Shown here: positions 1 through 40,740 of the stretch, piece by piece | How the letters are laid out: the number at the start of each line of letters is the position of its first letter | Numbering within the stretch: the stretch's first letter is position 1 | Assembly (NCBI RefSeq): GCF_003480315.1 | Contig: NZ_QUIV01000029.1 | Location: 1 to 40,740, forward strand | Direction: 5' to 3' | Origin: Clostridium sp. AM33-3 | GTDB lineage: Bacteria; Bacillota; Clostridia; Lachnospirales; Lachnospiraceae | DNA length: 40,740 bases | Position numbers and translations under genes: made by a program | Notes under the pieces: model-generated | Seen by the model: only the letters and a program-made list of their open reading frames with translations | The model's database searches: none | Told to the model about the DNA's origin: nothing

Positions 1-60
1 TCTGTAGGCCCTCCCCGGAACTTCGGACCCTTTCGTGCTATTCCCTTAAATTGCTATTTT

Positions 61-930
61 CTAGCTGCACATATGGCATGCGGCGCAGGCAGATGGTGCG
101 GTGGCACATCCGCCCATGGCGGTTTCGCGCAGTTCCGCCGGAAGGCGTTTGCCTACGGTGTACATGGTCTCTAACATTTCATCAAACGGGATGAGCTGGG
201 AGAGACCTGCAAGAGCCATCTCCGCTGCGATCAGGGCGTTGGCTACGCCTGCGGCGTTACGGTTCTGGCATGGGTACTCGACCAGGCCGCCGACCGGATC
301 GCAGACAAGACCCAGCATATTCATGAGTACGATGGTGGCTGCATCGAGGCACTGCTTCGGACTTCCGCCGAAGAGCTCTACGGCGGCGGAAGCCGCCATG
401 GCAGATGCAATACCGACCTCGGCCTGACAGCCGCCCACGGCACCGGCTACGGTCGCGTTTCTCATAGCCAGGTAACCGATAGCGCCGGCATTGAACAGGG
501 CTTTGGTGAGGTCATTATCAGAAAAACTGTGACATTCCTGCAGTGCCAGCAGCATACCCGGGACCACACCGGCGGAACCGGCGGTCGGAGCAGCCACGAT
601 GAGGCCCATGGAAGCGTTGGTTTCCAGAACAGCTACCGCGTAGGTGATGGCCTTTTCCAGCACATCGCCGCAGATACCGCGACCGGCTGCCTGGTGGGAA
701 GCCAGCTTTTCAGCTTCGCCGCCGATGAGGCCGCCCATGGAGCGAACCGGAGTCTGAATCGGAGTATGCGCGGATTCCTTCATAATTGCAAGAGCACGCG
801 CCATGCGTCTGCTGGCTTCCTCTTCCGGCATCTCGCCCTCGGTCATTTCTCTTCGGAGCATGATCTCAGAAATCGGGAGATTTTGATTCTGACATAATTC
901 TAAAAGTTCTTTCGCGTTTTTAAAATCCAT
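61..930 (-). CDS. sdaAA: L-serine dehydratase (ammonia-lyase), iron-sulfur type, alpha subunit
   Basis: Catalytic subunit of the oxygen-sensitive [4Fe-4S] L-serine deaminase, which converts L-serine to pyruvate and ammonia in the cytoplasm. The 289 aa are the usual length for the split Gram-positive alpha subunit. The glycine-rich PTAGSAGVVPG motif lies near residues 115-125. Candidate cluster cysteines are C168 (GGCQAEVG), C210 (CDPVGG), C221 and the Cys-rich tail ending CHMC at 285-288. It is the last gene of a minus-strand operon, 21 bp after sdaAB, with an AGGGAGG-like site before its ATG. No clear terminator is visible in the 60 bp left before the window edge. Family assignment is secure; the exact cluster ligands are inferred from the family. 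Confidence 0.96.
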   Translation of the reverse strand: MDFKNAKELLELCQNQNLPISEIMLRREMTEGEMPEEEASRRMARALAIMKESAHTPIQTPVRSMGGLIGGEAEKLASHQAAGRGICGDVLEKAITYAVAVLETNASMGLIVAAPTAGSAGVVPGMLLALQECHSFSDNDLTKALFNAGAIGYLAMRNATVAGAVGGCQAEVGIASAMAASAAVELFGGSPKQCLDAATIVLMNMLGLVCDPVGGLVEYPCQNRNAAGVANALIAAEMALAGLSQLIPFDEMLETMYTVGKRLPAELRETAMGGCATAPSACAACHMCS

Positions 931-951
931 TGTCTGTTGTCCTCCCTTTCT

Positions 952-1620
952 TTAGATCTGTACGACCATGACATCGCGTACGTTGACATTGTCTTTCAGG
1001 TTCTCTGTTACATCCTCCGGAAGCTTTCCATCGGATTCTACGATCGTGTAAGCGGTGTGTCCTTTTGCTTCGCGGAACAGTCGCATGAACGCGATGTTGA
1101 CGCCGCGGTCGCTTAAAACTTTGGTGATGTGGGCAACAACGCCAGGTTTGTCCTGCTGTACCACGATAATGGCACTGTACTCTCCGGTAAAGTCTACCTT
1201 TACGCCATTGATGCGAACGATGCGGACCTTGCCGCCGCCTAAGGATTCGCCGCGGATGGTCATGGTCTGGCCGTTTTTATTGGTCATGGAGATATCCACA
1301 GTGTTCGGATGGATCTCGGTTTCGATCTCATTCGGGGTGAAGGTATAAGCCAGGCCGGTTTCCTGCGCAATCTCGAAGGAATTACGGATGCGCATATCGT
1401 CGGTGGAAAATCCCATGATGCCGCCGAGGAGCGCCCGGTCGGTTCCGTGACCGTGATAGGTTTTGGCGAAGGAACCATAAAGCGTAAAATCAGCCCGGAC
1501 AACGTTTCCGCCGATCATTTTCTGAGCCAGAAAACCGATGCGGGCCGCACCTGCTGTGTGGGAACTGGACGGGCCGATCATGTTTGGTCCGAGCACATCG
1601 AAAACACTGATAAATGACAT
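952..1620 (-). CDS. sdaAB: L-serine dehydratase, iron-sulfur type, beta subunit
   Basis: Partner subunit of SdaAA (222 aa). The N-terminal SDH-beta domain carries the conserved GPSSSHTAG motif at residues 16-24, which contributes to the active site. The C-terminal third (about 146-222, with KPGVVAHITKVLSDRGVNIA) is an ACT domain, the ligand-binding fold that lets serine modulate related enzymes. The gene sits 1 bp downstream of the transporter stop and upstream of sdaAA, so the three are almost certainly co-transcribed and co-translated. The split alpha/beta arrangement is typical of Clostridia and Bacilli, in contrast to the fused E. coli enzyme. Confidence 0.96.
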   Translation of the reverse strand: MSFISVFDVLGPNMIGPSSSHTAGAARIGFLAQKMIGGNVVRADFTLYGSFAKTYHGHGTDRALLGGIMGFSTDDMRIRNSFEIAQETGLAYTFTPNEIETEIHPNTVDISMTNKNGQTMTIRGESLGGGKVRIVRINGVKVDFTGEYSAIIVVQQDKPGVVAHITKVLSDRGVNIAFMRLFREAKGHTAYTIVESDGKLPEDVTENLKDNVNVRDVMVVQI

Positions 1621-1621
1621 G

Positions 1622-2842
1622 TTAAGCCTCCTGAGTTTCTTTGATGATGAATTTGTGATAAATGGTATCTACAATGACGCCGATGGCGTTATCGCCGGAA
1701 ATGTTGCAGGCAGTTCCAAAGGAATCCTGGGTGATGTAAAGGGCAACCATGATCGCGCAGATCGGACCGTTCGGATCTCCGGCAGTGGTGCCGAATACCA
1801 TATAGAGGAACGGAAGCGCGGTCATAATGGATCCGCCCGGAGCACCCGGGGAAGCAACCATGGCAACACCGAGGGTCATGATGAACGGAACAACGGTAGC
1901 CAGGCTGATGGGCAGCTGGTTCATCAGGCAGACTGCGGTAGCGCAGGCTGTGATGGTGATCATGGAACCTGCCATATGGATATTGGCGCACAGCGGAACC
2001 ACGAAGTTACGGATCTGCTCGCAGACACCGTCGTTGGCTGCGCACTGTAAGTTAACCGGGATGGTGGCAGCGGAGGACTGGGTTCCCAGTGCGGTTGCGT
2101 ATCCCGGAAGCTGATTTTTGATCAGGGTTAACGGGTTCTTCTTGCTGATGGTTCCGGCAACGATGAATTGAATGGTGATGCAGATCAGGTGCATGGCAAT
2201 GACAACCAGGAATACCTTCCAGAGGATGCCAAGAATTGCAAAGGTCTTGCCGGAAATGGTCATATCCGTGAAGGTGCCGCAGATGTAAAGCGGCAGCAGC
2301 GGGATGATAACATTGTGGAGTACTTTGTCAATGATGGAGGAGAAATCCTTCATTGCATTGTACAGGGTATCACCGATCTCTTTTCCACGCATGGAAGAGA
2401 GGCACAGGCCCAGGACGAAAGCCAGGACCACTGCGGACAAGGTGTCCATGACCGGCTGGATGGCGATGGTGAAGTACGGGGACAGAGAAACCTCTGCGGT
2501 AGCAGCAATCTGGTCCAGCGCGTCAGCACTCATAAAGCTCGGAAACAGGCTTTCCGCAACCAGGAAAGATGCGGAACCTGCGATCAGGGTTGAGCCGTAA
2601 GCCAGGGCCACGGTGATGAGCAGGAGTTTTCCTGCGCCTTGGGACAGGTCTGCGATACCCATGGTAACGTAAGCCAGGATCATGAGCGGGATGACGAATT
2701 TTAAAAAGTTACTGAAAAATCCGGACAGTGTGACAACAAGACGGCAAAAGCCCTCCGGCAGAAACTGACCGAATAAGATACCGAGGATGATCGCCAGGAT
2801 CAGCTTTGGTACAAGCCCCATTTTGAATTTCTTTTTTTCCAT
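1622..2842 (-). CDS. Dicarboxylate/amino acid:cation symporter (DAACS), probable serine/threonine uptake
   Basis: Cation-coupled amino acid symporter of the glutamate/serine transporter superfamily, 406 aa with about 8 hydrophobic segments and re-entrant loops. Hallmarks are the serine-rich hairpin GTQSSAATIPV, the segment NIHMAGSMITITACATA, and the second re-entrant hairpin ASPGAPGGSIMTALPF followed by DSFGTACNISGDNA. The frame stays open upstream to 2989, but the start at 2842 is preferred because GGAGGG lies just before it and the extra residues lack membrane-protein character. It is the first gene of the sda operon, so its likely substrate is serine or threonine, as for SstT; that is inferred from context. 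Confidence 0.9.
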   Translation of the reverse strand: MEKKKFKMGLVPKLILAIILGILFGQFLPEGFCRLVVTLSGFFSNFLKFVIPLMILAYVTMGIADLSQGAGKLLLITVALAYGSTLIAGSASFLVAESLFPSFMSADALDQIAATAEVSLSPYFTIAIQPVMDTLSAVVLAFVLGLCLSSMRGKEIGDTLYNAMKDFSSIIDKVLHNVIIPLLPLYICGTFTDMTISGKTFAILGILWKVFLVVIAMHLICITIQFIVAGTISKKNPLTLIKNQLPGYATALGTQSSAATIPVNLQCAANDGVCEQIRNFVVPLCANIHMAGSMITITACATAVCLMNQLPISLATVVPFIMTLGVAMVASPGAPGGSIMTALPFLYMVFGTTAGDPNGPICAIMVALYITQDSFGTACNISGDNAIGVIVDTIYHKFIIKETQEA

Positions 2843-2896
2843 TTGTAAATTCCCTCCAATAACAAAAATGTGAATCACTTGCTGAAATCTGCAGCA

Positions 2897-2902
2897 ATTA
2901 TA
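2897..2902 (-). promoter_or_regulatory. Putative -10 of the serine operon promoter
   Basis: On the minus strand a perfect TATAAT lies about 55 bp ahead of the symporter start. No good -35 hexamer stands 16-18 bp upstream, as expected if transcription needs an activator such as the divergent LysR protein. This is an inference from sequence only. Confidence 0.5.
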
Positions 2903-2926
2903 TACAGATTCCATAAAAAATAGCGG

Positions 2927-2955
2927 TTGACGTCTTCGCAGGAGCATTATATCAT
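2927..2955 (+). promoter_or_regulatory. Promoter of the divergent lysR gene
   Basis: TTGACG and TATCAT are separated by exactly 17 bp, giving a good sigma-A promoter about 70 bp before the lysR start codon at 3029. It points away from the serine operon promoter in the same 186-bp intergenic region. Confidence 0.65.
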
Positions 2956-2965
2956 GGTAACATAA

Positions 2966-2980
2966 ATGAATCAAATTCAT
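2966..2980. promoter_or_regulatory. Candidate LysR-type binding box (T-N11-A palindrome)
   Basis: The 15-bp inverted repeat ATGAAT-CAA-ATTCAT fits the T-N11-A pattern of LysR-family operators. It lies just downstream of the lysR promoter, where it could mediate autorepression. Function is inferred; short AT-rich palindromes also occur by chance. Confidence 0.35.
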
Positions 2981-3028
2981 AGTTTTCATGAGTATGTTGA
3001 AAATAATTCAATCATAGGGAGGCGTTTT

Positions 3029-3985
3029 ATGGAATTTCGCCAGCTTCAGACCTTTATTCAGGCTGCACAGCTTCAGAGCTTTTCCAGGGCGGCAGTTCAG
3101 CTTGGTTATTCGCAGTCGGCAGTGACGGTCCAGATCCGCATGCTGGAAAAGGAGCTTGGAACGCGCCTGTTTGACCGGATGGGAAAGCAGGTGGTATTGA
3201 CACCGCAGGGACAGAAATTTTTGATGCACGCGAACACGATCCTCTACGAGGTAAACCGTACACGCCTGTCCATGCATGAGGATGAGGAACTGAAAAATCC
3301 GCTTCACATCGGCACGATCGAATCGCTGTGTGCGGCCAAATTTCCGGCTATTGTGAGCCGGTTCCGGGAACATCATCCACAGGTAAAGCTTCAGATCACG
3401 GTGGGAACCCCGGAAGAGCTGATTCGCATGATGGAGCACGATCAGCTGGATATCATTTATATTTTGGATGCGCCCCGGTGGAGTGAAAGCTGGGTGAAGG
3501 CCATGGAAGTGGCAGAGCCGGTCGTATTTGTGGCATCCCCGGCATTCTGGGCACAAAAATACGCAGAATGCGAGAAGAACGGCACAGTGAAATGGAGCAC
3601 AAAAACAGTTGGGCAGGAAGAAATATCGGTTCGGCAGATAACATTGGACCAGATTTTACAGGAACCATTTTTTTTAACAGAGAAAAATGCAAATTACCGC
3701 CAGGCACTGGACCAGCACCTTGCCTCCTGCCACTGCTGCCTGTCCCCGGTTCTGGAAATCAGTGATACAGCCTTTATCATCCAGATGCTGGAGCAGAGCC
3801 GCGGTCTTTCGTTTCTCCCGCTGTTTGCGGTGCAGAAGCAGATCTGGGAGGGAACACTTGCTGCTGTGGAGGTGGATGACGTGGAAATATCCATGTACCG
3901 TCAGATCTTTTACCACAAAAATAAGTTCAGAACGCGGGAAATGGAGCAGTTCATCATCTTTGCGTCCGAGGAAGAAAACCATTGA
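3029..3985 (+). CDS. LysR family transcriptional regulator, probable regulator of the serine operon
   Basis: LysR-type regulator of 318 aa. Residues 1-60 form the winged helix-turn-helix (MEFRQLQTFIQAAQLQSFSR, then AAVQLGYSQSAVTVQIRMLE), followed by the linker helix and a periplasmic-binding-protein-like effector domain (about 90-300). An in-frame ATG exists at 2966, but the one at 3029 has AGGGAGG immediately upstream and gives the canonical LysR N-terminus. It is divergent from sdaAB/sdaAA/symporter, the classical LysR arrangement, so serine or a related metabolite is a reasonable effector guess. No direct evidence of the effector is visible. Confidence 0.92.
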   Translation: MEFRQLQTFIQAAQLQSFSRAAVQLGYSQSAVTVQIRMLEKELGTRLFDRMGKQVVLTPQGQKFLMHANTILYEVNRTRLSMHEDEELKNPLHIGTIESLCAAKFPAIVSRFREHHPQVKLQITVGTPEELIRMMEHDQLDIIYILDAPRWSESWVKAMEVAEPVVFVASPAFWAQKYAECEKNGTVKWSTKTVGQEEISVRQITLDQILQEPFFLTEKNANYRQALDQHLASCHCCLSPVLEISDTAFIIQMLEQSRGLSFLPLFAVQKQIWEGTLAAVEVDDVEISMYRQIFYHKNKFRTREMEQFIIFASEEENH

Positions 3986-4019
3986 TGAAAAATTAATCCC
4001 ATAAACAAAACGGTTATGG

Positions 4020-4025
4020 TATAAT
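4020..4025 (+). promoter_or_regulatory. Extended -10 promoter of the potassium uptake genes
   Basis: TGG followed by TATAAT forms an extended -10 element 42 bp before the TrkH-like start codon. The -35 region is poor. This is a plausible but unproven promoter for the trkH-trkA pair. Confidence 0.5.
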
Positions 4026-4066
4026 CAATGTTAATTTGTAAATTTATCTGACAGAAAGGCGAAGCT

Positions 4067-5362
4067 ATGAATTTTCTAAAGAAACAGTCCCCGGTGCGGA
4101 TTATTTCGCTGGGCTTTGCGCTGGTGATCCTGATCGGATCGGTGCTTTTAAGTCTGCCCTGCAGCATACGGGACGGAGTTACGCTGCGTTACATTGATGC
4201 CCTTTATATGTCTACCAGTGCGGTGTGTGTAACAGGACTTCTCACTGTAGATGCAGGGGATACGTTTACGCCGCTTGGCCAGTTCTTTCTGGGTATGCTG
4301 ATCCAGGTCGGCGGTCTTGGGGTGACAGCGGTGGGAACCGGTGTGATCCTGGCCATGGGAAAGAAGATCAACCTGAAGGCCAGAAACCTGATCCGGGAGG
4401 CTGGCAATCTGGATTCCGGAAAGGGCGTGATCCGTTTTATCCGGCTGGTATTTCTGACTACGGTTACATTCGAACTGGCCGGAGCAGCATTGAGCTTTCT
4501 GGTATTTCGAAAAAACTTTCCACCGTTAAAGGCGGCCGGAGTCAGCCTGTTTCATTCGGTGGCTTCCTTCAATAACTCCGGATTTGACATTCTGGGCGGC
4601 GGTCAGAACCTGATTCCGTACCAGGATGATGTACTTTTGAATGTGGTGACCTGCGCCCTGGTTATTTTTGGCGGCATCGGCTTTTTGGTGATCCGTGAGG
4701 TCATTGCAAAACGGTTCCGATGGAAAAAGCTTTCCATGCACGCCAAGGTGGTGCTGTTTATGAGCCTGGTGCTGACGGCAGCCGGCACAGTGCTTTTAAA
4801 GCTGACAGAGGATATTACCTGGATGGGAGCTTTCTTTACCAGTGTATCCGCAAGAACCGCCGGATTTTCTACATTTCCGCTGGGATCTTTTTCCGGCGCA
4901 GGACTTCTGACGGTCATTGTGCTGATGGTGATCGGCGCTTCTCCGGGTTCTACCGGAGGTGGTATCAAGACTACGACCTGTTATGTGCTGCTTGAGGGAA
5001 TACGTTCTTCAGCAACAAATACATCGGAGAAGGCATTCCGCTATGCGGTCCCGGCTGACGCGTTCCGCAAGGCGGCAGTGATCACACTGCTGGCCATCGG
5101 TATTGTGCTGTCCGGAACTTATATTCTGGTGATTTTAGAGCCGGGCGTACCGTTTCTGGATGCGCTGTTTGAAATGAGCAGTGCCTTTGGTACTGCCGGA
5201 CTTTCGACCGGAATTTCTGCGGGACTTTGCGATGCGGCAAAAATCCTGACCATTCTGATCATGTTTATTGGAAGGCTGGGACCGCTGACGATCGCCTCCC
5301 TCTGGTATTTTACCAAGGGTGAGCGGGTAAGCTATCCGGAAGGAAATATCGCGATTGGATAA
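4067..5362 (+). CDS. TrkH/KtrB family potassium uptake channel subunit
   Basis: Membrane subunit of a Trk/Ktr K+ transporter. The 431 aa are closer to the compact KtrB type than to long enterobacterial TrkH. Four pseudo-repeats carry selectivity-filter glycines: SAVCVTGLL near residue 50, SFNNSGFD near 168, SARTAGFS near 265 and FGTAGLST near 380. The N-terminus is a membrane segment starting right at the ATG, with AAAGGCG nearby as ribosome binding site. It is followed after 28 bp by its RCK-domain partner, so the two form one operon. K+ or Na+/K+ uptake driven by membrane potential is the expected role. Confidence 0.94.
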   Translation: MNFLKKQSPVRIISLGFALVILIGSVLLSLPCSIRDGVTLRYIDALYMSTSAVCVTGLLTVDAGDTFTPLGQFFLGMLIQVGGLGVTAVGTGVILAMGKKINLKARNLIREAGNLDSGKGVIRFIRLVFLTTVTFELAGAALSFLVFRKNFPPLKAAGVSLFHSVASFNNSGFDILGGGQNLIPYQDDVLLNVVTCALVIFGGIGFLVIREVIAKRFRWKKLSMHAKVVLFMSLVLTAAGTVLLKLTEDITWMGAFFTSVSARTAGFSTFPLGSFSGAGLLTVIVLMVIGASPGSTGGGIKTTTCYVLLEGIRSSATNTSEKAFRYAVPADAFRKAAVITLLAIGIVLSGTYILVILEPGVPFLDALFEMSSAFGTAGLSTGISAGLCDAAKILTILIMFIGRLGPLTIASLWYFTKGERVSYPEGNIAIG

Positions 5363-5390
5363 AAATTGGAAAAGGGCATGGAGGAAAGCA

Positions 5391-6071
5391 ATGTTCAAAA
5401 AGAAGAGTAATGAAAAAAACACTTACGGAATCGTTGGTCTTGGCCGTTTCGGACATGCGCTGGCTCTGGAGCTGGCAGCGGCGGGAGCAGAGCTTGTGGT
5501 ACTGGATAAAGAAGAAGAAAAGGTGCGGGAACTGCGGGAGTATACGGAAAATGCTTACGTAGTGCATGCGCTGGATAAAAAGACACTGTCGGAGACCGGT
5601 GTGCAGAACTGCGATGTGGCGGTGGTCTGTATCGGTGAACAGCTGGATATCTCCATCCTGACTACACTGAATTTGGTGAGCCTTGGGATACCGACTGTCA
5701 TCTCCAAGGCCTCCAGTATGGAGCATGGGGAAATTCTGGAAAAGATCGGGGCCCAGGTGGTTTACCCGGAGCGCGACATGGCAGTGCGTCTGGCACACCG
5801 GCTGGAGGCAGTCCGCATGCTGGACTTTATCCAGCTGAGTGAAAAACTGAATATCTCCAAGATGATCATGCCGGAGCGCAGCGTAGGAAAAACCGTGGTG
5901 GAGGCCAATCTGCGCGGACGGTTTGGTGTCAACATCATTGCGGTGGAGAATGATGGAAAGCTGATCGAGACCATTACACCGGATTATGCGTTTAAGAAAG
6001 GTGATATTGCCTATATTTCCGGAAGCAAGGAGGCTTTAAACAGGCTCAGTGAATGGAATGGAAAAGCATAA
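5391..6071 (+). CDS. TrkA/KtrA family potassium transporter gating subunit (RCK domains)
   Basis: Cytoplasmic regulatory ring subunit of the K+ transporter encoded just upstream, 226 aa. The N-terminal RCK_N Rossmann domain has the nucleotide motif GIVGLGRFGHALA near residues 13-25 and the acidic end of beta-2 (VVLDKEEEK). The RCK_C (TrkA_C) domain covers about 145-220 (GRFGVNIIAVENDGK, FKKGDIAYISG). The frame extends upstream into trkH, but GGAGGAAAG before the ATG at 5391 fixes the start. KtrA-like proteins bind ATP/ADP and, through RCK_C, often c-di-AMP; this is family knowledge. Confidence 0.94.
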   Translation: MFKKKSNEKNTYGIVGLGRFGHALALELAAAGAELVVLDKEEEKVRELREYTENAYVVHALDKKTLSETGVQNCDVAVVCIGEQLDISILTTLNLVSLGIPTVISKASSMEHGEILEKIGAQVVYPERDMAVRLAHRLEAVRMLDFIQLSEKLNISKMIMPERSVGKTVVEANLRGRFGVNIIAVENDGKLIETITPDYAFKKGDIAYISGSKEALNRLSEWNGKA

Positions 6072-6938
6072 GGCAGAGCGCAAAGGACGTGATGATCTCT
6101 TACCGCTGTGAGTGGCAGATATGGATTTTCAGCTTTAGGAGGAGATCCTCGCGGACTTCCGGTCGCGGATCGATCATGGGATTTTTGGCTACACGGATCC
6201 GGACCAGGAATACTTTGATGCGCTGGATCACTGGTTCTTCACGCGTCATGGCTACCATGTAGATCGGGAAACGGTGACAGTGGGCTGCGGCGTGGTATAC
6301 GGCCTTGCCACCGGCGTAAAGGCATTTACAAAGGAGGGCGATGCGATCCTCATCCAGCAGCCGGTATATTATCCGTTCCGGGAAGTCATTTTACCAGCTT
6401 CCAGACTCTGGACGCGAAATACCAGGACAGCCTGGTGCTGTATACTTCACCAAGCAAAACCTTTAACGTGGCAGGATTTCAGCCGGCAAACATCATCATC
6501 CAGAACCAGAAGCTCCGGAAAGCTTACCGGAAAGCAAATGCGGCAGCGGGCTACAGTCAGGGAAACATTATGGGGCAGGTTGCCGTGAAAACCGTGTATA
6601 CCAAAGGCGCGCGGTGGGTGGATGAGCTTTTGGAGTATCTGACCGGAAACATGGAATATATGCGCACATTTGTGAAGGAGAACTTCCCGAAGGCGCATTT
6701 TGTGGAGCCGGAGGGTACCTATCTGACCTGGGTAGATTTTTCCGGCTATGGCTTCACCGATGAAGAGCTCGAGCATCTGATGGTAGAGGAGGCAAAGCTG
6801 TGGCTGGACTCTGGCAAGGTATTCGGACCGGAAACAGCACAGTTTGAGCGTTTCAATCTCGCCTGTCCGCGAACCACGGTCGTGAAGGCAATGGAGCAGC
6901 TGAAAGCTGCGCTTGATGTGCATGTCAGATGGAACTGA
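6057..6938 (+). pseudogene. Degraded MalY/PatB-type PLP aminotransferase (cystathionine beta-lyase family)
   Basis: Remnant of a pyridoxal-phosphate aminotransferase of the MalY/PatB type. Starting at 6057 the frame reads like the family N-terminus up to RDDLLPL, then TGA at 6109-6111 where the family has Trp (W-VADMDF). VADMDFQL follows, and a second stop TAG at 6136-6138. The frame then continues well (DHGIFGYTDPDQEYFDALDH, VYYPFREVI) to about 6400. There it jumps to another frame, with roughly 100 residues missing, and resumes with the PLP-lysine motif SPSKTFNVAGFQ and a normal C-terminus to 6938. Two nonsense changes, an internal deletion with frameshift and a shortened N-terminus make it a clear pseudogene. 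It overlaps the 3' end of the trkA-like gene by 15 bp. Confidence 0.85.
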
Positions 6939-6956
6939 AAATCCAGAATAAAATAG

Positions 6957-7018
6957 AAAAGGACATTTGACTTTTTTGAAACAAGATGTTAAAATTGTAT
7001 GGAAAAAGGACATATGAC
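6957..7018. repeat. Two direct repeats of a 15-bp motif upstream of the purine riboswitch
   Basis: AAAAGGACATTTGAC (6957-6971) recurs as AAAAGGACATATGAC (7004-7018), 47 bp apart and differing at one base. The core is a near-palindrome, read on the other strand as GTCAAATGTC and GTCATATGTC. A related GTCATGTGAC stands before the Crp-like remnant at 8646-8655. They may be operators for a regulator of the purine genes. The rest of the 6939-7132 stretch holds only a weak GCCG/CGGC hairpin with a T-run near 7040-7060. Confidence 0.35.
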
Positions 7019-7098
7019 ATGTAAAAATCGGTAATAGTGCCGAAAATATGCCGGCTTTTTGAGAAGCTTTGTCCGTATACTTTCCATATTCCAAAGTC

Positions 7099-7104
7099 TA
7101 TAAT
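7099..7104 (+). promoter_or_regulatory. -10 element of the guaD riboswitch transcript
   Basis: A perfect TATAAT lies 29 bp before the first base of the aptamer, which would place the transcription start near 7111. The -35 region is poor, so activation by a regulator is possible. Confidence 0.5.
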
Positions 7105-7132
7105 AACAACAACTTCATAAAACAGGTGACGA

Positions 7133-7194
7133 TATGTATATTCTGGAGATGGGTCCAGAGTTTCTACCAACTGCCGTAAAGAGTTGACTACATA
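7133..7194 (+). promoter_or_regulatory. Purine (guanine-type) riboswitch aptamer
   Basis: Three-helix junction of the purine class. P1 is TATGTA/TACATA (7133-7138 with 7189-7194), P2 is TCTGGA/TCCAGA (7142-7147 with 7154-7159), and P3 is CAACT/AGTTG (7168-7172 with 7182-7186). The diagnostic J2/3 GTTTCTACC and loop 3 CCGTAAA are intact. The specificity base before the P1 3' strand is C (GACTA, position 7188), so it should bind guanine or hypoxanthine rather than adenine. Mild deviations are J1/2 TATTC instead of TAATC-like and loop 2 GATGGG instead of the usual ATATGG-like heptamer. It precedes guanine deaminase, which fits the ligand. Confidence 0.85.
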
Positions 7195-7198
7195 GTTA

Positions 7199-7228
7199 CA
7201 TGAACCGGGGAACCCCGGGAGTTTCATG
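7199..7228 (+). promoter_or_regulatory. Expression-platform hairpin between aptamer and attenuator
   Basis: CATGAA-CCGGGG-AA-CCCCGG-(GAG)-TTCATG forms a stable hairpin directly after the aptamer. The segment CATGCG (7225-7230) overlaps its 3' arm. CATGCG is also complementary to CGCATG (7272-7277) inside the terminator, so a mutually exclusive antiterminator pairing is possible. Confidence 0.5.
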
Positions 7229-7262
7229 CGACTGTGTGCTACTCCGGAAAGAAAAAACCAGC

Positions 7263-7297
7263 AGAGAATTTCGCATGAGCGCGGAATTCTCTTTTTT
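7263..7297 (+). terminator. Intrinsic terminator (attenuator) of the guaD leader
   Basis: The 12-bp stem AGAGAATTTCGC / GCGGAATTCTCT (one G-U pair) has loop ATGAGC and is followed by a six-T tract. It lies between the purine aptamer and the guaD ribosome binding site, so it is the output of the riboswitch. Confidence 0.85.
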
Positions 7298-7350
7298 GTT
7301 TTCAGTACAATGTATGGGGATAAGGAACATATAGGAAAGGATGAATAAAT

Positions 7351-8628
7351 ATGAAACAGACCTTTGCCCTGAGAGGCAATCTTGTATACACAAAAAAAAT
7401 CGGAACAATGGAAATCCTTGAGCATCAGTATCTGGTCTGTGCGGACGGAAGGGTGCAGGGAATCTATCCAGAACTTCCCCAACAGTTTTGCGGCATTCCG
7501 GTAGAAGATATGGGAGACCGGATCATCATCCCCGGGCTTACGGATCTTCACGTTCATGCACCGCAGTATTCGTTCCGGGGACTAGGCATGGATCTGGAGC
7601 TTCTGGACTGGCTGAATACCAACACCTTTCCGGAGGAGAGCAAGTACCGGGATCCGGAATACGCAAGGAAGGCATATGATATTTTTGTAAAGAATTTAAC
7701 ACACGGCGCTACTACAAGAGCCTGTGTGTTTGCCACCATTCACAACGAAGCAACCCTTCTTCTGATGGACCGGCTGGAAGAGGCAGGAATTGCGGCGATG
7801 GTGGGCAAGGTGAATATGGACCGCAACAGTCCGGACTATCTGCGGGAGGCTTCGGCAGAGGCATCTGCAAAGGCAACCAGGGAATGGATCCGGGCCGTGG
7901 CAGAACGGCATTATGAGCGTGTGCAGCCAATCCTGACTCCGCGGTTTACGCCAAGCTGCAGTGACGAATTAATGGAGCTTTTGCATGATATCCAGAAAGA
8001 AACCGGGCTTCCGGTGCAGTCTCATTTATCGGAGAATCTGGGAGAGATTGCCTGGGTGCAGGAGCTCTGTCCGTGGGCAGAATTTTACGGAGATGCCTAC
8101 GACCATTTCGGCATGTTTGGCGGGAAATGCCGCACCATCATGGCTCATTGTGTTTACTCCGGTGAAGCGGAAATCCGCAGGATGAAGGAGAATGGAGTTT
8201 TTATTGCCCATTGTCCGGAGTCCAATACCAACCTTTCTTCCGGTATCGCGCCGGTACGCCGGTATTTAGATGAGCAGATTCCGGTGGGACTCGGAAGTGA
8301 TGTGGCAGGAGGTACGACGGAGAACCTGTTTGCGGCCATGCGCCATGCCATTCAGGCAAGCAAGCTCCGCTGGCGCCTGAGTGACCAGGGGTTAAAGGCG
8401 CTTACGGTTGAGGAGGTTTTTTATCTGGCTTCTAAGGGAGGCGGAGCCTTCTTTGGTAAGGTTGGAAGCTTTGAGCCGGGGTATGAGTTTGATGCGGTAA
8501 TTCTGGATGACACAAGGCTGGAGCATCCGCAGTCACTTGAGGTAAAGCAGCGACTGGAGCGTGTCATTTATCTCGGTGATGAGCGGGAGGTGGCCGGAAA
8601 ATATGTGGCAGGCCGGAAAATTTTATAA
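7351..8628 (+). CDS. guaD: Guanine deaminase
   Basis: Zinc amidohydrolase that deaminates guanine to xanthine and ammonia; 425 aa, typical for the family. The metal-binding HVH is at residues 67-69, in the guanine-deaminase type context HVHAPQYSFRG. Further expected metal ligands are H225 (QSHLSEN), H266 (MAHCVYS) and D317 (GLGSDVAGG). HCPESNTNLSSG, typical of the subfamily, lies between them. The start is supported by AAAGGATG before the ATG. The product feeds the xanthine dehydrogenase operon 400 bp downstream, and the leader carries a guanine-type riboswitch with attenuator. A different aminohydrolase substrate is unlikely given this context. Confidence 0.95.
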   Translation: MKQTFALRGNLVYTKKIGTMEILEHQYLVCADGRVQGIYPELPQQFCGIPVEDMGDRIIIPGLTDLHVHAPQYSFRGLGMDLELLDWLNTNTFPEESKYRDPEYARKAYDIFVKNLTHGATTRACVFATIHNEATLLLMDRLEEAGIAAMVGKVNMDRNSPDYLREASAEASAKATREWIRAVAERHYERVQPILTPRFTPSCSDELMELLHDIQKETGLPVQSHLSENLGEIAWVQELCPWAEFYGDAYDHFGMFGGKCRTIMAHCVYSGEAEIRRMKENGVFIAHCPESNTNLSSGIAPVRRYLDEQIPVGLGSDVAGGTTENLFAAMRHAIQASKLRWRLSDQGLKALTVEEVFYLASKGGGAFFGKVGSFEPGYEFDAVILDDTRLEHPQSLEVKQRLERVIYLGDEREVAGKYVAGRKIL

Positions 8629-8645
8629 TTTTTATTGAGAAAGAA

Positions 8646-8686
8646 GTCATGTGACCTTTCTTTCCGGCAGACAATGCGGTTACAAT
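8646..8686 (+). promoter_or_regulatory. Putative activator-dependent promoter with palindromic site
   Basis: TACAAT at 8681-8686 has no good -35 hexamer. The palindrome GTCATGTGAC (8646-8655) is centred about 42 bp upstream of the predicted transcription start, the position used by Crp/Fnr-type activators at class II promoters. The gene directly downstream is a Crp/Fnr-like remnant. The site may serve xdhABC if transcription reads through. Confidence 0.4.
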
Positions 8687-8708
8687 GATGCTATAGGAGG
8701 ATGTGCCC

Positions 8709-8960
8709 GTGGATATTTTTCAGAAATTGCCAATGGCAAAACGCAGTGCGATGGAACTGTTGTTTCAGAATTGTACAGAAAAAGTTAAAAATTACATGTT
8801 CACTATGGAAGTGGCGGCGGGACAAACTTTTATTCAGGCAGGAGAGCTTTGCCGGAATGCGGCAGTATCGGGTCAGCGTGGTCGCGCTGACAACACTTGC
8901 AGCCTGAAACAGACCCGCAGCCAGATGGCAATAGAACAGTGTATCGAAGGCAGATCGTAA
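8709..8960 (+). pseudogene. Truncated Crp/Fnr-type regulator (N-terminal cyclic-nucleotide-binding-like remnant)
   Basis: An open frame of 83 aa begins at a GTG preceded by AGGAGG. Its first 50 or so residues resemble the N-terminus of Crp/Fnr-family proteins (KNYMFTMEVAAGQTFIQAGE, the first strands of the cNMP-binding barrel). After about residue 50 the similarity stops in a short tail of no recognisable family. The rest of the barrel and the helix-turn-helix are absent. I read it as a deletion or frameshift remnant of a regulator for the purine genes. A small novel protein cannot be excluded. Confidence 0.45.
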
Positions 8961-8963
8961 GGC

Positions 8964-9013
8964 GCGCCTGAACAAAAGAAGGTAAAAATCGCGCATTGGA
9001 TTTTTACAGGCGC
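8964..9013 (+). promoter_or_regulatory. Leader hairpin upstream of xdhA
   Basis: An inner 9-bp stem GTAAAAATC/GATTTTTAC (8982-8990 with 8999-9007) is extended by GCGCCT/AGGCGC (8964-8969 with 9008-9013), with a 12-nt bulge on one side. It ends about 12 nt before the xdhA Shine-Dalgarno GGAGGGG, so it could influence mRNA stability or translation. No known riboswitch consensus was recognised in it. Confidence 0.4.
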
Positions 9014-9038
9014 TGATTTCAAATGGAGGGGTAAGCAA

Positions 9039-11324
9039 ATGTATGTAGGAAAGAAGGTAACACGTGTAGATGCTCATGATAAAGCAATGGGCAGAACCCG
9101 TTATACCGATGATCTGTGCGACAAGAGCGCATACATCATTCGTGTATTGCATTCCACGATCGCGAATGGGCGGGTTATTTCAATTGATACATCTGAGGCG
9201 GAGAAGATTCCGGGAGTCGTAAAAATCTTCACCTGCTTCGATCTGAAGGAAAAGCACTATTTTCCGACTGCAGGCCATCCGTGGTCTACGGACCCGTCTC
9301 ATCAGGACGTGGCAGACCGTCTGATCATGACAGACCGTGTCCGCTTCTACGGCGATGACATCGGTGCAGTCGTAGCAGAGGATGAGGTGGCAGCAGCCCA
9401 GGCACTGCGGGCCATCAAAGTAGAGTATGAGGAGTATCCGTTCGTTATGGATGTACAGGATGCCATGAAGGAGGATGCTCCGCAGATCCATGAAAATTAC
9501 CCGGGCAATGTGTTAAAGCACACCACGATCCGCAAGGGTAATTATGAGGAAGCCATCAGGGAGCCGGGCCTTATCAAGGTAGAGGGCTGGTACAGCACGC
9601 CGACCGTGCAGCACTGCCATATCGAGAACTTTATCTGTACTGCACAGATGGAGGGCGAGCGCATCCGTATGCTCAGCTCCACCCAGATCCCGCACATTGT
9701 CCGCCGCGTGGTGGGACAGGCACTGGGAATTGACTGGGGCCGTGTGCAGATTATCAAGCCTTACATCGGCGGCGGCTTCGGCAACAAGCAGGACGTTCTG
9801 TATGAGCCGCTTTGCGCATGGGTCTGCATGAACCTGGGCGGTCATCTGGTTAAGCTGGATGTGCCGCGGGAGGAAACCTTCGTTTCCAACCGTGTACGCC
9901 ATGCGATCCGCAGCCATATCGTATCCTGGGTTCGTCCGGACGGAACCTTTGCGGCAAGAAAGCTTGAGGCATTCTCCGACCAGGGAGCGTACGCATCCCA
10001 CGGACACAGCATCTGTGCAAAGGGTGTTGGTGCATTCCCGCAGCTTTACCCGTGTGACAATATTGAGGCAGATGGCTATACGGTATTTACCAATAAGCCG
10101 GCTGCCGGAGCCATGCGCGGATACGGTATTCCGCAGGCTATGTGGGCTGTTGAATGCCACACCGATGATGTTGCGGCAAAGATCGGCATGGACCCGATCG
10201 CGTTTCGCAGAAAGAACCTGATGCCGGTTGGCTTTAAGGATGAATTTTCCAAGAATGAGCTGTACAGCGATACCTTTAACCAGTGTATGGACAAGGGCAT
10301 GGCAGCTATGGATTACGAGCGTAAATATAAGGAATACCAGAATCAGACCGGCGATATCCGCCGCGGTATCGGCATGTCCGTATTCTGGTACAACACGGCA
10401 GTATGGCCGATCTCCCTGGAAACCTCTTCCTGCCGTATGGTATTGAATCAGGATGGTTCCCTGCAGGTACAGCTGGGTGAGACAGAGATCGGTCAGGGTG
10501 CTGACACTGCCTATACCCAGATGGCAGCGGATGTTGTAGGCGTCCGCCTGGATCAGGTGCATGTGGTTTCCTGCCAGGATACCGATGTGACCCCGTTTGG
10601 CACCGGCGCTTACGCGTCCCGTCAGATTTACACCGCAGGCTTCTCCATCCGCCAGACCGGACTGCTGCTGAAAGAGCGCATTTTGAACTATGCCCATGAG
10701 CTGACCCGTATGCCTCCGTACAATCTGGATCTTGTGGAGGGCAACGTTGTCCGCGTGACCGACGGACGCGTGCTGATGAGCGTGGGTGAGCTGGCTACTG
10801 AGGCTCTGTACAGCGTAACGCACAGCCAGCACATTACCGCAGAGAGTACCGCCCAGATCAAGTCCAACGCCTACTCGTTTGGATGCTGTTTTGCGGAGGT
10901 AGAGGTAGACATCCCGATGTGCAAGGTGAAGCTGCTTGACATTGTAAACGTGCATGATGTCGGAACCCTGATCAATCCGGCACTGGCCGAGGCACAGGTA
11001 CACGGCGGCATGAGCATGGGCATCGGCTTTGGCCTGTCCGAGAAGCTGCTGTTTGATCCGAAGACCGGGCGCGCGTTAAATAATAACCTGCTGGACTACA
11101 AGCTGTCCACCTTTATGGACCATCCGAGACTGCGTGCTTACTTCGTGGAAAATCCGGAGCCGACCAGTGCCTTCGGAACAAAATCCCTGGGTGAGCCGCC
11201 GACCTGTCCGGTTGCTCCGGCCATCCGCAACGCGGTTTATCAGGCCACCGGAGTGGCAGTCAATGACGCGCCGGTGAACCCGCACATTCTGTTTAAACGG
11301 TTTAAAGAAGAAGGTTTGTTCTAA
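9039..11324 (+). CDS. xdhA: Xanthine dehydrogenase, molybdenum-binding subunit
   Basis: Large catalytic subunit (761 aa) of a three-subunit xanthine dehydrogenase, which hydroxylates hypoxanthine/xanthine towards urate with the Mo-molybdopterin cofactor. The N-terminal a/b-hammerhead domain (about 1-115) is followed by the Mo-cofactor-binding region. Landmarks are the long stretch SSTQIPHIVRRVVGQAL near residue 220, GGGFGNKQD at 244-252, AGAMRGYG near 355, TEIGQGADTAYTQM near 485, and the catalytic glutamate E719 in KSLGEPP. These stretches closely match E. coli XdhA as I remember it, so orthology rather than a generic aldehyde oxidase is likely. The start is fixed by GGAGGGG. It leads the xdhABC operon. 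Confidence 0.95.
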   Translation: MYVGKKVTRVDAHDKAMGRTRYTDDLCDKSAYIIRVLHSTIANGRVISIDTSEAEKIPGVVKIFTCFDLKEKHYFPTAGHPWSTDPSHQDVADRLIMTDRVRFYGDDIGAVVAEDEVAAAQALRAIKVEYEEYPFVMDVQDAMKEDAPQIHENYPGNVLKHTTIRKGNYEEAIREPGLIKVEGWYSTPTVQHCHIENFICTAQMEGERIRMLSSTQIPHIVRRVVGQALGIDWGRVQIIKPYIGGGFGNKQDVLYEPLCAWVCMNLGGHLVKLDVPREETFVSNRVRHAIRSHIVSWVRPDGTFAARKLEAFSDQGAYASHGHSICAKGVGAFPQLYPCDNIEADGYTVFTNKPAAGAMRGYGIPQAMWAVECHTDDVAAKIGMDPIAFRRKNLMPVGFKDEFSKNELYSDTFNQCMDKGMAAMDYERKYKEYQNQTGDIRRGIGMSVFWYNTAVWPISLETSSCRMVLNQDGSLQVQLGETEIGQGADTAYTQMAADVVGVRLDQVHVVSCQDTDVTPFGTGAYASRQIYTAGFSIRQTGLLLKERILNYAHELTRMPPYNLDLVEGNVVRVTDGRVLMSVGELATEALYSVTHSQHITAESTAQIKSNAYSFGCCFAEVEVDIPMCKVKLLDIVNVHDVGTLINPALAEAQVHGGMSMGIGFGLSEKLLFDPKTGRALNNNLLDYKLSTFMDHPRLRAYFVENPEPTSAFGTKSLGEPPTCPVAPAIRNAVYQATGVAVNDAPVNPHILFKRFKEEGLF

Positions 11325-11336
11325 GGAGGTTACATT

Positions 11337-12224
11337 ATGTATGATTTAAAGGCGCTTTACGAAGCGGAGAGTGTAGAGCACGCAGTAGCGCTCCTGATGG
11401 AACATCCGGAAGCGCAGATCATTGCCGGAGGCAGTGATGTGCTGGTGCAGATGCGCGAGGGAAAACGCGCAGGAAAAGAGCTTGTCAGCATTTACGGGAT
11501 CGACGCCATGCGAGGCGTATCCTTTGAGGAGGACGGTGCCATCCGCATCGGCTCCCTGACCAGCTTTTCCCATATTACCAAGGATCCGATCATCCAGAAA
11601 TATATCAACGTACTCGGCGAGGCAGTAGACATGGTGGGCGGCCCCCAGATCCGCAACATCGGTACCATCGGAGGAAACACCTGCAACGGCGTGACTTCCG
11701 CTGACTCTGCCTCAACCCTCTATGCATGGGACGCGATCGTGGAGATCACCGGACCGGAAGGAGTACGCCGGCTTCCGATCCACGATTTTTACATCAAGGC
11801 AGGCAAGGTGGATTTGAGACCGGGCGAGCTGCAGACTGCGATCATCATTCCGAAGAAAGCTTACGAGGGCTATTTCGGACATTATATCAAGTATGCAATG
11901 CGCAACGCCATGGATATCGCCACTACAGGATGCTCGGTGAATGTAAAGCTTTCCGAAGATAAAAAAACAATTCTGGATGCCCGGATTGCTTACGGCGTAG
12001 CCGGTCCGGTACCGATGCGTGCCCCTTCCGCGGAAGCAAAGATCCGTGGAAAAGAGACGGGCAGAGCGGCAGTCAAAGAGTTTGCCCAGGCAGTTCTTGA
12101 GGATATCAATCCGCGGGACAGCTGGCGAGCTGCGAAAGATTTCCGTGAACATATCGCGACGGTACTGGCAGAGCGCGCCCTGTGCGAATCCATCCGTCTG
12201 GCTGGAGGTGAAGTCCATGAGTAA
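11337..12224 (+). CDS. xdhB: Xanthine dehydrogenase, FAD-binding subunit
   Basis: Medium subunit (295 aa) that passes electrons from the Fe-S subunit to NAD+ through FAD. It has the FAD_binding_5 signatures AGGSDVLVQM (residues 30-39) and GTIGGNTCNG (109-118), then the CO-dehydrogenase flavoprotein C-terminal domain (about 175-285). It starts 12 bp after xdhA with AAGGAGG as ribosome binding site and overlaps xdhC by 8 bp (ATGAGTAA), so the three subunits are translationally coupled. Confidence 0.95.
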   Translation: MYDLKALYEAESVEHAVALLMEHPEAQIIAGGSDVLVQMREGKRAGKELVSIYGIDAMRGVSFEEDGAIRIGSLTSFSHITKDPIIQKYINVLGEAVDMVGGPQIRNIGTIGGNTCNGVTSADSASTLYAWDAIVEITGPEGVRRLPIHDFYIKAGKVDLRPGELQTAIIIPKKAYEGYFGHYIKYAMRNAMDIATTGCSVNVKLSEDKKTILDARIAYGVAGPVPMRAPSAEAKIRGKETGRAAVKEFAQAVLEDINPRDSWRAAKDFREHIATVLAERALCESIRLAGGEVHE

Positions 12225-12723
12225 ACAGTATAAGCTGCTTTCCTGCACCATTAACGGAAAGAAAGTAGAAAAAATGATCGATGTGCGCGCGTCCCTAACC
12301 GATGTGCTGCGGGATGATTTCCGCCTTACCAGCGTCAAGAAGGGCTGTGAGGTAGGAGAGTGCGGAGCCTGCAACGTCCTGATCGACGGCGAGTGTTTCA
12401 ATTCCTGCATTTACCTGGCTGTGTGGGCCGAGGGCAAGGAAATCCTGACCCTGGAGGGCCTGGCAGGCCCGAACGGCGAGATGTCCGACATCCAGCAGAC
12501 CTTCATTGATGAGGCCGCTGTCCAGTGCGGATTCTGTACCCCGGGCTTTATCATGAGCGCAACGGAGCTTTTACAGTCCGGAAAGGAATATTCCGATGAC
12601 GAGATCCGCAAACTCCTGTCCGGCCACTTGTGCCGCTGCACCGGATACGAGAATATCTTCCGCGCAGTGAAGAAGACCATGCTGAGACGGCTTGGAAAGG
12701 ATAAGGAAGCAGACGAGGTGTAA
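12217..12723 (+). CDS. xdhC: Xanthine dehydrogenase, 2x[2Fe-2S] subunit
   Basis: Small iron-sulfur subunit, 168 aa. The plant-ferredoxin-like N-terminal cluster ligands are C44, C49, C52 and C64 (GCEVGECGAC...C). The [2Fe-2S]-binding helical domain has C104, C107, C139 and C141 (CGFC and CRC). All eight expected cysteines are present. The start at 12217 overlaps the xdhB stop and follows GGAGGTG. It is the last gene of the operon; no terminator is seen directly after it, and an independent RNA promoter begins 21 bp downstream. Confidence 0.95.
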   Translation: MSKQYKLLSCTINGKKVEKMIDVRASLTDVLRDDFRLTSVKKGCEVGECGACNVLIDGECFNSCIYLAVWAEGKEILTLEGLAGPNGEMSDIQQTFIDEAAVQCGFCTPGFIMSATELLQSGKEYSDDEIRKLLSGHLCRCTGYENIFRAVKKTMLRRLGKDKEADEV

Positions 12724-12743
12724 AATAGAATTGAGAAAATTTC

Positions 12744-12772
12744 TTGATAGGTCATAAAGATTATGCTAATTT
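12744..12772 (+). promoter_or_regulatory. Promoter of the structured RNA downstream of xdhC
   Basis: TTGATA and TAATTT are separated by 17 bp, and TGC directly precedes the -10 as an extended -10 element. The predicted start, about 12779, coincides with the first base of the closing helix of the RNA, which strengthens the call. Confidence 0.55.
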
Positions 12773-12778
12773 AAAATA

Positions 12779-13077
12779 CGTGACCACTCAGATATTGAGT
12801 TAAGCCCAGACGGACAGGCGGGTCAGAAGCTGAAAGTGGGAAACCACATTATTGATTGGGTTAGGAGCCCAAATTTTATAAGTCGATACGCTACATGCGT
12901 ATGTTATCAGTGCAAAAGGCACGTCACTTGTGAAACGGTCAATAAGAGCTTCTGGCAAAAGCAGAGCAGAAAACTGGGGATTAAGGTCACCGTTTTTCTG
13001 CCTGTCAAAGGGACAGAGACATTTAAAGACAAAAACAGCTACAGCAGGTGATGGAATATGCCGTCACCTGTTTTTTT
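12779..13077 (+). ncRNA. Large structured non-coding RNA, raiA-motif-like candidate
   Basis: About 300 nt without a credible protein-coding frame, with its own promoter and intrinsic terminator. A long-range closing helix GTGACC/GGTCAC (12780-12785 with 12985-12990) encloses a 211-nt domain. A second long-range helix CAGAAGC/GCTTCTG (12824-12830 with 12948-12954) encloses several hairpins. These are GTGG-GAAA-CCAC with a GNRA loop (12836-12847), TTGGG/CCCAA (12856-12872), ATACGC/GCGTAT (12886-12902) and GTGC/GCAC (12910-12922). ACTCA/TGAGT (12786-12800) sits beside the closing helix. A 3' module pairs GTTTTT with AAAAAC (12992-12997, 13031-13036) around CTGTC/GACAG. The 211-nt multibranched domain matches the raiA motif of Firmicutes and Actinobacteria in size and complexity, but I could not verify its consensus. 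No raiA gene is adjacent. Confidence 0.7.
13045..13077 (+). terminator. Intrinsic terminator of the structured RNA
   Basis: The 10-bp stem CAGGTGATGG / CCGTCACCTG (one G-U pair) has loop AATATG and is followed by seven Ts. Confidence 0.9.
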
Positions 13078-13082
13078 ATACC

Positions 13083-13250
13083 AATTTCAGGGACGGCTGC
13101 GGGGAAATACAGGAAGCCATGGGAAGCGAGGAAGAGGGCTTTATCACAGCAGACTTTGATCTGGACCGGCTGATGGAAGACCGTCTTTCCTGGGGACTGT
13201 TCCGGGACAGACGTCCTGAGATGTATGGAAAAATATGTTCCGTAATCTGA
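13083..13250 (+). pseudogene. 3' remnant of a carbon-nitrogen hydrolase (nitrilase family) gene
   Basis: The reading frame ending at 13250 encodes about 55 residues with the typical C-terminus of nitrilase/CN-hydrolase proteins: EEEGFITADFDLDRL, then LFRDRRPEMYGKI. The Glu-Lys-Cys catalytic core and everything upstream are missing. The frame runs backwards into the terminator of the structured RNA, so there is no plausible start. I take it as the tail of a gene otherwise deleted, perhaps an amide or nitrile hydrolase related to purine or pyrimidine breakdown; that link is speculative. Confidence 0.6.
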
Positions 13251-13342
13251 ACAATCAGGAAAGCTCTCAATCATTGCCAAACGAAAAAGAATGCAGTACA
13301 ATAAAACGGTACGAAAGAATGGCATAAGGAGAGCGTAAAATC

Positions 13343-14248
13343 ATGAAAAAACAAAAGACTGGGAACAACGGCTTTACGCTTGCGGAGCTTTTGATCGTCG
13401 TTGCGGTCATCGGAGTTCTTGTGGCGATATCCATGCCTGTTTTTGCAGGACATCTGGAGAAAAGCCGTGAGACGGTTGATCTTGCCAATGTGCGCTCCGC
13501 TTACTCGGAAGTGATGACGGCTGTGATGACTGAGGATACAGCAAATTACTCCAGGACAGTAAAATTGAAACAGAAACGGGATAACTGGAATGCCTATGAT
13601 CCCGTTACGGTTGCTGGGATCACGCATTCCAGGGATGAGGGTAATACGGAGCACTGGATCGGGATCCCTGTTGAGAATGGAAAATGTACGCTGTCATATA
13701 TTCCGGATTTCGGAATGAAGGTAATATGGAGCGGAGCAGGCGGAAATGATACACCGCTTCCTTTTCCGTATAACGATGATCTGCATGGAGCACTCGACAG
13801 AACCGGTATACTGGATGAGCTGAAAAACCAGAATAAGACTTATTTTGAAATAGATTCTAAGTGTCCAAAGTCTGATATGCTGACAAGAGTTAATGAGGAA
13901 ATCCGGAAGGAAGGCAGCAGCAGTCTGCTGGGAACCGGAACATGGGCCTATATGGGAAGTCCGAAAAATGCATCCAGTCGGTATTTGTTCTGGACATCTA
14001 TGGATACCAATCAGGTTGGTGCAGGAAAAAAAATTCCGGTCATAGTCAGCAAAGTAGATGGTGGTTTTTATATTTCTGAAACGACAACAGCTGCAAGAAA
14101 GAAGGACGGAAAGACGTACGTTGCAATTGCGGATCATATTGCAGACTTTTCCCCTTATACATCCGGCAAAAAATATGACAGTCTGGAAGATGCCTACAAT
14201 GCATATCAGAAGCTGCTGGCGGATGGAACCTATGAAAAAGCATCTTGA
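13343..14248 (+). CDS. Pseudopilin-like protein with prepilin-type N-terminal methylation site
   Basis: Protein of 301 aa. The N-terminus is a class III prepilin signal: basic leader MKKQKTGNNG, cleavage expected after G10, F11 as the new methylated residue, conserved E15, and a hydrophobic helix to about residue 35 (FTLAELLIVVAVIGVLVAIS). The rest is a globular, mostly soluble domain of no family I recognise. A pilin-like surface or secretion fibre subunit is expected, processed by a prepilin peptidase. No peptidase, ATPase or platform gene lies in the window, so it is an orphan. Start supported by AAGGAGAG. The -35 box of the next promoter overlaps its stop codon. Confidence 0.8.
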   Translation: MKKQKTGNNGFTLAELLIVVAVIGVLVAISMPVFAGHLEKSRETVDLANVRSAYSEVMTAVMTEDTANYSRTVKLKQKRDNWNAYDPVTVAGITHSRDEGNTEHWIGIPVENGKCTLSYIPDFGMKVIWSGAGGNDTPLPFPYNDDLHGALDRTGILDELKNQNKTYFEIDSKCPKSDMLTRVNEEIRKEGSSSLLGTGTWAYMGSPKNASSRYLFWTSMDTNQVGAGKKIPVIVSKVDGGFYISETTTAARKKDGKTYVAIADHIADFSPYTSGKKYDSLEDAYNAYQKLLADGTYEKAS

Positions 14249-14274
14249 CATCCGCACGGTTTTTGGTATATGAT
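14245..14274 (+). promoter_or_regulatory. Promoter of the manganese-riboswitch operon
   Basis: The consensus TTGACA (14245-14250) overlaps the stop codon of the pilin-like gene. An 18-bp spacer leads to TATGAT (14269-14274), just before the riboswitch. Confidence 0.75.
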
Positions 14275-14283
14275 GAATTTAAT

Positions 14284-14372
14284 AAAGGGGAGTAACCTAC
14301 GCTGGTAATCTGCGTTTGTGATGTCGTCAGTACGATGGAAGCATCCGGTGTCACAAAGAAACGGTGAGACTT
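14284..14372 (+). promoter_or_regulatory. yybP-ykoY (Mn2+-sensing) riboswitch aptamer
   Basis: The class hallmarks are present: 5' AAAGGGGAGTAA, the paired arms TGTGAT...GTGTCACA, the conserved ATGGAAGCATCCGG region, and 3' ACGGTGAGAC, which runs into the terminator stem. Members of this class bind Mn2+ and usually control Mn2+ exporters or P-type ATPases. A P-type ATPase is exactly what follows. Class assignment is firm from motifs; the metal response here is family knowledge. Confidence 0.9.
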
Positions 14373-14410
14373 TTATTGCATTATTATTGTGCAATAAAGG
14401 TCTCTTTTTT
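14366..14410 (+). terminator. Attenuator terminator of the Mn2+ riboswitch
   Basis: The 14-bp stem GAGACTTTTATTGC / GCAATAAAGGTCTC (one G-U pair) is followed by six Ts. Its 5' arm overlaps the 3' GAGAC of the aptamer, so aptamer closure should compete with terminator formation. Mn2+ binding would then allow read-through, as in other members. Confidence 0.88.
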
Positions 14411-14475
14411 ATTGAAAAACCTTCATTGCATAAGAAATACAGTTGATAAATGCTTAGACAGAGGAGGCAGAAGTG

Positions 14476-17097
14476 ATGAAAGAATTTTATCAGCAAACGG
14501 TGAAAGAGGTTCTGGACCGTGTGGAAAGCAGAGAGACAGGCCTCACCAGTGAGCAGGCCGGAAAATCCCGGGAAAGGTGTGGCTGGAATGAACTTGCAGA
14601 GGGGAAAAAGAAAAGTATCCCGCAGATTTTCCTGGAACAGTATAAGGATTTTCTGGTACTGATCTTAATTGCATCGGCCATTATATCCGGTATGCTTGGC
14701 GATGAGGAAAGCGCGGCCGTGATCTTGATCGTGATCACGATCAATGCGATCCTGGGCACTGTGCAGACCATAAAAGCGGAGCAGTCTCTGCAGAGCTTAA
14801 AGAAGCTTGCAGGACCGCAGGCCAAGGTACTGCGTGATGGTTCCACGATCCAGCTTCCGGCAAGAGAGCTGGTGGTTGGAGACGTGATCCTGGTGGAAGC
14901 AGGCGACATGATCCCGGCGGACGCAAGGCTGATTGAAAATGCAAGTCTTAAGGTTGATGAGAGTGCTCTTACCGGAGAGAGCCTTGCGGTCGAAAAGAGC
15001 TTAGAGGCTATTTTGGCAGAGGCTCCGCTGGGAGATCGGACCAATATGCTCTTTTCCGGCAGCTTTGTGACATATGGACGCGGAAAGGCGGTAGTAACGG
15101 ACATAGGAATGCAGACGGAGGTTGGAAAGATTGCAGGACTTTTGAAGTCAACTTCCGAAAAGCAGACTCCGTTACAGGTGAGCCTGGAAGAGTTTGGAAA
15201 GAAATTATCCGTTTTGATCCTGGTATTCTGCGGGATGTTATTTGCGATCAACGTATTTCGCGGTGAAAAGATCAGCAGTGCATTCATGTTTGCCGTAGCA
15301 CTGGCGGTTGCGGCAATTCCGGAAGCGTTAAGCTCGATCGTAACCATTGTCCTTTCTTTCGGAACACAGAAGATGGCAAAGGAGCATGCGATCATCCGAA
15401 AACTGCAGGCAGTGGAAGGTCTTGGAAGTGTTTCCGTTATCTGCTCGGATAAAACAGGAACACTGACACAGAATAAAATGACGGTTGAGGATTACTATGT
15501 AGAAGGAAAACGAATCCCGGCAGCAGAGATTGACATAGCAGATCCGGCACAGAATTATCTTCTGGAGTGCAGTATTTTATGTAATGATTCGACGAATGAA
15601 AACGGAGTGGAGATCGGGGATCCGACAGAAACCGCATTGATCAATTTGGGAAGCCGGTGCGGAATCGAGGCCGCAAGCGTACGGAACCGCTATCCGAGGG
15701 AAGGAGAGCTTCCGTTTGACAGTGACCGCAAGATGATGTCAACACTTCACAGGATAAACGGTGAAAACCGGATGATCGTAAAAGGAGCAGTCGACCGTCT
15801 GCTGGAGCTGACGGAACGGATTTGGACAAAAGACGGAATCCGCGAAATCACAGAAGCAGATAAAGAAACCATACAGCAGCAGAACCGTGATTTTTCAATG
15901 GAAGGCCTGCGTGTACTGGCATTTACCTATCGCGAAATTCCAAAGGAGCATGTATTAACAGCAAAGGATGAGGCTCATCTCGTATTTCTTGGCCTCATTG
16001 CCATGATGGATCCGCCGAGAGAAGAATCAAAGGCCGCCGTCGCAGAATGCATCAAAGCAGGAATCCGGCCGGTCATGATCACAGGAGATCATAAAATTAC
16101 GGCAGCGGCCATAGCAAAAAGAATTGGAATCCTGCATGATTTATCGGAAGCCTGCGAGGGTGCGGATATCGAGAAAATGAGTGATGAGGAGCTGAAGGAT
16201 TTTGTCCCGGATATATCTGTGTATGCAAGGGTTTCCCCGGAGCATAAAATCCGTATCGTCCGTGCATGGCAGGAAAAAGGAATGATCGTTGCAATGACCG
16301 GAGACGGTGTGAATGATGCTCCGGCGTTGAAGCAGGCGGACATCGGTGTTGCAATGGGAATCACCGGGACCGAGGTGGCAAAGGATGCTGCCGCCATGGT
16401 GCTTACCGATGACAATTTTGCCACCATTGTAAAAGCAGTAGAAAATGGACGAAATTTATATCGAAACATTCAGTATGCGATCCAGTTCCTTTTGTCGGGA
16501 AATTTTGGAGCAATTTTAGCGGTTCTGTATGCATCAGTCGCAGGACTTCCGGTTCCGTTCGCACCGGTACACCTGTTGTTTATTAATCTTCTGACGGATA
16601 GCCTTCCGGCCATCGCACTTGGCGTGGAGCCTTCTGACAGTGATGTGATGAATGAGAAACCAAGATCTGCGGACGAATCAATACTGACAAAAGATTTCCT
16701 CGGCAAAATCGGTCTGGAGGGCTTTGTGATCGGTGCGATGACAATGATCGCATTTTTGACAGGATATCACCAGGATGGCGCACTGCTTGGCAGTACGTAT
16801 GCTTTCGGAACACTTTGCCTAGCACGCCTGTTCCATGGATTTAACTGTAAGTCGGATCATCCGGTTATCTTTACAAAACGGTTCTTTAACAATCCATGGC
16901 TGCAGGGAGCCTTTATGCTCGGCGCAGTACTGATCACCGCAGTATTGACCGTTCCCGGCCTTCATCGTATATTTCAGGTGGAGACTCTCAATCCGGGACA
17001 GCTCGGCTGCGTATATCTGTATGCCTTTGCCAGTCTTCCGATCATTCAATTGCTGAAGTGGATTCGTACGAAATTAGGAAAAAGTGGAGAAAGATAA
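14476..17097 (+). CDS. P-type cation ATPase (P2A-like), probable Mn2+/Ca2+ exporter
   Basis: Cation-translocating P-type ATPase, 873 aa. It has an N-terminal cation-ATPase domain (about 1-65), actuator motif TGES at 166-169, M4 motif PEAL at 282-285 (PEGL in classical Ca2+ pumps), phosphorylation motif DKTGTLT with D325, hinge MTGDGVNDAPA near residue 610, and M6 motif NLLTD at 704-708. N704 and D708 correspond to cation-binding N796/D800 of SERCA. GTG at 14473 is possible, but ATG at 14476 has better spacing to GAGGAGG. The yybP-ykoY leader argues for Mn2+ export; Ca2+ transport is the main alternative. It overlaps the next gene by 1 bp. Confidence 0.93.
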   Translation: MKEFYQQTVKEVLDRVESRETGLTSEQAGKSRERCGWNELAEGKKKSIPQIFLEQYKDFLVLILIASAIISGMLGDEESAAVILIVITINAILGTVQTIKAEQSLQSLKKLAGPQAKVLRDGSTIQLPARELVVGDVILVEAGDMIPADARLIENASLKVDESALTGESLAVEKSLEAILAEAPLGDRTNMLFSGSFVTYGRGKAVVTDIGMQTEVGKIAGLLKSTSEKQTPLQVSLEEFGKKLSVLILVFCGMLFAINVFRGEKISSAFMFAVALAVAAIPEALSSIVTIVLSFGTQKMAKEHAIIRKLQAVEGLGSVSVICSDKTGTLTQNKMTVEDYYVEGKRIPAAEIDIADPAQNYLLECSILCNDSTNENGVEIGDPTETALINLGSRCGIEAASVRNRYPREGELPFDSDRKMMSTLHRINGENRMIVKGAVDRLLELTERIWTKDGIREITEADKETIQQQNRDFSMEGLRVLAFTYREIPKEHVLTAKDEAHLVFLGLIAMMDPPREESKAAVAECIKAGIRPVMITGDHKITAAAIAKRIGILHDLSEACEGADIEKMSDEELKDFVPDISVYARVSPEHKIRIVRAWQEKGMIVAMTGDGVNDAPALKQADIGVAMGITGTEVAKDAAAMVLTDDNFATIVKAVENGRNLYRNIQYAIQFLLSGNFGAILAVLYASVAGLPVPFAPVHLLFINLLTDSLPAIALGVEPSDSDVMNEKPRSADESILTKDFLGKIGLEGFVIGAMTMIAFLTGYHQDGALLGSTYAFGTLCLARLFHGFNCKSDHPVIFTKRFFNNPWLQGAFMLGAVLITAVLTVPGLHRIFQVETLNPGQLGCVYLYAFASLPIIQLLKWIRTKLGKSGER

Positions 17098-18323
17098 TGG
17101 ATTTCAGTAAGCTATCTATGAAAAAAATTCGGGAACTGATCATTTTCACAGCACTGCTGGCAGCTGCGTTGTGGAAATTTGAAGTTGTGATCGATGTGCT
17201 GAAAACAATATGGGGAATCATATTCCCCTTTGCACTGGGAGGCGCAATTGCTTTTGTCATCAACGTGCCGATGAGCTTTCTGGAAAAGATGATCTTTGGG
17301 AAGATCAAAGCCGGAAAGAAAAAAAGTAAAAAGCTTGCCAGACCGGTAAGCCTTCTTCTGACTATGATACTGGCTGTCGGTGTCATGGTACTGGTGATGT
17401 TTGGCGTGATCCCGCAGCTCACTCGTACTATGGGAACTCTGATGATGAGCATTGCTGATTTTATTCCGCAGATGCAAAGCTGGATTCGGGATTTTTCACA
17501 TAATAACCAGGATATTATGAATTATGTAAATCAGATCCAGTTTCAGCCAGATCAGGCCATTCAGTGGGGGATCAGCATTCTTGGCAGCGGAGCGGGAAAT
17601 ATGATGAGTACGACCATGTCAGCAGTGAGCTCGATCGTCAGCGGACTTGCCACCTTTTTCATTGCGTTTTCCTTTGCCTGCTATATTCTTTTTCAGAAAG
17701 AACAATTGCACATACAGATAAGAAAGGTATGTTTTGCGTTTCTTTCCAAACAGAAAGCAAATGCACTCCTTAAAATCTGTTCCCTGATTTATCGGACATT
17801 TGCCAATTTCCTTACAGGACAGTGCTTAGAGGCTGTGATCCTCGGAAGCATGTTTGCCGTCACGTTAAGCATTTTGAAAATGCCCTATGCACTGCTGATC
17901 GGAACCCTGATCGCCTTTACTGCATTGATCCCAATCTTTGGCGCGTTTATCGGATGCGCATTGGGCTGTTTCCTGATTTTTATGGTAAGTCCGAAACAGG
18001 CAATGCTGTTTATCCTTGTATTTCTGCTGCTTCAGCAGATTGAAGGGAATCTGATCTATCCGCATGTGGTCGGAGGTTCCGTCGGACTTCCGTCCATCTG
18101 GGTCCTTGCTGCAGTTACCATCGGCGGAAATCTTATGGGAATTGCGGGGATGCTCATCTTTATTCCGCTTGCATCCGTTTGTTATACTGTTTTCAGGGAA
18201 GTTGTGTATCTGCGGCTGAAGGAAAAACATATAAAACGGGTGACAGCGACAGCGGTGGAAGAATATACCGCGCAGGAATGGATGGATACGGAAAAGAAAT
18301 TGCAGGAAGGAGCGGAGAAATGA
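17097..18323 (+). CDS. AI-2E/PerM family (UPF0118) transporter
   Basis: Polytopic membrane protein of 408 aa in the AI-2E transporter family (PF01594): two N-terminal membrane segments, a basic KAGKKKSKKLA loop, two more, a periplasmic-like helical region, and the conserved C-terminal block (ALIGTLIAFTALIPIFGAF, then LLLQQIEGNLIYPHVVGGSV). Members have been linked to autoinducer-2 export, Na+/H+ antiport and stress, so the substrate cannot be named. ATG overlaps the ATPase stop (TAATG), so translation is coupled. Its place in a Mn2+-riboswitch operon suggests a role in cation homeostasis. Confidence 0.9.
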   Translation: MDFSKLSMKKIRELIIFTALLAAALWKFEVVIDVLKTIWGIIFPFALGGAIAFVINVPMSFLEKMIFGKIKAGKKKSKKLARPVSLLLTMILAVGVMVLVMFGVIPQLTRTMGTLMMSIADFIPQMQSWIRDFSHNNQDIMNYVNQIQFQPDQAIQWGISILGSGAGNMMSTTMSAVSSIVSGLATFFIAFSFACYILFQKEQLHIQIRKVCFAFLSKQKANALLKICSLIYRTFANFLTGQCLEAVILGSMFAVTLSILKMPYALLIGTLIAFTALIPIFGAFIGCALGCFLIFMVSPKQAMLFILVFLLLQQIEGNLIYPHVVGGSVGLPSIWVLAAVTIGGNLMGIAGMLIFIPLASVCYTVFREVVYLRLKEKHIKRVTATAVEEYTAQEWMDTEKKLQEGAEK

Positions 18324-18544
18324 CAAACGAAATGGAATCCCACAAGGAAAAAGCAGTATATTATATCCTGGACAGCTGTACCCGCTGCGGGCGATGCGCT
18401 CAGAAATGCCCGCTTCATGCGCTGGTGCCGCGTCAGGGACATTATCGGATCGATTTACGTTTTTGCGATGGCTGCGGGATCTGTTATGAGATCTGTCCGA
18501 TCGGGGCGGTGGCCATCCATATGGATTTTGATCCGCAGACATGA
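18320..18544 (+). CDS. 2[4Fe-4S] ferredoxin-like protein
   Basis: A 74-aa protein with two complete cluster motifs: C20-C23-C26...C30-P (CTRCGRCAQKCP) and C49-C52-C55...C59-P (CDGCGICYEICP). The N-terminal extension of about 15 residues is hydrophilic. The spacing matches bacterial two-cluster ferredoxins. Its ATG overlaps the stop of the upstream transporter (ATGA), so it is the third cistron of the Mn2+-riboswitch operon. Its electron-transfer partner is unknown, and the link to a cation pump is unusual. Confidence 0.88.
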   Translation: MTNEMESHKEKAVYYILDSCTRCGRCAQKCPLHALVPRQGHYRIDLRFCDGCGICYEICPIGAVAIHMDFDPQT

Positions 18545-18594
18545 TAAGATGACGAAGTAATGAAACCATACAGCGTACGAAAGAGAAAGCACAT

Positions 18595-19497
18595 ATGACA
18601 CTGACACAATTAAAATACATTGTAGAGACTGCAGAGGCCGGGACCATCAGCAGGGCGGCGGAGAAGCTGTATATTTCTCAGCCCAGTCTGACGGCGGCCA
18701 TTCGGGAACTGGAGCATGAGTTTGGCATTACCATCTTCCAGAGGACCAACAAGGGAATTCTGCTGACTTCCGAGGGGGAGGAATTTCTCGGTTATGCCAG
18801 ACAGGTCATCACCCAGACAAGCCTTATGGAGGAACGTTATTCCGGTGTGGCCCCGGTGCGTCATCAGTTTTGTGTCTCTACCCAGCATTATTCCTTTGCG
18901 GTGGAGGCCTTTGTGGAGCTGCTGAAGACTTACGGAGGTGAGACTTACGATTTCCGGATCCGGGAGACCCAGACCTATGAAATCATTGAGGATGTGGCAA
19001 AGCTGAAAAGTGAGATTGGGGTGCTCTATTTAAACCAGTTCAACGAGAATGTTCTGCGAAAAACCTTCAAGGAACATAATCTGAAATTTGAACGGCTGTT
19101 TCGGGCAAAGCCTCATGTGTTTGTCGGATCGGGAAATCCGCTGGCCAAGCGGGAAAAAATCACCCTGCAGGATCTGGAGCCATATCCGAGGCTTTCCTAC
19201 GAGCAGGGAGATCACAATGCGTTCTATTTTTCCGAGGAGATTTTAAGTACGCTGGAGAGCCGGAAAGACATCCGGGTCTGTGACCGGGCAACATTGTTTA
19301 ACTTGCTGATCGGCCTGAATGGCTATACCATCTGCAGTGGTGTGATCAATGAAACCCTGAATGGCAGGGACATTGTAGCGGTGCCGCTGGAGGCAGATGA
19401 TTATATGGAAATCGGATATATCACGCATAAACAGGTGGTGCCGGGGAAATTTGCTGCTCATTATATAGAAGCACTGAAGCGGTTCGCGATAGACTAA
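18595..19497 (+). CDS. LysR family transcriptional regulator
   Basis: LysR regulator of 300 aa. The helix-turn-helix is at residues 1-60 (MTLTQLKYIVETAEAG, then AAEKLYISQPSLTAAIRELE), with an effector domain at about 90-295. The ribosome binding site is weak (AGAGAAAG). The gene ends inside a terminator hairpin and is followed, in the same direction, by a methionine-synthase-like gene with its own promoter. That neighbour is a reasonable target but the orientation is not the classical divergent one, so the link is weak. The effector is unknown. Confidence 0.9.
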   Translation: MTLTQLKYIVETAEAGTISRAAEKLYISQPSLTAAIRELEHEFGITIFQRTNKGILLTSEGEEFLGYARQVITQTSLMEERYSGVAPVRHQFCVSTQHYSFAVEAFVELLKTYGGETYDFRIRETQTYEIIEDVAKLKSEIGVLYLNQFNENVLRKTFKEHNLKFERLFRAKPHVFVGSGNPLAKREKITLQDLEPYPRLSYEQGDHNAFYFSEEILSTLESRKDIRVCDRATLFNLLIGLNGYTICSGVINETLNGRDIVAVPLEADDYMEIGYITHKQVVPGKFAAHYIEALKRFAID

Positions 19498-19520
19498 AAC
19501 TATGGCAAACCGCTTTTTTT
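19477..19520 (+). terminator. Terminator of the second lysR gene
   Basis: The stem AAGCGGTT/AACCGCTT (19477-19484 with 19508-19515) has an inner ATAG/CTAT pairing and ends in a seven-T run. The 5' arm lies within the last codons of the LysR gene. Confidence 0.75.
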
Positions 19521-19526
19521 CGATAT

Positions 19527-19555
19527 TTTACAGGGAATGAAAATGCGGGTATCAT
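19527..19555 (+). promoter_or_regulatory. Promoter of the MetE-like gene
   Basis: TTTACA and TATCAT with a 17-bp spacer, 85 bp before the start codon. No S-box, T-box or other riboswitch was recognised in the short leader. Confidence 0.6.
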
Positions 19556-19639
19556 AAGAGCCATGAATAGCAGATATGACAGGGGCGGCCAGAGAAGCAT
19601 GGAATGGCTGCGCACAACATCAGATAAGGAGACAACAAC

Positions 19640-20752
19640 ATGAGCAAAAATACCCCGTTTCGTTATGATTATGTAGGAAGCTTTTTAAGACCGGAGCAGT
19701 TAAAGAAGGCACGCGCTGAGTATGAGACAGGAACCATCACCGCAGAAGAATTAAAGAAGGCAGAAGACGCAGCCATCACCGACCTGGTGGAGAAGCAGAA
19801 GAAAGCTGGTTACCATGTGATCACCGACGGTGAGTTCCGCCGCGCTACCTGGCACCTGGATTTCATGTGGGGATTCAACGGTGTGGGTCACAGCGCCACT
19901 GAAGAAGGACTGCCGTTTCACGATGAGGCAGCCAAGATTGATGATACCTTTCTGACCGGAAAGATTTCTGTGGGACATCATCCATTTGTGGAGCATTACA
20001 AATTTGTGAAGGCACTGGAGGATGAGAATACCGTAGCAAAGCAGACCATCCCGGCACCGGCCCAGTTTTTCGAGCAGCTGGTAATGCCGATGAACATTGA
20101 GGATACCAGAAAGATTTATCCGAATGATGAGGAACTTATTGCAGATCTGGTAGCCGGATATAGAAAAGTCATCGCGGATCTCTATGCGGCAGGCTGCAGA
20201 AACATCCAGCTGGATGACTGTACCTGGGGCTGCTTTGTGGACCCGAAGGCAAGAATGTTCTTTGGAACCGATGATGCAGGACTGGAAAAACTGCAGAAGG
20301 AATTCCTGGAAATCAACAATCTGGTGATCGAGGGACAGCCGGAGAATCTGGTCATCAACACCCACATCTGCCGCGGAAACTTCCATTCTACCTGGGCCTG
20401 CACTGGTGCTTATGACAAGATTGCGGAGCTGGTATTTGGAAAGGAAAACGTCAATGCCCTGTATCTGGAGTTTGACGATGCGCGTTCCGGCGGATTTGAG
20501 TGCCTGAAGCATGCTTCCGAAGATAAAAAGGTTGTTCTGGGCCTGATCACAACAAAATCCCCGAAGCTGGAGGATAAGAACGCTGTGATCGCGCGCATCC
20601 ATGAGGCGGCAAAGTATGTACCGTTAGACCGTCTGTACTTAAGCCCGCAGTGCGGATTCGCTTCCTGCGAGATCGGCAACAAGCTGACCGTGGAAGAGCA
20701 GTGGGCAAAATTGAAACTGGTAAAAGAGATTGCAGAGGAAGTGTGGGGGTAA
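19640..20752 (+). CDS. MetE C-terminal-domain-like methyltransferase (cobalamin-independent methionine synthase family)
   Basis: A 370-aa single-domain relative of the MetE catalytic domain (UROD/MetE-like barrel), of the YxjG/YxjH type. Likely zinc ligands are all present: H242 and C244 (THIC), E277 (LEFDD) and C338 (PQCGF). It lacks the N-terminal half of full MetE, so the methyl donor may differ from 5-methyltetrahydropteroyl-polyglutamate; S-methyl transfer to homocysteine or another thiol is expected. The start is fixed by AAGGAG 9 bp upstream. It stands alone with its own promoter and terminator. Confidence 0.88.
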   Translation: MSKNTPFRYDYVGSFLRPEQLKKARAEYETGTITAEELKKAEDAAITDLVEKQKKAGYHVITDGEFRRATWHLDFMWGFNGVGHSATEEGLPFHDEAAKIDDTFLTGKISVGHHPFVEHYKFVKALEDENTVAKQTIPAPAQFFEQLVMPMNIEDTRKIYPNDEELIADLVAGYRKVIADLYAAGCRNIQLDDCTWGCFVDPKARMFFGTDDAGLEKLQKEFLEINNLVIEGQPENLVINTHICRGNFHSTWACTGAYDKIAELVFGKENVNALYLEFDDARSGGFECLKHASEDKKVVLGLITTKSPKLEDKNAVIARIHEAAKYVPLDRLYLSPQCGFASCEIGNKLTVEEQWAKLKLVKEIAEEVWG

Positions 20753-20795
20753 GAAGTAACAGCATATAGCAGATAAAATGTCATGTCTGCATAAA

Positions 20796-20845
20796 ACACA
20801 AAATCGGCAGGTCAGTCGCGAAAACTGGTCTGCCGGTTTTTGTGT
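20796..20845. terminator. Bidirectional terminator between the MetE-like gene and the acidic lipoprotein gene
   Basis: A long imperfect palindrome pairs ACACAAAATCGGCAG with CTGCCGGTTTTTGTGT around an inner TCAGT/ACTGG stem. T-runs occur on both strands, so it can end both convergent transcripts. Confidence 0.75.
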
Positions 20846-20888
20846 TCATTCGGTATTTTCTTATGTGAAAGATGATGCTGTCTGCAGA

Positions 20889-21203
20889 TTAGTTTGCAGC
20901 AGTAGTCTCCTCAGCTGCTTCCTCAGTGGACTCAGCCTCGTCAGAAGACTCTTCAGCCTCCTCGGAAGACTCCTCAGCCTCAGATGCTTCATCGGACTCA
21001 ACAGACTCGTCTTTTGCCTCCTCGGAAGATTCCTCGGCCTCGGTGGACTCTTTAACGGTAGTCTCTTCAGCAGTGGTCTCAGCTACAGTAGTCTCTGCAG
21101 CAGTGGTCTCCTCTTTGGTACCGCCGCAAGCGGTGATTCCCATAGCTACCATAGCAGCAGCTACAACAGCGATCATGGATTTGTTAAATACTTTCTTCAT
21201 CAT
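20889..21203 (-). CDS. Small Glu/Ser/Thr-rich acidic lipoprotein
   Basis: A 104-aa predicted lipoprotein: basic start MMKKVFNKSM, hydrophobic stretch, and lipobox ITAC with C26 as the lipidated residue. The mature part is almost entirely Glu, Ser, Thr, Ala and Asp in imperfect short repeats (EESSEEA-like and AETT-like), so it should be a disordered, strongly acidic tail at the membrane surface. The start at 21203 follows GAGGAGG; the frame upstream of it is not lipoprotein-like. No catalytic domain is visible. A spacer, metal-buffering or wall-associated role would be speculation. Confidence 0.8.
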   Translation of the reverse strand: MMKKVFNKSMIAVVAAAMVAMGITACGGTKEETTAAETTVAETTAEETTVKESTEAEESSEEAKDESVESDEASEAEESSEEAEESSDEAESTEEAAEETTAAN

Positions 21204-21412
21204 AATTTTTTCCTCCTCTGTCCGGGATTCCTCTCGAACAAACACATACTATAAAGGGAAAATGTGACCAAATTGTGTTTAAAAAATAAAAAAATATGAA
21301 AAATCTTATCAAATTATTAAGGAAAATGGAAATTGTTTTGTATTTCCAGACAATGTCACAGAAATGAAGAGGTACAGATGGTGTTTTGAAAATAGATATA
21401 CAATATTAGGAA

Positions 21413-21424
21413 GAACATGCGTTC
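21413..21424. promoter_or_regulatory. LexA (DinR) SOS box of uvrB
   Basis: GAAC-ATGC-GTTC is a perfect match to the Gram-positive LexA consensus core GAAC-N4-GTTC. It stands 107 bp upstream of uvrB, a classical SOS gene, just upstream of an extended -10 sequence (TGC-TATACT, 21430-21438). Repression by LexA is established for Bacillus uvrB; here it is inferred. Confidence 0.85.
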
Positions 21425-21429
21425 GCAAA

Positions 21430-21438
21430 TGCTATACT
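21430..21438 (+). promoter_or_regulatory. Extended -10 promoter of uvrB
   Basis: TGC-TATACT lies 5 bp downstream of the SOS box, so LexA would cover the -35/spacer region. No consensus -35 is seen. The remaining stretch 21204-21412 is A/T-rich and holds only the presumed minus-strand promoter of the lipoprotein gene. Confidence 0.55.
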
Positions 21439-21530
21439 TTTTATTGCCCATGTGCTATAGTAGGTTGAGGAAGGCCGTTTCGGTCAATGTCCTATTTATT
21501 ACCTGTAGCTATGATTTCGGAGGAATCATT

Positions 21531-23519
21531 ATGGACCATTTTAAACTAGTATCTGAATACGCCCCAACCGGTGACCAGCCCCAGGCCATTGCCGAACTTG
21601 TGGAGGGCTTCCGGGAGGGCAATCAGTTTGAGACGCTGCTTGGAGTTACCGGTTCCGGTAAGACTTTTACCATGGCCAATGTCATTCAGGCATTGAACAA
21701 GCCTACTCTGATCATTGCCCACAACAAAACGCTGGCGGCACAGCTTTATGGGGAGATGAAGGAATTTTTTCCGGAAAATGCCGTAGAATATTTTGTCAGC
21801 TATTATGATTATTACCAGCCGGAGGCCTATGTGCCCTCCACGGACACCTATATTGAGAAAGATTCCGCCATCAATGACGAGATTGATAAGCTTCGCCACT
21901 CCGCTACGGCAGCTCTTTCCGAGCGGAAGGATGTGATCATAGTGGCTTCGGTTTCCTGCATTTATGGTCTGGGCTCTCCGATCGACTATCAGGAGATGGT
22001 CATTTCTCTTCGTCCGGGCATGGAGAAAGACCGGGATGAGGTGATTCACAAGCTGATCGATATTCAGTATGCCCGCAATGACATGGACTTTCACCGCGGT
22101 ACCTTCCGGGTGCGGGGAGATGTCCTGGAGATCTTTCCGGCCTATTCTGACAGTGTGGCCTACCGGGTGGAGTTTTTCGGAGACGAGATTGACCGCATAA
22201 TGGAGATTGACACGCTGACCGGCGAGGCAAAGCTGCAGTTGAATCACATTGCTATTTTTCCGGCTTCTCATTATGTCGTGCCGAAGGAGAAGATGCAGCT
22301 TGCCACAGAAAATATTCTGGAAGAGCTAAAGGAGCGGGTGACTTTTTTTAAGAGTGAAGATAAGCTGCTGGAGGCGCAGCGTATTTCCGAGCGTACCAAC
22401 TTTGATGTGGAGATGATGCGGGAGACTGGCTTTTGTTCCGGCATTGAGAACTATTCCCGCCACTTAAACTTCGGAAAGCCCGGAGAGCCGCCGTGGACGC
22501 TGATCGACTATTTCCCGGATGATTTTCTGATCATCGTGGATGAGTCCCATATCACGCTGCCGCAGGTACGCGGCATGTATGCGGGTGACCGCTCCCGCAA
22601 GACCACGCTGGTGGATTACGGCTTCCGGCTTCCTTCTGCGCTGGATAACCGGCCGTTAAACTTTACGGAATTTGAGAGTAAGATCGATCAGATGATGTTT
22701 GTATCCGCAACGCCTGGCCCTTATGAGGCAGAGCATGAGCTTATGCGGACAGAACAGATCATCCGCCCGACAGGACTTCTGGATCCGGAGATTTTTGTTC
22801 GGCCGGTAGAGGGTCAGATTGATGATCTGGTGAGCGAGGTCAATAAAGAAACAGCAGCTCATCATAAAGTGCTGATCACTACCCTGACCAAGCGGATGGC
22901 TGAGGATCTGACAGACTATATGAAGGAGCTTGGCATCCGGGTTAAGTACCTGCATTCTGATATTGATACGCTGGAGCGGGCGGAAATTATTCGCGACATG
23001 CGGCTGGATGTATTTGATGTTCTGGTGGGTATCAACCTTCTGCGAGAAGGTCTGGATATTCCGGAGATCACGCTGGTAGCCATTCTGGATGCAGATAAGG
23101 AAGGTTTCCTTCGTTCGGAAACTTCCCTGATCCAGACGATTGGCCGTGCAGCACGAAATGCTGAGGGTCATGTGATCATGTATGCAGACACCGTCACCGA
23201 TTCCATGCGGGCGGCCATTGATGAGACTAGCCGACGCCGCCAGCTCCAGCAGGCCTACAATGAGGAACATGGCATCACGCCGACTACCATTAAAAAGGCC
23301 GTGCGTGACCTGATCGCAATTTCCAGGGCGGCAGAGAAAGCACCTTCCGCAGATGAAAAAGATCTGGAATCCATGAGCGCAAAGGAACTGAACAAGCTGG
23401 TAAAGGAAATCCAGAAGAAGATGCATCAGGCAGCTGCGGAGTTAAATTTCGAGGAGGCAGCCGTGCTGCGTGACCGGATGCTGGAGGTGAAGAAGGCATT
23501 GCTGGATCTGGAAGCCTGA
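21531..23519 (+). CDS. uvrB: Excinuclease ABC subunit B
   Basis: DNA-damage recognition helicase of nucleotide excision repair, 662 aa, normal length. Walker [10 protein letters not shown] is at residues 38-46. The beta-hairpin that clamps DNA is in [19 protein letters not shown] near 90-108. Helicase motifs include DESH near 338 and QTIGRAARN near 540. The C-terminal UVR motif (about 622-657) binds UvrA/UvrC. The frame is open to 21417, but GGAGG before 21531 sets the start. The gene stands alone here, without uvrA, and has an SOS box. Confidence 0.97.
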
Positions 23520-23567
23520 GTTTACCGTTTACAGGCAATGTCTGCAGTTTTTGAAAAATATTCCGAT

Positions 23568-23617
23568 AAAAATGTACCCTTATTGACAAAAATTATCAAT
23601 AAGGGTATATTTTTTTT
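23568..23617 (+). terminator. uvrB terminator that also contains the feoA promoter
   Basis: A 19-bp inverted repeat (23568-23586 with 23596-23614) has core arms TACCCTTATTGA/TCAATAAGGGTA, a 9-nt loop and a run of Ts. It starts about 50 bp after uvrB and is one of the strongest hairpins in the window. The feo promoter hexamers lie in its loop-proximal and 3' arms. Confidence 0.85.
23583..23611 (+). promoter_or_regulatory. feoAB promoter, inside the palindrome
   Basis: Perfect -35 TTGACA (23583-23588), 17-bp spacer, and TATATT (23606-23611). The spacer contains ATTATCA, a half-site typical of Fur-like operators, and the surrounding palindrome is symmetric around it. An iron-responsive repressor is expected for feo genes; which one is not shown by the sequence. 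Confidence 0.7.
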
Positions 23618-23655
23618 ACATAAGCTACGAACTGCTAAGCAGAAGGAGAATATTT

Positions 23656-23895
23656 ATGAAATTAAATGAGGGCATCATAGGTCACACCTATCGTGTGGAA
23701 GGCGTGGCCGTAAACGAGACTATTACCAGACGTCTGGAGGCTCTTGGAGTCAACAGCATGACTCCGGTAACTCTTTTAAATAAAAAAGGAAGCGGTTCTG
23801 TGATCTTTAAGGTACGCGGAACCAGACTGGCTGTGGGCAAACGCATCAGTGACGGCATTGAAATTTCAGAGATGGAGGTGGAGAACCATGGCTGA
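23656..23895 (+). CDS. feoA: Ferrous iron transport protein A
   Basis: A 79-aa SH3-like FeoA protein: RLEALGVNSMTPVTLLNKKG and VRGTRLAVGKRISDGIEI are the usual family blocks. FeoA is a small cytoplasmic partner required for FeoB-mediated Fe2+ uptake. AGAAGGAG precedes the ATG. Its last 8 bp overlap feoB. Confidence 0.93.
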   Translation: MKLNEGIIGHTYRVEGVAVNETITRRLEALGVNSMTPVTLLNKKGSGSVIFKVRGTRLAVGKRISDGIEISEMEVENHG

Positions 23896-25954
23896 GGACA
23901 GAATACAGACGGAGCAGAAGCAAAGACCGGCCGGACTGAAGACGGAAAAGAAGCAGACCGGACAGAATCTTCGTGAAATACGGGTTGGCTTTGTCGGTAA
24001 CCCGAACTGCGGAAAAACAACCCTGTTCAATGCATTTACCGGAGCCAATTTAAAAGTCGCAAACTGGCCCGGGGTTACGGTGGAACGTGTGGAGGGGCAT
24101 ACCAGCTATAAAGGCCGTTCCATCAAGGTGATTGACCTTCCGGGCATCTACAGCCTGACTTCCTATACCATCGAGGAAATCGTGACAAGGCGCTGCATTG
24201 AGGACGGTGAGGTGGATGTGATCATTAACGTAGTTGATGCATCTTCCCTGGAACGAAATCTGTATCTGACCCTGCAGCTGCTGGAGCTGAAAAAACCGGT
24301 CATCCTGGCACTGAATATGATGGATATTGTAGAAGAGCGGGGAATGGAGATTGACCTGCACCGTCTGCCGGAAATGCTGGGAGGTATTCCGGTGGTCCCG
24401 GTTTCCGCAAGAAAGCGTACCGGACTGGATGTGCTGATGCACGCGGTGGTCCATCATTACGAGGAGGGACCGCAGGGCGTTGTGGTGCGTTATGATGATG
24501 CACTGGAAGAAAAGATCAGCCAGATCGAGGTGATCCTGAGGGCAAAATACGGCGAAATGGAAAATATGCGCTGGCATGCGGTTAAGCTTCTGGAGCAGGA
24601 CCCGGAAGTGATGAAAGACCATCCGGTGGATATCAGTCATATTGCGGAAAAAAACTACGAAAAAGATATCATCAATGAGAAGTATAATTATATAGAGGAA
24701 GTCATGGACGAATGCATGATGGGACGCGAGGAAAAATCAGCATCCACAGACCGCATCGATTCCTGGCTTACCCATCCGGTGTTTGGTGTACCGATCTTTC
24801 TCGGAATTATGGCGCTGGTCTTTTTCCTGACGTTCACGGTGGGAGATTTTCTGAAGGGATACTTTGAAACCGGCCTGGAATGGCTTTCCGGAGCGGTGCT
24901 TGCGGCTATGCAGCATGTGCAGGCATCTGACTGGCTGATTTCCCTGGTAGTAGACGGAATCGTAGCAGGTGTAGGCGGCATTTTAACCTTCCTGCCGAAC
25001 ATCTTTATCCTGTTTCTGGCTCTGGCGTTCCTGGAAGACAGCGGATACATGGCCAGAGTTGCCTATGTTATGAATGAGATCATGGGCCGTGTGGGGCTCT
25101 CCGGAAAGGCTTTTCTGCCGATGCTTCTGGGCTTTGGCTGTACGGTTCCGGCCGTCATGGCATCCCGTGCGCTGGCAACCGAGCGGGACCGCCGCCGCAC
25201 CATTCTCATTACACCGTTCATGTCCTGCTCGGCAAGACTTCCGATTTATGTACTTTTTTCGGAGATGTTTTTTAAAGAGCATGCTATGATGGCGGCTTAT
25301 TCCTTGTATGTGATCGGACTTTTTGTAGCGATTACCATTGCGTTTATCCTGCATAAACGAGAAAAGAATAAGGACGAGGACACGCTGCTGATCGAGCTTC
25401 CGGAATACAAGACACCGAATGCAAGAACCGTGACCATCTATGTATGGGACAAGGTGAAAGATTATCTGACCAAAGCCGGAACCACCATTTTTGTGGCATC
25501 CATTGTGCTCTGGTTTGTCTTAAACTTTGGCATTCATGGTTATGAAACGGATGTGACCAGGAGCTTTGCGGCGGCCCTGGGACGACTCCTGGTTCCGATC
25601 CTGAGGCCTGCAGGTCTTGGTACATGGCAGATCGCAGTAGCTTTGATTTCCGGCCTGTCTGCGAAAGAGGTGGTGGTGTCCAGCTTTTCCGTGCTCTATG
25701 GCATCAGCAACATCAACTCTGCGATGGGAATGGCTGAGCTTTCCAGGGTACTGGGAATTGCCGGATTTGGAATGGCAAATGCCTATGCGCTGCTGGTGTT
25801 CTGCCTGCTGTATTCCCCGTGTGTGGCTGCAGTGGGAACGATCCGGCGTGAAACCGGGTCATTAAGATTCACGATGCAGATGGTTCTGTTCCAGCTTGCG
25901 CTGGCCTGGGGATTTGCCGTTCTGATCTTTCAGATCGGAAGCCATATCCTTTAA
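23888..25954 (+). CDS. feoB: Ferrous iron transporter B
   Basis: Fe2+ transporter with a cytoplasmic GTPase domain, 688 aa. After a hydrophilic 30-residue N-terminal extension come G1 GNPNCGKT (37-44), G3 DLPG, G4 NMMD and G5-like SARKRTG, then the helical GDI-like domain (about 200-270). The membrane part has the two Gate motifs (LPNIFILFLALAFLEDSGYM; MLLGFGCTVPAVMASRAL) and the C-terminal FeoB_C segments. The start at 23888 overlaps feoA by 8 bp. No feoC is visible. The end overlaps the convergent DUF5688 gene by 4 bp. Confidence 0.96.
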   Translation: MAEDRIQTEQKQRPAGLKTEKKQTGQNLREIRVGFVGNPNCGKTTLFNAFTGANLKVANWPGVTVERVEGHTSYKGRSIKVIDLPGIYSLTSYTIEEIVTRRCIEDGEVDVIINVVDASSLERNLYLTLQLLELKKPVILALNMMDIVEERGMEIDLHRLPEMLGGIPVVPVSARKRTGLDVLMHAVVHHYEEGPQGVVVRYDDALEEKISQIEVILRAKYGEMENMRWHAVKLLEQDPEVMKDHPVDISHIAEKNYEKDIINEKYNYIEEVMDECMMGREEKSASTDRIDSWLTHPVFGVPIFLGIMALVFFLTFTVGDFLKGYFETGLEWLSGAVLAAMQHVQASDWLISLVVDGIVAGVGGILTFLPNIFILFLALAFLEDSGYMARVAYVMNEIMGRVGLSGKAFLPMLLGFGCTVPAVMASRALATERDRRRTILITPFMSCSARLPIYVLFSEMFFKEHAMMAAYSLYVIGLFVAITIAFILHKREKNKDEDTLLIELPEYKTPNARTVTIYVWDKVKDYLTKAGTTIFVASIVLWFVLNFGIHGYETDVTRSFAAALGRLLVPILRPAGLGTWQIAVALISGLSAKEVVVSSFSVLYGISNINSAMGMAELSRVLGIAGFGMANAYALLVFCLLYSPCVAAVGTIRRETGSLRFTMQMVLFQLALAWGFAVLIFQIGSHIL

Positions 25955-26910
25955 GAGAGGACAGCGGTTCCCACCAGCTCCGGTGCGTTGGATACAATTT
26001 TCAGGCTTCCGTCCTTGCGGGAAAAAAGATAGACCTGGTTGGAAAGCTGTTCCTCCGGGGATACCTCCTGCCGGTTGATGGAAGTGACCATGGAACTGAG
26101 CGCTTCATAAGAAGTGTCCGGAAGATTCGGAGTCAGAAGGACTTCGTGGACACTGGATGGCAGCAGGATTAAGTCTGCCTGAAGGTGGTCTGCGAAGTCC
26201 TTCAGTACGTTCTGGTAGACGAGACAGCTGGCGCCGTACAGACCGTTGCTGTTGCTGAGCACATACAGTGGAGCAGCATCTTCAGATTCGAGGAGTTTAT
26301 TGATCAGCTCCGGATCATAATGTTCTCCCATGTTTTTGCGCGCGATCTCCCGCAGCAGATCTGACATGCTCTGGATCTCGGCGGGGTATTCCAACGGTGT
26401 GTTGTGGCTTGCAGCTTCCCATAAATCGTTTACGGAAATATTCCAGCGTTTCATATGTTCCTGATGAATGAGGGCGGTCATCTGACCGGCCTCATTGCGT
26501 TCCAGGGAAATAAAAAATACGATGGAAAGGTCAAGATAGGGAAGATGAGGCAGATCCTTTAAGAGCACCTGATTGGATGCGGTGTGAATGAGCCGGAACA
26601 TGATCCGGGAGCGGAGCTTGGAGAAATGGTCCAGAGCATCTGTCTGGAGAAACGATGGAGTAGGAGTAGCGCGGTAGAGACGTAAAATGTCGTGGACAAT
26701 CTCGTGAATATCCGTGCCGCGCTGATACTGTTCATAATAGGGATTCAGATAGATCGTGGGGGCAACGGAACAGTCAGGACTCTGGATCGTCAGACCGTCC
26801 AGGGTAACACCGTTATTTTTAGGGAGAGGCCGGAGCATGAACTGATAGGAATCACCCAGAGCCTCCTGAAGCTGACTGGTCACTGTTTCAAGAAAAGTTT
26901 CGTATACCAT
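25951..26910 (-). CDS. DUF5688 family protein
   Basis: A 319-aa soluble protein matching the DUF5688 type common in Lachnospiraceae, with the characteristic region KNNGVTLDGLTI (residues 31-42), then SVAPTIYLNPYYEQY and a following helix. No signal peptide, membrane segment or catalytic motif is evident. GGAGGT stands before the ATG. It is convergent with feoB (4-bp overlap) and divergent from the large membrane-anchored protein. Function unknown; these proteins often occur in multiple copies per genome, which I recall as a family property and cannot check here. Confidence 0.8.
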   Translation of the reverse strand: MVYETFLETVTSQLQEALGDSYQFMLRPLPKNNGVTLDGLTIQSPDCSVAPTIYLNPYYEQYQRGTDIHEIVHDILRLYRATPTPSFLQTDALDHFSKLRSRIMFRLIHTASNQVLLKDLPHLPYLDLSIVFFISLERNEAGQMTALIHQEHMKRWNISVNDLWEAASHNTPLEYPAEIQSMSDLLREIARKNMGEHYDPELINKLLESEDAAPLYVLSNSNGLYGASCLVYQNVLKDFADHLQADLILLPSSVHEVLLTPNLPDTSYEALSSMVTSINRQEVSPEEQLSNQVYLFSRKDGSLKIVSNAPELVGTAVLS

Positions 26911-26926
26911 AGAATACCTCCGTTGA

Positions 26927-26972
26927 CTGTTTCTGCAGGTTTCCCGAACGGGTACACAAAAAAACTGCAGAA
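26927..26972 (-). promoter_or_regulatory. Leader hairpin of the DUF5688 gene
   Basis: A perfect 9-bp repeat TTTCTGCAG/CTGCAGAAA encloses an inner CCCG/CGGG stem. It lies within the 5' leader of the minus-strand gene, less than 20 bp before its start codon, close to the Shine-Dalgarno. The rest of 26973-27120 is A/T-rich with no recognisable element. Confidence 0.45.
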
Positions 26973-27127
26973 ATATAAATATAGATAATATGTAACAAAA
27001 ATGGAAATAAAACAGATGATAAAGAATGTTTGGAAAAACAGAAATTTATCATGAAATTATGGAAATGGTAGTTTCATTATAAGGGATACCCTGCGTGATA
27101 GCAAGCGAAATTTAAGAAAACATTTCC

Positions 27128-27156
27128 TTGTGGGGAAGTGGAAAACAGGGTACAAT
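27128..27156 (+). promoter_or_regulatory. Putative promoter of the large membrane-anchored protein gene
   Basis: TTGTGG and TACAAT are separated by 17 bp. If real, transcription starts near 27163 and the coding start must lie downstream of it. Confidence 0.5.
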
Positions 27157-27227
27157 ATTTGATGGAATGTCAGAGAGTGTTCCGGCCATTGTGCATGGCC
27201 ATGAAAAAAGTAAGGAATTATCAGAAT

Positions 27228-29702
27228 ATGAATCATATTGTAAAACGAATCGGAATTTTAACCGGTGTATTTGCTGCGGCGCTCTGCGTCTTTTTTTTGG
27301 CGAATAACCGATGGAACAGCGGCCAGGACCAGGCCGTATATATGGATATGGAAGCGGCATCGCTTCCCAGCATCACCGTGCAGATGCTTGGCCGTGATAT
27401 GAACCGGCTGTATGGATACCGTCAGGAGATGAACACAACGGCTGCCGGAGAGAATCTGACGATCCTTCCTGAGGATCGTGCACTGACGGTGGATATTACC
27501 GGCGGTGGAGTTACCGGGATCAGCTACGAGGTCCGCAGCATGGACCGCGCACGCCTGGTGGAGCGCACAGAGGTGTCGGACTGGCAGCAGACCCAGCAGG
27601 GAATTGCAGCTACTCTGCCGATTCAGAATCTTCTCACAAAGGAACGGGAATACCAGCTGATAATTCAGCTTGATACAGAAAATTATGGCTCTGTGTATTA
27701 CTACACCAGGATCCTCTGGACAGATTCTGCGCAGCATGCCAGGGATATGGTTGATCTGGCAGCAGATTTTTCCATCAAGACCTTTGATTATGAGCAGGCC
27801 AAAAGCCTGACCACATATCTTGAGACCAGTCCGTCGGAGGATAACAGTACCTTTGGACATACCTCCATTCATTCCAGCTTTTCCCAGCTGACCTGGGGAA
27901 AGCTGAATATGCAGCCGGAAGGCAATGTGGAGATCCGCTTAAAAGAACTGGATGGCGTGATGTGCGGCGTACAGCTTTCCTATCAGGCAAAGCGGCAGGG
28001 AGATGGCGCAGAGGAAACGTATGAGGTCGAGGAAGATTTTACCCTGAAATGGAATGAGCTTCGCATTTACATGATGCAGTATGACCGGACAGTAAATCAG
28101 ATTTTTGCAGGTGATCGCAGTGAGTATTCCGGAAAGCGTATCCTTCTTGGCATCACGCAGGATGACCGCGTAGAGCTGGTAAAGAGCGCCGGCGGAAAGA
28201 CCCTGGCGTACCGGGTGAACCGGGATCTCTGGAGCTTTGAGCCGGAAGACCGTCGTGCCGTGAGGATTTTTTCCTTCCGCGATGATGACAGCACAGATGT
28301 GCGGAGCAACTACGACCATCATGATGTCAGGATCCTTTCCGTGGAAGATGACGGCGATGTAGATTTTCTGGTATATGGTTATATGAACCGTGGAAATCAT
28401 GAGGGTGAGAATGGGATTGCCGGATACCATTATACGGCAGCCGGTAATGCACTGGAAGAACGATATTTTATTCCGTATTCCGGATCCTATGAGCAGCTGG
28501 CGGCAGATCTTGACTGTCTGGCTACTCAGACCGCCGGCGGCATGCTGTATCTGTATGTGGATCATGCCATTTACGGGATCGACATGAACAGCCGGGAGAA
28601 TATGGTCGTTGCAGATTCACTCACGGATGGAACCTTTGCTGTCAGTACGGATAAGAAGCGGATCGCATGGCAGGAGGGAACGCTCTATGAGTCCCGTATT
28701 TTGCATCTGATGGATTTAGAGACAGGTGAAAACCGTGAGGTTCGCGCTTCAGATGGAGAATATGTCCGTACTCTTGGCTTTGTAGGACGGGATCTGGTGT
28801 ATGGCACATCCAGGGAGGATGACATCTGGCTGGTGAATGGCCGGACTGAGAACCTTCCTATGTACAGTGTCCGCATCATCAATGACCAGATGGAGGAGGA
28901 AACCAGCTACGGTAAATCCGGAACCTACATTTCTGAGGTTACGGTAGATGAAAGCCGTATTCATTTAAAACGTGTCACGAAAACCGGACCGCACACCTAT
29001 GCAGACAGTCCGGAGGATACCATCGTCTGCAATGTGGACCTTGGACATGGAAAACTGGAAGGAATTGGATGGTATGCATCACCGGAAAAAGAACGTGTTT
29101 ACTTTGTGGAACTGGCGCAGGAGCTGAAGGGTGGGCGCAGTATCCGTTTCCAGGCTCCGAAACGGGTAAGCTTCGAGCAGTCTGACCGTCTTGAGTTAAA
29201 GTCCAATGCCCAGCTTTCCGATATGGAGTTTTACGCATACGGAAGCGGCCATCTGTTAAAGGTGACATCCGATTTTTCCGAGGCACTGCAGCTGGCATAT
29301 GATCAGATGGGGGTTGTCACAGATAAGGACCGCAATATACTGTGGAACCGTGTCAAGCGCGGTAATATCCGGAATATCCGTGACCCGCAGTCTGCCTTTG
29401 CTCCGCTGGCACGTCATCTGGATACCTTCACGGAGAGTCAGGTTTATGAGAATGAAAACCTGGTGGTCCTGAATGCCCGCGGAAGCAGCCTGGCACAGAT
29501 GCTGTATTTTATCGATCAGGGAATTCCGGTGGCCGGTTATATGGGGGAAGGACAGTATCTGATCCTCTGCGGTTTTGACCAGTACAATGTAACCGTGTTT
29601 GATCCGCAGAGCGGGGAACTTTACAAAGCAGGATTGAATGACAGTACCGAGTACTTCCGCGTGAGGGGAAATGATTTCATCTGCGCGGTGAACCTCCGGT
29701 AA
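27228..29702 (+). CDS. Membrane-anchored extracytoplasmic protein of unknown function with C-terminal C39-like domain
   Basis: About 824 aa. A single N-terminal membrane anchor (HIVKRIGILTGVFAAALCVF) is followed by a large exported region. Roughly residues 40-300 are beta-rich. The middle (about 350-600) has repeated short beta segments (VDFLVYGYMNR, LVYGTSREDDIWLVNG) suggestive of a propeller. The C-terminus (about 690-824) resembles a C39-type papain-like fold (SLAQMLYFIDQGIPVAGYMG, LILCGFDQYNVTVFDPQSG). The Cys and His normally used for catalysis are not in their usual places, so it may be inactive. The frame opens at 27138; this start was chosen because AAGGA precedes it and a promoter overlaps earlier starts, with 27201 as the alternative. 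It lies 91 bp before murA, suggesting an envelope role. Confidence 0.7.
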   Translation: MNHIVKRIGILTGVFAAALCVFFLANNRWNSGQDQAVYMDMEAASLPSITVQMLGRDMNRLYGYRQEMNTTAAGENLTILPEDRALTVDITGGGVTGISYEVRSMDRARLVERTEVSDWQQTQQGIAATLPIQNLLTKEREYQLIIQLDTENYGSVYYYTRILWTDSAQHARDMVDLAADFSIKTFDYEQAKSLTTYLETSPSEDNSTFGHTSIHSSFSQLTWGKLNMQPEGNVEIRLKELDGVMCGVQLSYQAKRQGDGAEETYEVEEDFTLKWNELRIYMMQYDRTVNQIFAGDRSEYSGKRILLGITQDDRVELVKSAGGKTLAYRVNRDLWSFEPEDRRAVRIFSFRDDDSTDVRSNYDHHDVRILSVEDDGDVDFLVYGYMNRGNHEGENGIAGYHYTAAGNALEERYFIPYSGSYEQLAADLDCLATQTAGGMLYLYVDHAIYGIDMNSRENMVVADSLTDGTFAVSTDKKRIAWQEGTLYESRILHLMDLETGENREVRASDGEYVRTLGFVGRDLVYGTSREDDIWLVNGRTENLPMYSVRIINDQMEEETSYGKSGTYISEVTVDESRIHLKRVTKTGPHTYADSPEDTIVCNVDLGHGKLEGIGWYASPEKERVYFVELAQELKGGRSIRFQAPKRVSFEQSDRLELKSNAQLSDMEFYAYGSGHLLKVTSDFSEALQLAYDQMGVVTDKDRNILWNRVKRGNIRNIRDPQSAFAPLARHLDTFTESQVYENENLVVLNARGSSLAQMLYFIDQGIPVAGYMGEGQYLILCGFDQYNVTVFDPQSGELYKAGLNDSTEYFRVRGNDFICAVNLR

Positions 29703-29713
29703 TGCGTTTTTCC

Positions 29714-29741
29714 TTTACAAAACGGGAATCTGTGGTATAAT
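29714..29741 (+). promoter_or_regulatory. murA promoter
   Basis: TTTACA, 16-bp spacer and perfect TATAAT, 52 bp before the start codon. Confidence 0.75.
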
Positions 29742-29793
29742 CATTAAGATTTAATAAAAATGTAAAGTTTTACTTTTCCTATAGAGGTGTGTA

Positions 29794-31086
29794 ATGAATC
29801 AGTATATTATGAAAGGCGGCAATCCGCTGGTAGGAGATGTTGTGATCAGCGGAGCAAAGAATGCCGCGCTTGGTATTCTGGCAGCTTCCATTATGACAGA
29901 TGAGGAGGTTGTCATCGAAAATCTTCCGGATGTACGTGATATCAATGTGCTTCTGGAGGCAATCCAGGAGATTGGAGCGCAGGTTGACCGTATCGATCGT
30001 CATACCGTAAAGATCAACGGATCTACCATCCATGAGGTATCGGTAGATGACGAATACATCCGCCGCATCCGTGCTTCCTATTATTTTATCGGTGCGCTTC
30101 TCGGCAAGTACAAGAGTGCCCAGGTACCGCTTCCGGGAGGCTGTGATATCGGCAGCAGACCGATCGACCAGCATTTGAAGGGCTTTCGGGCATTGGGAGC
30201 CAGAATCGAGATTGAACGTGGAGCTGTTCATGCACATGCGATTGATTTGGTAGGTGCCCATATTTATCTGGATATGGTTTCTGTGGGCGCGACCATCAAC
30301 ATCATGATGGCAGCAGCCATGGCAGAGGGCATGACCATCCTTGAAAATGCGGCAAAAGAGCCTCATGTCGTAGACGTGGCGAACTTCTTAAACAGCATGG
30401 GAGCCAATATCAAGGGAGCCGGTACGGATGTCATCCGTATCCGCGGTGTCAGAACTCTGCACGGGACCGATTATTCTATCATTCCGGATCAGATCGAGGC
30501 CGGCACGTTTATGTGTGCGGCAGCTGTGACCCGGGGTGATATTACCGTAAAAAACGTGATTCCGAAGCATCTTGAAGCAATTTCCGCAAAGCTGATCGAG
30601 ATCGGCTGTGAGGTGATCGAGGGAGATGACGAGGTACGCGTGGTCGGACGGCCGAAGCAGTGCTCAACCAATATCAAGACACTGCCATATCCGGGCTTCC
30701 CGACCGATATGCAGCCTCAGATGGCTGTGACGCTGGCTTTGGCAGAGGGAACCAGCATGATCACTGAGAGCATTTTTGAGAACCGCTTCAAATATGTGGA
30801 TGAACTGGCACGTATGGGCGGAAACATCAAGGTAGAGGGCAATGTAGCTGTCATTGATGGCGTAAGGGGCTTTACCGGGGCACGCGTGGAGTCTCCGGAT
30901 CTTCGCGCCGGAGCGGCACTGGTACTCGCAGGTCTCTCGGCAGAAGGATATACCGTGGTGGATGAGATTGGCTACATCCAGCGCGGATATGAAAAATTTG
31001 AGGAGAAGCTTCAGGGACTTGGTGCAGCCATCGAGATGGTGGATTCTGAGAAAGAAGCACAGAAGTTCCGCTTAAAGATTGGATAA
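29794..31086 (+). CDS. murA: UDP-N-acetylglucosamine 1-carboxyvinyltransferase
   Basis: First committed enzyme of peptidoglycan synthesis: transfers enolpyruvate from PEP to UDP-GlcNAc. The 430 aa and two-domain EPSP-synthase fold are standard. The catalytic cysteine is present (C117 in PLPGGCDIGSRP), so it is the fosfomycin-sensitive Cys type. Substrate-binding K22-N23 lie in SGAKNAAL. It has its own promoter and terminator. Clostridia often carry two murA paralogs; which one this is cannot be told here. Confidence 0.96.
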   Translation: MNQYIMKGGNPLVGDVVISGAKNAALGILAASIMTDEEVVIENLPDVRDINVLLEAIQEIGAQVDRIDRHTVKINGSTIHEVSVDDEYIRRIRASYYFIGALLGKYKSAQVPLPGGCDIGSRPIDQHLKGFRALGARIEIERGAVHAHAIDLVGAHIYLDMVSVGATINIMMAAAMAEGMTILENAAKEPHVVDVANFLNSMGANIKGAGTDVIRIRGVRTLHGTDYSIIPDQIEAGTFMCAAAVTRGDITVKNVIPKHLEAISAKLIEIGCEVIEGDDEVRVVGRPKQCSTNIKTLPYPGFPTDMQPQMAVTLALAEGTSMITESIFENRFKYVDELARMGGNIKVEGNVAVIDGVRGFTGARVESPDLRAGAALVLAGLSAEGYTVVDEIGYIQRGYEKFEEKLQGLGAAIEMVDSEKEAQKFRLKIG

Positions 31087-31092
31087 TTGCTG

Positions 31093-31134
31093 CAGGCTGT
31101 CTGTTTTATCAGGATAGGATGAACGGACAGCCTG
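31093..31134 (+). terminator. Terminator after murA
   Basis: Stem CAGGCTGTC/GACAGCCTG (31093-31101 with 31126-31134), extended inward by a few more pairs, followed by a short T-tract (TTTTGC). The 190 bp that follow show no other element I can name. Confidence 0.6.
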
Positions 31135-31326
31135 TTTTGCTCTATACGGATCGATCTGGAGCAATTTGGTAAGAATTGTAAGCAAATCGTTAAATTCTGT
31201 AGGGAAATTGTTAGGTTCCGGACACAAACTGTACACGTTTTTCTGGTAACCTGTAAGTAATCAGATAAGAAATCGTGATATATGGATCAGTAAATCCGAA
31301 GGATGCAAAAGGAGGATGATATCAGT

Positions 31327-32355
31327 ATGAAGTTATGGAAAAAAAGTTTAGCCGGTCTGATCGGCGCAGCGCTGCTTACAGCACTTGCTGCAGGAACTGC
31401 CCTGGCAGCAGAGAGCAGGACCAAAATTACCAGTGTCAGCATTACCATTGATTCTGACATCGCAGTAGGAGACAGCGGCGGAAGTGTTACTGCTACCGCA
31501 AACGGCAGCAATTATGATGTAACCGATGTTGACATTGTAAATGACGATGGCGAGTGGGTCGACGGAGATGTTCCGAGAGTTGAGATTACTCTGGAAGCAG
31601 ACAGCGATTATTATTTTGCTTCCATGGCGAAATCCAAGGTTTCTTTAAAGGGAGATAAGGCAACCTATGTTTCTTCCAGAAGAGAAGATTCCAGCTCTAC
31701 CCTGATCATCACTGTGAAGCTGGATGATCTGGAAGGAACCATGGAGATTGATAATGTATCCTGGGAAAATGACAATTCTCCGATTGCAACCTGGGAAACT
31801 ACCTCAGGAGCAGTCAGCTATCAGGTGCGTTTATACCGCGGCAGCAGCTCGGTAGGCAGTGCAGTCACTACCAGCAGCGAGTATTACAACTTTGCTTCCA
31901 GTATTACCAGAGAGGGTGAGTATTACTTCAAGGTTCGCGCAGTAAACAGCAACAGCAAAAAAGGAGACTGGTACGAATCTGATTACATCTATGTGGATGA
32001 GGAGATGCTTGCAAACATCAAGGCCGGCAACTATACAACCGGCAATACCTCTTCCGGCAGTACGGCCAATACTCCGGGCGGAAGCACCCAGCAGGCAGCC
32101 TGGGTCAAGGACAGCGTAGGCTGGTGGTATCGCTTTGCTGACGGCACTTACCCGACAAACGGCTGGCTGCAGATCAACGGCCAGTGGTACTGCTTTGACA
32201 GTGTGGGCTATATGCGTACAGGCTGGATCCAGGCAGGAGACGGAAATTACTACTACTGCGACCTGACCAACGGCAACATGCTGACCAATACCTGGACTCC
32301 GGATGGCTACTATGTCAATGCCTCTGGTATATGGGTAAAGGGCAAGACCAGATAA
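31327..32355 (+). CDS. Secreted protein with cell-wall (choline-type) binding repeats
   Basis: A 342-aa exported protein. A signal peptide (MKLWKKSLAGLIGAALLTAL...ALA) has cleavage expected near residue 27. A beta-rich N-terminal domain (about 30-140) is followed by a fibronectin-III-like region (about 145-230: ATWETTSGAVSYQVRLYRGS, then EGEYYFKVRAVNS) and a Gly/Ser/Thr linker. The C-terminus (259-342) holds aromatic CW_binding-type repeats (GWWYRFADGTYPTNGWLQI, GQWYCFDSVGYMRTGWIQ, YYYCDLTNGNMLTNTW). It should be held non-covalently on wall polymers. No catalytic domain is seen. The start follows GGAGGA; an earlier in-frame ATG at 31303 would spoil the signal peptide. Confidence 0.85.
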   Translation: MKLWKKSLAGLIGAALLTALAAGTALAAESRTKITSVSITIDSDIAVGDSGGSVTATANGSNYDVTDVDIVNDDGEWVDGDVPRVEITLEADSDYYFASMAKSKVSLKGDKATYVSSRREDSSSTLIITVKLDDLEGTMEIDNVSWENDNSPIATWETTSGAVSYQVRLYRGSSSVGSAVTTSSEYYNFASSITREGEYYFKVRAVNSNSKKGDWYESDYIYVDEEMLANIKAGNYTTGNTSSGSTANTPGGSTQQAAWVKDSVGWWYRFADGTYPTNGWLQINGQWYCFDSVGYMRTGWIQAGDGNYYYCDLTNGNMLTNTWTPDGYYVNASGIWVKGKTR

Positions 32356-32380
32356 AAAAGATCAAAAAGCAGGAAAGTCC

Positions 32381-32409
32381 TTGACAGTGGACAGGGAATC
32401 TGTTAAGAT
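32381..32409 (+). promoter_or_regulatory. Promoter of the SAM-riboswitch/metK transcript
   Basis: Consensus TTGACA, 17-bp spacer and TAAGAT. The predicted start is near 32416, inside the 5' arm of the next hairpin. Confidence 0.7.
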
Positions 32410-32412
32410 ATG

Positions 32413-32445
32413 ACACGCAGCTGTGATCTATAGCTGCGTGTTTTT
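32413..32445 (+). terminator. Hairpin with T-run at the metK transcript start
   Basis: A perfect 10-bp stem ACACGCAGCT/AGCTGCGTGT with a 9-nt loop and T5. It can terminate the wall-binding-protein transcript arriving from upstream. For RNA starting at the adjacent promoter it would be only a partial 5' hairpin. Confidence 0.7.
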
Positions 32446-32510
32446 GTTACCATTCAGATCGGGGAAGCGCCTCTGGCGCGTCCGCTGATAAATTGAAAAG
32501 TGCGTAATCC

Positions 32511-32628
32511 CTTATTCAGAGTGATGGAGATACAAAGGATCTGTGAAGTCACGGCAACCCCATACGAAATGCTACTGGCAGGAGCGTGCGGAAGGTGCCA
32601 ACCTGAGCGAGAAATCGAGCAATAAGAG
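32511..32628 (+). promoter_or_regulatory. SAM-I (S-box) riboswitch aptamer
   Basis: P1 is CTTATT/AATAAG (32511-32516 with 32621-32626). The S-box hallmarks are in order: CAGAGTGATGGAG, the kink-turn partner region GTGAAGTCACGGCAACCCC, AGGTGCCAACCTGAGCGAG, and the closing GAGCAATAAGAGG. SAM binding normally stabilises P1 and permits terminator formation, lowering expression of the following gene, here the SAM synthetase itself. Confidence 0.93.
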
Positions 32629-32649
32629 GATTTGATCGAATCAGAAATC

Positions 32650-32680
32650 AAGTCCGCAGCGTTGCTACGGACTTTTCTTT
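32650..32680 (+). terminator. SAM riboswitch terminator
   Basis: AAGTCCG-(C)-AGC-GTT-GCT-(A)-CGGACTT stem followed by TTTTCTTTT, located between the aptamer and the metK ribosome binding site. Confidence 0.88.
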
Positions 32681-32713
32681 TGTTTATTTATTATTATTCT
32701 AAGGAGGATTTTC

Positions 32714-33901
32714 ATGGAAAAGTTACTGTTTACTTCCGAGTCTGTTACCGAGGGACATCCGGATAAAATGTGCGATGCAATTTCTGATGCAATTCTGGAT
32801 GCGCTGATGGAAAAAGACCCGATGAGCCGTGTTGCATGTGAGACCTGCACCACCACCGGCCTGGTTATGGTCATGGGTGAGATTACCACCAACGCGTATG
32901 TTGACATTCAGAAGATCGTGCGCGAGACCGTACGTGAAATTGGTTATGACCGCGCGAAATATGGATTTGACTGCGATACCTGCGGCGTGATCGTAGCGCT
33001 GGATGAGCAGTCCAAGGATATTGCACTGGGTGTGGATACCGCACTGGAGAAAAAAGAGAACACCATGGACGATGACGCACTGGATGCCATCGGTGCAGGT
33101 GACCAGGGTATGATGTTCGGTTTCGCAACCAATGAGACCGAGGAGTACATGCCGTATCCGATTGCCCTGGCACACAAGCTGTCACGTCAGCTGACCAAGG
33201 TCCGCAAGGATGGAACTCTCCGTTACCTTCGCCCGGATGGAAAGACCCAGGTTACCGTAGAGTACGATGAGAACGGCAAGGCAAAGCGTCTGGATGCAGT
33301 AGTTCTTTCTACCCAGCATGATGAGGAAGTAACCCAGGAACAGATTCATGCAGACATTAAGAAATATGTATTTGATGAGATCCTTCCGGCAGAGATGGTA
33401 GACGCTGAGACCAAGTTTTTCATCAATCCGACCGGACGTTTCGTGATCGGCGGACCGCACGGAGACAGCGGCCTGACCGGACGTAAGATCATCGTAGACA
33501 CCTATGGCGGCTACGCACGTCACGGCGGCGGCGCATTTTCCGGTAAGGACTGCACCAAGGTAGACCGTTCCGCAGCGTATGCAGCACGTTATGTTGCAAA
33601 GAACATTGTTGCGGCAGGACTGGCTGATAAGTGTGAGATCCAGCTTTCCTACGCAATCGGCGTGGCCCATCCGACTTCCATCATGGCAGACACCTTTGGA
33701 ACCGGTAAGCTCTCAAATGAGAAGCTGGTTGAGATCATCCGCGCAAACTTTGATTTAAGACCGGCCGGTATCATCAAGATGCTTGATCTGCGCCGTCCGA
33801 TCTACAAGCAGACCGCAGCATATGGCCACTTCGGTCGTACGGATCTGGATCTTCCGTGGGAGAAACTGGACAAGGTGGATGTTCTGAAGGCATATCTGTA
33901 A
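32714..33901 (+). CDS. metK: S-adenosylmethionine synthetase
   Basis: Makes SAM from methionine and ATP. The 395 aa show GHPDK at residues 14-18, a flexible-loop region, [10 protein letters not shown] (ATP-binding) near 115 and GGAFSGKD (P-loop-like) near 272-279. TAAGGAGG precedes the ATG. Expression is under the SAM-I riboswitch directly upstream, giving end-product feedback. Confidence 0.98.
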
Positions 33902-33922
33902 TAGAAAATATACGACAATAGA

Positions 33923-33961
33923 AAGGACCGGAAGTCCGCTGCGGCGGATTTTCCGGTCCTT
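33923..33961. terminator. Bidirectional terminator between metK and the NusG_II gene
   Basis: The 11-bp stem AAGGACCGGAA/TTCCGGTCCTT contains an inner CCGC/GCGG stem, between two convergent genes. The plus-strand T-tract is interrupted. Confidence 0.65.
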
Positions 33962-33977
33962 GCCTGTTTTTGATTTT

Positions 33978-34328
33978 TTATGATTCCGGAGCTACGATCT
34001 TGGCAATCATACGATTTGGCAAACAGACGATCAGTTCTCCGTTCATGGAGACTTTGCCCTGATGCACGCACACCTTGTCGGGACAGGAAGCTTCACTGAC
34101 CCATGCAGCACCATTCTGGATGATCAGATGGTTGGTGCCGCCGTTTGCGCCGTCTATGATGAGATCAGCATCCTGATTTAAGTCCAGTGTCTGGACAAGG
34201 TGGCCGTCTACGGTGATTTCGACCCGGGCGGCCGGCTGCCTGTGCATGGCCTGATTAATCAGAAATCCGGCGGAGGCAGCCGCAAGAAGGATCAGGACCA
34301 GAATGATTTCCCGCTTTTTTTTTGTCAT
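33978..34328 (-). CDS. NusG domain II-containing membrane-anchored protein
   Basis: A 116-aa protein with one N-terminal membrane segment (about 8-25) and an extracytoplasmic NusG_II domain (about 36-114) carrying C82 and C87 in SCPDKVCVHQGK. It is not the transcription factor NusG. In many Clostridia and Bacteroidetes this domain is encoded beside Gx transporters and ApbE-like flavin transferases. Here the Gx gene is divergent next door and an ApbE gene lies 4.3 kb away. Exact function unknown. Confidence 0.85.
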   Translation of the reverse strand: MTKKKREIILVLILLAAASAGFLINQAMHRQPAARVEITVDGHLVQTLDLNQDADLIIDGANGGTNHLIIQNGAAWVSEASCPDKVCVHQGKVSMNGELIVCLPNRMIAKIVAPES

Positions 34329-34454
34329 GGGATCTCTCTTTCTAAAATGATAGGATAATGATATAATGGTTAAAGATTCTGAACTGGATAATCCGGACAG
34401 AAGTCAGAGCTTTTTCGTGTTTGAACTATAGCATAGAAGCAGGGAGATGTCAAA

Positions 34455-35000
34455 TTGGAAAACAGAAAACCTGGTCAGAAGCGCAGAATACGGGGCCATG
34501 CGGATAAAGCCGCCTTATATGGCCTGCTTATTGCCCTGGCTTTTATATTCAGCTATGTGGAGGCGCTGATCCCGCTTCCGGTTCCGGTGCCCGGTATCAA
34601 GCTGGGCCTTGCAAACCTGGTGAATGTAGTGGGGCTATATACAGTGGGGGCCGCAGGAACCCTGGTGGTCGGGCTCCTTCGTATTGTGATGGTGGGCTTT
34701 ACGTTCAGTAATCCGGGCAGTATGCTGTATGCACTTGCGGGCGGCATCCTAAGTCTTGCGGTTATGGCGCTTGCAAAAAAAATGGATTGGTTTGAGAAAA
34801 CCGGAGTCAGCATTCTTGGCGGTGTGTTTCATAATATTGGACAGCTTTCCATGGCAGCCTGGATCACAGGGACAGCGGGGGTATTTACATATCTGCCGGT
34901 GCTTCTGGTGACCGGTGTCATCACGGGAGGAGTCATTGGCCTGCTTGGCGGCCTGGTGACAGAACGTATTGCGCCGGTCATTCAGCGCATGCGCCAGTAA
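34455..35000 (+). CDS. Gx transporter family protein (heptaprenyl diphosphate synthase component I-like)
   Basis: An integral membrane protein of 181 aa with 5-6 hydrophobic segments, matching the Gx/Hpre_diP_synt_I family (PVPVPGIKLGLANLVNVVGL, FSNPGSMLYALAGG, GGVFHNIGQ). These look like ECF-type substrate-specificity components and occur with NusG_II and ApbE genes, hinting at a flavin or prenyl-related substrate; unproven. TTG is the start codon, supported by AGGGAG 8 bp upstream; no suitable ATG exists nearby. Confidence 0.85.
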   Translation: MENRKPGQKRRIRGHADKAALYGLLIALAFIFSYVEALIPLPVPVPGIKLGLANLVNVVGLYTVGAAGTLVVGLLRIVMVGFTFSNPGSMLYALAGGILSLAVMALAKKMDWFEKTGVSILGGVFHNIGQLSMAAWITGTAGVFTYLPVLLVTGVITGGVIGLLGGLVTERIAPVIQRMRQ

Positions 35001-35119
35001 ATCTGCAGCGTCGGCATAAAAAATTGTAGACAGGACAAAGATTATTCTATGGAACTGCAGACAAAAACGGATTATACTGAAAGAAATATATAAAAACATG
35101 GGGAATGGGGAGGTTATAT

Positions 35120-36637
35120 ATGGTTTACACAGCAATCAAGAAACTGGTGCAGTATGGTCTGGAGACCGGTCTGATCACAGAAACAGACCGTATTTATGCA
35201 ACAAATCAGCTTTTGGAGGCATTAAAACTGGAAGCCTATGAGGAACCGGAAGATCCGGTAGAAACAGGAAGCCTGGAGGAAATCCTGAGAGAACTTCTGG
35301 ACTATGCCTGTGAGCAGGGTCTGATCGAAGACAGCATTGCCTATCGTGATCTGTTTGACGCGAAGCTGATGAACTGTCTGATGCCGCGTCCGTCCGAGGT
35401 GGAACAGATTTTCTGGAACCGCTATCAGGAGGGCGGTCCGGAGGCGGCTACCAATTATTTTTATAAACTCAGTCAGGATTCTGACTATATCCGCAGATAC
35501 CGGGTCTGCAAGGATCAGAAATGGGTGACCAGCACACCGTATGGAGATCTGGATATCACCATTAATTTATCAAAGCCGGAGAAAGATCCGAAGGCTATCG
35601 CGGCTGCCAAGCTGGCAAAGCAGAGCGGCTACCCGAAATGTCTGCTTTGCATGGAGAATGAGGGCTACGCAGGTCGTCTGAACCATCCGGCCAGAAACAA
35701 TCACCGTATTATCCGCATCACGGTGAATGAGAGCCGCTGGGGATTTCAGTATTCCCCATATGTATATTATAATGAGCATTGTATTGTCTTTAACGGGCAG
35801 CATACCCCGATGAAGATTGACCGCTCTGCGTTTGTGAAGCTGTTTGATTTTGTAAAACAATTCCCGCATTATTTCCTGGGATCCAATGCCGACCTGCCGA
35901 TCGTTGGCGGCTCCATTCTGAGTCATGATCATTTTCAGGGAGGTCATTATACCTTTGCCATGGCGCGGGCCGGCATGGAACAGAAGTTTACCATGCCGGG
36001 CTTTGAGGATGTGGAGGCAGGAATCGTGCACTGGCCGATGTCTGTTCTTCGTCTTAGCGGTGAGAATCCGGACCGCCTGATCGATCTGGGCGAAAAGGTG
36101 CTGACAGCATGGCGCGGTTACACTGATGAGGCAGCGTTTGTCTATGCAGAGACAAACGGAGAGCCGCACAACACCATTACTCCAATTGCGCGCAAAAACG
36201 GAAACTGCTACGAGCTGGATCTGGTGCTGCGCAATAACATCACAACGGAAGAATTCCCGCTGGGCGTCTACCATCCGCACCAGGAGCTGCATCACATCAA
36301 GAAGGAAAATATTGGTCTGATCGAGGTGATGGGACTTGCGGTGCTTCCGTCCCGCTTAAAGGATGAGCTGGCGAGGCTGGCCGATGCGATCATAGAGGGC
36401 AGTGATATCCGTGCCGATGAGATGCTGGCAAAGCATGCAGACTGGGTGGACGAGTTTAAGCCTCATTACGCGTCCATTACGAGAGAAAATGTGGACGATA
36501 TCTTAAAAGAAGAAGTCGGAAAGATATTTGCCCGGGTTCTGGAGGATGCCGGTGTCTACAAGTGCACGCCGGAGGGCCGCGAGGCATTTGGACGGTTCCT
36601 GGCCACGGTCGGATTCCAAAAAAATGAAAAAATATAA
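35120..36637 (+). CDS. galT: UDP-glucose--hexose-1-phosphate uridylyltransferase, class II
   Basis: Leloir pathway enzyme exchanging UMP between UDP-glucose and galactose-1-phosphate. The 505 aa and sequence blocks (YFYKLSQDSDYIRRYRVCKD; CLLCMENEGYAGRLNHPARN; SILSHDHFQGGHY near the active site; NTITPIAR) are of the Gram-positive GalT class II, not the short HPH E. coli type. GGGGAGG precedes the chosen ATG; five residues earlier is an alternative without a site. No galK or galE is adjacent in the window. Confidence 0.95.
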   Translation: MVYTAIKKLVQYGLETGLITETDRIYATNQLLEALKLEAYEEPEDPVETGSLEEILRELLDYACEQGLIEDSIAYRDLFDAKLMNCLMPRPSEVEQIFWNRYQEGGPEAATNYFYKLSQDSDYIRRYRVCKDQKWVTSTPYGDLDITINLSKPEKDPKAIAAAKLAKQSGYPKCLLCMENEGYAGRLNHPARNNHRIIRITVNESRWGFQYSPYVYYNEHCIVFNGQHTPMKIDRSAFVKLFDFVKQFPHYFLGSNADLPIVGGSILSHDHFQGGHYTFAMARAGMEQKFTMPGFEDVEAGIVHWPMSVLRLSGENPDRLIDLGEKVLTAWRGYTDEAAFVYAETNGEPHNTITPIARKNGNCYELDLVLRNNITTEEFPLGVYHPHQELHHIKKENIGLIEVMGLAVLPSRLKDELARLADAIIEGSDIRADEMLAKHADWVDEFKPHYASITRENVDDILKEEVGKIFARVLEDAGVYKCTPEGREAFGRFLATVGFQKNEKI

Positions 36638-36658
36638 GTATTTATAATTCTTTCAATA

Positions 36659-36712
36659 TGACGGTTCTTCTGTCGGAATGTTTGTCTGACAGAGAACCGT
36701 CACTTTATTTTG
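36659..36712 (+). terminator. galT terminator
   Basis: Stem TGACGGTTC-T-CTGTC / GACAG-A-GAACCGTCA with a one-base bulge, followed by CTTTATTTTG. Confidence 0.7.
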
Positions 36713-36790
36713 TTCAAAATATGCTTTCGAAAATAATGAAAACCGGTAACCACAAGAAAATGATTGTGAAACAGGCAATGAAAATGGTGA

Positions 36791-36819
36791 TTGTAATTGT
36801 GAAAAACACGCGCTATATT
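36791..36819 (+). promoter_or_regulatory. Promoter of the acetolactate-synthase-type gene
   Basis: TTGTAA, 17-bp spacer, TATATT, 37 bp before the start codon. The short repeat TTGTGAAA occurs twice around the -35 (near 36763 and 36797) and could be an operator; this is only a suggestion. Confidence 0.6.
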
Positions 36820-36856
36820 ACAAAATCATAAAAGCTGCACAAGGGAGGATGTCATC

Positions 36857-38548
36857 ATGGAAAAACAGCAGAGCGAAAATGTGCTTCAGCAGAAAGAAAA
36901 ACATCAGAGAAATGCGGCAGATTTACTTGTGGAATGTCTGCAGGAGGAAGGTGTGGAATACATATTCGGAATCCCAGGCGAAGAGAACCTGGCAGTGATG
37001 AATGCGATCGATCAGTCCCCGATCCGGTTTATTACCACACGCCATGAGCAGGGGGCTGCGTTTATGGCAGATGTATATGGAAGACTGACTGGTAAGGCGG
37101 GGGTTTGTCTGGCTACGCTGGGACCTGGCGCAACCAACCTGGTAACCGGTGTGGCAGATGCAGACGGTGATGGAGCGCCATTAGTGGCTATTACCGGACA
37201 GGTGGGAACGGAGCGCATGCACATTACCGGACATCAGTTCCTGGATCTGACAAAGATGTTTGAACCGATCACCAAGCGTACCAAGATGGTGGTACGCCCG
37301 GATACCGTGGGCGAGATAGTACGTCTGGCGTTCAAATACGCAGAGAGTGAAAAGCCGGGAGCAACCCACATTGATTTGCCAGTGAATGTAGCGAAAATGC
37401 CGGTTCCGGAAGGCGAAAAGCCACTTCACAAAAAGACCGCACCGAAGGAATACGCGGAGCTGGATACCGTGCAGGATGCGGCAGGTATGATCTTCCAGGC
37501 AAAGAATCCGGTGATCCTGGCTGGAAGCGGCGTAGTAAGAGGACATGCATCAAAGGAACTGACAGAGTTTGCCACAAAGCTGAAGATTCCAGTCATCAAT
37601 ACCATGATGGCAAAGGGCGTGATCCCGTTTGACAATCCGTATTCCATGTGGACCATAGGCATCCCCCAGAAGGATTATCAGAACAAGATCATGGAAGAAG
37701 CAGACCTGGTTATCGCTGTGGGCTATGATATCGTAGAATACGCGCCGGCCAAGTGGAATCCGGAAGGAAAGATTGATATTGTTCACGTTGATATGCGCCC
37801 GGCTCATATCAATAAGCTGTATCAGCCGGAGGTGGAAGTGGTAGGGGATATTGCAGATGCCCTGGTACAGATTGGAAGAAGAACCTCCAGACGTCAGGAA
37901 CCGGAGCGTGCCCTGGAAATCAAGCAGATGATGGTAGAGGAGCATGAATCTTATGCTTCTGATGATTCTTTCCCGATGAAACCGCAGAGGATCTTAAGTG
38001 ATGTACGCAGGGTCATGGGTCGTGAGGATATCGTAATCTCAGATGTAGGTGCCCACAAGATGTGGATTGCCCGTCATTACAACTGCTACGAGCCGAATAC
38101 CTGTATTATTTCCAATGGTTTCGCGACTATGGGAATTTCCGTGCCAGGCGCGATCGGGGCAAAGCTGGTATATCCGGAGAAAAAAATTCTGGCTGTGTGC
38201 GGGGACGGAGGATTCATGATGAACTGCCAGGAATTTGAGACGGCCTTGCGGGTAAAGGCACCCTTTGTCACCCTGATCTTCAACGATTCCAGCTATGGCC
38301 TCATCAAATGGAAACAGATGGACCAGTACGGAAAGAGCTGCTGTGTAGATTTTACGAATCCGGATTTTGTGAAGTTTGCGGAAAGTATGGGGGCAATTGG
38401 TTACCGCATCACAAAAGCAGAAGAGCTGGTGCCAACCCTTGAAAAGGCATTCGAGCAGAATGTTCCGGTTATCATTGACTGCCCGGTGGATTATGCGGAA
38501 AACACAAAGCTGACAGCGCACCTGAAAGAACTGATGGAGAAGCTGTAA
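36857..38548 (+). CDS. Acetolactate synthase-type large subunit (ThDP-dependent)
   Basis: A 563-aa thiamine-diphosphate enzyme with the three POX-like domains. The catalytic glutamate is in RHEQGAAFMA (about residue 63). The ThDP/Mg2+ motif GDGGFMMNCQEFETALR...NDSSYG lies near 450-482. Blocks such as VGYDIVEYAPAKWNP and ISNGFATMG resemble catabolic AlsS-type enzymes. GIPGEENLAV and the absence of an adjacent ilvN/ilvH subunit also argue against a classical biosynthetic AHAS operon. Condensation of two pyruvates to acetolactate is the likely reaction; another pyruvate-type ThDP reaction cannot be excluded. GGGAGG sets the start. Confidence 0.85.
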   Translation: MEKQQSENVLQQKEKHQRNAADLLVECLQEEGVEYIFGIPGEENLAVMNAIDQSPIRFITTRHEQGAAFMADVYGRLTGKAGVCLATLGPGATNLVTGVADADGDGAPLVAITGQVGTERMHITGHQFLDLTKMFEPITKRTKMVVRPDTVGEIVRLAFKYAESEKPGATHIDLPVNVAKMPVPEGEKPLHKKTAPKEYAELDTVQDAAGMIFQAKNPVILAGSGVVRGHASKELTEFATKLKIPVINTMMAKGVIPFDNPYSMWTIGIPQKDYQNKIMEEADLVIAVGYDIVEYAPAKWNPEGKIDIVHVDMRPAHINKLYQPEVEVVGDIADALVQIGRRTSRRQEPERALEIKQMMVEEHESYASDDSFPMKPQRILSDVRRVMGREDIVISDVGAHKMWIARHYNCYEPNTCIISNGFATMGISVPGAIGAKLVYPEKKILAVCGDGGFMMNCQEFETALRVKAPFVTLIFNDSSYGLIKWKQMDQYGKSCCVDFTNPDFVKFAESMGAIGYRITKAEELVPTLEKAFEQNVPVIIDCPVDYAENTKLTAHLKELMEKL

Positions 38549-38567
38549 CAACATAAAATAGATACTG

Positions 38568-38602
38568 AAAAAAGAATGCTGGGTTTCCAACATTCTTTTT
38601 TT
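38568..38602 (+). terminator. Terminator after the acetolactate-synthase-type gene
   Basis: AAAAAAGAATG / CATTCTTTTTT arms with an inner TGG/CCA pairing and a T-run. A TATGAT at 38607-38612 directly after it is a probable -10 for the following gene. Confidence 0.8.
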
Positions 38603-38651
38603 GTGCTATGATGAACTGGTCTGTTCAAAAAAATAAGAAAGGTCAGAAAAC

Positions 38652-39701
38652 ATGAATCACGGAAAAAAAACGTTTCTTCTTGCATTGGCTTCGGCAGTTG
38701 TTCTGTCCGGCTGTTCAGGCAGCGGCCAGCAGATGACAGCGTACGATGCCCAGTATCTGGATTATTTTGATACGGTAACCAGCATCACGATCTACGCAAA
38801 GAATGAAGCAGAGTTTGAACAATATAAAAGCCTGGCAGAAGACACCATGAAAAAGTATCATGAGCTGTTTGATATTTATGATAATTATGATGGTGTCAGC
38901 AATATCAAAACCATCAATGACAACGCGGGGATCGCGCCGGTTACGGTAGATCCAGAGCTTATCAGTCTGCTGGAATTTTCCAGACAGGAGTATGAGAAAA
39001 CCGGCGGAAGGGTCAATGTGGCAATGGGAAGTGTGCTTTCCATCTGGCACGAATACCGGGAAGCAGGCCTGAAAGACCCTTCCCGGGCACAGATCCCGGA
39101 TATGCAGAAGCTTCAGCAGGCGGCACAGCATACAGATCTGGAACAGGTACAGATTGATCCGCAGGCCTCAACGGTGTATCTGCCGGATCAGGAAATGAGC
39201 CTGGATGTGGGAGCCATCGCAAAGGGATATGCCACAAAACGACTGGCAGAGACACTTGAGGAAGCAGGGGTGACGTCTGCGCTGTTAAGCCTTGGCGGCA
39301 ATGTGGAAACCATCGGGACCAAGGCGGATGGAAAGCCATGGCGCGTTGGGGTTCAGAATCCGGATACCAGCGCAGCACAGTCATATCTGAAGGTTGTGAA
39401 TCTGAATGACAGCTGCCTGGTGACCAGCGGGACTTATCAGCGTTATTATGAGGTAGACGGTGTGCGGTATCATCACATCATCAATCCGGATACGCTGATG
39501 CCATGGAACAAGTATGATTCTGTGAGTATTCTCTGCGGGGACAGCGCACTGGCAGATGCGCTTTCCACGGCAGTTTTTAACATGGACCCGGAGGAAGGAA
39601 GGGCATTTATCGAGGCGCAGGATGGTGTGGAGGCACTGTGGGTGTTTCCGGATGGAACGGAGATGGAGAGCAGTGGCTTTGGTGCTTATGTGAGTCAGTG
39701 A
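38652..39701 (+). CDS. apbE: FAD:protein FMN transferase, lipoprotein (ApbE family)
   Basis: Transfers FMN from FAD to a threonine of target proteins such as Rnf or Nqr subunits and extracellular flavoproteins, outside the membrane. The 349 aa begin with a lipoprotein signal with lipobox LSGC (C21). Family blocks follow: YFDTVTSITIYAKNE; DVGAIAKGYATKRLAETLEE; LLSLGGNVETIG; and YHHIINPDTLMP, the Firmicute form of the HxIxP region. The Mg/FAD-binding residues lie in these blocks by family knowledge. Its target is not encoded in the window; the NusG_II and Gx genes 4 kb upstream are common companions. Confidence 0.94.
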   Translation: MNHGKKTFLLALASAVVLSGCSGSGQQMTAYDAQYLDYFDTVTSITIYAKNEAEFEQYKSLAEDTMKKYHELFDIYDNYDGVSNIKTINDNAGIAPVTVDPELISLLEFSRQEYEKTGGRVNVAMGSVLSIWHEYREAGLKDPSRAQIPDMQKLQQAAQHTDLEQVQIDPQASTVYLPDQEMSLDVGAIAKGYATKRLAETLEEAGVTSALLSLGGNVETIGTKADGKPWRVGVQNPDTSAAQSYLKVVNLNDSCLVTSGTYQRYYEVDGVRYHHIINPDTLMPWNKYDSVSILCGDSALADALSTAVFNMDPEEGRAFIEAQDGVEALWVFPDGTEMESSGFGAYVSQ

Positions 39702-39758
39702 TGCTTCGGAAATACAGAAAACATACATGAGGGAATGAAAAGTCGAGGACAATAAAAT

Positions 39759-40685
39759 ATGGAAGCAAAAACAAGAAAAACAGCAGGACACAGCGCAATG
39801 CTGCTCCTTGCGGCCCTGGTCTGGGGGATTGCCTTTGTAGCCCAAAGTGAGGGACTGAATTATGTAGAAACCTTTACCTTTAATACCTGCCGGTTTCTTC
39901 TTGGCGGAGCAGTACTGATCCCGTGTATTTTTTTCATGCATGGAAGAAAAGACAGTATATGGCAGACATTGTCTGAAAAAGAAAAGAAAGAGCAGACCCG
40001 TATGGGCATCATCGGCGGCATCTGCTGTGGCTGTGTGCTTTGCCTGGCAAGCTGTCTGCAGCAGTTTGGTATTGGGCAGACTACGGTGGGAAAGGCCGGA
40101 TTTATCACGACTCTGTATATCATCATCGTGCCGTTTATGGGCCTGTTTTTAAAGAAAAAGGCCGGCATTAATATCTGGATCAGTGCAGTGATCGCGGCTG
40201 TGGGGATGTATTTTCTGTGCATTACGGAATCCTTCTCCATCGGAGCGGGAGACCGGCTGGTGCTGATGTGTTCCGTGGTATTTTCCGTGCACATTCTGGT
40301 GATCGATTACTTTTCTCCAAAAGCAGATGGCGTGGTGATTTCCTGTGTGCAGTTTTTCACCGCAGGCGTACTTGCCTGCGTGCTGATGCTGCTATTTGAG
40401 CATCCATCTATGTCTGCAGTCATTGCGGCAGCAGCACCGATCCTTTATGCAGGCGTGATGTCCTGCGGTGTCGGCTATACCCTGCAGGTCGTAGCCCAGA
40501 ATGGTGTGGATCCGACTATAGCCTCCCTTCTGTTAAGTCTGGAATCCGTGTTCTCTGTTCTGGCCGGATGGGTGATCCTGGGACAGAAGCTTTCCGGAAG
40601 AGAGCTCTTTGGATGCGCACTGGTATTCGCAGCGGTGCTGCTGGTGCAGATACCGACAGAAAAGCTGTTTCCATGCAGGAAATAA
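39759..40685 (+). CDS. DMT family transporter (EamA)
   Basis: A 308-aa, ten-segment drug/metabolite transporter. Two EamA repeats are visible, each starting with a membrane helix (LLLAALVWGIAFVAQSEGLN; DRLVLMCSVVFSVHILVIDY) and ending in the typical GxVILGQ-type block (VLAGWVILGQKLSGRELFG). Members export amino acids, nucleosides or other metabolites; the substrate cannot be predicted. No strong GGAGG stands before the ATG. The remaining 55 bp carry a small CCGAA-GG-TTCGG hairpin and nothing else recognisable. Confidence 0.9.
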   Translation: MEAKTRKTAGHSAMLLLAALVWGIAFVAQSEGLNYVETFTFNTCRFLLGGAVLIPCIFFMHGRKDSIWQTLSEKEKKEQTRMGIIGGICCGCVLCLASCLQQFGIGQTTVGKAGFITTLYIIIVPFMGLFLKKKAGINIWISAVIAAVGMYFLCITESFSIGAGDRLVLMCSVVFSVHILVIDYFSPKADGVVISCVQFFTAGVLACVLMLLFEHPSMSAVIAAAAPILYAGVMSCGVGYTLQVVAQNGVDPTIASLLLSLESVFSVLAGWVILGQKLSGRELFGCALVFAAVLLVQIPTEKLFPCRK

Positions 40686-40740
40686 AAATTTAAAGAATAA
40701 CTAATAGAGTCCGAAGGTTCGGTCAGACCATACAGAATAA

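Follow-up and report, generated by a model that had tools for sequence, protein, structure and literature searches.

The non-coding stretch that follows xdhC (stop at 12723) and precedes a prepilin-like gene (13343–14248, N-terminal methylation motif present) raises the question of whether it encodes an RNA gene of its own or a part of some larger unit. In an initial annotation of the window, i.e., the whole 40,740-nt stretch of Clostridium sp. AM33-3 DNA analysed here, positions 12744–13077 of the forward strand were described as an independent structured RNA, possibly of raiA type or new. The minimum free energy of the RNA stretch is -104.3 kcal/mol, as compared with a mean of -76.1 kcal/mol for 100 dinucleotide shuffles, none of which folds as low (z = -5.7). 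The Rfam scan that the initial annotation had called for detected no raiA and returned a single family over its cut-off, RF02440 (Streptococcus sRNA SpF59, ldcC RNA), at 12781–12833 with 54.6 bits against a gathering cut-off of 37.2 bits. Positions 1–54 of the 54 in that model are matched, and by score the RNA is a member of the family over about the first third of its conserved core. Weak matches to isrK, sraL, Termite-leu and others lie far below the cut-offs of these families and are attributed to chance. Elsewhere in the window, Rfam places a purine riboswitch at 7114–7210, before the amidohydrolase and xdh genes, and a SAM riboswitch at 32509–32628.

Homologues were sought in genome contigs by exact matching to a 25-base pattern derived from the core, and at least 120 stretches matched. 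The matches listed include Bacillus, Neobacillus, Paenibacillus, Cohnella, Kurthia, Blautia, Lacrimispora, Neglectibacter, Flavonifractor and Phascolarctobacterium, and the likeness among them spans ~200 nt, well past the 54-position RF02440 model. No DNA similar to the RNA was found in phage records and no exact match to the pattern in viral contigs; a plasmid collection gave one match, on a Paenibacillus replicon of 2.7 Mb. A covariance model spanning the core and termed R1 (helices P2 to P9, 160 positions, 46 pairs) was built from 31 homologues with the window excluded. The window matches R1 from end to end (model positions 1–160 of 160) at 12781–12945 with 120.9 bits and an E-value of 3.5e-30, E-values being rough and bit scores unaffected by the short calibration of the model; the next best place in the window scores 6.1 bits. 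R1 finds the RNA in 20 of 398 genomes of a phylum-wide sample of Bacillota, and RF02440 exceeds its cut-off in 48 of 299 genomes of the family, both prevalences being lower bounds set by strict filters. The RNA is present in all 25 genomes examined of one genus.

Placed on the 31 sequences, the named structure pairs 91.9% of the cells, versus 28.8–43.3% when it is slid by one to three columns. Seventeen pairs are changed on both sides against a shuffled mean of 11.6, and 90 cells carry a two-sided change against a mean of 32.6, neither value being reached in 500 shuffles; the number of further pair types (41 versus 38.0, reached in 66 of 500) is not beyond chance. This covariation in homologues, a check that had likewise been proposed at the outset, bears out, together with the fold energy and the R1 score, the claim of a genuine, conserved and complex structured RNA. 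The RNA contains a conserved aptamer-like domain with covariation in P2, P3, a short stem, P4, P8 and P9. Variation is scarce in P5, in the pseudoknot and over most of P7, which are therefore supported by conservation and little by covariation. The MAFFT alignment places P4 and P9 partly wrong, which lowers their paired percentages to 67% and 68%, and RNAalifold alone recovers P2, P3, the short stem, P5, P6, P7 and part of P8, with P4 and P9 missing. Separately, of the 113 distinct sequences whose flanks were long enough (window included), 104 were parsed into helices, the nine unparsed ones being left out; full counts such as 104/104 arise partly by construction, because the search pattern and the fixed-anchor parser set some of the bases.

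As judged from the fold and R1, the whole RNA (12744–13077) consists of a closing helix P1, the aptamer-like core and a terminator. The 5′ strand of P1 (12744–12752), whose sequence varies by lineage, can form nine pairs, two of them G-U, with 13000–13008. In the window by itself this helix is not beyond chance, since 42 of 300 shuffled tails yield one as good, and because of this control P1 of the window was dropped as proof of structure. Across the 104 sequences, the closing helix reaches 10.3, versus 8.5–8.7 with the tails of other loci and 7.0 with shuffled tails. A possible P1b would pair UAAUUU at 12767–12772 with GGAUUA at 12978–12983 (six pairs including two G-U). The conserved core opens with P2 (12781–12785 with 12821–12825), whose outer pair covaries among U-A, G-C and C-G in homologues, and encloses the five-pair hairpin P3 (12786–12800), the stem of which also covaries. 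In the short stem 12804–12806/12817–12819 the middle pair is compensatory, being C-G in the window and seven other parsed sequences (8/104) and G-C in 96/104. A pseudoknot joins CGG at 12811–12813 to CUG at 12830–12832, its middle pair being G-U in the window only and G-C in the other 103 parsed sequences. The invariance of its CGG side is partly a product of the search pattern; by eye, CGG and CCG are also present in four homologues found independently of the pattern (L204, L205, L209 and L210).

P4 (12836–12847, GUGG-GAAA-CCAC) is the hairpin with a GNRA loop seen earlier. The 5′ strand of P5 (12849–12856) forms eight pairs, one of them G-U, with 12938–12945; this long-range helix is kept in homologues and closes a second module enclosing P6 to P9, which agrees with the earlier description of a second long-range helix over hairpins. 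The assertion that two long-range helices exceed chance therefore holds for P5 and fails for P1 on its own. P6 (12858–12870) is GGG/CCC in the window and GAG/CUC in most homologues, a compensatory change. P7 pairs 12878–12883 with 12926–12931 according to the fold and the homologues, and it is followed by P8, extended in the window (12885–12908), and P9 (12910–12913/12919–12922), their details in the window being read by eye. The fold and a terminator scan agree on an intrinsic terminator at 13043–13054/13061–13072 with a U tract up to 13077, and the strong 3′ terminator reported before is upheld.

The same does not apply to the promoter said to stand at the start of the RNA. A scan for sigma-70 (-35/-10) promoters finds no promoter-like site adjoining 12744; the best score just 5′ of the RNA is 8 of 12, and the shuffled mean is 8.3. 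In 120 homologues the mean score is 9.3, and 47% score at least 10, versus 5.6% in shuffles. The window also differs at 6 of 79 conserved columns, versus a median of one in 45 strong homologues, 43 of which have equal or fewer changes. With the six changed columns, the weak P1 and the lack of a good promoter, the window copy stands at the worn end of the range and may be decaying.

Ten reference proteins were aligned to the DNA 3′ of the RNA and the first recognisable gene was counted in 121 loci (the 120 listed pattern matches and L001 from the plasmid search), nine of which, with DNA ending within 700 nt, were left unjudged. That gene is a polyamine gene in 112 of 112 evaluable loci, in 111 of them directly; a gene outside the panel between the RNA and the match would escape this count, and the printed distances of 60–400 nt leave little room for one. 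Carboxynorspermidine synthase (CANS) comes first in 59 loci, an Orn/Lys/Arg decarboxylase in 28, SAM decarboxylase in 21, potA in three, and P-II followed by potA in one. A polyamine gene is also first in 19 of 19 loci of the phylum-wide sample, the twentieth being counted in the family set, and in 39 of the 40 evaluable among 41 family loci, a count without L190 (same genome as L150) and a weak second match in L142; the three locus sets partly overlap (L003 and L134, for example, are one genome). The sole evaluable exception in the family (L181:1376–1557) precedes an ORF for a secreted, peptidase-like protein, peptidase being a judgement by eye. Agmatinase, spermidine synthase, SAM decarboxylase, NspC, AguA, AguB and potA pass their NCBIfam cut-offs; CANS has a single and strong NCBIfam match, yet one under the cut-off (421.8 of 800), and Pfam supplies the names of the decarboxylase and P-II. 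We also note that two copies, L120:1303–1589 and L168:1501–1662, stand before P-II/potA or potA, i.e., before genes of polyamine uptake rather than synthesis.

In the window, a polyamine gene directly downstream is not encountered; only the tail of one is left. The last ~50 codons of aguB (N-carbamoylputrescine amidase) occupy 13092–13250, with the stop at 13250, as identified by protein and DNA matches; a Pfam scan of the tail alone names no family. ORFs of at least 120 aa located 3′ of the RNA were compared from nine loci (ten were tried and L023 has none), and only the 293-aa AguB of L003 matched the window: 13092–13235 corresponds to codons 242–289 with 46% identity over 48 aa (E = 1e-10). 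Behind the RNA, Hungatella UBA7603 (L003) and Clostridium HBUAS56010 (L024) carry genes for the decarboxylase, SpeE, CANS, NspC, AguA and AguB. DNA matches place the RNA and the aguB tail 6.8–7.3 kb apart on one contig in seven relatives (G292, G102, G278, G080, G716, G711 and G709), as compared with ~0.15 kb in the window. On a plain reading of the sequence, a deletion, be it real or a fault of assembly, would extend from just behind the terminator into aguB. With the genes between the terminator and the aguB tail gone, the RNA would yield at most a short terminated transcript and have no target in cis. The view of an independent RNA gene is not supported as regards origin, because the homologues adjoin polyamine genes on their 5′ side as operon leaders, and what is left of aguB in the window is the end of the final gene of such an operon.

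Of 110 sequences, 87 have a terminator-like hairpin ahead of the first gene, versus 29.4 in dinucleotide-type shuffles, and 53 have a strong terminator, versus 1.7; the window belongs to both groups. Strong terminators are found in 22 of 26 decarboxylase-first, 13 of 20 speD-first and 15 of 59 CANS-first loci; the CANS class may use another platform because strong terminators are confined to so small a share of it. In the 53 loci, the 5′ arm of the terminator pairs with the P7/P9 3′ strand of its own RNA at a mean of -12.4 kcal/mol, versus -10.7 kcal/mol for the strands of other loci, and the value for own pairs is reached in 0 of 2000 permutations. Permutation within the first-gene classes gives 0 of 5000 overall and again 0 of 5000 with the 45 unique sequences, although permutations leave some kinship between loci; by class, the figures are 0 of 5000 (decarboxylase-first), 3 of 5000 (speD-first) and an uninformative 1193 of 5000 (CANS-first). 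Four control segments of the RNA show no excess pairing with the terminator arm (133–720 of 1000). The P7 strand is the best partner of the arm in 35 of 53 loci, and another segment is better in 18, including L003, L024 and L091, which are close relatives.

In the window, the putative antiterminator consists of ten pairs between 12922–12931, which is the P9/P7 3′ strand, and 13044–13053 (-14.3 kcal/mol); this strand is the best partner of the arm over the whole RNA, and the duplex is what the 3′ part is predicted to form when the 3′ arm of the terminator is omitted. For the full-length RNA, the state with aptamer and terminator is calculated at -92.0 kcal/mol versus -87.9 kcal/mol for an enforced antiterminator, the free minimum being -104.3 kcal/mol. 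The expression platform is thus predicted to be exclusive with the aptamer-like core. Complementarity of the terminator arm to the P7 3′ strand gives the layout of a transcriptional off-switch.

Homology, fold, association with the operon, terminator/antiterminator complementarity and the missing operon have all been shown computationally, and with good confidence we regard the RNA as a 5′ leader left stranded by the loss of its polyamine operon, belonging to a widespread ~200-nt class of Bacillota that would act as a polyamine, probably spermidine, riboswitch of the transcriptional off type. We infer that the core binds a small molecule directly, that spermidine is the ligand, and that the switch works in the off direction. 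Spermidine is the one product common to the SpeD/SpeE branch and the CANS/NspC branch, which speaks for this assignment. In the proposed mechanism, the ligand would hold the core together and keep the P7 3′ strand inside it; with this strand sequestered, the terminator would form and the operon would be silent. Without ligand, the P7 3′ strand would pair with the 5′ arm of the terminator to form the antiterminator, and transcription would continue. The leader combines the gene partners expected of such a switch with a complex, covarying fold and the layout of a switch. The window further illustrates how an orphan "independent ncRNA" can arise, the operon having been lost behind its leader.

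Alternatively, the leader of these polyamine operons might respond to a protein, or to the ribosome, instead of binding a small molecule itself. The link to the operon and the arrangement of the terminator are equally expected in that case, and the T-box and pyr leaders are leaders of comparable kind controlled by tRNA or protein. Nevertheless, the large core, common to Bacillus, Paenibacillus, Clostridia and Phascolarctobacterium, and its long conserved unpaired stretches, part of which is fixed by the 25-base pattern, are typical of aptamers and make sensing by protein or ribosome unlikely, though it is the alternative that fares best. Inspection by eye also speaks against a conserved upstream ORF, as the AUG of the possible short ORF is lost in many homologues (ACUGCCG or GCUG instead) and the length of P4 varies.

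It is quite improbable that the RNA is a trans-acting sRNA, as the pneumococcal F59/SN20/srn235 is filed, with the window copy free-living and functional without the operon. The window copy does retain the core fold, the terminator and the antiterminator pairing; however, it stands at the degenerate end of the range, and the association in cis with polyamine genes is near total. In pneumococcus, too, the next gene is listed as SP0916, which we take to be the lysine decarboxylase of a polyamine operon. SN20 is listed at 869478–869791, between SP0915 and SP0916, as a discrete RNA with promoter and terminator calls (its length is printed as 318 nt and the coordinates span 314; PMC2887815), but a terminated leader would likewise yield a discrete RNA.

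That the RNA is raiA (ModT) or a relative, as had been suggested, can be discounted, since RF03072 (score cut-off 101.3 bits) does not match a 601-nt stretch of the window at a threshold as loose as E = 5, nor any of the 12 leader-carrying genomes examined with it. This model finds raiA in 46 of the 398 Bacillota genomes (35 over the cut-off), with none of the 20 leader genomes among them, an overlap of zero versus about two expected that is too small to mean much. raiA RNA resembles the leader in its size of about 200 nt, its complex conserved fold and its occurrence in Bacillota, and is described as an abundant transcript of its own (PMC11706538). It differs in the absence of a covariance model match, in the genomes that carry it, in its reported action in trans, and in its position, which is frequently hundreds of bases away from the following gene (PMC11477304), unlike that of the polyamine leader, which lies close to its gene.

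The polyamine leader can be set beside several described RNAs. RF02440, typed as an sRNA gene and named after Streptococcus, represents the 5′ module of the leader, i.e., P2, P3, the short stem and both sides of the pseudoknot; the model ends before P4–P9 and is without P1 and the expression platform. The suggestion that the RNA is new is accordingly correct in part: 53 of its bases are RF02440, but the Rfam model takes in neither the rest of the core nor the link to the operon and the architecture of the switch. The leader class is a candidate novel riboswitch class, catalogued until now as a streptococcal sRNA of 54 positions. Judging by the label "ldcC RNA", the neighbouring gene appears to have been noticed by someone already. 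The Rfam family name and the genomic position make the pneumococcal F59 (PMC3395615), SN20 or srn235 a putative member of the class, and the leader reading offers an explanation for an RNA that was given as a candidate sRNA as late as 2025 (PMC12323649).

The one validated natural spermidine riboswitch found in the literature searched is described as a rare variant of the SAM-I aptamer, with an alignment of 13 representatives, and its authors state that the discovery of further polyamine riboswitch classes seems certain (PMC10853860). It shares with the leader the overlapping genes speE, speB, speD and ldcC and the layout of a transcriptional off-switch with terminator and antiterminator (PMC10853860). 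In contrast, the fold of the leader is different and larger. RF00162 gives no match in the leader at the gathering cut-off or at E up to 5, the only SAM match of the window being the one at 32509–32628, and none at the gathering cut-off in the 22 homologous loci scanned. The odc1 and potE motifs are likewise RNA motifs located 5′ of polyamine-related genes, but they are set apart by their descriptions, odc1 as a stem closed by a large loop with a pseudoknot and tied to ornithine decarboxylase, and potE as a motif with weak covariation support (PMC8632094). Within the open-licence literature of PubMed Central, no description of the leader as a polyamine riboswitch was found, and a term search of two discovery papers from the Breaker laboratory (PMC11109978, PMC6429828) did not retrieve it as a riboswitch. 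The P4–P9 core, the polyamine-operon association and the switch architecture are unrecorded in the Rfam model and in that open-licence literature. It appears fairly likely that the leader represents a second and far more widespread natural class of polyamine riboswitch, preceding polyamine operons of several types in Bacilli, Clostridia and Negativicutes and unrelated to the SAM-I variant, and that the window copy has outlived its operon.

Several homologues are variants in which a module is deficient. By eye, L154:1471–1588, which precedes a decarboxylase gene, is without the P2/P3/pseudoknot module; L115:3287–3477, also before a decarboxylase gene, is without P4, the P5 5′ strand and P6; L212:1501–1629, before CANS, is without P7–P9; and L211:1501–1630, before a decarboxylase gene, has an altered 5′ module. 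L154 and L211 are found by R1 and have no RF02440 match. These four variants could be used to map the function of each module. In L115, Rfam also places a Clostridiales-1 RNA (RF01699, 109.7 bits) at 3614–3770, where it separates the leader from the decarboxylase gene and may form a tandem with the former. The leader at L005:4335–4621 ends at about P9 and continues, by eye, into unlike sequence, with a terminator-like hairpin and polyamine genes still following. A degenerate leader at L071:5657–5943, in a MAG labelled Desulfovibrionaceae, is followed by genes for a decarboxylase, SpeE, SpeB, CANS and NspC, which points to either mis-binning or transfer.
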